This document shows, one piece after another, positions 1 to 43,675 of a stretch of DNA of 43,675 nucleotides. Each line of letters begins with the position of its first letter. Positions within the stretch are counted from its first letter, which is position 1. The stretch covers positions 1 to 43,675 of the forward strand of contig JAMNZY010000229.1 of NCBI GenBank assembly GCA_023622055.1, given 5' to 3'. The notes under the pieces are model-generated. The model had not been told where the DNA came from, made no database searches, and saw only the letters and a list, made by a program, of their open reading frames with translations. Both the position numbers and the translations under genes were made by a program. This DNA comes from Bacillota bacterium. GTDB taxonomy: Bacteria; Bacillota; Thermosediminibacteria; Thermosediminibacterales; Tepidanaerobacteraceae.

Positions 1-440
1 ACTTTTCGAACATCTTCAAAATTAGTATTTTCCATTGGATCTAAGTCAAAAATGATATAGTCGGGATTTTCCAGGGAAGAGGTCCTGGAAAGCCATGGAT
101 GAAGTTCCAAGGAAGCTTGGTTTGCAGCCCATATTAAACTCTTAACATCGTTTATTATCACATATTCTGTTATATTACCTTCACTAGACTCAATTTTAAA
201 AGTCTTAAGCCACTTTGGAGCATAATAGGGCACATTTTTTTGATAAAAGGCTTTGCCGTAAATCCCATCTGGATATCTGGTAAAAACCATAGGCCTGTCT
301 TTTAAATGTGGCAGAATTACGGGGGCCATTTCCACATAGTATTTTATGAAATCTGCTTTTGTAATGTTATCGTCAGGCCACAGGGGTTTAGATAGATTTG
401 TGAGTTTAAGTTCTTCATCTTCTAACAATATTTGCGGCAC
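1..440 (-). CDS. LigD-type NHEJ polymerase/primase domain protein (partial, runs off the left edge)
   Basis: Not in the ORF track. Reverse complement from a GTG at 440 reads VPQILLEDEELKLTNLSKPLWPDDNITKADFIKYYVEMAPVILPHLKDRPMVFTRYPDGIYGKAFYQKNVPYYAPKWLK..., then ...DYIIFDLDPMENTNFEDVRK; typical LigD polymerase-domain motifs. AGGTGA RBS upstream. Confidence 0.85.
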   Translation of the reverse strand, partial: MPQILLEDEELKLTNLSKPLWPDDNITKADFIKYYVEMAPVILPHLKDRPMVFTRYPDGIYGKAFYQKNVPYYAPKWLKTFKIESSEGNITEYVIINDVKSLIWAANQASLELHPWLSRTSSLENPDYIIFDLDPMENTNFEDVRK

Positions 441-557
441 TATATCACCTACACATCATTATATACCAATTTGATTATGTGTTAAAGTATTGGAACTTGC
501 AGAATGTAGTAAACTAATTTAAAACAGTTTTTCAGAAAACCACTTAAGGGTGATTTT

Positions 558-1478
558 ATGGTAAAACCTTTTGTCCCTTTTTTGCCCATGGAGCCAAAAA
601 TATGCCGAAAGCCTTTCGATGACATAAATACCGGTTTTCAGGTAAAGTGGGATGGCGTAAGAATATTAGCTCACATAAAAGATGGCCAAGTTCAGCTATA
701 TAACCGCAAAAAAAATGTAAAAACATCTCAATACCCTGAAATAGTCCATAAATTAAAATCTCTAATAAATGAAGATATTATTTTAGATGGGGAAATGGTT
801 GCACTAAAAGACGGCAAACCGAATTTCCTCCAGATAATAAGGAGAGATTTTGCGAAAGATTTGGCTACCATCAAGTATCTTGCTAAAAAAATACCGGTAA
901 CGTATGTGGTATTTGACATTGTGTTTTACAGGAATGAAGCCCTAACTACATGTTCTTTTAAATATCGAGATGAACTTTTAAAATCCCTAATTCCCTCCAA
1001 AGATCCAATCGCAGTAACAGATACAGTTTACAATAGTGGTACTGCACTTTTTTCTGTTGTAAAAGAGGCAGACCTGGAGGGCATTGTTGCCAAAAAGCTA
1101 GATAGCCCATACAGAATTGGTCAAAAACACTCAGATTGGCTTAAAATCAAAAACTTAAAGCTCTTTACTGCAATCATCGGCGGATTTGTCCACGAGGGCA
1201 GAGAAGTGAGATCTTTGTTCCTAGGAGTATTTCAAGGCCAGGATTTTGTATATGTGGGAAGGGCCGGCAGCGGCCTAAATCAGGAAACGGCATCATTGCT
1301 TTTTGATAAATTAAATAAAATAAAGACAGAATTCTGCCCTTTTATCCAGCCCTTGCCAATTGACATAAAGGAGCAGGTGTGTTGGGTTAAGCCCAGGATT
1401 GAAGTGGTGGTGGAATATATGGAATTTACAGAGGATGGATTGATTCGTCATCCCGTAATAAAACAGGTAAACTTCTAA
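558..1478 (+). CDS. ATP-dependent DNA ligase (LigD ligase-domain/LigC type)
   Basis: ORF with FQVKWDGVRILAHI (ligase Kx(D/N)G motif), LDGEMVAL and EGIVAKKLDSPYRIGQKHSDWLKIK motifs; adjacent to Ku and LigD polymerase. Confidence 0.92.
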   Translation: MVKPFVPFLPMEPKICRKPFDDINTGFQVKWDGVRILAHIKDGQVQLYNRKKNVKTSQYPEIVHKLKSLINEDIILDGEMVALKDGKPNFLQIIRRDFAKDLATIKYLAKKIPVTYVVFDIVFYRNEALTTCSFKYRDELLKSLIPSKDPIAVTDTVYNSGTALFSVVKEADLEGIVAKKLDSPYRIGQKHSDWLKIKNLKLFTAIIGGFVHEGREVRSLFLGVFQGQDFVYVGRAGSGLNQETASLLFDKLNKIKTEFCPFIQPLPIDIKEQVCWVKPRIEVVVEYMEFTEDGLIRHPVIKQVNF

Positions 1479-2306
1479 TTACACGCCGCCGGCAACTTTT
1501 TCCTTTCTTCTACCCTTAGAAGGCTCTTTTGTCTTTTTGGCTTTTTCTGCCAGTTCCAGACTGGCCTTTAATGCTTCCATTAAATCTACAACTTTTCCTT
1601 CTTGTGGCGTCGGTGTAGTTACTTCTTCTCCCTCTATTTTTGCCTGAATTATGTCAATAAGGGCCTGCCTGTAGTCATCGGTGTATTTTTCCGGTTCAAA
1701 ACTAGTGGATAATGATTCTACCAGCTGTACAGCCATTTCAATCTCTTTTTCATTGAGTTTAACATTTTGCTGTACAGGCACTTCTTCCACGTTTCTAACT
1801 TCATCAGGATAAAACATAGTCTCCATTACCAAGTGCCTTTCTCCATAAGGCCTAATACATGCCAAACTTTGTTTTGAGCGTATAACAACTTTGGCAATGG
1901 CGATTTTGCCCCCTTCCTCCATAGCCTTTCTCAGCAATACATATGCCTTTTGACCCGTTTCTTCAGGACCTAAAAAATAGGAATTGCCGAAATATATGGG
2001 GTCTATATCTGCTAAATTAACAAAATCAATAATATCAATGGTCCTGGTGGTTTCATCAGGGATGCTCTCTAAATCTTTATCCTCTATAATTACATATCTG
2101 CCTTTTTCAAACTCGTAGCCCCTGGCAATCTCATCTTCTTCCACTTTACGATTGCAGGTTGTGCACACTTTTTGGTAGCTTATAGGTGTCCCACACTGGC
2201 GATGGATTTGGCGAAAACCTATCCTCTTATTTTCAGTGGCCGCATACATTTTTATGGGCACATTTATTAATCCAAAACTTATGGAGCCACGCCACATGGC
2301 ACGCAT
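1479..2306 (-). CDS. ku: Ku protein, bacterial NHEJ
   Basis: MRAMWRGSISFGLINVPIKMYAATE... is the classic bacterial Ku N-terminus. The track start at 2327 is probably too long; MRAMW is at 2306. Confidence 0.95.
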   Translation of the reverse strand: MRAMWRGSISFGLINVPIKMYAATENKRIGFRQIHRQCGTPISYQKVCTTCNRKVEEDEIARGYEFEKGRYVIIEDKDLESIPDETTRTIDIIDFVNLADIDPIYFGNSYFLGPEETGQKAYVLLRKAMEEGGKIAIAKVVIRSKQSLACIRPYGERHLVMETMFYPDEVRNVEEVPVQQNVKLNEKEIEMAVQLVESLSTSFEPEKYTDDYRQALIDIIQAKIEGEEVTTPTPQEGKVVDLMEALKASLELAEKAKKTKEPSKGRRKEKVAGGV

Positions 2307-2414
2307 TGCATTCACCTCTTGTTTCATTAATAAAAACGGTGCTATTTAATATTATTGGTAAAAGGTCCATGAAATTATTATTATAACTTCGTATTTTGTG
2401 GGAAATATAATATT

Positions 2415-2476
2415 ACCTGTTGATAACTAGCGAGGTACTTCACTCTATTGGTATCGATAGTTAGTTATCAACAGGT
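2415..2476. repeat. Perfect 15-bp inverted repeat in the Ku/purK divergent intergenic region
   Basis: ACCTGTTGATAACTA (2415-2429) and TAGTTATCAACAGGT (2462-2476). Confidence 0.85.
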
Positions 2477-2552
2477 TTTGCTTTTATTTAAAATTTGTCC
2501 CAAATTTGTGATATAATACTTCCAAATTAATAGTTTCAGGAGGTCAATTCCT

Positions 2553-3695
2553 ATGCCAAATCCAATGGATTATAAAATTGGAATAATCGGCGGTGGTCAG
2601 TTAGGCAAAATGCTGGCCCAGGAGGCAAGAAAATTTAACTTTTCCGTAACCGTGTTAGATCCTACGCCTCAGTGCCCTGCATATTCCTTAGTTGACAAAC
2701 AAATTGTGGCTGGATTTTACGATGATGAGAAAATCCGCGAGCTGGTTGTAAACAGCCATATTACAACCTTTGAAATTGAGCATATAAGCACTAAAGTGCT
2801 AAAGGAGCTTCAGGCTATGGGGCATAAAATATATCCCTCTCCTGAAGTCCTGGAAATAATACAAGATAAGGCAAAACAAAAACAAATGTTGGACAAGTAC
2901 GGCATACCCACTGCCCGCTGGTCTCTTGTAGAAGGGGACTTAGATGAGGCAGCAAGGAATTTTGGCATGCCTGCAGTTCAAAAAGCTCGAAAAGGGGGCT
3001 ATGACGGCCGGGGCGTTTTTGTAATTGAAAAGCCTCAGGACATAGCAAATGCCCTGGAAGTAGAATCTTTCCTGGAAGAACTGGTCCCTGTAGAAAAGGA
3101 ACTGGCTGTTATGGTGGCCAGGAGCATTAATGGTGAGATAAAATGCTATCCTGTAGTGGAAATGACCTTTGACAGCAAGGCAAATATATGTGACGATACT
3201 GTGGCTCCTGCGCGAATTGAGGAATCCATAAAAAAAGAAGCTGAAGATTTGGCCATCAGATGTGTAAAAGCATTAGACGGCGTAGGGATTTTCGGTGTGG
3301 AGATGTTTTTGACAAAGGACAAGAGGGTCTTAGTCAATGAAATTGCCCCAAGACCCCACAACTCCGGCCATTACACCATAGAAGCCTGTGTTACCTCTCA
3401 ATTTGAACAGCATTTAAGGGCCATCACCGGTTTGCCTTTAGGTTCCACAGATCTCATAATGCCAGCAGTAATGGTTAATCTCCTTGGAGCAGAAGGTTAT
3501 CAAGGTAAGCCCTATTTTGAAGGGGTTAATGAGATACTTAAAATTCCAGGAGTTAACTTACATATATATGGAAAAAAGGAGACCAAACCTTATAGGAAAA
3601 TGGGCCATGTAACTATTGTGGACAAAAATCTTGATGATGCTTTAGAGAAAGCAAAGATAGTTAAGGAAACTATAAGAGTGGTTTCGGAGGGATAA
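2553..3695 (+). CDS. purK: 5-(carboxyamino)imidazole ribonucleotide synthase
   Basis: [33 protein letters not shown]-grasp motifs, followed by purE. Confidence 0.95.
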
Positions 3696-3697
3696 AA

Positions 3698-4213
3698 ATG
3701 AAGGACAATGTTTTAGTGGGAATTATCATGGGAAGCGACTCTGACCTTCCAGTAATGGAGGAAGCTGCCAAAGTTCTAGATGAGTTTGGCGTAAAGTACG
3801 AAATAACTATTGTCTCAGCCCACAGGACCCCTGAGCGGATGTTTGACTATGCCAAAAGTGCTCAGTCAAGGGGAATTGAAGTAATTATAGCCGGAGCAGG
3901 AGGCGCTGCCCACCTTCCGGGTATGGTAGCAGCAATTACTCCCCTTCCTGTCATCGGCGTACCTGTTAAAACGTCTACTTTAAACGGTCTTGATTCACTG
4001 CTTTCCATCGTCCAAATGCCAGGAGGAGTTCCGGTAGCTACTGTGGCAATAAACAATGCGAAAAATGCCGGCTTGCTTGCCCTTGAAATACTGGGCATCA
4101 AATACTCTGAAATTCAGGAAAAAGTGCAAAAATACAAAGACAATATGAGGGATGAGGTACTTGCCAAAGCTAAAAAACTTGAAAACACAGGGTATAAAAA
4201 TTATATTAAATGA
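3698..4213 (+). CDS. purE: 5-(carboxyamino)imidazole ribonucleotide mutase
   Basis: [17 protein letters not shown]...[13 protein letters not shown]...[12 protein letters not shown]. Confidence 0.97.
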
Positions 4214-4233
4214 GGACATTCTTTTTTGTAGTA

Positions 4234-4276
4234 AAATAGCTGCTGCAAAGACAATTTAACTTTGCAGCAGCTATTT
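4234..4276. terminator. Bidirectional intrinsic terminator between convergent purE and the activase gene
   Basis: AAATAGCTGCTGCAAAG...CTTTGCAGCAGCTATTT perfect 17-bp stem. Confidence 0.85.
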
Positions 4277-4297
4277 AAAATATAGTAAATAGACTAT

Positions 4298-5260
4298 TTA
4301 CGCCACAGTATTTTCTACTACTTTCCACTTGTTGCACCTATCTCCCCACCGGGCAATAACTTTTCCTTCCATTTTGATATTTACCACTTCGCAGTGATTA
4401 GGACAGCCATTGCATTCAAAGCTGTCAGCTGTAAAATTGATGTCAGAAAGGCCAAATCCCTTAAACCGGGTTTTGGAAACTTGAGCATCTTTAGCCAGCA
4501 GTGCTGCACCTAAAGCGCCCATTACGTCATAATGCTTTGGTATATATATCTCTTCCCCAAGGGCATCTTCAAAAGCTGCCTTCATACCTGCATTAGCTGC
4601 CACTCCACCCTGAAAAACTATGCGAGGCCTAATTTCTTTTCCCTTAGCAATATTGTTAAGATAGTTTCTCACCAGTGCTTCACATAAACCCCGGATAATG
4701 TCTTCAGGTCTGTGTCCTAACTGCTGCTTGTGCACCATGTCCGATTCAGCAAAAACTGCGCATCTACCGGCTATGCGGACAGGATTTTTTGACTTTAACG
4801 CGTAATTGCCAAATTCTTCAATGGGAATATTTAATCTATTTGCCTGTTGATCCAAAAAGGAACCAGTTCCAGCGGCACAGACGGTATTCATGGCAAAGTC
4901 TGTAACCACACCATCTCTAATAATGATAATTTTGGAATCCTGACCCCCTATTTCAAGGACTGTTTGCACATCGGGGACTTCTCGTAGTGTTGCAACGGCA
5001 TGGGCTGTTATCTCATTTTTAACCACGTCGGCACCAACGATGACACCGGCCAGGTTTCGACCGCTGCCCGTAGCCCCTACTCCCCGCACATCCCAATCGC
5101 CTTTATTTTTAGATGCCAGTTTTCTCATACCTACCTGGACAGCTTTTATGGGATTGCCCTGGGTCCTTATGTATATAGATTCCTGTACATTTTCCTCTTC
5201 ATCGATTAACACAAGATTAGTACTGACTGAACCCACATCAACACCTAAGTAATACGCCAA
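4298..5260 (-). CDS. 2-hydroxyacyl-CoA dehydratase activase (BcrAD/BadF/BadG ATPase family)
   Basis: MAYYLGVDVGSVSTNLVLIDEE..., GGQDSKIIIIRDG, NTVCAAGTGSFLDQQA, FQGGVAANAGMKAAFE; C-terminal Cys motif. Confidence 0.9.
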   Translation of the reverse strand: MAYYLGVDVGSVSTNLVLIDEEENVQESIYIRTQGNPIKAVQVGMRKLASKNKGDWDVRGVGATGSGRNLAGVIVGADVVKNEITAHAVATLREVPDVQTVLEIGGQDSKIIIIRDGVVTDFAMNTVCAAGTGSFLDQQANRLNIPIEEFGNYALKSKNPVRIAGRCAVFAESDMVHKQQLGHRPEDIIRGLCEALVRNYLNNIAKGKEIRPRIVFQGGVAANAGMKAAFEDALGEEIYIPKHYDVMGALGAALLAKDAQVSKTRFKGFGLSDINFTADSFECNGCPNHCEVVNIKMEGKVIARWGDRCNKWKVVENTVA

Positions 5261-6388
5261 TTAAGCCATCTCCTTTGCTACTTGTGGTTTTACCGCAAAA
5301 GACTTGGTTCGTCTGCGCTTGGCCCTTAGCAAATCCACAAATGCTTCTATACGAGTTCTAAGGCCTTCTTTTCCCGTTTGCTCATCCAGACTTATAGTCA
5401 AGAAACCTATTTTGTGGTCTCTGCATACTGTGGGCAAGATGCTTTTTGCTACGATTTCAGGTATACAGGTAAAAGGAGAAAGCTGAATTACTCCATCGAA
5501 CCCCCTCTTTGCAAAGAGTATTGCATTGCCTACAGATTCCCTACCATGACCGCCGCACATTTCCTTAAAGTAAGGAGCAGCTGTCTTTTTAACATCCCGC
5601 TCGCCAGCCATGTGAAATAAGTCCATCACTGCATTGGATATAGTATAATCTGAAAGAAACATAGATCTTTCTACATAAACTCCTAGGTCACCTAACATCT
5701 CCTCAATTTCTAAATTTGAGGAGGGTTCAAGGAGGACATATATTTCTCCTACTATACCAATTTTAATAGGCTCATAATCCCTTTTTTCTATATTATCATA
5801 TAAAAGTTCACATTCCCTTTCTATTTCTCTCAAATCCCCGTATTTTTCCGCAGATGCGATCATGTCCACACACTTTTTGTAAACTTTAGTAGCTTCACCT
5901 TTTTTCACTTCTACAGGGCGGACTTTGTGAGATAGACGCTCCACTTTGTCAAGGAGCACTAATTGCTTCCAAACGAATTTCGTAATATTTATATAATCTC
6001 TCCAAGTGAGGGGAGCATTTATCAGCTTTTTTATGTTGTAGAGCAAATCTCTAAAGTGCCTTCCAGGTGGTTCTAATGTAATCATCTCAAATTCATATCC
6101 CAAATCTTTTAATATCTTTTCCTGAAGGGTTGTATAAAGGCCTGCCCTACATGGGCCTACGCCTCCTGATGACACAAGAGTATCTGCTCCTGCTTCAAGG
6201 ACTTGGACAAAAGTGCCTAATACAATCTTAAAGGGATAACAGGCAAATTCGGGAGCGAATTTTGTCCCAAAGCTTATGGTTTCTTCCGTGGGCTTTGGAG
6301 GAATTACTACTTCATTTCCAAAAGACGTCAACAATTTTTTGAAAGGAATGTAAGATGTCCCCATATAAGGAAATGAAACCTTTCTCAT
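5261..6388 (-). CDS. Acyl-CoA dehydratase activase-related protein (COG3581/DUF2229-like)
   Basis: MRKVSFPYMGTSYIPFKKLL...FAPEFACYPFKIVLGTF...MCGGHGRESVGNAILFAKRGFDGVIQLSPFTCIPEIVAKSILP...ISLDEQTGKEGLRTRIEAFVDLL. Confidence 0.8.
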   Translation of the reverse strand: MRKVSFPYMGTSYIPFKKLLTSFGNEVVIPPKPTEETISFGTKFAPEFACYPFKIVLGTFVQVLEAGADTLVSSGGVGPCRAGLYTTLQEKILKDLGYEFEMITLEPPGRHFRDLLYNIKKLINAPLTWRDYINITKFVWKQLVLLDKVERLSHKVRPVEVKKGEATKVYKKCVDMIASAEKYGDLREIERECELLYDNIEKRDYEPIKIGIVGEIYVLLEPSSNLEIEEMLGDLGVYVERSMFLSDYTISNAVMDLFHMAGERDVKKTAAPYFKEMCGGHGRESVGNAILFAKRGFDGVIQLSPFTCIPEIVAKSILPTVCRDHKIGFLTISLDEQTGKEGLRTRIEAFVDLLRAKRRRTKSFAVKPQVAKEMA

Positions 6389-7344
6389 GCCAATGCCGCC
6401 TCTTTCTTAGCTTTCTTGATTTTTAGCATATCAACAAAGGCTTCCAGTCTTGTATTTAGACCTTCTTGACCTGTGTGTTCATCAATGGTTACCGTTAGGA
6501 ACGGCATATTATACTTTTTAGCATCAATTTCCATTAGTTTATCTACAATAAAATCAGGACCACAGCCAAAAGCTGTGACGTGTATTATACCATCCACACT
6601 TCCCTTTTCAAATAAGCTGTAAGCCGTTCTTATCACTTCATTGCTGAAAGTCCAAAACAAGTTTTTTCTAATCTTGCCCACCTGTTTTTGCTTATCTTCT
6701 TTAGCAATCATTTCAGGAGTAACCACGTATACTCCCATGTCAATGAGCTTTTTGATAAGGTCAAGACTCAAATAGGGATCATATAATATGTATGGGTACC
6801 CCACCACTGCAAGGGTTATGGCTTTGTTCTTTTTTTGACCCACAATTCCCAAAGGAGGAATTCCCCCTTGCAAAAATTGATGGGCATAATTTTTCAAACT
6901 TAGACATGCCTTCAAATATGCGTTATAAGCCTTAAAGAATCCTTTTTTGAACCTCCTGGCCAATTTCATGCAAAGCTTGAAAAGCTCAAATCTGCTCTTT
7001 TTTAAATCAATCCGCACTTCCAGCATGTTTTTTAATTTTGGTATGGAGCAAATTACCATATCAGGCAAACCCAAAAATTTGGGACAAAAGGTGGCCTCAT
7101 GATTGACACTCACAAGTCTTGGCACAAAGACATAATCTACCCGATTCATGAGATTTCTGACATGGCCATGGAATAATTTCAGAGGAACACAGGCATCGGT
7201 GATGGTATCTTCAATACCCAAATCCATAATTTCCTTGGTGGTTTCATCTGACACTACTACCTCAAGGCCTAATTTCTCAAAAAATGTGGTAAAAAAGGGG
7301 TAGTATGCATAGTAAGCCAGTGCTCTTGGAATGCCAATTTTCAT
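6385..7344 (-). CDS. Acyl-CoA dehydratase activase-related protein (DUF2229-like)
   Basis: MKIGIPRALAYYAYYPFFTTFFEKLGLEVVVS...DACVPLKLFHGHVRNL...VTIDEHTGQEGLNTRLEAFVDML; 4-bp overlap with the downstream gene. Confidence 0.8.
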   Translation of the reverse strand: MKIGIPRALAYYAYYPFFTTFFEKLGLEVVVSDETTKEIMDLGIEDTITDACVPLKLFHGHVRNLMNRVDYVFVPRLVSVNHEATFCPKFLGLPDMVICSIPKLKNMLEVRIDLKKSRFELFKLCMKLARRFKKGFFKAYNAYLKACLSLKNYAHQFLQGGIPPLGIVGQKKNKAITLAVVGYPYILYDPYLSLDLIKKLIDMGVYVVTPEMIAKEDKQKQVGKIRKNLFWTFSNEVIRTAYSLFEKGSVDGIIHVTAFGCGPDFIVDKLMEIDAKKYNMPFLTVTIDEHTGQEGLNTRLEAFVDMLKIKKAKKEAALA

Positions 7345-7413
7345 GCTATCACTCCTCTATATGCGTTAATTACAAGTTTTAATGGAGGAGCACAAATCTA
7401 GAGTTGAATTTGC

Positions 7414-7451
7414 AAAAGGACGGAAAATGTGGATACACGTTCCGCCCTTTT
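7414..7451 (-). terminator. Intrinsic terminator downstream of the NfnB-like gene
   Basis: AAAAGGACGGAA...TTCCGCCCTTTT inverted repeat just past the stop at 7472. Confidence 0.7.
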
Positions 7452-7471
7452 AAAAAATATATTTGTGGAAT

Positions 7472-8875
7472 TTATTTGTTCTGCAAATACTCGTGAATAG
7501 ATTGAGCGGCTTTTTTGCCGGCACCCATAGCCAAAATAACTGTAGCTGCTCCAGTAACTATGTCTCCTCCTGCCCAGACTCCTTCCTTTGATGTCTTGCC
7601 GTTTTCATCTGTTTCTATATATCCGTATTTGTTGAGCTTTATCCCTTCTGTTGCCCTAATTAATAGCGGATTGGGGCCAGTGCCAATTGAGATGATTACT
7701 GTATCCATATCCAGGATAAACTCAGAACCCTCTATTGGAACAGGTCTACGCCTACCTGAAGCATCTGGCTCTCCAAGTTCCATTTGAATACATTCTATAC
7801 CTTTAACCCATCCCTTTTCATCGCCTATTATGCGGATGGGATTTGTCAAAAATTTGAAGATGATACCTTCTTCTTTGGCATGTTCAACTTCTTCTTTTCT
7901 GGCAGGCATTTCTTCTTCTGAGCGGCGATAAATTACATATACCTCTTCAGCACCCATTCTAAGGGCAGAACGGGCAGCATCCATTGCCACATTTCCCCCA
8001 CCTACAACAGCCACTTTTTTCCCAACTTTAACAGGAGTGTCGGTTTCAGGGAAATTATATGCTTTCATAAGATTTATTCTTGTTAAAAATTCATTTGCCG
8101 AGTAAACTCCCAGATAATTTTCTCCTGGGATGTTCATGAATCTAGGCAGACCTGCACCGGTTCCTATAAACACAGCATCATAACCTTCTTTTTCTAAAAG
8201 GTCATCTACCGTTAGAACTTGACCCATTACCATGTTAGTCTTAACTTCTACTCCCAGCTTTTTTATAAACTCTACTTCTTGTTTTACTATTGCTTTAGGC
8301 AGCCTAAATTCAGGTATACCGTAAATCAAGACTCCTCCTGGTTCATGAAAGGCCTCAAAGACTGTAACCTCATAGCCCAGTTTTGCCAAATCTCCTGCAC
8401 AAGTAAGACCTGCCGGTCCTGAACCGATAACAGCTACCTTTTTCTGACGAGATACTGGTTTTTCAGGAACCTTTGTGCCCTGCTCTCGCTCCCAGTCAGC
8501 TGCAAACCTCTCTAAACGTCCTATAGCAACCGGTTCACCTCTTTTGCCAAGGACACATCTTTTTTCGCATTGTTCTTCTTGGGGGCATACGCGACCACAT
8601 ACGGCAGGAAGACTGTTTGTCTCTTTTATAACTTTAATGGCACTTTCAAAGTCCTCTTCAACAATATGTTTGATAAAGTGAGGAATCTTAACGTGCACCG
8701 GACAACCTTCCATACAGGTTGGGTTTTTACAGTTCAAGCAGCGCCGGGCTTCATTGATTGCCTCTTCCACCCTGTATCCTAATGCTACTTCATTAAAATT
8801 TCTGCCCCGCTCTTTAGGGTCTTGCACCGGCATAGGTGTTTTAGTTTTGCTGCGATTTATTGATGACATTTGCAA
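7472..8875 (-). CDS. nfnB: NADPH-dependent glutamate-synthase-like oxidoreductase; probably NfnB (NADH-dependent reduced ferredoxin:NADP+ oxidoreductase subunit B)
   Basis: GltD-family Cys clusters CLNCKNPTCMEGCPVHVKIP..., two Rossmann motifs (VAVIGSGPAGLTCAGDLA; VAVVGGGNVAMDAAR); directly follows an NfnA-like gene. Confidence 0.85.
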   Translation of the reverse strand: MQMSSINRSKTKTPMPVQDPKERGRNFNEVALGYRVEEAINEARRCLNCKNPTCMEGCPVHVKIPHFIKHIVEEDFESAIKVIKETNSLPAVCGRVCPQEEQCEKRCVLGKRGEPVAIGRLERFAADWEREQGTKVPEKPVSRQKKVAVIGSGPAGLTCAGDLAKLGYEVTVFEAFHEPGGVLIYGIPEFRLPKAIVKQEVEFIKKLGVEVKTNMVMGQVLTVDDLLEKEGYDAVFIGTGAGLPRFMNIPGENYLGVYSANEFLTRINLMKAYNFPETDTPVKVGKKVAVVGGGNVAMDAARSALRMGAEEVYVIYRRSEEEMPARKEEVEHAKEEGIIFKFLTNPIRIIGDEKGWVKGIECIQMELGEPDASGRRRPVPIEGSEFILDMDTVIISIGTGPNPLLIRATEGIKLNKYGYIETDENGKTSKEGVWAGGDIVTGAATVILAMGAGKKAAQSIHEYLQNK

Positions 8876-9699
8876 CTACCCCCTTCATGCCTGTCTAATG
8901 CTAATTTTTCTTCATCCTTGTATGTTTCCAGGCGCTTTATGAGTTCATCAAAATCCACTTTATGACCATCAAAGGCCGGTCCATCAACGCAGGCGAATTT
9001 CACTTCTCCTCCTACAGTTACCCTGCAGCATCCACACATTCCTGTACCGTCAACCATTATGGGATTGAGACTAACCATGGTGGGAATGCCGTATGGTTTT
9101 GTTATCTCAGATCCAATTTTCATCAATATTGGAGGTCCTATGATGATAATCTCGTCAAATTTTTCCCCTTGCTCCAGAAGTTCCTTAAGCACTACTGTGA
9201 CAAAGCCATGCCGTCCTTTTGAACCATCATCTGTACAAACAAACATCCTGTCACTGACTGCTTTTATCTCATCTTCCATTATCAGCATATCGGCATTTCT
9301 GGCTCCAATAATGCTGGTAACTTCCACACCATTTTCTTTGAGGAGTTTTAGTTTTGGGTAAAGAGGTGCAACTCCTAGGCCTCCCCCTACTCCTAAGACC
9401 TTTTTGCGGCCAGTAAAATCCACTGCCTCGCCGAGAGGGCCTACGAAATCTGCAATGCTGTCTCCTGCCTGAAGGGTCCCCAATTCTTTAGTGGTTTTGC
9501 CAACTTCCTGAAACACGATAGTCACAGTGCCATTTTCCCTATCGAAGTCAGCGATTGTAAGAGGAATTCTTTCGCCGCCTTCTTTAATGCGAAGGATGAT
9601 AAATTGTCCTGGCTGGGCTTTTTGAGCTACCAGTGGTGCATCTATCACAAATTGTTTGATAGATGGTGCTAATACTTTTTTGTCTAATATTTTGAACAT
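8857..9699 (-). CDS. nfnA: NfnA-like FAD/NAD(P)-binding subunit (sulfide dehydrogenase/PyrK family)
   Basis: MFKILDKKVLAPSIKQFVIDAPLVAQKAQPGQFIILRI...; C-terminal 2Fe-2S motif MVDGTGMCGCCRVTVGGEVKFACVDGP. The start at 9699 follows AGGAGG; the track start at 9771 is too long. Confidence 0.87.
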   Translation of the reverse strand: MFKILDKKVLAPSIKQFVIDAPLVAQKAQPGQFIILRIKEGGERIPLTIADFDRENGTVTIVFQEVGKTTKELGTLQAGDSIADFVGPLGEAVDFTGRKKVLGVGGGLGVAPLYPKLKLLKENGVEVTSIIGARNADMLIMEDEIKAVSDRMFVCTDDGSKGRHGFVTVVLKELLEQGEKFDEIIIIGPPILMKIGSEITKPYGIPTMVSLNPIMVDGTGMCGCCRVTVGGEVKFACVDGPAFDGHKVDFDELIKRLETYKDEEKLALDRHEGGSCKCHQ

Positions 9700-9715
9700 T
9701 TCTAACCTCCTGTAC

Positions 9716-10540
9716 TTATTTGATATCTTTAAAAAATATGTTTTTGGCAGTGACATTGACTTGTAAAACATTTAAAGCAGTCATGTGTTCAATTACTTGA
9801 GCCACTTTTTCCTGAACTTTTTCAAGGACAGGTGTTAATGCCATCCCATATTGCACCATAAGCTCAAGTTTCAATATCACACCGCTTGAATAGTTTTCAA
9901 TGAAAACTCTTCCTCCGGGGCCAATTCCGGGCACCTGGTGAGCGGTATACAAAGCAATCTGGCTTATGGTGGTGTCGTTTATAGTATACTTTCCCATATA
10001 GCTGTAGGTAGGCCTGACTACGGATTTCTCTTCCAACAGTTCTGAAGGCTTGCCTTTACTCTTTCGAAATATCCTAAGTGGATCCAAAAAAAACCCGGAA
10101 AAATCCTTTTTAATTTCAAGAGTTGGAACAGGTATCACGTGTTTACCCTTGCTTTTGCGCACCATCCTAGCTGTATTGATTTCACGTGGTGTAGAAATAT
10201 CTTCTATCCGAATGATTAATTCGGGGAAAGGAATGGTAAGGGCTTTACAAATTGCTCTTATCATTGAGTCTGACGTGCCTAATATCAGTAGACTATCCAC
10301 TTTCACTTCAGAAAGCTTCTTTTTAACCTCTTCGGCATGAGCAGGATCGTGGAAAATAGCTCGTTTAATGGCTCCCAAACGGGTAGATTCCCGTTTAGCT
10401 GAATAACCTGCCAGTACCCTACTCTCATGTATCAAGAGACCGTCATCTATAATAAAGCTTGCGCCGTTTTCCTTAGCAACTTGTTGAGCTTTATGGCTTT
10501 TGCCTGTGCCACTTTTTCCTACGAGAGCCAGGACTCGCAC
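9716..10540 (-). CDS. P-loop NTPase with a C-terminal Asp23/Gls24-like domain, unknown function
   Basis: Walker A LVGKSGTGKSHKAQ near the N-terminus; C-terminal GKYTINDTTISQIALYTAHQVPGIGPGGRVFIENYSSGVILKLELMVQYG resembles Asp23/Gls24. Confidence 0.65.
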   Translation of the reverse strand: MRVLALVGKSGTGKSHKAQQVAKENGASFIIDDGLLIHESRVLAGYSAKRESTRLGAIKRAIFHDPAHAEEVKKKLSEVKVDSLLILGTSDSMIRAICKALTIPFPELIIRIEDISTPREINTARMVRKSKGKHVIPVPTLEIKKDFSGFFLDPLRIFRKSKGKPSELLEEKSVVRPTYSYMGKYTINDTTISQIALYTAHQVPGIGPGGRVFIENYSSGVILKLELMVQYGMALTPVLEKVQEKVAQVIEHMTALNVLQVNVTAKNIFFKDIK

Positions 10541-10677
10541 TCCTGCACCTCCGGATAGTATTTGGTGTTATCTTATATATTATAGCATTTTTTTAAGATT
10601 TTTGTATACATGTGACATAATTTATGTACTTACAATTGTAATTCTTTGTTAATACTTTGTCAATTTATCAAAAAATA

Positions 10678-10716
10678 GGATGCATGGTTCCTTTTAGAAT
10701 AGGAAACCATGCATCC
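10678..10716 (-). terminator. Intrinsic terminator downstream of the GH18 gene
   Basis: GGATGCATGGTTCC...GGAAACCATGCATCC stem followed on the minus strand by TATTTTTTG. Confidence 0.8.
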
Positions 10717-10755
10717 TACCTTGGAAGATGTCGTTTCAGTAAATGGAAATTATTA

Positions 10756-12183
10756 CTATAATTTTACAGGGTCAAAATTGTCAAGCAAGATATCCCAAAA
10801 AGAAGCTGTTGTATAACCTAATCTCCAAAGGGCTACGCCTTTTAGTCCTTTTTCAATTACCATTTTTGCCTTTTTATCCACTGAGTAGTTGCTCTCCATC
10901 CATATCTCGTGAGATGCTCCATTTTCATCTGTATAACTTCCATAATACATGCCAGACTTTTCATCCAGCTGTAGACTAAATCCATACTGTTTAGAAAGCT
11001 CATCAGCAAATTTCAAATAGGTTGCACCGTTGTTTTCTAAAATAACAGAACTTCTCCTACCTGCAGGTCCCCAATCATAACCATAATATCCTATGCCAAG
11101 GACCACTTTCTCTGCTGGAATTCGAGCGATAGCATAGTCAACCACTTCTTCCACCCAATCTATGCCTGACTGGGGTCCTGGAGTGCCGGGATTTTTATCA
11201 TAGGCCATAAGCACAACAAAATCACAGTTTCGGCCTAATGTGGAATAATCATATCCTGGCCACCAGTCTGCCTTTTCGGTTTTTACTGGCAGTGAAAGGC
11301 TCAAACTCTTGCCTTTTGCCTTTAGCTCTTTGTAAAGGAGACTTGTAAACTCATTAAAGTTGTCTTTATCAGCTGCCTTTAGATATTCAAAGTCCACATT
11401 TACTCCATCATAGCCTTCCCTTTCTACAACAGCAAGTATTTGATTTACAAGGCGCACTCTTGATTCCGGTGTAGCAAGTATCTTTGAGAGTTTCTCTGAA
11501 TCGCTTTCAAATATCAGCATTTGAATTTCCACGTCATTTTCTTTGGATAGTCTAATTACTTCTTCATAGCCTTGGGGGACACTTATATAGCGCTGATTAT
11601 CCCTATCTGTTAAATCTCCGTTCTCATCTAAGGTGTACCACTTTACTGCTGTAGATGACATTTTGTCAAGATTGTTTAAAAAGTCCTGGTAAGACTGGGA
11701 GTAGTAATACCCCATTATGTACTTTGAAGGCTTGCCGCTGGTGTCTATCAATACAGTTCTTGTCCCGTTATCCCAGGAAACTAGAGCGCCAAAAGCCTCA
11801 CTAAAGAACCTGATAGGCACTAAAGTCCTGTCGTTTTTAATGATGGGAGGCGTGTCAAGTTTTATGGGTGTTCCATTTACATAAGCAGTTAGATGGCCTA
11901 TTGTAAGAGATACAGTTTTATCGCCCTTGTAAGCCGTGGCAGTCTTGGTGGCCTGATCCCACTGGATTTCCGCACCAAGGGCTTCACCAATTTTCCTAAA
12001 AGGAGCCAGTGTCCGATCGTTTTCAATAATCGGCGGCACATCAAAGTCTAAATATTTGCCGTCAAGTAATACCCTTACTGAAGCTGCAGCATCACAGGGC
12101 TTTGCTGGTATAAAAGCAGTTAATACGAACAAGACAGCAAAAAAACTTGCAAATAGTCTTTTCCGATTTAAACCATTTCTCAT
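10756..12183 (-). CDS. Secreted glycoside hydrolase family 18-type protein with two copper-amine-oxidase-N-like (stalk) repeats
   Basis: Signal peptide MRNGLNRKRLFASFFAVLFVLTAFIPAKPCDA; repeats PPIIENDRTLAPFRKIGEALGA / PPIIKNDRTLVPIRFFSEAFGA; GH18 motif YDGVNVDFEYL. Confidence 0.88.
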   Translation of the reverse strand: MRNGLNRKRLFASFFAVLFVLTAFIPAKPCDAAASVRVLLDGKYLDFDVPPIIENDRTLAPFRKIGEALGAEIQWDQATKTATAYKGDKTVSLTIGHLTAYVNGTPIKLDTPPIIKNDRTLVPIRFFSEAFGALVSWDNGTRTVLIDTSGKPSKYIMGYYYSQSYQDFLNNLDKMSSTAVKWYTLDENGDLTDRDNQRYISVPQGYEEVIRLSKENDVEIQMLIFESDSEKLSKILATPESRVRLVNQILAVVEREGYDGVNVDFEYLKAADKDNFNEFTSLLYKELKAKGKSLSLSLPVKTEKADWWPGYDYSTLGRNCDFVVLMAYDKNPGTPGPQSGIDWVEEVVDYAIARIPAEKVVLGIGYYGYDWGPAGRRSSVILENNGATYLKFADELSKQYGFSLQLDEKSGMYYGSYTDENGASHEIWMESNYSVDKKAKMVIEKGLKGVALWRLGYTTASFWDILLDNFDPVKL

Positions 12184-12303
12184 TATTCTCCCCTTCCCAG
12201 TAGGTCTTGTTCTTTTTTGCGTTAGTTTAATTATAAGTAATTTGCAATTACCCTTTCAACAAAAAAGACAAAATTTAATACAAATGTAATACTTGTGAAA
12301 CAA

Positions 12304-12897
12304 TCAATCAATCAAAATCATTCCTGTCCAGATAACCTGTCCAGGAGAAAAGGTTATTTCAACTCCGACTCTTTTGCAGGTCAGCAGCACATCTATTCCC
12401 ATAGCTTCCATGGAAGGCCTTGCCCTCTCCCGATCTACACATATTGCACTTTTATCTTTTTCCACAGGACAAGTGGGACACAGTTTACATGACCCGCCAA
12501 TTAAGCCTGCGGCAAAAGGAAAACCTAAAGCAAAAGCCTTTTTTTCTAATTTATAAATAATATCATGAAGCTCTAATGCCCACTTGTTTGCTTCCGGTTC
12601 CCAATTATCATTGTCCTTTATCGTTGCCGTAAGCTGCACTAAAAGGGCCATATAGTAACGGGCAAGTATATTTTTAAATTCATCTACACTGGGGGTATAA
12701 GGCGGACACATGAGCCGTTTTCCATATTCTCTACAGCCTGAGTAGCTGCACTGGTACCTTACCCTTTCATCTACTACAATATCCCTTGTGTGAATCAGCT
12801 TTGCAGAAGATATATTGTCAAAGGACAGGGCTAAAGTTTTAAGCTCCTTAGCTTTTTCAATCTCTGTCAAAAAATCCATTGTTATTGCCCCTTTCAC
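12304..12897 (-). CDS. DUF2284-type Cys-rich metal-binding protein
   Basis: RYQCSYSGCREYGKRLMCPPYTPSVDEFK...GGSCKLCPTCPVEKD. Likely start at MDFLTEI (12879). Confidence 0.75.
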   Translation of the reverse strand: MKGAITMDFLTEIEKAKELKTLALSFDNISSAKLIHTRDIVVDERVRYQCSYSGCREYGKRLMCPPYTPSVDEFKNILARYYMALLVQLTATIKDNDNWEPEANKWALELHDIIYKLEKKAFALGFPFAAGLIGGSCKLCPTCPVEKDKSAICVDRERARPSMEAMGIDVLLTCKRVGVEITFSPGQVIWTGMILID

Positions 12898-13011
12898 GAA
12901 AATTTTGGAATATATAATTTATTATACCTTTCTATTTCACAAAAGGGCAATGGCACAAAATGTTACGCTGCTTCATACTATGTATTAGCCAAAGAGAAAG
13001 GAGATGGTTCA

Positions 13012-13278
13012 GTGAGCGAAAAACCAACTACCCAACAATTCCATAGAAGACCAAGATTTCGCTTCCTGTTCATTTTTAGAATATCACCGGGATTTTTTGT
13101 AGGTTTTGTTCCCCGCAGATTCGCTATGTCTTCTTCAGGTTATTCTCCTGACTTTGATTTTGACTTCGACAACGATTACGGCTATCACGATGACGATTGG
13201 TGTATTCAGCGCATAAGTGAACAGGAATATATGTTTCTAAGAAGGATTGGCATTCCTGAAATGAACGTAATGATGTAA
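13012..13278 (+). CDS. Small protein of unknown function (88 aa, GTG start)
   Basis: Open frame with AGGAGATG-like RBS, Arg/Phe-rich N-terminus and acidic DFDFDFDNDYGYHDDD stretch; followed directly by a terminator. Confidence 0.55.
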   Translation: MSEKPTTQQFHRRPRFRFLFIFRISPGFFVGFVPRRFAMSSSGYSPDFDFDFDNDYGYHDDDWCIQRISEQEYMFLRRIGIPEMNVMM

Positions 13279-13287
13279 AAATATAAA

Positions 13288-13319
13288 GAGCATCGCAGAA
13301 CTCTCTTTTTGCGATGCTC
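13288..13319 (+). terminator. Hairpin terminator
   Basis: GAGCATCGCA...TGCGATGCTC stem-loop following the 88-aa ORF. Confidence 0.7.
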
Positions 13320-13342
13320 TACTGTTTTTCATGAAAAATAAA

Positions 13343-13420
13343 TGGTGCGCCTGGAGGGAATCGAACCCCCGCAAAACCCGGCTCCGGAGGCCGGTGCTCT
13401 ATCCGCTGAGCTACAGGCGC
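13343..13420 (-). tRNA. tRNA-Arg (anticodon CCG), CCA encoded
   Basis: Minus strand GCGCCTGTAGCTCAGCGGATAGAGCACCGGCCTCCGGAGCCGGGTTTTGCGGGGGTTCGATTCCCTCCAGGCGCACCA; anticodon loop CTCCGGA. Confidence 0.97.
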
Positions 13421-13549
13421 ATTTAATAAAGCTCTATTAAATGATAACTCAATTTTCGTTCCAAGTCAATGTTTAGATAAAGTAGGATCGCGTCAAGACC
13501 GTATTATCTTTGTTTTACTAACAATACTATACAGTATATACACGTTCTG

Positions 13550-13572
13550 GGCTACCCTGAAAAAGGGTAGCC
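13550..13572. terminator. Hairpin downstream of the AMP-ligase gene
   Basis: GGCTACCC tgaaaaa GGGTAGCC. Confidence 0.6.
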
Positions 13573-13579
13573 TCTTTTA

Positions 13580-15121
13580 TTAGCACCATTTTTCTCTGAG
13601 TTTTGGTTTTTCTATCTTACCTGTAGGATTGCGAGGAACTTTATCAAAAATTACTTTACGAGGCCTTTTATATCTTGGTAGCTCTTTGCACATATCAAGA
13701 ACCATTTCTTCAGTTAGAATTTTGCCGGGCTTTGTCTCAATAACTGCTATAGGAACCTCACCTAGGCGTTTATCTGGCATACCAATTACTGCAGCATCTT
13801 TTATATCGTTATGAGTGCGAAGAAAATTCTCTACCTCTACCGGAAATATGTTTTCTCCACCTACTATTATAATATCTTTTTTACGGTCAACTAAGTAAAT
13901 AAAACCATCTTCGTCTTGTTTAGCCAAATCACCAGTATATAGCCAACCATTTTTTAGCACTTGGTTTGTAGCTTCAGGATTATTGTAATAACATTTCATA
14001 ACACCCGGGCCCTTAACTATTAATTCACCGACTTGACCTGTTGGAACGGGGTGGCCTTCATCATCTACGATTTTTGCACGCCAATTATAACCCGGTAAAC
14101 CGATAGAACCTACCTTATGTGTATTCTGAATTCCAAGGTGAACACATCCCGGACCAGTAGCCTCACTTAAGCCGTAGTTTGTATCATACTGTTGATTGGG
14201 AAAATACTTTTTCCATCGCTTAATTAAACTTGGTGGAACAGGCTGTGCTCCAATATGCATCAATCGCCATTGTTTGAGGTTATAATCTTTTAAGTCTATT
14301 TCCCCTTTTTCAATTGCATCGAGAATATCTTGAGCCCATGGGACAAGGAGCCAAACTATTGTTACTCTTTCTTTTGATGCTGTTTCTAATATCCATTTTG
14401 GTTTTACCCCACGCAGAATAACGGCTTTTGAACCACTAATTAAGCTGCCAAACCAGTGCATCTTGGCTCCGGTATGATAAAGGGGCGGAATGCACAAAAA
14501 GTTATCTTCTCGGTTTTGAAGATGGTGTTTTTGTTCTGTTATACATGCAGAAAATAGGTTGTGGTGTGTGAGGAGAATGGGTTTTGGACACCCAGTAGTG
14601 CCAGATGTAAAGTATAAGGCAGCATCGTCACTATCCGAGATTTTTATGCCCGGATGCCGGGAAGGGTATTGGTTTAGTAGGTCTTTATAGTTTTGTGCAT
14701 TGGCTGGTGTATCTTCCCCTACATATATAAATGTTTTTACTGAGCTGAGATTTTTTCTTATTTGCTGGATTTTTTCTTTAAACTCAGGGCCGTATATTAT
14801 AGCCTTTGCTTTAACTGTTTCTATACAATTTTTTATTTCCTGTGCAGTAAATCTAAAGTTTAGGGGTACAGCCAGAGCTCCTGTTTTGAGAATTCCAAAG
14901 TATACTGGTAACCATTCAAGACAGTTCATCGTTAGTATTGCCACTTTATCCCCACGTTTTAAGTTGTACGAGAGTAACGCATTGGCAAGTCTGTTACTCA
15001 TGTATTCAAAATCTTGCCATGTTATCTCCCTTCGACTATTAATCGATGGTTCCCATTCGATTAAGCTTACGTCATTTGGATATTTTTCTGCATTGAATGA
15101 AAGTAATTCCGTTATTGGCAT
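13580..15121 (-). CDS. AMP-dependent acyl-CoA synthetase/ligase
   Basis: DAALYFTSGTTGCPKPILLTHHNL, YGLSEATGP, GWLYTGDLAKQDEDGFIYLVDRKKDIIIVGGENIFPVEVE, PRNPTGKIEKPKLR. Confidence 0.93.
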   Translation of the reverse strand: MPITELLSFNAEKYPNDVSLIEWEPSINSRREITWQDFEYMSNRLANALLSYNLKRGDKVAILTMNCLEWLPVYFGILKTGALAVPLNFRFTAQEIKNCIETVKAKAIIYGPEFKEKIQQIRKNLSSVKTFIYVGEDTPANAQNYKDLLNQYPSRHPGIKISDSDDAALYFTSGTTGCPKPILLTHHNLFSACITEQKHHLQNREDNFLCIPPLYHTGAKMHWFGSLISGSKAVILRGVKPKWILETASKERVTIVWLLVPWAQDILDAIEKGEIDLKDYNLKQWRLMHIGAQPVPPSLIKRWKKYFPNQQYDTNYGLSEATGPGCVHLGIQNTHKVGSIGLPGYNWRAKIVDDEGHPVPTGQVGELIVKGPGVMKCYYNNPEATNQVLKNGWLYTGDLAKQDEDGFIYLVDRKKDIIIVGGENIFPVEVENFLRTHNDIKDAAVIGMPDKRLGEVPIAVIETKPGKILTEEMVLDMCKELPRYKRPRKVIFDKVPRNPTGKIEKPKLREKWC

Positions 15122-15167
15122 AAGCTCTTACCTCCCCTACAACCTGTGGCATAGATTTTAGAAAAGA

Positions 15168-15198
15168 ACCTGCAGGTTTACTTACATGTCCTGCAGGT
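15168..15198 (-). terminator. Intrinsic terminator after the KDG kinase gene
   Basis: ACCTGCAGG ...CCTGCAGGT stem followed on the minus strand by TCTTTTCT. Confidence 0.7.
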
Positions 15199-15222
15199 GT
15201 CATTTACTACAAGTTTATATTA

Positions 15223-16248
15223 TTATCTTTGTACACGGCCCGATCCATCGCCTTCCATCAGCCTGATTACATCACTTACTGTTGAAAGGTTGAAATCCTG
15301 TTCCATGGTTTGCTTCAAGCAGGAAGCAGCTACTGCAAACTCTATGGCCTTCTGTGGATCAAAGTTATTGTATAAGGCATATATTAATCCAGCTCCAAAG
15401 CTGTCACCACCACCGACGCGGTCTACCAAGTGGATCATGTATTCCTTTGAGTAATATGCTTTTTGATCTGTATAAAGCATGGCAGCCCACTTGTTATCTG
15501 AAGCTGAAATACTGGTTCTAAGAGTAAATGCTACCTTTTTCACACCGTATGTTTCGCTAATTTGCTTAGCAAGTTTACTGTAGGCTTCATAATTTAATTT
15601 TCCTCCGATTACATCGGTATCTTCCGGATGAATACCTAAAGTCATTGCCGCATCTTCTTCATTGCCAATTAAAACATCTACATATTGCACGAGCTTTGTC
15701 ATAACTTCTTGTGCTTTTTCAGGGGTCCAAAGGTTTTTACGGTAATTTAAATCACAGCTAACTGTTATTCCCTTGGCTCTTGCAGCTTTGCATGCATCTT
15801 CACAGATCGCTGGCATATTATCACTTAATGCTGCAGTTATTCCAGTAAAATGTAACCAATCTGCATCCTCTAGAATACTATCCCAGTCAAAATCATCACG
15901 GCTTGCCATTGATAACGAGGAGTATTTACGATCATAGATTACTTTTGAAGGTCTCTGAGATGCTCCACGTTCTAGGTAATAAACTCCAATTCGATCTCCG
16001 CCGTATACAATCCTATCTACGCCTACAGAATACTGGCGGAGTCTAGACAAAGCAACATCGGTAACATCGTTTTTCGGGAGCTTTGTTACAAACTCCGTAT
16101 CAAGGCCGAATCTACTTAAGGATACACATACGTTTGCTTCTGCTCCTGTGTAATTAACATTAAAATCATTTGCCTGTAATAGCTTTAAATATCCATGAGG
16201 TGACAGACGCACCATGAGTTCACCAAAACCTATGATTTTGCCCATCAA
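15223..16248 (-). CDS. kdgK: PfkB-family sugar kinase, probable 2-dehydro-3-deoxygluconokinase
   Basis: GFGELMVRLSPHGYLKLLQANDFNVNYTGAEANVCVSLSRFG... and C-terminal VDRVGGGDSFGAGLIYAL; adjacent KDPG aldolase. Confidence 0.88.
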   Translation of the reverse strand: MMGKIIGFGELMVRLSPHGYLKLLQANDFNVNYTGAEANVCVSLSRFGLDTEFVTKLPKNDVTDVALSRLRQYSVGVDRIVYGGDRIGVYYLERGASQRPSKVIYDRKYSSLSMASRDDFDWDSILEDADWLHFTGITAALSDNMPAICEDACKAARAKGITVSCDLNYRKNLWTPEKAQEVMTKLVQYVDVLIGNEEDAAMTLGIHPEDTDVIGGKLNYEAYSKLAKQISETYGVKKVAFTLRTSISASDNKWAAMLYTDQKAYYSKEYMIHLVDRVGGGDSFGAGLIYALYNNFDPQKAIEFAVAASCLKQTMEQDFNLSTVSDVIRLMEGDGSGRVQR

Positions 16249-16908
16249 TTAAGCCTCCTTACCGTTGTTCTGCGCAATCTCCACAAATACCTTAGCTCGG
16301 TTTGTAAATTCTTCGAAATTACCTGCTTCAATCAACTTTTTGTCAGTTAGCCTACCACTAATACCTGCACCACAAAAACCTGCATTCAGCATATCTGCAA
16401 AGTTTTCTTCATTTACACCGGCGGTTGCTATAAATTTGACGTGACTAATTGGGCCCATAATGTTCTTCATATACTTCAGACCCAAATCTATTACCGGAAA
16501 TATCTTTACATAGTCGGCACCGGCTTGGTCAGCGGCAATTATTTCTGTAGGTGTCATAGCACCAGGTATGGAGATTAATCCTAGTTCCTTGGTACGTTTA
16601 ATTACCTCTAGGTTTACATTGGGGGATATAATATATTCTGCGCCAGCAGATGCGGCAGCTTCAACTTGTTCCACTGTAAGAACAGTACCTGCACCAAACC
16701 TCATTCTGTCACCATATTTTGATTTTAACTCTTTTATGGTATCGGAAGTGTTCTTTATGCAATCAGGGTCTGATTGGTCAAAGGTAACTTCCATCAACTT
16801 GATACCACCCTTTTCTAAGGCATCAGCCAACTTCATCAAATTTTCACCATATAAGCGCCGAACTATAACGATGACCTTATGTTTCTCAATAAATTGTTTT
16901 ATATCCAT
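16249..16908 (-). CDS. eda: KDPG/KHG aldolase family (2-dehydro-3-deoxy-phosphogluconate aldolase)
   Basis: MEVTFDQSD...RFGAGTVLTVEQVEAAASAGAEYIISPN...GADYVKIFP; immediately upstream of the kinase. Confidence 0.9.
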   Translation of the reverse strand: MDIKQFIEKHKVIVIVRRLYGENLMKLADALEKGGIKLMEVTFDQSDPDCIKNTSDTIKELKSKYGDRMRFGAGTVLTVEQVEAAASAGAEYIISPNVNLEVIKRTKELGLISIPGAMTPTEIIAADQAGADYVKIFPVIDLGLKYMKNIMGPISHVKFIATAGVNEENFADMLNAGFCGAGISGRLTDKKLIEAGNFEEFTNRAKVFVEIAQNNGKEA

Positions 16909-17038
16909 AATCTTAACTCCTCACCACTTTTTAACATAATCCAAAACTTCTAAAACAGTCATTTTATCGAGCCAAAATTTCTGTATCGTATTCCGCCAGC
17001 ATTTTTATAACTAGTGTTGCAGATGTTGATTTATGATA

Positions 17039-18388
17039 TTAATTGGGTATATATACATTCTGACTGCGTAAAATATCTTTAACTTTGTTTACGTCTACAT
17101 TGCGGGGAGCAACATTAGATTCCACAGCAAGTGCTGCTGCCACACCACAGGCTTGACCCATAAGCATTGCTGTTGGGATAACACGCAGCATTTCAATTGC
17201 TCCGAAGTCCCCTGAGATACAACGACCCGCAACAAGAAGGTTTTCAATTTTTTTCGGTAAGAAACAGCGATAGGGAACCTGCTTTAAGGAATGGCTTGGA
17301 TCAAAATTTCTATACGGTGGCTGTGCATATACTACCGCATCCTCATAGTTTGCACCTTCAAGTAATTCTTTACGGGTAATCACATATTCACCATCTAGCA
17401 TACGGGATGAGCGGGTTCCAATCTGTGGTGCAGTATCAATAACAACTGCCTCTTCAAAACCAGGCACATTTTCCCTGAAATATTTTATAGTTCTCATCAT
17501 TGCCTTTCGGGTTTCTACTTCCACCTTAATTAAATCATCAATATTTATTGCGCTTCCCTTTGTAGTATTGTTAAACCACACAACATTGTGGATGCTGCTG
17601 CGCATGAAGAATCCCTGGGGCAATATACCGAAGCTATATCCACCTGAAACCCCGTCAATTTCCTTAAGGTCCTGGGAAATCTTCTTTCCGTTTTCAGGAT
17701 TCTCTAAATGCTTCTCTGCCTTTGCCGTATCAACATTTCCCACACGGAAAACGAGTCCTAAGGGCAGATGGCCTTCATTAAAATCAGCACCGGCAGAAGC
17801 AAATACATCACCATCACCTGTACAGTCAATCACTACTTTTGCAAGCACTGCCATACGTCCAGACTTACTTTCGAAGATGGCACCCTTTATCTCATTGTCT
17901 TCCATATAAGCTTTGCTGAACCATGCGTGTAAAAGTAAACGCACACCGGCTTCTTCCGCCATATCATTACATACACATTTCATCATTTCTGGGTCCACCA
18001 CAGGGCTGTAGCGTACAATCTTATCTTCACCGCCTGTGCCTGCCCACTGACGCCATTTTAAAATGTGGTTTATATCTGTACTGCCCCAAATTTCTTTCTC
18101 GGGCCCAATTACACCATCTACTTTCTTCAGGCGTTCCACCAATTCTTCAACGACACCTTTAACTACAAGATTACCTTTACCATCATCCATACAATCCAGT
18201 AGAAGCACATAGCCGCCAGTTGCCATGCCTCCTAAATAGCCATATCTCTCCATCAAGATAACTTTGGCACCTGCCCGAGCTGCACTCACTGCTGCACTAA
18301 ATCCAGCCGGACCGCCTCCTACAACTAAAACATCTGTTTCTGCATATACTGGGATTTTGTGTTCTGCTTCAATTATAAATCCTTGCAT
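17039..18388 (-). CDS. FAD-dependent oxidoreductase (FAD_oxidored family)
   Basis: YAETDVLVVGGGPAGFSAAVSAARAGAKVILMERYGYLGGMATGG; C-terminal LLVAGRCISGDFGAIEMLRVIPTAMLMGQACGVAAALA. Start MQGFIIEAEHK at 18388 after AGGAGTG; the track start 18427 lies upstream of an operator-like site. Confidence 0.88.
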   Translation of the reverse strand: MQGFIIEAEHKIPVYAETDVLVVGGGPAGFSAAVSAARAGAKVILMERYGYLGGMATGGYVLLLDCMDDGKGNLVVKGVVEELVERLKKVDGVIGPEKEIWGSTDINHILKWRQWAGTGGEDKIVRYSPVVDPEMMKCVCNDMAEEAGVRLLLHAWFSKAYMEDNEIKGAIFESKSGRMAVLAKVVIDCTGDGDVFASAGADFNEGHLPLGLVFRVGNVDTAKAEKHLENPENGKKISQDLKEIDGVSGGYSFGILPQGFFMRSSIHNVVWFNNTTKGSAINIDDLIKVEVETRKAMMRTIKYFRENVPGFEEAVVIDTAPQIGTRSSRMLDGEYVITRKELLEGANYEDAVVYAQPPYRNFDPSHSLKQVPYRCFLPKKIENLLVAGRCISGDFGAIEMLRVIPTAMLMGQACGVAAALAVESNVAPRNVDVNKVKDILRSQNVYIPN

Positions 18389-18402
18389 AATCAACACTCC
18401 TT

Positions 18403-18416
18403 TGAAATCGATTACA
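18403..18416. promoter_or_regulatory. LacI/cre-type operator-like site upstream of the FAD oxidoreductase
   Basis: TGAAATCGATTACA immediately before the RBS. Confidence 0.6.
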
Positions 18417-18477
18417 TTTTTTATCATAATACGAGCTTTTGTTATAGGAAATTTTAAGATACCAAAAGCCCGAATTA

Positions 18478-19176
18478 TTAAGCTCCCAAATATGCTTTTT
18501 GAATATTGGGGTTATTTAATAATTCTTTAGAATCGCCTTCTGTTTTTATAATGCCATTTTCAAGAACATAGCAATAATCACTCAAAGCCATTGCCTGTTT
18601 TGCATTCTGTTCTATCAACAGGATGGTCATATTTTGCTGCTCATTAATTGTTTTAATAAGTTTAAAAACTTGTTTCACAATGACTGGTGCTAGCCCCATG
18701 GAAGGCTCGTCAAACATAATCACCTTGGGATTTGCCATTAAAGCACGAGCAACCGCTAACATCTGCTGCTCTCCGCCAGACAAAGTACCAGCCTGCTGGT
18801 GTTTACGCTGACCTAAAATAGGAAATAGATTATATATCTCATCTTGCTTTTCCTTAAGACCCTTGTACCCTTTCGGGTCTGCAATAACTAAGTTTTCTTC
18901 AACGGTTAATCCAGCAAAAATCTTTCTTCCTTCCGGAACCTGTACTATGCCTTTTCGTACCCGATGGTGTGACTGGGGAGGCAATTTTTCTCCCTCAAAT
19001 AGGATTTCACCACTTTTTATTTTTACAAGGCCAGATATGGCATTGAGTAATGAAGTTTTTCCAGCACCATTAGAGCCAATAACACAAACAATCTTTCCCT
19101 TTGGGACTTCAATGGATATATCCTGTAGAGCAGTGACATAGCCATAACTAACCGATACATTCTTTAAACTGAGCAT
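18478..19176 (-). CDS. livF: Branched-chain amino acid-type ABC transporter ATP-binding protein LivF
   Basis: Walker A GSNGAGKTSLLNAISG, LSGGEQQMLAVARALM; LivF-type KAYLGA C-terminus. Confidence 0.92.
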   Translation of the reverse strand: MLSLKNVSVSYGYVTALQDISIEVPKGKIVCVIGSNGAGKTSLLNAISGLVKIKSGEILFEGEKLPPQSHHRVRKGIVQVPEGRKIFAGLTVEENLVIADPKGYKGLKEKQDEIYNLFPILGQRKHQQAGTLSGGEQQMLAVARALMANPKVIMFDEPSMGLAPVIVKQVFKLIKTINEQQNMTILLIEQNAKQAMALSDYCYVLENGIIKTEGDSKELLNNPNIQKAYLGA

Positions 19177-19943
19177 TATTCGTCATCCTCCCCCATGTAT
19201 GCCTTGATAACTTCTTCGTTGGCTTGAATCTCCTCCGAGGTACCTTCGGCAAGGAGCTCACCAAAATTCAATACGTAAATCTTCTTGGACAAGCTGTGAA
19301 CCACTTGGAGGCGATGCTCAATTAATAAAATGGTTAAATCAAACTTTTCCTGGACGCGATGTAGCAGCTCGATGAATTCTTCCGTTTCAGTTAAATTTAA
19401 GCCTGCCGCAGGTTCATCCAAGAGAAGAAGTTTCGGGTCACTAGCCAGTGCTCTAGCCAGTTCTACTTTACGCTGCATCCCATAAGGGAGACTGCCAGGT
19501 TTCTCATAAGCATACTTTGCCAGGCCTACTAACTCAAGACATTCCATGCTTTTTTCTGCATTTTGTTTGTCAAATTTTCTTTTTTTTGGTGACCCTATTA
19601 TCGCATCAAATAAATTATATCTGGCACGGGAGTCCAATGCAGTTTGCACATTACGTAATACATCCAATTGTCCAAACAAACGTATATTCTGGAAGGTACG
19701 TGACATTCCTAATAAGGATATTTCGTGTTGTTCTAAACCGGTAATATCTTGACCGTCAAAAATAACTGTACCTGAAGTGGGTTTATAGACACCCGAGATT
19801 ATATTAAAAAAAGTTGTTTTGCCAGCACCGTTTGGGCCTATAATACTTGTAACACCGCCTTTTTCGATGGTTAATGAAACATTTTGAACAGCCTTAACAC
19901 CACCGAAATTCAACGATAGATTCTTTACTTCTACAATATTCAT
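19176..19943 (-). CDS. livG: Branched-chain amino acid-type ABC transporter ATP-binding protein LivG
   Basis: GPNGAGKTTFFNIISGVYKPTSG, ABC signature region LPYGMQRKVELARALASDPKLLLLDEPAAGLN. Likely start MNIVEV at 19943. Confidence 0.92.
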   Translation of the reverse strand: MNIVEVKNLSLNFGGVKAVQNVSLTIEKGGVTSIIGPNGAGKTTFFNIISGVYKPTSGTVIFDGQDITGLEQHEISLLGMSRTFQNIRLFGQLDVLRNVQTALDSRARYNLFDAIIGSPKKRKFDKQNAEKSMECLELVGLAKYAYEKPGSLPYGMQRKVELARALASDPKLLLLDEPAAGLNLTETEEFIELLHRVQEKFDLTILLIEHRLQVVHSLSKKIYVLNFGELLAEGTSEEIQANEEVIKAYMGEDDE

Positions 19944-20818
19944 TTTTCCCCCTCCCAAACGGTTGGTTTTTTGGTCAATTTTCTTTTGATTTTCTTAAAA
20001 ATATCTCCTACTTCGTTTTCACCAAAAAGGCCCTGTGGTAAAAAGTTAACGACTAAAATAACGATAAGACATTGTAGAATAATGCGGCCAGAGCTTGAAA
20101 ATCTCAATGCCTCTGGAAGGATACCAAATATAAGGCCTGAGACCGTTGAGCCGCTTAAACTATTAATACCACCTACAAATACCGTACTAATCCAGTTGAT
20201 TGTGCGGTTGACTCCAAAGGCGAGAGGTTCTACATAAGTAGTTGAATAAGCCAGCAAACAACCGGACATTGCAGTAATTCCTCCGGCTATAACAAATACT
20301 AACAATTTTACACGGGCTACGTTAATACCCATAGCAGCAGCCGAAATTTCATCATTTTTAACAGCAATACATTGACGACCAAATTTAGAATTTTTGAAGT
20401 TAACCACAAATAAAATAGTCAAAATGAGTATGAGTAATCCCCAATATAGGTTTATCTTACGAGGAATCCCTGTAATACCTAAAGCACCACCTGTTATGTT
20501 ATTCATGTTATTAAGCAGTGCAACGATAGCTTCCCCGAAACCAAGGGTGACCAAAGCTATATAGTCTCTCCTTAGCTTTATACATGGCATACCGACAAAT
20601 AATGCACAAATCATGCCTGCAAGTATTGAAAGCACTAAACATACACCCATTGGGACATCTGCCCTTGTCGCAATCATACCAGTTACATAAGCACCAATAC
20701 ACATAAAGGACGCCTGACCCATGGAAAATATTCCAGTAAGACCTAACAGCAGATACATAGACAGTATTGCAACTAAGTCAACGGTTATTGATGTTAATAC
20801 TGTTATATAATATGACAT
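19940..20818 (-). CDS. livM: Branched-chain amino acid-type ABC transporter permease LivM
   Basis: LLLGLTGIFSMGQASFMCIGAYVTG...LRRDYIALVTLGFGEA...; multi-TM. Confidence 0.92.
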   Translation of the reverse strand: MSYYITVLTSITVDLVAILSMYLLLGLTGIFSMGQASFMCIGAYVTGMIATRADVPMGVCLVLSILAGMICALFVGMPCIKLRRDYIALVTLGFGEAIVALLNNMNNITGGALGITGIPRKINLYWGLLILILTILFVVNFKNSKFGRQCIAVKNDEISAAAMGINVARVKLLVFVIAGGITAMSGCLLAYSTTYVEPLAFGVNRTINWISTVFVGGINSLSGSTVSGLIFGILPEALRFSSSGRIILQCLIVILVVNFLPQGLFGENEVGDIFKKIKRKLTKKPTVWEGEK

Positions 20819-20836
20819 ATCCTTTCCTCCTTCCTA

Positions 20837-21712
20837 TTACACCTTCTCTAGCGTAAATTTGCCGCTGATACCTTGTGGACGAACTAATAGAAATATTATA
20901 GAAAACAGGAAGGTGAATACAGGCATTAAACTGGCACCAACAAAGTTTGTAAGGAAAACTTCAGCAACGCCTAATAAAAGTCCACCATATAGTGCTCCAG
21001 AAATGTTGCCGAGCCCACCTAATATCGAGGCAATCATACCTTTGAATACTAGCGCATTGAGCTGTGGGTATAAAGAATAGGATATTCCTAGAAACATGCC
21101 TGCCACACCGGCTAAACATCCTGAAATCATAAAAGTAACTGCTATAACGAAGGAAGCATTTATTCCCATTAATTGCGTAGTGTTTGCGTCCATTGACAAC
21201 GCACGAATCGATATTCCCAACCTGGTTTTATATAAAACATACATCAGAACAACAATACAGATTGTGGAAAAAACTAGCATCATTAAATCTGTTACACCAA
21301 CTGTAAAATTGCCGATTTTTACAAAACTCGTTGTAAAGAATTTGGGGTATGAATAATAGGTGCTTGAAAATGTAATAACTATGATATTCTGCAACAATGT
21401 GCCTAATGTTGCACTTGACACAAAAAGAAGCATAACATTTCCGTCACTTTTACGAATGCGATCAAACCCAATATACTGCACCACAACTGCTACTAATGCA
21501 CCAAAAACGGATACCATGAGTAATGTAGGGAAAAATCCAAGGTTTAGCTTTGTTGATAGCACATAGCCAAAGTACGCACTAACAACCATGACGCCGCCAT
21601 GAGAGAAGTTTGAAAACTTTAAAATGCTAAAAATAAGTGTAAATCCTATTGCTATAACCGAATAGACAGAACCCAGCGAAATACCGTTGATTAGTAATTG
21701 TATATAATACAT
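20837..21712 (-). CDS. livH: Branched-chain amino acid-type ABC transporter permease LivH
   Basis: MYYIQLLINGISLGSVYSVIAIGFTLIFSILKFSNFSHGGVMV. The track start at 21784 lies inside a hairpin; a better start is 21712. Confidence 0.9.
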   Translation of the reverse strand: MYYIQLLINGISLGSVYSVIAIGFTLIFSILKFSNFSHGGVMVVSAYFGYVLSTKLNLGFFPTLLMVSVFGALVAVVVQYIGFDRIRKSDGNVMLLFVSSATLGTLLQNIIVITFSSTYYSYPKFFTTSFVKIGNFTVGVTDLMMLVFSTICIVVLMYVLYKTRLGISIRALSMDANTTQLMGINASFVIAVTFMISGCLAGVAGMFLGISYSLYPQLNALVFKGMIASILGGLGNISGALYGGLLLGVAEVFLTNFVGASLMPVFTFLFSIIFLLVRPQGISGKFTLEKV

Positions 21713-21746
21713 ATGGGATTCACCTTTCAACCTTTTATATGAGTGT

Positions 21747-21785
21747 AATGCCGGCAACCGGTAATACAGAGAGATTGCCGGCATT
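21747..21785 (-). terminator. livK-livH intercistronic hairpin (possible attenuator or mRNA stabiliser)
   Basis: AATGCCGGCAA...TTGCCGGCATT 11-bp stem, located between the binding-protein and permease genes. Confidence 0.7.
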
Positions 21786-21817
21786 AAAACAACTATATTA
21801 TATTTTTAATATTTTAT

Positions 21818-23029
21818 TTAATTCGCTTCGTAATAACCTATGGTTTCTAATTTTCCATTAGTAATTTTACAAATTACCATTCCTAGATCCTTGGGAGCAT
21901 GGGTCTTAGGATCCATTGTGTAATTATCAGATACAAGTATTTTCAGATTCTGAATCTTATTCTCTAAAGCATCACGGATTGCTTCAGGATCTGCTGAACC
22001 GGCTGCTTCAATTGCGGCTTTTAAAATATACATGGCGTCGTAGCCATTAACTGATTTAACAGTAGCATCCTCACCATAAGCTTCCCTATAAGCAGCATTT
22101 AATTTTGCAACACGTTCCGACTTCATATCAGCAACTGCCTGGAAGTAAGCATTTACATCTTCAGGGTTGTTAATCAAGGACAGGAATGGATCTGCCATGT
22201 CCATTGCTCCTACATATGGTAAACCGATTCCATTTTGGGATGCCTGATTAGCAAGCAGTACGAGTTGTGTTGTTGTAATTGGGCAATAAATGAATTCTGC
22301 TCCAGCATCTTTCATTTTGTAAAGCTGAGTCTTATAATCCTGATCATTTTTGTTACAAGTTTCTATTATTGTAACCTCATTACCTAATTCTTTCCAGAAT
22401 TCAATAAAAGCTTCTGAATTGGCAACAGAATAAGCGTTTGACTGGTCATAAAATACTGCAGCTTTTTTCAAATCAGTATTTTCATTCACATAGTGTGCAA
22501 TTATGTTTGCTTGTGCAACAGCGTTTGGCTGAGAAACTAAGAACATATAAGGATAGGGCTCACCTGTAGCAACATTCATAGTTGCACGGGGATCTGAAGG
22601 CATTCCTAATACAGGAATTTTCTCTACACCACTTACCTCGATCAATGCCATACAAATCGAAGAGGCATCACTTGTGATGACTGCACTTACATTGTCGACA
22701 TTACATAGACGAGTATATGCGTTGATAGTTTCTTGAGCATCGTTGCGGTTGTCATAAACCTTATAGACTACCTTTTTGCCTAAAATGCCACCTGCTTCGT
22801 TAATTTCTTTAACAGCCAGCTCAACGCCTCTATTAATGGCATTTCCAAGAACAGAACGATCTGCTGAAAGGTCGTTTACTCCACCGATTAAGATAACATC
22901 CTCTTCTCCTGCTTCTGTTGTTTCTGTTGTTTCCTGTGGGGTAGCTTCATTATTGCTAGAACCACACCCCACCAAAGAGGCAACCATTAGCACAATAATA
23001 AAGATTGCCAGCAACTTTCTCATTTCCAT
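21818..23029 (-). CDS. livK: Liv-type ABC transporter substrate-binding lipoprotein
   Basis: Lipobox LMVASLVGCGSS; VILIGGVNDLSADRSVLGNAINRGVELAVKEINEAGGILGKKV. Confidence 0.92.
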   Translation of the reverse strand: MEMRKLLAIFIIVLMVASLVGCGSSNNEATPQETTETTEAGEEDVILIGGVNDLSADRSVLGNAINRGVELAVKEINEAGGILGKKVVYKVYDNRNDAQETINAYTRLCNVDNVSAVITSDASSICMALIEVSGVEKIPVLGMPSDPRATMNVATGEPYPYMFLVSQPNAVAQANIIAHYVNENTDLKKAAVFYDQSNAYSVANSEAFIEFWKELGNEVTIIETCNKNDQDYKTQLYKMKDAGAEFIYCPITTTQLVLLANQASQNGIGLPYVGAMDMADPFLSLINNPEDVNAYFQAVADMKSERVAKLNAAYREAYGEDATVKSVNGYDAMYILKAAIEAAGSADPEAIRDALENKIQNLKILVSDNYTMDPKTHAPKDLGMVICKITNGKLETIGYYEAN

Positions 23030-23094
23030 TTTTCCCTCTCCCTCTTTCTTATATAATTTTTATAATTATTTTGATTAATGGGTAGGTCCATCAA

Positions 23095-24285
23095 TCAAAA
23101 TAATTGCCTTTTTTTAAATTCTTGAATTTGTTCTTCTGTGTATCCTAACTCTTTTAAAATGCTTTCATTGTCTTCTCCCAGTACTGGGGGGCTTTTGCGT
23201 ATTTCAGCAGGTGTCTCACTTAAGGTTATCGGGCAGGCAATAACTCTAATATCACCAGCCTTTGGATGATGGATTGTCTGAATAATGTTGCTATGAACAA
23301 CCTGAGGGTCTTTTACTACCTCATCATATCTGTTTACTTTTGCACACCAGAAACCCGCTTCCTGTAATTTTTCAATCCAGTATTCCGTCGTCTGCTTTTT
23401 AATGCCGGCTGCTACTATGGGATATATTTCATTGCGGTTTTTTAACATTTCAGCCTTATCTTTCGCCAGATGCCTTATGCTTTCTATACCTACTATTTCG
23501 CAGAACAAGTCTATTTTCTCAGGAGGCACATTGGATATACCCATATACCCATTCTTGGTCTCATAGATTCCATAAGGTGCTTCACTATGCACCTGAGAGG
23601 AATACCCCTTGGGTCTTTGCGGGAGTTCTCCAGTGTTAAGATAATATGTTAATTCCTGGCATTGCATATGTAATGCTGAGCTTAACAGATTGACTTCAAC
23701 AAACTGCCCAGAACCGCCTTTCATCCGGTTGATTAAGGCAGCTTGAATCCCATTTGCCAACAAAGATGCACTGTACATGTCTATCAAAAAGGTGCCTCCG
23801 GACATTGGTGGCCCATCAGGACCTACAATCGTTGTATATCCACTTAAGCATTGGGCTAAAAAGTCTTGTCCGGGTAAGTCTGCATATGGCCCTGAGCTGC
23901 CGTATCCTACGGCTTGGGCAAAAATTATATTTGGATTGATTTTTTTTGCATCCTCATATCCAAATCCGAGCTTGTCCAAAACTCCTGGGCGGAAATTGGT
24001 AACAATCACGTCAACCTCTTTTATTAATTTATAAATAATCTCTTTAGCCTCTGGTTTCTTCAAATCTAGTGACAAGCTGCGTTTGTTTCTGTTCATTGCC
24101 AGGAAATAAGGGCTCTCTCCACCTAGGCGATCTGGTGACGCTAAATGAGTACGATTAAAATCTCCCGTTCCAGGGCGTTCAATGTTTATAATCTCCGCTC
24201 CAAGATCTCCTAACAGTTGTAATGCAAAAGGGGCTTGTGCAAAATGTGTAAAACCTAAAATTTTGACTCCATCCAATGCACCCAT
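23095..24285 (-). CDS. CaiB/BaiF family CoA-transferase (copy 1)
   Basis: LGFTHFAQAPFALQLLGDLGAEIINIERPGTGDFNR, NRNKRSLSLDLKKPE, VTNFRPGVLDKLGFGYE, PGQDFLAQCLSGYT. Confidence 0.93.
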   Translation of the reverse strand: MGALDGVKILGFTHFAQAPFALQLLGDLGAEIINIERPGTGDFNRTHLASPDRLGGESPYFLAMNRNKRSLSLDLKKPEAKEIIYKLIKEVDVIVTNFRPGVLDKLGFGYEDAKKINPNIIFAQAVGYGSSGPYADLPGQDFLAQCLSGYTTIVGPDGPPMSGGTFLIDMYSASLLANGIQAALINRMKGGSGQFVEVNLLSSALHMQCQELTYYLNTGELPQRPKGYSSQVHSEAPYGIYETKNGYMGISNVPPEKIDLFCEIVGIESIRHLAKDKAEMLKNRNEIYPIVAAGIKKQTTEYWIEKLQEAGFWCAKVNRYDEVVKDPQVVHSNIIQTIHHPKAGDIRVIACPITLSETPAEIRKSPPVLGEDNESILKELGYTEEQIQEFKKRQLF

Positions 24286-24287
24286 AT

Positions 24288-24761
24288 TTATTCCCTCTCT
24301 TTATCTTTTGGCCTTCTACCTATCATCTGCTTATCAATATGGAACAATACAGGTTCTCCCTTTTGGTTATAAACATAAACTTCCCATGTCACAATTCCAA
24401 ACTCATCATTCTTGATCTGTTTGTCTATGACTTTTGTCTCACAATAAATTGTGTCTCCAGGATATACTGGCTTTATATAGCGAATTTTATCATGACCATA
24501 GTGGATGGATGGCACCTTGGTCGGTGTAATCTCTTTTGCCATAAAACCATCTGCCACTGCTAAGGTCAAAACACCTTGAATAATACACCCTTCAACTGCA
24601 GGATGTTTTTCACAATAAAGTGCATCTACATGAACAGGATGGGTATTGTCTGAACATCCTATAAAAAGGCGAATATCTGCTTCTGTCATAGTACGACCGG
24701 ATGTAACCTGCTTTTCACCTATCTCATAATCTTCAAAATATTTGTAATCTGGCATTGCCAT
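24288..24761 (-). CDS. MaoC-family (R)-hydratase/dehydratase
   Basis: YFEDYEIGEKQVTSGRTMTEADIRLFIGCSDNTHPVHVDALYCEKHPAVEGCIIQGVLTLAVADG; hot-dog hydratase motif. Confidence 0.87.
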   Translation of the reverse strand: MAMPDYKYFEDYEIGEKQVTSGRTMTEADIRLFIGCSDNTHPVHVDALYCEKHPAVEGCIIQGVLTLAVADGFMAKEITPTKVPSIHYGHDKIRYIKPVYPGDTIYCETKVIDKQIKNDEFGIVTWEVYVYNQKGEPVLFHIDKQMIGRRPKDKERE

Positions 24762-24779
24762 ACCTCCTGTTTTGATTTT

Positions 24780-24793
24780 TGTAAACGATTACA
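24780..24793. promoter_or_regulatory. LacI/cre-type operator-like site upstream of maoC
   Basis: TGTAAACGATTACA. Confidence 0.6.
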
Positions 24794-24968
24794 TACATTT
24801 TAAATAAAATTAATGATGTTTTTAATTATATTTGAAGGTATCCCCATAAAAAATCAAGTAATGCATAATATGGGAACATCCTTAGTAAACCAAAAAGTGC
24901 TTGCTTTTCATTAATCCAGCAGTCTTTAAAATAGCATTAGTACTTCTTATTTTTGGATAAACCATTTT

Positions 24969-25007
24969 TGAAAACGATTTCAGTTTTATTTTTTGAAAAC
25001 GATTTCA
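24969..25007. promoter_or_regulatory. Tandem LacI-type operator-like palindromes downstream of the maoC promoter
   Basis: TGAAAACGATTTCA at 24969-24982 and again at 24994-25007, 25 bp centre to centre. Confidence 0.7.
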
Positions 25008-25037
25008 GTATTATTATATTAATAAACTTTTACATAA

Positions 25038-25066
25038 ATTATAAAACAACTTTTTCACTTTGTCAA
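25038..25066 (-). promoter_or_regulatory. Consensus sigma-A-type promoter for the maoC-caiB1-liv operon
   Basis: Minus strand TTGACA - AAGTGAAAAAGTTGTTT (17) - TATAAT. Confidence 0.8.
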
Positions 25067-25173
25067 TACTTCTAAACATGGGGTTTTATGTCAAGTAAAA
25101 GCTCGAAATTGTATAAATTTTAAGCATTTTACTTATAAAAAAACAGGCAGGAGCCTTTGTTGAAAAGTTTTTT

Positions 25174-25187
25174 TGTAATCGTTTAAA
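25174..25187. promoter_or_regulatory. LacI/cre-type operator-like site (degenerate)
   Basis: TGTAATCGTTTAAA, matching the other sites in this window. Confidence 0.45.
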
Positions 25188-25207
25188 TTATTGGCGAAAG
25201 AAATTAT

Positions 25208-26218
25208 TTATGCGTTTTTCATCGGGCGGGTTGATTGCCTGATAATCAATTTATGATCCATTATGACCGCCTTACGGGTCGTTTTAATATTCTTGATTTT
25301 CTCGTAAAGCATATCAAATGCAACCATTCCCATTTCCTCTAATGGTTGATTTATTGTTGTAAGGGTCGGGGTAATCATCTCACAAAGCTCTATATTATCA
25401 AACCCCATGACATCCACCTCAGAACCAACCTTAACGCCGATCTCATTTAGGCATTTAATGCAACCTGCAGCAATTTTATCGGAAAAAGCAAAAATGGCAG
25501 TCGGCGGTTCAGGAAGCTCCATTAACTTCTTTGTATAATTATAGCCATCTTTAAAATCCGTACAGTTTGTAATCATATATTCCGGCCGTATAGGCAGCCT
25601 AGCTTCTTTCAATGCCCTTTCATAACCCATCTTTCGCTGATATTCATAAACCTTTGAGAATTTGTGATTGATACATGCAATCCTTTTGTGTCCTAAAGAT
25701 AATAAATATTTCATACCATCATATACTGCCTTCTCGTTGTCAATACATGTATAGCTTACATTTTCGCAATGAGTAAACCCGGCACATAAAACTAAGGGAT
25801 ATTCCCGGGCCATTTCCCCCAAAAACTGCTCATCCAGTGAGGATACAAAAGTGATTGCCCCGTCCACTTCCTTTGTCTGCAACATTTCAAGCTGTTTCCG
25901 TTCGTTTTCCTTCTTTCTATGGCTAACTGCTATAATAACCCCGTAACCTGACTTGTTGGCCTGCCTTTCTACACCGTCAATTATACGGGCGTAAATAGGG
26001 TTTAAAATTGTGGGCAATATGGCCAATATATTGCCACTTCGCATCTTTCTCAAGTTTCTGCCTAAAGTGTTCCTTTTATACCCGGTTTTTTTAATAATAT
26101 CTAATACGCGCTGTCTCGTTTCTTCCTTTACTCGAGGGTCGTTATTTAAGACTCGTGATACTGTCGCTGTTGATGTTTTTGCTAATTTTGCTATATCGGT
26201 AATTTTCACATTTTTCAC
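25208..26218 (-). CDS. LacI-family transcriptional regulator
   Basis: N-terminal HTH VKITDIAKLAKTSTATVSRVLNNDPRVKEETRQRVLDIIKKTGYKRN; periplasmic-binding-like C-terminal domain. Confidence 0.95.
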   Translation of the reverse strand: MKNVKITDIAKLAKTSTATVSRVLNNDPRVKEETRQRVLDIIKKTGYKRNTLGRNLRKMRSGNILAILPTILNPIYARIIDGVERQANKSGYGVIIAVSHRKKENERKQLEMLQTKEVDGAITFVSSLDEQFLGEMAREYPLVLCAGFTHCENVSYTCIDNEKAVYDGMKYLLSLGHKRIACINHKFSKVYEYQRKMGYERALKEARLPIRPEYMITNCTDFKDGYNYTKKLMELPEPPTAIFAFSDKIAAGCIKCLNEIGVKVGSEVDVMGFDNIELCEMITPTLTTINQPLEEMGMVAFDMLYEKIKNIKTTRKAVIMDHKLIIRQSTRPMKNA

Positions 26219-26321
26219 CCCCTAGTTTTTTATTGCCAAAAGTCTACTCTTTATCCCCTTATCTTGCCCTCAATTGGAGCTAAAATTATGGTGTTTTCCA
26301 TTAAATAGTACATTATTATAT

Positions 26322-26363
26322 ATTATAGTTATTTTCGCAAAATTGTCAATGTAATCGAATACA
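26322..26363 (-). promoter_or_regulatory. lacI-family gene promoter with abutting operator-like palindrome
   Basis: Minus strand TGTATTCGATTACA (26363-26350) abutting TTGACA - 16 bp - TATAAT (26349-26322). Confidence 0.7.
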
Positions 26364-26428
26364 ATAAATACGGTGTTTAGGAGAAGATACATGCAAAAAC
26401 AATGATTTTATTAATCTTAAAACGCTAT

Positions 26429-27364
26429 CTACGATAAATCGGGAAGACCTGCAGACTTTAGAATTCTATGCATAAGCTCGTGAGTTTTAAAAGCATCTTC
26501 TGCATTTGTAAGTGGCTGATTACCAGTTTTTATGCACTCGAAAAAATGCTCTATTGCAGGTCTAAAACCAAACTTATCTTCCACTCTAACCCAGCCCGTT
26601 GCAAGCGGGGTCATATCAGTAGTAAATGACCTATCGCTGTTAGCAACTGTTATTCTATCAGGTGCAAATACATATACACTTCTGTTGTGCCCATGAAGCT
26701 CCAAAGTTTCTACCCATTGCCCAGAATTTCTATCAGCAACAAGCATACCGATAGCCCCTGACGAAAACCTCAGTTGGTAAGGATCGGTAAATTTGGAAAA
26801 TGCCTGCAGAACCTCACATTCTCCACAAAAGTATCTCATAAGATCAACCATATGTATAGCATTTTCAAGGGTTGGCCTATATTCGAAAACCTGCCTGTTT
26901 TTCTGTGCCACTACTACATCAGGAATAAGTTCTCCATAGGCTTCTTTTGCCTGTCTGTATACCGGAGCAAACCTGCGATTAAAACCAACCATTAGCCTTT
27001 TACCTGTCTTTATTGCAACTTCTACCATTGCTTCGCATTCTTTTAATGTCACAGCCAAAGGTTTTTCACAAAATACATCAATACCGGCTTCTAATAAAGG
27101 CACAACGTATTTAGCACGTATCTGTTTTGGAGTTAGGACAAAGGCACAATCTATTTTTAAATCTATGAGCTGTTCAAGATTTTCAACAACATTTTTTGCC
27201 CCAAAGCGAACCTGGACTCTTCTTGCATTTTCAATGTTCTTTGACATGATACCGGAAATCTCCACGTGGTCCATTGAGGAAAGAACCGGCAAGTATGCAC
27301 TCTGGGCAATAGAACCCACACCGATTACCCCAACTCTAAACTTTTTATTCATTGTTTTAGCCAA
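26429..27364 (-). CDS. Gfo/Idh/MocA-family oxidoreductase
   Basis: RVGVIGVGSIAQSAYLPVLSSMDHVEISGIMS...DVFCEKPLAVTLKECEAMVEVAIKTGKRLMVGFNRRFAP. Confidence 0.92.
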   Translation of the reverse strand: MAKTMNKKFRVGVIGVGSIAQSAYLPVLSSMDHVEISGIMSKNIENARRVQVRFGAKNVVENLEQLIDLKIDCAFVLTPKQIRAKYVVPLLEAGIDVFCEKPLAVTLKECEAMVEVAIKTGKRLMVGFNRRFAPVYRQAKEAYGELIPDVVVAQKNRQVFEYRPTLENAIHMVDLMRYFCGECEVLQAFSKFTDPYQLRFSSGAIGMLVADRNSGQWVETLELHGHNRSVYVFAPDRITVANSDRSFTTDMTPLATGWVRVEDKFGFRPAIEHFFECIKTGNQPLTNAEDAFKTHELMHRILKSAGLPDLS

Positions 27365-27461
27365 CTCCTTTTACAATATATTAAGTATTCATGTCCTTAT
27401 GAAAACCATCTTTAATAACAGTCGGCAAAACATTAAAAGTATACCCAGCACCTTGGCTAAA

Positions 27462-28673
27462 TTATTTCTTATCAACCTCACCTAAGACCCCTTCTGCCTT
27501 TAGCTCAGCTATTTCAGATTTACTATAACCCAATTCCTCCAGAATTTCCTCCGTGTGCTGACCCAGAAGCGGTGGTGGTATACGAATTTCAGCCGGGGTT
27601 TCACTGAATTTAATCGGTGTTCCTATAACACGCACCTTCCCCGCCTTCGGATGCTCCATAACCTTTATGATTTCATTATGAATAACTTGAGGATGATGGA
27701 TTGCCTCTTCATAAGTGTTGGTCTCTGCACACCAAAAGCCCTCTGCTTTGAACTTTTTCAACCAATAATCCGTAGGTTTCTTTTTTATTACTTCGGAAAT
27801 CAAATCATAAATTTCTTCCCTGTTTTCCATCATTACCTTCTTGTTAGGCATAACCTCAATCAGGTTATCAATACCAAGTATTTCTCCAAAACGTTTGACT
27901 TCTTTCTCATACATGTTAGCGGAAATAGCAATGTAACCATCCAAAGTTTTATAGATACCATAGGGGGCTTCCTGATATACATGCCCAGTATACTTTTTGG
28001 GGCGTTTAGGTAGCACCCCGGTATTAAGGTAGTAGCCATATTCTTGAGACTGTAAATGAAATGCAGAATCAAGTAAATTTACCTCTACCTTTTGACCTTG
28101 CCCTGTTTTCATCCTATGGATTAATGCAGATAGAATACCGCAGGCGAGTATCATGGAACTATACATATCAATTACATAAACGCCTCCAGTGGAGGGCATG
28201 CCATCAGTGCCACATATAGAAGTATAACCACTGATACTTTGAATCAGTAAATCCTGACCAGGTTGCTGAGCATAAGGACCAGTACTACCAAAGCCTGAAG
28301 CTTCACAGTAAATAATAGGCGGATTTATTTTTTTGCAATCCTCATATCCGAGCCCTAACTTGTCTAATACACCCGGACGGTAGTTAGTAACTAGCACATC
28401 GGTTCGTTTCAATAGTCGCTCCATAACCTTCTTTGAGGCCCGCTTTTTCAAATCCAAAACCATGCTTCTTTTGTTTCTATTCATAGACAAGAAAAAGGGA
28501 CTTTGGTTCCCGGTTTTTTCGTTTGGAAAAAAGGTCCGGTTAAAATCCCCCGTACCAGGTTTTTCTATATTAATCACATTTGCCCCAAGATCCCCAAGCA
28601 GCTGCAAAGCAAACGGCGCCTGGGCAAAATGGGTAAATCCCAGTACTTGAATTCCTGTTAAAGGTCCACCCAT
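27462..28673 (-). CDS. CaiB/BaiF family CoA-transferase (copy 2, paralogue of 23095..24285)
   Basis: VLGFTHFAQAPFALQLLGDLGANVINIEKPGTGDFNR...VTNYRPGVLDKLGLGYED...PGQDLLIQSISGYTS; colinear with copy 1 throughout. Confidence 0.93.
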   Translation of the reverse strand: MGGPLTGIQVLGFTHFAQAPFALQLLGDLGANVINIEKPGTGDFNRTFFPNEKTGNQSPFFLSMNRNKRSMVLDLKKRASKKVMERLLKRTDVLVTNYRPGVLDKLGLGYEDCKKINPPIIYCEASGFGSTGPYAQQPGQDLLIQSISGYTSICGTDGMPSTGGVYVIDMYSSMILACGILSALIHRMKTGQGQKVEVNLLDSAFHLQSQEYGYYLNTGVLPKRPKKYTGHVYQEAPYGIYKTLDGYIAISANMYEKEVKRFGEILGIDNLIEVMPNKKVMMENREEIYDLISEVIKKKPTDYWLKKFKAEGFWCAETNTYEEAIHHPQVIHNEIIKVMEHPKAGKVRVIGTPIKFSETPAEIRIPPPLLGQHTEEILEELGYSKSEIAELKAEGVLGEVDKK

Positions 28674-28949
28674 CGCTTACTGATTCCTCCCTTGTACGTT
28701 ATAGTTAGTTTTCCGACGTGCTAGAATTAGTTTTAAGCTCTTTGACCAATCACATAAGTATTTTCATAACTTTTGTCCAATCATTCTCGTAGCAGCAGCA
28801 GGCTTTAACTTTCCCCTTGAGAAGCTTAACCGTCTCGTCATAAGGAGAATTGCCCTTCCATATGAAAAGTTTAAATGAGCATGTTGTAGAAGGCACTTGT
28901 GACTTAATATGGTTTGGATGATACTGTGCATCTTTGAAGTTTGAGGACC

Positions 28950-28963
28950 TGTAATCGATTTCA
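28950..28963. promoter_or_regulatory. LacI/cre-type operator-like site upstream of caiB copy 2
   Basis: TGTAATCGATTTCA. Confidence 0.55.
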
Positions 28964-29025
28964 AAAAGGAGTTCTCATGTCCCGGCCGTAATATTTGGAT
29001 TGCTACTATTTCTCATTTTTATATA

Positions 29026-29817
29026 TTATAAAATTTTATCTCCTAAGCTCTTCTCATTACTACTTTTTTTATACATATAGTATGCGATTCCCATCACCAA
29101 AGGTGTAAACCACTGGGTAAGTGTGACAAAGCCAAAACCCCAGTTGGGATTTACGTATTTTATTAAAAACAATGGATTTTCTCTCACCGTTTCTTCTAAT
29201 AGTGCTCGAAGCAACTGATGATACCATATAAAAGACCAAAACTGATATCCAGTAGGCACACCTTTTCTTTGAAGATAAAAATATCTAATGAGCAGTATGA
29301 CGCCGATGGACGACCCTACAAGCTGAGCAGGCCATCTGCCAAAAGAAAACTGGGTCATTCGGCCTAGCACTTCTTGGTTAAAGATATTACCTATACGCAC
29401 TATGATATATCCAACACACAAGCCTACTACAGTCCAATCAGCAAGGACATTGGGATTTATTTTGTTCTTTTTACAGTACATCCAACCTGCCAAAAGCCCT
29501 CCAAGAAGACCGCCGTGCCATGCCAAGCCGCCTTCCCACACCTTTATCACATTTAGCGGTTCCTTAATAAACCACTCTGGGTAATTGGTCAGTACAAACA
29601 CCAGCCGTGCTCCCACAATAGCTGAAACAATAACAATCATGACAAGGTTTAATATAAAATCCTCATCAAGACCTATCTTTTTTCCCATTTGCAGAAGATA
29701 GTAGGAACCTACTAAAAAAGATATAGCCATAAATATTCCATACCAATGCACTGATAAAGGGCCTATTTTAAAGGCAATGGGGTTTAAATCAAGCAGCATA
29801 AAAAAACCTCCACTCAT
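29026..29817 (-). CDS. lgt: Prolipoprotein diacylglyceryl transferase
   Basis: FKIGPLSVHWYGIFMAISFLVG...GGLAWHGGLLGGLLAG...RIGNIFNQEVLGRMT; Lgt signature-like. Confidence 0.93.
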   Translation of the reverse strand: MSGGFFMLLDLNPIAFKIGPLSVHWYGIFMAISFLVGSYYLLQMGKKIGLDEDFILNLVMIVIVSAIVGARLVFVLTNYPEWFIKEPLNVIKVWEGGLAWHGGLLGGLLAGWMYCKKNKINPNVLADWTVVGLCVGYIIVRIGNIFNQEVLGRMTQFSFGRWPAQLVGSSIGVILLIRYFYLQRKGVPTGYQFWSFIWYHQLLRALLEETVRENPLFLIKYVNPNWGFGFVTLTQWFTPLVMGIAYYMYKKSSNEKSLGDKIL

Positions 29818-29843
29818 TAATTTATAAGTGACTTAGTGCGTTA

Positions 29844-30242
29844 TTATTGGACACTTTGTATAAAATAAGTTCCGAGACTTTTGGCAATAAGTGTTTCTCC
29901 GTCATAAACCTCGCCATCAGCTACTATTAGCTTTTGGCCTTCCTTTACAACCTTGCCTTTTGCTATTAATTTATCCCCTATGCTGCCTGGAGATAAGTAA
30001 TTTACTTTCATTTCTACTGTTACAGGGAAAACTCCCACCGACATAGCGGCAAAACCCATAGCAGTATCACAGAGGGTTGCGGTAACACCGCCATGGACAA
30101 TTCCTATGTGGTTGGCCAAGTCTTGATTTGTATCTAGCTCCAATTCAACATAGCCTTTTTCTGCTTTAATTATTTTTATGCCCAGTTTTTGGCCAAAAGG
30201 TGCTTGAGCAGCTTTATTTAGGATTTCTTTTTCTACAACCAT
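29844..30242 (-). CDS. PaaI-family hot-dog thioesterase
   Basis: NHIGIVHGGVTATLCDTAMGFAAMS...EMKVNYLSPGSIGDKLIAKGKVVKEGQKLIVADGEV. Confidence 0.88.
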   Translation of the reverse strand: MVVEKEILNKAAQAPFGQKLGIKIIKAEKGYVELELDTNQDLANHIGIVHGGVTATLCDTAMGFAAMSVGVFPVTVEMKVNYLSPGSIGDKLIAKGKVVKEGQKLIVADGEVYDGETLIAKSLGTYFIQSVQ

Positions 30243-30337
30243 AGCAAACCTCCAGTTAAGGGTATCTTGTTATATCTTATTTTATTATGGTATCAAAACA
30301 ATTTAGTAAAAACAAGTAAGGTTTGCAACAAAAAATA

Positions 30338-30360
30338 AAATACCGGCTTTCGCCGGTATT
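30338..30360 (-). terminator. Intrinsic terminator of the B12/opine-dehydrogenase operon
   Basis: Minus strand AATACCGGCGAAAGCCGGTATTTTATTTTTTG. Confidence 0.85.
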
Positions 30361-30364
30361 AATC

Positions 30365-32014
30365 TTATACAGTGTTGCCTATTTTGTTTTCACTTAGTAT
30401 CCTATCGATGCGCTCTTTTTCGGAAATTATCCGATTCTCTTTTTCATCGTAGGCATATAGTGCTCCGTCTACTAAACGTGTAACTAATTTTCCACAAGCT
30501 GCCTCGTTTCCTCTAAGATGCGGTGCATCTAGGATTCCTATTTTAACAGCTTTAGCAAGGATAGCAGGATCTGCTAAAGGATCGTCTACATCAGAGCCCA
30601 GAGATTTTATAGCTTCTAAAGTGACTTGAGCTTCTTCGATAAGTTGGTTCTTCCGCTCCTGCACCTTTGGATCTTGAGTTATATCCACAGCTCCCAACAT
30701 TACGTTGCGGATTACACCCCGAACTATCTTGCAGCTTTCTATGATATCTTGGGCAGTTGCTGCATGATGGGCTTCACAATAACCCACCACATGATAGATA
30801 TGAGGCTTTATAGCCATTGCAAGATGGCAAGACGCTGCAAGCTGACCTTTTGCTTGGTTAAGGTCTACAGGTAAGCTGGCAATACCTGCCCGGGCTTGAC
30901 GGTACACTGTAAAGTTTTCGTCCTGCAAGCCTTCTATCAATTCTATTTTTGCCAGCATTTTGGCCAGGTCCATTGCCGGAGATATAGATGGGGGAACGTT
31001 GAACATATACTGGGCAACGTAATCTTTGACACCCATCTTCTTGGCATTGTAAGCAGCTAAAAATGCTGTGACAACACCTATAGTATCATGGGCATCCCTT
31101 AAGCTCCAATGATGAGATTCATTGACTTCTACGGGAATGTTTCGCTCCCCGTGCCACTTCATAACTTGCTGGTTTTCTCTAATGGCTTCTTCTACAGAGC
31201 GAGGGCCTCGCCTGTCTAAAACACTGTACCAATACAGAGGTACCGCACACCAGGCGTTTTTAATTGTTTCAGCCAGAAGCTCAGCAAAAGGAATAAGATT
31301 CTTCGTTCCACTATAGCAGCGAAGGATGGGATAATTGCCCCTTCGAGATGCTTTATAAAGGGCTTCAAAATCTTCTCGGCTTCTAAGAGGCACTCCACCT
31401 GCCCCATCTAATCTGCGATCCATTTTTTCCTGCTCGAAAAAGTGTTCCTGAGCATTTTGGTCAGGAGCCACAGATATTACATCTAGGACTTTGGATTCGG
31501 CTACTTCCTCAATAGCGGCAATGGTTTCTTCTAAGGTAGGCAAACCAATGTGATGCCGCAAGACTGGGTATGGATATTTTGACCATATCCTTGAAATCAA
31601 GTCTTGAGGATAGTCATCGCTTTTTGTGAAAGTTTTACCCTTCAAAAACCCAATGACCTCATCGGGATCTTGAGTTCCATCAAAGATAAAGGAGAAAATG
31701 CCGCTTTCCTTTGCCACTTCAGCAGTAGGTTCAGTGCCTCCAAAAATCCACTTTATATCTTTTAAACCTAGTTTAGTGATTTTTTCTTTCAATTCCACCA
31801 GGACTTTTTTGAGAGGTTCAGGTGTAAGTCTATAGCTTACACCAACATAGTCCGGTTTTTCTTCCTTTACTGCTTCCAGCAATTTATCAATAGAAACAGC
31901 CGCACCTAAAAAACGTGTGGCATATCCCTCGTGTTCTGCCAAATACAAGAAATTCATTATCCCTGCTACGTGAACGCAATTTCCTATTGAGGCAGCAATT
32001 ACCTTTTTCATCAT
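30365..32014 (-). CDS. Cobalamin-binding-domain protein with a TIM-barrel-like mutase domain (fused glutamate-mutase S+E-like), unknown substrate
   Basis: N-terminal KVIAASIGNCVHVAGIMNFLYLAEHEGYATRFLGAAVSIDKLLEAVKEEKPDYVGVSYRLT (B12-binding-like, variant HxxG); later SLRDAHDTIGVVTAFLAAYNAKKMGVKDYVAQYMFNVPP and AKAVKIGILDAPHL resemble glutamate mutase E-type barrels. Confidence 0.65.
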   Translation of the reverse strand: MMKKVIAASIGNCVHVAGIMNFLYLAEHEGYATRFLGAAVSIDKLLEAVKEEKPDYVGVSYRLTPEPLKKVLVELKEKITKLGLKDIKWIFGGTEPTAEVAKESGIFSFIFDGTQDPDEVIGFLKGKTFTKSDDYPQDLISRIWSKYPYPVLRHHIGLPTLEETIAAIEEVAESKVLDVISVAPDQNAQEHFFEQEKMDRRLDGAGGVPLRSREDFEALYKASRRGNYPILRCYSGTKNLIPFAELLAETIKNAWCAVPLYWYSVLDRRGPRSVEEAIRENQQVMKWHGERNIPVEVNESHHWSLRDAHDTIGVVTAFLAAYNAKKMGVKDYVAQYMFNVPPSISPAMDLAKMLAKIELIEGLQDENFTVYRQARAGIASLPVDLNQAKGQLAASCHLAMAIKPHIYHVVGYCEAHHAATAQDIIESCKIVRGVIRNVMLGAVDITQDPKVQERKNQLIEEAQVTLEAIKSLGSDVDDPLADPAILAKAVKIGILDAPHLRGNEAACGKLVTRLVDGALYAYDEKENRIISEKERIDRILSENKIGNTV

Positions 32015-33147
32015 GCCACCACCTCTTCATCGGGATTTATTACAGTGAGATATTCGCCGGATTCGGCAAATTCAAGGATTTCATTGGCGGTTAAATCTTT
32101 TAGACCTAGCTTCTTGGCAGTTCTGCCTTCTTCAAAAAAGTTTTTGCCTGTCATTATATTTGCCAATCGAATTATCGTGTCTATAGTTGGGGTTTCTATT
32201 CCCAGATTTGCCGCAATAGATGAAATGGGCACTAAACTGCACGGAACATCCTCATGTATATATCTCGTATCCAAACCTTTAGGAGCAGTAAGCCCTCTAT
32301 AGGCTGGATTGTTTTGAATAGCCTCATATATGGAACTGCCTTTGGCACCATAAGACTCCTCTAGCCACTGTCTAGCCGAGACAGCTTTAACACCTAAGGC
32401 TGTAGCAACCTTCATCCGCTCAGAGTCAAGTTTTTCCAGGATTTGACCGATGGATGGCGTTATGCCTTCCAGATAATATTCGAAAGTTTCTCCACGCTCA
32501 ATGTGGCCGCTGTTTAGCAGAGTAGGCGCCGGATGGAAAATGGCTCCAAAGTTGTTCAGGCTGGTTTCCATAACGTTCCTGGCCGGGGTAAACTGAGGAT
32601 AAGCCCCTGATAAAAGTCGTACGACTTTTTTTGTAAAGATGGCCGGAATTGCAGCCAGAGCAACTTCATGCTTGACACTAAATATCTTGGCACTTCTGGG
32701 CCCTGTAGCTCTGCAGGCATATATAAAGGTTTGAGCTTCCGCAACAACTACGTTCTTCTGACATCCCGCTTTCCGCAAAGTGGCATAAACCTCAAGTGCT
32801 CCACCGGTGCGGCCTGGGTTTAAAACAATTATCTGGCCATCCTCTAGATGAGGAGCCATCAACCGGGCTAATTCATAATGCCCAGTGGCAGGAGTAGTCA
32901 CCATTATAATATCCGTTTTTCGTATAGCCTCACCTATATCACACGTTACCTTATTTAACAAACCTGTTCCTTCTACCGAACCAGTCAATTCAATTGTGGG
33001 GTTCTCCATCAGGCTCTGGATTCTTGCCTGGGTTCTATTATAAAGATTTACTAAGAAACCTTTATAAGCCAGGTAACCTGCCATAGCCAGTCCCCCATTG
33101 CCTCCACCTATGACTGCATACCGCACATCCATAGGACTTATCATCAT
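32011..33147 (-). CDS. NAD/NADP octopine/nopaline (opine) dehydrogenase family protein
   Basis: YAVIGGGNGGLAMAGYLAYKGFLVNLYNRTQARI...IIMVTTPATGHYELARLMAPHLEDGQIIVLNPGRTGGALEV; 4-bp overlap with the B12 gene. Confidence 0.85.
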   Translation of the reverse strand: MMISPMDVRYAVIGGGNGGLAMAGYLAYKGFLVNLYNRTQARIQSLMENPTIELTGSVEGTGLLNKVTCDIGEAIRKTDIIMVTTPATGHYELARLMAPHLEDGQIIVLNPGRTGGALEVYATLRKAGCQKNVVVAEAQTFIYACRATGPRSAKIFSVKHEVALAAIPAIFTKKVVRLLSGAYPQFTPARNVMETSLNNFGAIFHPAPTLLNSGHIERGETFEYYLEGITPSIGQILEKLDSERMKVATALGVKAVSARQWLEESYGAKGSSIYEAIQNNPAYRGLTAPKGLDTRYIHEDVPCSLVPISSIAANLGIETPTIDTIIRLANIMTGKNFFEEGRTAKKLGLKDLTANEILEFAESGEYLTVINPDEEVVA

Positions 33148-33230
33148 AACACCCCTCCTTTGACGTATTTTTGGACAAAATTAAAGCTATGGAGATCCAT
33201 AGCTTTAGTGCAGAAAGAAGTAGCACTCAT
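33144..33230 (-). CDS. Putative 28-aa leader/uORF translationally coupled to the opine-dehydrogenase gene
   Basis: Minus strand ATG...TGA = MSATSFCTKAMDLHSFNFVQKYVKGGVL; GAGGAGG upstream; the TGA overlaps the next ATG (ATGA). Confidence 0.4.
   Translation of the reverse strand: MSATSFCTKAMDLHSFNFVQKYVKGGVL
33183..33206 (-). terminator. Expression-platform hairpin between riboswitch and coding region
   Basis: AAAGCTATGGA TC TCCATAGCTTT, perfect 11-bp stem followed by AATTTT. Confidence 0.6.
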
Positions 33231-33242
33231 AGCTAACAACCT

Positions 33243-33390
33243 CCTCTTCTCACGCCTGCGGGGTTAGCTGACGGGTTCGGGCCGAAGAGTAGCCCTACCC
33301 CTTCTTTAGTGGGTACATACCTAGTCGAAGGGGATTCACCCCAAAAATCGGGTCCCCCGCTTCTTTCCATTCAGAAAGAATTAAGCGTTC
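33243..33390 (-). ncRNA. ydaO/yuaA-type (cyclic di-AMP) riboswitch
   Basis: Minus strand GAACGCTTAATTCTTTCTGAATGGAAAGAAGCGGGGGACCCGATTTTTGGGGTGAATCCCCTTCGACTAGGTATGTACCCACTAAAGAAGGGGTAGGGCTACTCTTCGGCCCGAACCCGTCAGCTAACCCCGCAGGCGTGAGAAGAGGA; conserved GCGGGGGACCC, GGGGTGAATC, GGTAGGG, CCCGAACCCGTCAGCTAACC.GCAGGCG blocks. Confidence 0.92.
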
Positions 33391-33408
33391 TTAGGTTTTA
33401 GTTAGTTA

Positions 33409-33437
33409 ATTTTAACATATATTAAGGTTGCTGTCAA
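33409..33437 (-). promoter_or_regulatory. Sigma-A-type promoter of the riboswitch transcript
   Basis: Minus strand TTGACA - GCAACCTTAATATATGT (17) - TAAAAT, ~20 bp upstream of the aptamer. Confidence 0.75.
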
Positions 33438-33512
33438 TCGCATAAAAGCTTGTTTTGACAACGTTTTTGTGACTTTCTGGTAGTCCGTTAAAAAGCAATC
33501 GAGGCTGACAAA

Positions 33513-33659
33513 CTAAGCGCCTTTTTTTAACTCATCGATTTTTTCCTCGATTTCCATGATTCTGACTAAAAGTTTTACTCTGTCGCCCTCATTGCGGGTC
33601 CATTGATTCAAAAGTCCTTCTCTTTCCCGTTCCAGCATGGATATCCTATCTCTAGTCAT
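33513..33659 (-). CDS. Small coiled-coil-like protein (48 aa)
   Basis: Not in the ORF track: MTRDRISMLEREREGLLNQWTRNEGDRVKLLVRIMEIEEKIDELKKGA; AGGAGG RBS 9 nt upstream. Confidence 0.6.
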   Translation of the reverse strand: MTRDRISMLEREREGLLNQWTRNEGDRVKLLVRIMEIEEKIDELKKGA

Positions 33660-33869
33660 CGCTACTACCCTCCTGTATGTTGATAATGGAATTCAGTATC
33701 ATTTGTCAATTATATTATATGTCTAAATTATCAAAAAGTCAACAGCAGGTGCCATATTGGGTTTGTTATAAGACTTTTTTTGTAATATAATGAATATAAA
33801 TTTAAAAAGTGATACTTACTAAGTGATAGTTACTTATGAAACTCTGTTTTCATACATAGATTTGAAAGG

Positions 33870-34970
33870 ATGGTTCCAGTGCAAAAAATCAAAGTTGGTG
33901 TCTTATTTGGCGGTCAATCAGGAGAACATGAAGTATCTTTGATGTCATCTGTATCGGTTATGAAAGTAATGGATAAAACGAGATACGACATTATTCCAAT
34001 AGGTATTACCAAAGAAGGCAACTGGAAACTCTATTTAGGGGATATATCGAAAATTGAAGACGGCAGTTGGCAACAGGAAGCTGTACCTGCTTTGATTTCT
34101 CCAGATCCAGCCCACAAATGTGTAATAACTTTAAACAACGGCAAGGAGAGTCGTTATTACCTGGATGTGGTTTTCCCCATTTTACATGGGCCTCGCGGTG
34201 AAGACGGCACTGTACAGAGTATTTTTGAAATGATGAATATCCCTTATGTCAGCTGCGGTGTAACGTCTTCTGCTATTTGTATGGATAAGGTGTTTTCTAA
34301 AAAAGTTTTGCAGCAAAGCGGCCTGCCTGTTGTAGATTACAAAGTATATTATAAAAGAGATTTACAAAGCCATATGTCTGAAATCATTGCTGAACTGGAA
34401 GATTACCTAGGTTATCCTTGTTTTGTCAAGCCTGCCAATCTAGGTTCCAGCGTGGGCATTTCCAAGGCAAAAAATCAAGAAGAGCTAAAATCTGCTCTTT
34501 TGCTAGCTGCAGAATATGATACAAAAATCCTTGTTGAAAAATATATCGATGCCCGTGAAATAGAGTGTTCAGTTTTAGGAAATGACGAGCCTAAAGCTTC
34601 CCTGCCTGGAGAAATAATTCCTAGCCGCGAATTCTACGACTATGCTGCCAAATACCTAGATGGGGATAAATCAAAGCTGCTCCTTCCTGCTCCATTGACG
34701 GAAAAAGATGTTTCTACAATTCAACAATTGGCAATTGAAGCATTCAAGGTTTTAGACTGCTCAGGCATGGCAAGGGTAGATTTTCTCATGTGTAAAGTCT
34801 CAGGCAAGATATATATTAATGAACTTAATACAATTCCCGGTTTTACTAAAATAAGCATGTATCCTAAGATGTGGGAGATTTCAGGGCTTTCATACAGCGC
34901 CCTAATAGATGAGCTAATTAAACTGGCAATTGAGCGCCACAAGGCAAAAAATCAGCTGAAACTGGCATAG
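33870..34970 (+). CDS. ddl: D-alanine--D-alanine ligase
   Basis: VGVLFGGQSGEHEVSLMSSVSVM..., FPILHGPRGEDGTVQSIFE, NELNTIPGFTKISMYPKMWEISGLSYSALIDELI. Confidence 0.95.
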   Translation: MVPVQKIKVGVLFGGQSGEHEVSLMSSVSVMKVMDKTRYDIIPIGITKEGNWKLYLGDISKIEDGSWQQEAVPALISPDPAHKCVITLNNGKESRYYLDVVFPILHGPRGEDGTVQSIFEMMNIPYVSCGVTSSAICMDKVFSKKVLQQSGLPVVDYKVYYKRDLQSHMSEIIAELEDYLGYPCFVKPANLGSSVGISKAKNQEELKSALLLAAEYDTKILVEKYIDAREIECSVLGNDEPKASLPGEIIPSREFYDYAAKYLDGDKSKLLLPAPLTEKDVSTIQQLAIEAFKVLDCSGMARVDFLMCKVSGKIYINELNTIPGFTKISMYPKMWEISGLSYSALIDELIKLAIERHKAKNQLKLA

Positions 34971-34995
34971 ATATTATCTGTTTCACATTTGTCCA

Positions 34996-35047
34996 AAAAT
35001 TGGCATGTTTTCTTTCGATTTATGTTGAATAGAAACATGCCAATTTT
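34996..35047 (+). terminator. Intrinsic terminator of ddl
   Basis: AAAATTGGCATGTTT...AAACATGCCAATTTT, then TTTTTTC. Confidence 0.75.
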
Positions 35048-35251
35048 CGATTTTTTCTACTTTATTTATTTATCTTGACAGTAAATAGCAACTATTATTA
35101 TAATAGAAATATATAATTTGTTTAATAAATTGTAAAATTTGAATAACTGAACACCTCTAAACTATGTAACGGGACAAGCAATGTATCTTGAAAGGTTTTG
35201 TGTTACTGTTTTCGTATGTGAATGATTATATAATAAGGGAGGTTGTCTCTT

Positions 35252-35587
35252 ATGTCAAAATGGCAATGTGAGGTATGTGGTTACATATTTGACGGAGATG
35301 AAGCACCTGATAAATGCCCTAAATGCGGTGCACCCAAGGAAAAGTTTGCGAAACTTGACGATGATACTGCAGCTTTAGTTGACAGATCCAGATTCTCCAA
35401 TAGTCTGCACATGGAATTACATACCTTGCTGGAAAGGGTAAAAGAAATTAGTGAGCAAGGTATCGAGGACGAGCTTGATCCTGCCTGTGTTAAATTGTTT
35501 GAAGCAGCAATTGCTTATGCCGTAGATATTCAACAACGCATAAAAGCTGAACTTAGAACTCATATGAGTAAAAATAAATGGGGATAA
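35252..35587 (+). CDS. Rubredoxin-like (rubrerythrin-type Fe(Cys)4) domain protein with helical extension
   Basis: [32 protein letters not shown]... (two CxxC pairs). Confidence 0.85.
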
Positions 35588-35598
35588 GGAGGACAAAC

Positions 35599-35757
35599 AT
35601 GCAAAAATGGGTTTGCACCATATGTGGGTATGTATATGATCCAGAAGTTGGAGATCCAGACAATGGCATTGACCCTGGAACTGCTTTTGAAGATCTTCCC
35701 GATGACTGGGTATGTCCCGAATGTGGTGTAGGTAAAGATATGTTTGAAGAAGAATAA
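35599..35757 (+). CDS. Rubredoxin (52 aa)
   Basis: Missing from the ORF track: [62 protein letters not shown]. Confidence 0.97.
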
Positions 35758-35761
35758 GTTT

Positions 35762-35783
35762 AAGGCCCGATATACCGGGCCTT
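35762..35783 (+). terminator. Hairpin after rubredoxin
   Basis: AAGGCCCG...CGGGCCTT. Confidence 0.65.
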
Positions 35784-35816
35784 ATTGTATCTAATTGAAA
35801 ATTTGGAGGATGAAAA

Positions 35817-37028
35817 ATGAATCCTACTGTTATTATAGGTAATGGCGTTGCTTCTGTTTCAGCAGTTGAAGCCTTTCGCCAACATGACAAGGATACCCCA
35901 GTTATTATATACACAGACGAACCCTATCACGCTTATTACCGCATGCGGCTATCTAGTTTTATTTGTGATGACCTAGATTTAGACAAATTATATATTCGCA
36001 AACCTGAATGGTACAGTGATCTCAACATAGAAGTAAATCTAAATAATAAAGTCACTAGTGTTGACGCTGATAAAAATTCCATAACTCTTGAAAATGGTAG
36101 CACAGTTTCCTATTCAAAACTGCTAATTGCCAACGGAAGCAGTCCTTTTGTCCCTCCCGTTCCTGGAAAAGAACTCCCTGGGGTGTTTTCAATCCGTTCT
36201 TTTGATGACGTGAAGAAATTTAACGATTTTGTCAGTGATAAAACCCAGGGCGCTGTAATCGGCGGCGGTCTTTTGGGGTTGGAGACAGCCTGGGCTTTGG
36301 CGCAAAAGGGAAAAAAGGTGTACGTAGTTGAGGGAGGCCCCCATATTCTCTCAAAACAGCTAGATGAAACTGCCGCAAAGCTTCTAACAGATTTAGGAAA
36401 TAAAGCCAACATAAGCTTTATTGTCCGAGGAAGGTTAAATGAAATCACAGGAAAAGAACAAGTCACAGAACTCCATTTAGGCAATGGGCAAACGATACCG
36501 GTAGAATTTGTAGTTTTTGCCACAGGAGTCCGGTCCAATATTGGCCTTGTAAATAATACTTCTATACAGACGGCCCGAGGTATAGTAGTAGATGAATATA
36601 TGGAAACCTCAGTAAAAAATATATATGCGGCAGGTGATATTGCAGAATATAAAGGGCAAGTCTACGGTATCTGGCCAGTTGCACAAAAACAGGGAAAAAC
36701 AGCAGGCCTTAATATGGCAGGACAAAAGACTCCATATAGTGAAGTTGTTCCCTCAAATTATTTAAATGTATTTGATAAAGAAATATTTTCAGTAGGAGAT
36801 TTATCTAAAGAGGTGAAACCTCATGCCACAATTGAAAGTTTTTCCAAGGAAGACAATATTTATAAAATAGTTTTTATCAAAGATAATATTCCTGTAGGAG
36901 CAATTCTTTTTGGCGATACAAAACCTGCCACAAAAATATCGAAAGCTATTAGAGAAAAGGTAAAACTTCCAGATAAAATAATAAAAAGCGGAGATTTTGA
37001 GAGTTTCCTTGAAGAGATTTCAAATTAA
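35817..37028 (+). CDS. NAD(P)/FAD-dependent oxidoreductase, NADH:rubredoxin oxidoreductase-like
   Basis: VIIGNGVASVSAVEAFRQHDKDTPVIIYTDEPYHAYYRMRLS, GAVIGGGLLGLETAWALAQKGKKVYVVE, NIYAAGDIAEYKG; follows rubredoxin. Confidence 0.85.
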   Translation: MNPTVIIGNGVASVSAVEAFRQHDKDTPVIIYTDEPYHAYYRMRLSSFICDDLDLDKLYIRKPEWYSDLNIEVNLNNKVTSVDADKNSITLENGSTVSYSKLLIANGSSPFVPPVPGKELPGVFSIRSFDDVKKFNDFVSDKTQGAVIGGGLLGLETAWALAQKGKKVYVVEGGPHILSKQLDETAAKLLTDLGNKANISFIVRGRLNEITGKEQVTELHLGNGQTIPVEFVVFATGVRSNIGLVNNTSIQTARGIVVDEYMETSVKNIYAAGDIAEYKGQVYGIWPVAQKQGKTAGLNMAGQKTPYSEVVPSNYLNVFDKEIFSVGDLSKEVKPHATIESFSKEDNIYKIVFIKDNIPVGAILFGDTKPATKISKAIREKVKLPDKIIKSGDFESFLEEISN

Positions 37029-37081
37029 AATCTGCTTTCTACTGAATTCATTTGGGCATAAACTTAATATCTTTACCATCT

Positions 37082-37109
37082 AAAAGAAGACCCCGTAGGG
37101 TCTTCTTTT
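37082..37109. terminator. Bidirectional terminator between convergent NROR-like and DUF438 genes
   Basis: AAAAGAAGACCC cgta GGGTCTTCTTTT. Confidence 0.85.
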
Positions 37110-38337
37110 AATCTACAAGTCTTTTTTCACCTTCTAATTCTTTAATTTTAGTTATGTCCTGGGTTACTTCCAAAGTCCCTATAAACTCTCCATTTTCATC
37201 TCTGACGGCAAAATAGCGTATATGAATCATCTTGCCGCCCATATTTATCCAGAATTCCTCTACATCTTTTTTGCCATCTTTGAAATCTTGCACCAGTTTT
37301 TCTACAATATGGACACTGGCCGGCGGATGGCAATTTTGTACGCTTCTGCCGATAACAGCTTTAGTTCTTGTGAAAATTCTTTCCGGACCGGCAGAAAAGT
37401 ATTTTACTATATCATCTTTGTCTACAAATGTTATGTCAAAAGGCAGGTGATTAAAGATCAGCTCTATTTGTTTAGGTGTAAGGATGCCTGTTTCAAATTT
37501 GATGGAACCCCGAGTATGGGGGTCTGCCACAACATCAGCTTTTTCAGTTACATTGATATTTTGCGGTTCCCACTTGGCATCAGGAGCAACTAAGCAAAAA
37601 CCTATTTCATCACTCTCTTGATAAATCGCATACCATTCGTCCTCAGTTAAGTTATTAGCTGCCATGGGGAAAAGGATTTTTTCTTCTTTGTAAATCATCT
37701 CTTGTATCTGCTCTAGATTTTGTTCTATTTTATTTATAATGTCTTTTCTTGTGCCTTCATTGTAATTTTTAAGAGTTTTTATTACATCTTTTATTCCATC
37801 TCGTATTTCATCATCTACTCCCCACATCACCTTAGGGGGTGCTGTAATGCCGTACTTTTCTAAATATGGAAATACAAGGTTTTCCTTGCGGCTGTAGTGT
37901 TTATCAATGTCAGTAAGCAGATTATACTTTTCCAAAAGCTCCAGAACCACTTTCTCCTGATCTTCACGGCTGGCCGCTGATTTTAACGCCTCAAGTCGTG
38001 GTCTTATCTCCTTTGTCATCAAATCTTCCAGAGCCCGATTTTCCTGGAAAAATGTATGTATCGGGTGACCTGGAATCATTTCAGGCTCAGGTTTCTTATC
38101 TAAAGATTCCTTAAAGATTGAGGCATGAACATCACACATTTTTTGTATTTCTTCAACGGGCAGTCCTTCTTCTATAAGGGCCTGTTCCATTGCTGCCACT
38201 TCCTCATGGGATATATCTTTCACCGCTTCTCTAAATTTTTCCTTTACTTCTTCCACAGACTTACCCTGGTGAAGTTCCAGAACTATTTGTTTCAAGAGAT
38301 TAATCCTATACTGTCGGTTATTGATGAGTTCTGTCAC
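37108..38337 (-). CDS. DUF438 + hemerythrin-like + PAS domain protein
   Basis: N-terminal DUF438-like helical part; HPIHTFFQENRALE...DIDKHYSRKENLVFPYLEKYGI...IYKEEKILFPMA (hemerythrin His/Glu); C-terminal PAS. Confidence 0.85.
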   Translation of the reverse strand: MTELINNRQYRINLLKQIVLELHQGKSVEEVKEKFREAVKDISHEEVAAMEQALIEEGLPVEEIQKMCDVHASIFKESLDKKPEPEMIPGHPIHTFFQENRALEDLMTKEIRPRLEALKSAASREDQEKVVLELLEKYNLLTDIDKHYSRKENLVFPYLEKYGITAPPKVMWGVDDEIRDGIKDVIKTLKNYNEGTRKDIINKIEQNLEQIQEMIYKEEKILFPMAANNLTEDEWYAIYQESDEIGFCLVAPDAKWEPQNINVTEKADVVADPHTRGSIKFETGILTPKQIELIFNHLPFDITFVDKDDIVKYFSAGPERIFTRTKAVIGRSVQNCHPPASVHIVEKLVQDFKDGKKDVEEFWINMGGKMIHIRYFAVRDENGEFIGTLEVTQDITKIKELEGEKRLVD

Positions 38338-38433
38338 TTTATATCACCTCTGCACTGGTATTTTAATCAAAACCCACTCTATACCAGTATGCCTGTATTG
38401 CCCGGGAAATATGTTAAGCATGGCTGTTAAATT

Positions 38434-39600
38434 TTACAAAGATTCTATATACAACTTTCTAGCGTCATCTAAAGTCATTTCCCGAGGACTTGATTTAAAA
38501 TTGTGAAATGAGTTATTGTAAGCGTTTTGTGCCAGTTTTTCAATGTCCTCTTCCCCGATGCCAAAGGCCGATATCCTTATTGGCAAGTCCAGACTTTTCA
38601 GGAAAGTTTCAAAAGCCTCAATGCCTTTTTCAGCTACTTCAATATCAGACATACCTTCACCTTTGACTCCAAGTATTCTAGCAACCTTTGCAAGTTTCTC
38701 CGCAGCTTCGGGAATTGAAAATCTCAAGAACGCCAATGAAACTGAAGCAAGAGTTTCGCCGTGAGGAATGTCATAATATGCGCTGATAGGATGCCCTAGA
38801 GCGTGAATTCCGCAATTACCGGCAAGATTTATGGCAATGCCAGCAATGGTATTTGCCCAGGCCATCCGTTCCCGATACTCAATATTGCGTCCATCATCAT
38901 ATGCACCTTTAAGATTTTCTACAACTAGGCGCATTCCCTCAAGGGATAGCGGTTCGCTAAGAGGATGGCTTCTTTTGCTGAGATAAGATTCCATACAATG
39001 GAAAAACACGTCAATACCTGTGGACGCCGTTACCTTTTTAGGAACAGTCAACATCAGTTCCGGGTCTATAATTGAAATCTTGGGGTAAGTACTTGGTGCT
39101 GAAAGTGCCTTTTTAGCGTAGGTTTCCGGATTTGTCAAAACAGCATTTTTATTGGCTTCGCTGCCTGTTCCTGCAGTGGTGGTTATTAGAGCTATGGGAA
39201 GAGCTTCTCCTGCCGGCTGAGCCCCTAAGTAGTCGGCAATGGAACCTTCCTGTTTTACTCCAAAGGCGATGGCCTTGGCAGAGTCCATGGGACTTCCTCC
39301 GCCTAAACCAATAACAAAATCTACTTTGTTTTCTCGGGCAAGTTTTACTCCCTTGTCAATGGTAGTTGTCAGAGGATTAGGCTCAATTTCGTCAAATAAA
39401 ACCCAATCAATTCCCTCTTTTTCCAAACTCTTTGTTACCAAGTCAAGGAAACCTGCTTTTTTTGCACTGGATCTGCCAGTGACTATTAAAGCTTTGTTGC
39501 CTAGAGATTTTACATATGCCCCTGTTTCCTTTGCTTTTCCGCGACCAAAAATTAAATGGGCAGGCATATAATAACTAAAGTCCAATGACAACACCTCCAT
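38434..39600 (-). CDS. Iron-containing alcohol dehydrogenase
   Basis: DFVIGLGGGSPMDSAKAIAFG, ITTTAGTGSEANKNAVLT, GNCGIHALGHPISAYYDIPHGETLA. Confidence 0.94.
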   Translation of the reverse strand: MEVLSLDFSYYMPAHLIFGRGKAKETGAYVKSLGNKALIVTGRSSAKKAGFLDLVTKSLEKEGIDWVLFDEIEPNPLTTTIDKGVKLARENKVDFVIGLGGGSPMDSAKAIAFGVKQEGSIADYLGAQPAGEALPIALITTTAGTGSEANKNAVLTNPETYAKKALSAPSTYPKISIIDPELMLTVPKKVTASTGIDVFFHCMESYLSKRSHPLSEPLSLEGMRLVVENLKGAYDDGRNIEYRERMAWANTIAGIAINLAGNCGIHALGHPISAYYDIPHGETLASVSLAFLRFSIPEAAEKLAKVARILGVKGEGMSDIEVAEKGIEAFETFLKSLDLPIRISAFGIGEEDIEKLAQNAYNNSFHNFKSSPREMTLDDARKLYIESL

Positions 39601-39616
39601 TTTTTAAAAAATTTTT

Positions 39617-40396
39617 TTAAATTTTAAAGTCTTCCCCTTTCCATCCCATTCTTCGGGATATTTTTTTGGCACATTCCACCACATTTTCAGCGATTTCCTG
39701 TATCTTTTCCTGGGTTATTGTGACGGTGGGCCCTGATACACTTATGGCGCCAATCACTTTACCAGTATAATCGAAAATGGGAGCACCTACGCAGCGAATG
39801 CCTTTTTCATTTTCTTCATCATCTACTGCAAAACCACTTTCTCTAATCTTTTTTAAATGTTCCATTAATTCCTTTGGCTCGGTAATAGTATTAGCAGAAA
39901 ATTTTGCAAGGCCCCGTTCAATTACTTTTTCGATAAATTTCTCATCAGAAAAAGCTAAAATTGCTTTACCGACTGCTGAAGCGTGAAATGGAGCTATGCG
40001 ACCTATCTGTGAATGCATGCGGATTGTTTTATTGCTGTCCAGTTTGTCTATATAAATTGCTCTATAGCCATCAGGCACTACTAAGTGCACTGTTTCATTG
40101 ACTTTTTCAGAAAGCTCTTTTAGTAAGTCGTGAGCCTCATGGCGAATATCCATTCGCTCAAGAATGGCTCCTCCCAGAAATAGAAGCTTCATTCCCAAGC
40201 GGTATTTATCAGATGATGCACTTTGCTCTACATACCCCAGATTAAGCAGAGTGGTTAACATGCGGTGAACGGTGCTTTTATGCAAACCCACTCTATTGGC
40301 AAGTTCTGTGACTCCTAAACCTTCTTTTTCTGTAGCAAGCTCTTCCAAAATTATCATTGCCCTTTTTACGGATTGAACTGTATTTTCTTGAATCAT
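39617..40396 (-). CDS. IclR-family transcriptional regulator
   Basis: VKRAMIILEELATEKEGLGVTELANRVGLHKSTVHRMLTTLLNLGYVEQ; effector domain. Confidence 0.95.
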   Translation of the reverse strand: MIQENTVQSVKRAMIILEELATEKEGLGVTELANRVGLHKSTVHRMLTTLLNLGYVEQSASSDKYRLGMKLLFLGGAILERMDIRHEAHDLLKELSEKVNETVHLVVPDGYRAIYIDKLDSNKTIRMHSQIGRIAPFHASAVGKAILAFSDEKFIEKVIERGLAKFSANTITEPKELMEHLKKIRESGFAVDDEENEKGIRCVGAPIFDYTGKVIGAISVSGPTVTITQEKIQEIAENVVECAKKISRRMGWKGEDFKI

Positions 40397-40433
40397 AATT
40401 TCACCTCAATGCTGGCCTGACTTTCGTTAAAGG

Positions 40434-40450
40434 GTATCAGTATGTGATAC
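40434..40450. promoter_or_regulatory. Inverted repeat upstream of the IclR gene
   Basis: GTATCA gtatg TGATAC. Confidence 0.5.
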
Positions 40451-40612
40451 TCTGTTTCAAGTATTTAATTAGACATATTCTACAAAGATTTACAATATCC
40501 TTTTTTGCCTCCATATGGCAAAAATAGAAATAAACTTTAATGTATGTGCTGATTCTGTTATAATACATTTAAATTTATAGTGTAATGATATTAAATCCTT
40601 AGGGGGGTTGAT

Positions 40613-41833
40613 GTGGGTAAAAGTTGTCAGAATAAAAACTCATTTTTGGTCTTAATGGCTCTTTGCATTGGCTGGACATTGCTTTACGCTGATCGGTCTG
40701 CACTATATCCTCTTCTTTCGGTTATAGGAGAAGATTTTAATCTTACAAATACTATGTTGGGTTCTATAACCAGCAGCTATTTTTTAGTATATGTGACAAT
40801 GCAGATACCTTCAGGTATACTGGCAGACAGACTGGGTAAAAAACGACTTTTGGTACTCACTTTCTTTTTGGCCGGTCTTGCTTTACTTGGCTTTGGTTTG
40901 TTTGCAAAAAGCTACATATCCTTGTTGCTATTTACAGCTTTACACGGGTTTGGCGCAGGTTCTTTTTATCCATCTGCCTATGGAATAATGTTAGATACTG
41001 TTGATTCCAATCACTGGGGCATTGGAGCAGCTATTATCAGTTTAGGAATGTCTTTTGGCCTTGTCCTTGGCCTTGCAGTCAGCGGCCCCATATATTTGCT
41101 CTTTAATAGCTATTCAGGAATATTTATAGCCTTAGCCCTTCTCACTATGTTAGCTGCCCTTGCTTTCAATAGAATGCTTCCTGATGTGTCAAACAACGTA
41201 AACAGTGAAACTAAAAAGACTTTTCCCCTTGCTGAAATTTTTAAAAACAGGAATCTTATGTTTATTAATCTGGCTCAATTTTGTGCTCTATACGGCTACT
41301 GGACTTCCGTAACCTGGGGTGCAACATTTTTTCAGGAAGAACGTGGCATAAGTATGGAACTTGCAGGTCTTTTTGTAGCTATTGTAGGCATTAGTGCTAT
41401 AATTCCAAGTCTAGTAATCAGCCGAATTTCTGATAAGTTAGGTCGAAAAAAAATCGCACTATTATTATTTCCCCTTGGGTCAATCACTATTTTTCTAATG
41501 GCTTACGCACAGTCAAATATGGCCATTATACTATCACTGATAGCTTACGGGATATTTGGAAAATCATCCTGGGATCCTGTAGCAGTGGCTTGGGCTGGCA
41601 GCCATGCAACGGCAATGGATAAAGACGCAGTGGGCACAGCCATGGGAGTATTTAATTTTACTGGCATGATGTCAGCAGTTGTTGCTCCAGTTGTGACTGG
41701 ATTCATAAAAGATATTACAGGTTCACTGGTGGCGGCATATTATGTGGCAGCTCTAGTATCTTTGCTGGGAGGCATTTTGGTAATATTCGTCCCAGAAAAG
41801 CCTAAGGAATTCCTGCTAGAAACCGCTGTTTGA
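40613..41833 (+). CDS. MFS transporter
   Basis: GTG start, GGGGGG-type RBS; GWTLLYADRSALYPLLSVIGEDFNLTNTMLGSITSSYFLVYVTMQIPSGILADRLGKKRLL. Confidence 0.92.
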   Translation: MGKSCQNKNSFLVLMALCIGWTLLYADRSALYPLLSVIGEDFNLTNTMLGSITSSYFLVYVTMQIPSGILADRLGKKRLLVLTFFLAGLALLGFGLFAKSYISLLLFTALHGFGAGSFYPSAYGIMLDTVDSNHWGIGAAIISLGMSFGLVLGLAVSGPIYLLFNSYSGIFIALALLTMLAALAFNRMLPDVSNNVNSETKKTFPLAEIFKNRNLMFINLAQFCALYGYWTSVTWGATFFQEERGISMELAGLFVAIVGISAIIPSLVISRISDKLGRKKIALLLFPLGSITIFLMAYAQSNMAIILSLIAYGIFGKSSWDPVAVAWAGSHATAMDKDAVGTAMGVFNFTGMMSAVVAPVVTGFIKDITGSLVAAYYVAALVSLLGGILVIFVPEKPKEFLLETAV

Positions 41834-41845
41834 GGATTTTATACG

Positions 41846-41876
41846 GCTCTAGCTTAAATTTTGCTAGAGCTTTTTT
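41846..41876 (+). terminator. Intrinsic terminator
   Basis: GCTCTAGC...GCTAGAGC TTTTTT. Confidence 0.85.
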
Positions 41877-41968
41877 AATATATCTGTTAATAAAATTGTG
41901 TGGTATAATCTTCTAGGATGTCTTCTAATGAATTTTATCTACAACTTTAGAAGGGGATGGGATAAATC

Positions 41969-43357
41969 GTGGCAAGTTTAGCAAATCTTTTTTCGCCTAA
42001 AGACATGACTGTGGGAACACCATGGAAGCGAATTGTTGAATTTTCTATTCCTATGCTAATTGGCAACATTGCACAACAGCTTTACAATACCGTTGACTCC
42101 ATTGTCATAGGAAGATATGTGGGTGACAATGCTTTAGCTGCGGTAGGCAACGCCATGCCGGTATTGCACCTTTTATTAGTGCTGTTTGTAGCTGTATCTA
42201 CTGGAGCCAGTATTATGGTCTCCCAGTATTTCGGTGCAAAAGACCGAGAAAAACTTTCCCGAAGCATAGGCATATGCATAACTCTTACCGCAGTTGTATC
42301 TGCAATAATAATGGTATTATCGCCTTTAGTTATTCGACCTATACTTGTTCTCATCAATACACCGGAAACAATTTTAGACTGGTGTGAAGACTATCTTTTA
42401 ATACTATTGGTAGGCAATTGGGGTTTTTCATATTTTAATATATTATCGGGAATACTGCGAGGCCTTGGAGATTCCTTGTCTGCACTGGTGTATTTGCTTA
42501 TTGCCACTATTCTAAATATAGTTTTAGATATATGGTTTGTGGCAAGTTTTAATATGGGGGTACCCGGAGTTGCCCTGGCAACTATAATTGCCCAAATGAT
42601 TTCAGCAGTCCTATGTGTTATTAAACTGAAAAAAATGGACGAGGTATTTGACTTAAACTTAAGTGTGATGAAACCCATAAAAGAATATGTGGTCCAGCTC
42701 TTAAGATTAGGTCTGCCCTCAGGCTTGACTCAAGTTATATTTTCTCTTGCAATGATTACGGTTCAATCTCTTACAAATACCTTTGGGGAAATGATTATCG
42801 CATGTAATGTCATCGTAATGCGGGTAGATGGATTTGCCATGATGCCCAATTTTTCTTTTGGCATGGCTATGACCACATATGCAGGGCAAAATATAGGAGC
42901 AAAAAGGATTGACAGAGTCGAAGAAGGCACACGACAAGGCTTAGTTATAGCTGTTGGAGTTTCAACTGTCATAACGATTATTATCTTGCTTTTTGGCAGG
43001 TATCTCATGAATATCTTCACCGAAACTGCAGAGCTTGTGGATATAAGCATGAGGATGATGCGGATCCTAGCTGTGGGATACGTTGCAATGGCAGTCACCC
43101 AAGTCCTTTCGGGAGTCATGCGAGGCGCAGGAGATACCATAACTCCTATGTGGATTTCTTTAATAACCACAATCTTCCTTAGAGTCCCCATTGCATATGG
43201 GCTTGCTTATCTCACCCGCAGTCCCCAACATCCTAACGGCATGCCAGAGTCAATCTTCATTTCCCTATTAATAGCTTGGGTATTCGGTGCTGTGATAACT
43301 GGATTTTTCTATAAAAAAGGTAATTGGAGAAAAAAGGCCCTACTGGAAAATGTGTAA
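41969..43357 (+). CDS. MATE-family efflux transporter
   Basis: IVEFSIPMLIGNIAQQLYNTVDSIVIGRYVGDNALAAVGNAMPVLHLLLVLFVAVSTGASIMVSQYFGAKD. Confidence 0.94.
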   Translation: MASLANLFSPKDMTVGTPWKRIVEFSIPMLIGNIAQQLYNTVDSIVIGRYVGDNALAAVGNAMPVLHLLLVLFVAVSTGASIMVSQYFGAKDREKLSRSIGICITLTAVVSAIIMVLSPLVIRPILVLINTPETILDWCEDYLLILLVGNWGFSYFNILSGILRGLGDSLSALVYLLIATILNIVLDIWFVASFNMGVPGVALATIIAQMISAVLCVIKLKKMDEVFDLNLSVMKPIKEYVVQLLRLGLPSGLTQVIFSLAMITVQSLTNTFGEMIIACNVIVMRVDGFAMMPNFSFGMAMTTYAGQNIGAKRIDRVEEGTRQGLVIAVGVSTVITIIILLFGRYLMNIFTETAELVDISMRMMRILAVGYVAMAVTQVLSGVMRGAGDTITPMWISLITTIFLRVPIAYGLAYLTRSPQHPNGMPESIFISLLIAWVFGAVITGFFYKKGNWRKKALLENV

Positions 43358-43369
43358 TTTCGCAAAAAC

Positions 43370-43415
43370 AAAAAGAGCTGAAGGGGTTTTAAAAAAACTT
43401 CTTTGGCTCTTTTTG
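43370..43415 (+). terminator. Intrinsic terminator
   Basis: AAAAAGAGC...GCTCTTTTT stem-loop after the MATE gene. Confidence 0.75.
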
Positions 43416-43464
43416 TCGTAAAAGGTTGAAAAAAAGCATCAGTTAATTGTTAAGGAGTAATGGT

Positions 43465-43675
43465 ATGAATAGCCTAGGCAAGAAAAGAGATTTGTTGTTT
43501 ATGCTACTTGTTTTGCAAATGTTTCTGCTGTGTTCACTGTTTTTTTTCGGGTCAAAACAGGGAACTGTAAAAGACTACTCAATGTTTTGCGTAGCTTTTC
43601 TTCTGATAATGCTCTCTTTTTATTCAAAACCGGCCATAGGTTTATCTGTGGCTTTATTTGCAGACCTTATATACT
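43465..43675 (+). CDS. Hypothetical membrane protein (partial, runs off the right edge)
   Basis: MNSLGKKRDLLFMLLVLQMFLLCSLFFFGSKQGTVKDYSMFCVAFLLIMLSFYSKPAIGLSVALFADLIY; RBS AAGGAG. Confidence 0.6.
   Translation, partial: MNSLGKKRDLLFMLLVLQMFLLCSLFFFGSKQGTVKDYSMFCVAFLLIMLSFYSKPAIGLSVALFADLIY

Follow-up and report, generated by a model that had tools for sequence, protein, structure and literature searches.

On the minus strand of the window, by which we mean the whole stretch of 43,675 nucleotides that was analysed, positions 30365-33437 hold a c-di-AMP riboswitch of the ydaO/yuaA class followed by two overlapping genes, one for an opine dehydrogenase (ODH) and one for a B12-binding protein. 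A sequence-only reading of this DNA had picked out the conserved ydaO/yuaA blocks, behind a TTGACA-N17-TAAAAT promoter and ahead of a terminator-like hairpin and the gene pair, and direct reading of the sequence confirmed the blocks; the span as a whole is also right. The promoter, of the sigma-70 type with TG before the second hexamer, lies at 33437-33409(-) and scored 11 of 12 matches in a consensus scan; matches of this type are frequent by chance (14 seen against 8.9 expected in the region), but this one is well positioned, with a gap of 12 bases between it and the aptamer. The hairpin, an intrinsic terminator occupying 33174-33207(-), consists of an 11-bp stem with a 4-nt loop (33207-33182), followed by a U-rich tail with ATTTTG, and stands ahead of the ODH start. 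The ODH gene (32011-33147(-), 378 aa) is preceded by a ribosome-binding site, AAGGAGGGG, at 33152-33160(-), and its stop shares 4 nt (ATGA) with the start of the B12 gene (30365-32014(-), 549 aa), after which a second intrinsic terminator at 30339-30360(-), a 9-bp stem followed by TTATTTTTTG, ends the operon.

A search with cmscan against Rfam 15 matched RF00379 over its full length (model positions 1-134) at 33239-33397(-), with 102.1 bits (E=2.7e-23) against a gathering cut-off of 38 bits, and found one tRNA and nothing else elsewhere in the window. The riboswitch itself is typical of its class. In all 21 leaders of relatives that were checked, the stretch from aptamer to ODH start contains a hairpin with a T-rich tail, and the stem of this hairpin shows compensatory changes between clades, for example AAGCTATGG/CCATAGCTT, GACTATGG/CCATAGTC and GCTATAGA/TCTATAGC; these were taken from pairwise hairpins, as a MAFFT alignment of the hairpins misplaced the loops. 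Such conservation supports control by transcription termination and hence an OFF switch, which is also the general behaviour of the ydaO class (PMC9960051). A search of the relatives' leaders for one conserved anti-terminator pairing yielded no consistent partner segment. The predicted OFF control of the operon is consistent with the conserved intrinsic terminator. A small ORF that spans the terminator, its ATG near 33227 and its stop codon overlapping with the start of the ODH, was weighed as a possible leader peptide and dropped; its frame is intact in one related locus (L004) and broken in two others (L007 and L012).

The product of the first gene matches PF02317 (Octopine_DH) with E=7.5e-51, in agreement with the opine-dehydrogenase-like call made earlier, and its nearest solved structure is Arthrobacter CENDH (1bg6, E=1.2e-84), so that it falls in the Arthrobacter CENDH/ArODH class. 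The catalytic His-Asp dyad (His202 and Asp297) is kept in 74 of 74 ODHs. Hot-spring enzymes of this kind (mODHs), which are about 40% identical to ArODH, favour L-aspartate, L-glutamate and cysteate with pyruvate; mutagenesis has shown that Arg111 and Gly198 (ArODH numbering) set the preference for aspartate over phenylalanine, and Arg35 has been associated with NADPH acceptance (PMC10787698). The Arg111/Gly198 pair is present in 73 of the 74 ODHs, the one from the window among them, the sole exception being a paralog (L111), and Arg35 in 69; the window equivalents of Arg111, Gly198 and Arg35 are Arg113, Gly201 and Arg38. From these residues the window ODH is predicted to be of the type that joins an acidic L-amino acid to pyruvate and, from Arg35, to prefer NADPH.

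The second gene product had been called B12 mutase-like, a call that is strengthened by its fold and by its gene neighbours. Pfam recognized in it a B12-binding domain alone (PF02310, residues 4-107); we divide the chain into a B12 domain of about residues 1-130 (32014-31625(-)) and a TIM-barrel-like domain of about residues 131-549 (31624-30368(-)). A search with PF06368 (Met_asp_mut_E, the MutE barrel) left the window protein itself unmatched and matched 15 of 25 relatives, which align well, at E<1 (best E=2.5e-6). The AlphaFold2 model of the protein (pLDDT 90.7) found its best fold match in the PDB in glutamate mutase E (1cb7_B, E=6.1e-17); methylmalonyl-CoA mutase and the lysine 5,6- and ornithine 4,5-aminomutases matched less well. 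Within the B12 motif (C/D)xHxxG, the His and Gly are invariant (70/70) and the first position is Cys for Asp in 64 of 70 sequences and Asp in five. The GlmL/MutL protein is the reactivator of glutamate mutase, and a gene for it lies within the mutase gene run at L079 (genome G049), L085 (G024) and L162 (G238); that of L085 passes the NCBIfam GlmL equivalog cut-off and sits between the ODH and B12 genes. MutL was sought in two complete or near-complete mutase-bearing genomes (G004 and G006) and not found. Taking the PF06368 matches, the fold match, the B12 motif and the GlmL neighbours together, we read the B12 protein as an adenosylcobalamin-dependent carbon-skeleton mutase.

Profile alignment to glutamate mutase E is weak (with hhalign, a probability of 17% and E 0.0015; with HMMER, E is 2e-4 at best), and a residue-level mapping of the active site from that enzyme was abandoned as too weak to trust. 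In this tentative alignment the glutamate-binding residues of glutamate mutase (Arg66, Arg100, Arg149 and Glu171) meet no conserved identical residues, for which reason we have not filed the protein as a glutamate mutase. The host genome also encodes, elsewhere, an ortholog of classical glutamate mutase, which has a GlmL of its own, and since in addition the glutamate-binding residues are apparently not kept, glutamate is unlikely to be the substrate. The family has many invariant Arg and His residues, as might be expected for a substrate bearing several carboxylates. PLP-dependent aminomutases such as OraE and lysine 5,6-aminomutase have a PLP-binding lysine in the B12 domain; the OraE segment that contains it, IDIKHGG, is aligned with NFLYLAEHEG of the B12 protein, where there is no lysine, and the fold match to these aminomutases is weaker than that to glutamate mutase.

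The sequence-only reading had raised the question of how often a ydaO riboswitch precedes this gene pair, and we surveyed 61 genomes around the host (including G000) together with 399 drawn evenly from its phylum, recording the positions of mutase, ODH and riboswitch in each genome and then computing their geometry. Ninety-four genomes from 40 families carry the mutase; 92 of them also carry the ODH, which is 8 kb or less away from the mutase in 87. In a sample of genomes related by phylogeny and with riboswitches sought by the Rfam model only, RF00379 was found on the same strand and no more than 1.6 kb upstream of the ODH in 53 of the 94, representing 21 families, at a median distance of 124 bp. 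This association cannot be chance, since a genome of about 2.5 Mb holds one to a few such riboswitches. In five genomes from four families (G022, G023, G025, G326 and G367) the ODH lies away from the mutase and still bears the switch, so that the switch goes with the ODH; other ODH paralogs of G022 and G024, which are more distant, lack one. One genome (G069) has two tandem RF00379 copies ahead of its ODH. For the 41 mutase genomes that remain of the 94, most of them from families at a greater distance, the same Rfam model gave no switch beside the ODH, and the control is therefore not universal. The organisms that bear the pair are mostly anaerobes, and it occurs well beyond thermophiles, in Tissierella-like, Aminicenantes, Bacteroidales and Anaerolineales records. 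Among bearers that can be cultivated, Thermoanaerobacterium saccharolyticum (L034) has the pair, and Caldanaerobacter/Thermoanaerobacter have the switch as well as the pair.

Two kinds of ATP-dependent gene recur beside the pair. ATP-grasp genes resembling D-Ala-D-Ala ligase (Ddl) lie between riboswitch and ODH at L143 (G252) and L144 (G339), between ODH and mutase at L079, after the mutase at L146 and nearby at L081, L017, L019 and L021. AsnB-type genes directly follow or lie close to the mutase at L027, L029, L032, L047, L148, L152, L153 and L158, follow the ODH at L041 and lie upstream at L028 and L088, where each has its own RF00379 copy; these neighbours meet or come near the ordinary asparagine synthase model, which those of L148 and L153 pass. 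At no locus examined did ATP-grasp and AsnB occur together. Such neighbours suggest that an ATP-dependent amide-forming step may take place in some lineages. The window also has a Ddl gene, which was rejected as a part of the operon: its product is a true Ddl in which both domains are present, and the gene stands divergently on the opposite strand.

The host genome, which is Tepidanaerobacter-like, encodes a diadenylate cyclase and has three RF00379 copies, that of the operon included. The second precedes a gene for an OpuCA-like (OpuC-like) ABC ATPase with CBS domains, and the third a gene for an RlpA-like double-psi-beta-barrel protein that resembles lytic transglycosylases. From the aptamer, terminator, gene pair, family assignments and conservation, all seen by computation, we infer the direction of control, the substrates, the order of steps, the product and its role as follows. 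The operon would be transcribed from the promoter at 33437 under the c-di-AMP riboswitch; at high c-di-AMP the aptamer would fold and the terminator at 33207 would halt transcription, and at low c-di-AMP both enzymes would be made. The ODH would use NADPH to couple pyruvate with an acidic L-amino acid resembling aspartate or glutamate, and the opine so formed would be an N-(1-carboxyethyl) amino acid. The B12 mutase would act in the same pathway, either rearranging this opine, which we slightly prefer, or supplying a rearranged amino acid, and several relatives may have a further, amide-forming step, carried out by an ATP-grasp ligase or an AsnB-type amidotransferase. The product would most likely be an anionic organic solute for osmotic and K+ balance, a role suggested by the regulator, the other riboswitch targets of the genome and the predicted anionic product. 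A c-di-AMP-repressed ODH/B12-mutase pathway to an anionic opine-derived solute is, as a whole, our best explanation of the locus, and one to which we would give about an even chance of being right. Its fullest form is put forward tentatively: a new family of B12 mutases would rearrange the opine of an acidic amino acid and pyruvate, some lineages would amidate it as well, and the outcome would be a compatible solute of a new kind. The earlier suggestion that the operon makes an osmolyte or an amino-acid-derived metabolite has gained indirect support, from the OpuC-like and lytic-transglycosylase-like switch targets and from the acidic-amino-acid signature of the ODH.

The RlpA-like switch target just mentioned would also suit a product that is a cell-wall amino-acid derivative, placed under c-di-AMP like other cell-wall genes; in Actinobacteria the genes preceded by ydaO are nearly all cell-wall related (PMC9960051). 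The same role is suggested by Ddl-like ATP-grasps next to the pair in several lineages, by a Mur ligase at L081 and, in the window, by the true Ddl, whose gene adjoins the operon and diverges from it. However, the ATP-grasps of the operons have no Ddl N-terminal domain and fall below every Ddl model cut-off, the window Ddl is encoded on the opposite strand and does not neighbour the pair in most lineages, and genes for transglycosylases, MurNAc or export do not recur; we consider a cell-wall role unlikely. The opine dehydrogenases of marine invertebrates re-oxidize NAD(P)H as terminal dehydrogenases, and the operon could likewise serve fermentation, with the ODH as terminal re-oxidizer of NAD(P)H, the mutase feeding amino-acid fermentation and control by c-di-AMP secondary. 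The mostly anaerobic habit of the bearers, the use of NAD(P)H in ODH chemistry and the usual setting of glutamate mutase with GlmL, which is glutamate fermentation, would fit this role, but the predicted NADPH preference (Arg35) is better suited to biosynthesis, the genome has its separate classical glutamate mutase with GlmL, and the most consistent regulator is the c-di-AMP riboswitch, so that a redox role appears improbable.

Another alternative concerns the B12 protein, which might be the partner of a corrinoid methyltransferase, or a B12 sensor, and not a mutase. Its B12 domain resembles several corrinoid methyltransferase proteins to about the same degree, the Asp of DxHxxG is mostly replaced by Cys, some mutase-bearing genomes have no MutL, and an earlier paper noted 'distant similarity to methionine synthase' (PMC2626281). 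Against this, over the last 400 residues of the chain the match is to glutamate mutase E, by the Pfam profile in the 15 of 25 members given above and by a fold match (E=6e-17) ahead of all others, and the GlmL equivalog of L085 stands between ODH and B12 gene. A methyltransferase or sensor function is in our judgement quite improbable, and a mutase acting in the same pathway as the ODH is the reading that we retain.

If the product of this pathway is a compatible solute, it would represent a new osmolyte class made via B12 chemistry, and the recurrence of the operon in many anaerobic bacteria points to an undescribed metabolite, probably related to osmotic stress. The operon also offers a physiological context for two orphan groups, the aspartate-type hot-spring ODHs and a single-chain B12 enzyme that resembles glutamate mutase. 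With GlmS/GlmE the B12 protein shares the B12 domain with its His ligand, the barrel, GlmL neighbours and the best PDB fold match, but it is one chain with the B12 domain first, has Cys mostly in place of the Asp of DxHxxG and is of very low sequence similarity. The mODHs reported in 2024 have ArODH (PDB 1bg6) as their closest characterized relative, as does the window ODH, and share Arg111, Gly198, Arg35, Asn34, Thr/Ser36 and Asn/His14 with its class, a likeness judged from residues in ArODH numbering; the mODHs were studied for biocatalysis, without gene context or physiological role (PMC10787698). The sequence-only reading had seen here the best candidate in the window for an undescribed system. 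For the gene pair this does not hold, as an operon of an ODH and a B12-binding protein was noted in 2009 in Halothermothrix orenii and thermophilic anaerobes, its role unknown; that paper likened the B12 protein to methionine synthase, whereas we find a match to glutamate mutase, and it mentioned no riboswitch (PMC2626281). In the literature that we searched, which did not cover the primary ydaO target lists, nothing was found linking a riboswitch to octopine/opine dehydrogenase or glutamate mutase, and the pathway under the riboswitch is undescribed as far as could be checked. In its full-length aptamer, upstream promoter and intrinsic terminator before the first gene the leader resembles others of the ydaO/yuaA class. 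What is known of riboswitches that sense c-di-AMP, a messenger of osmotic stress, concerns mainly genes of transport and of the cell wall; unlike these usual targets, the operon described here is no transporter or wall hydrolase but a biosynthetic ODH/B12-mutase pair, and a biosynthetic target common to 21 sampled families is thereby added to this riboswitch class.

The mutase that partners the opine dehydrogenase (ODH) may not always be dependent on the glutamate mutase reactivator MutL/GlmL, since two near-complete genomes that carry the mutase (G004 and G006) gave no match to MutL/GlmL. In the leader of the window operon, a short ORF with a GGAGG of its own (33237-33146, minus strand) crosses the terminator of the riboswitch to finish at the start codon of the ODH gene; the reading frame of this ORF is intact in the related locus L004 and is not kept in L007 and L012. 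Additional riboswitch copies were seen at other loci in relatives. Locus L156 of genome G069 carries two RF00379 aptamers in tandem on the minus strand (7549-7938, comprising 7938-7815 and 7675-7549), immediately upstream of an ODH-mutase pair. In L088 and L028, an AsnB-type amidotransferase gene near the riboswitch-ODH-mutase operon is preceded by a second c-di-AMP riboswitch of its own (8541-8706 in L088, near 3238 in L028).

Elsewhere in the window, three consecutive minus-strand genes (4298-7344) look, from their translations, like members of the 2-hydroxyacyl-CoA dehydratase activase/CoA-substrate enzyme families. Two similar CoA-transferase family III genes (23095-24285 and 27462-28673, minus strand), separated by a few kb, have genes for a LacI-type regulator, a GFO/IDH/MocA oxidoreductase and a branched-chain amino-acid ABC transporter nearby. 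Convergent genes at 558-2327 look like a bacterial end-joining pair: one translation resembles an ATP-dependent DNA ligase, the other a Ku protein.
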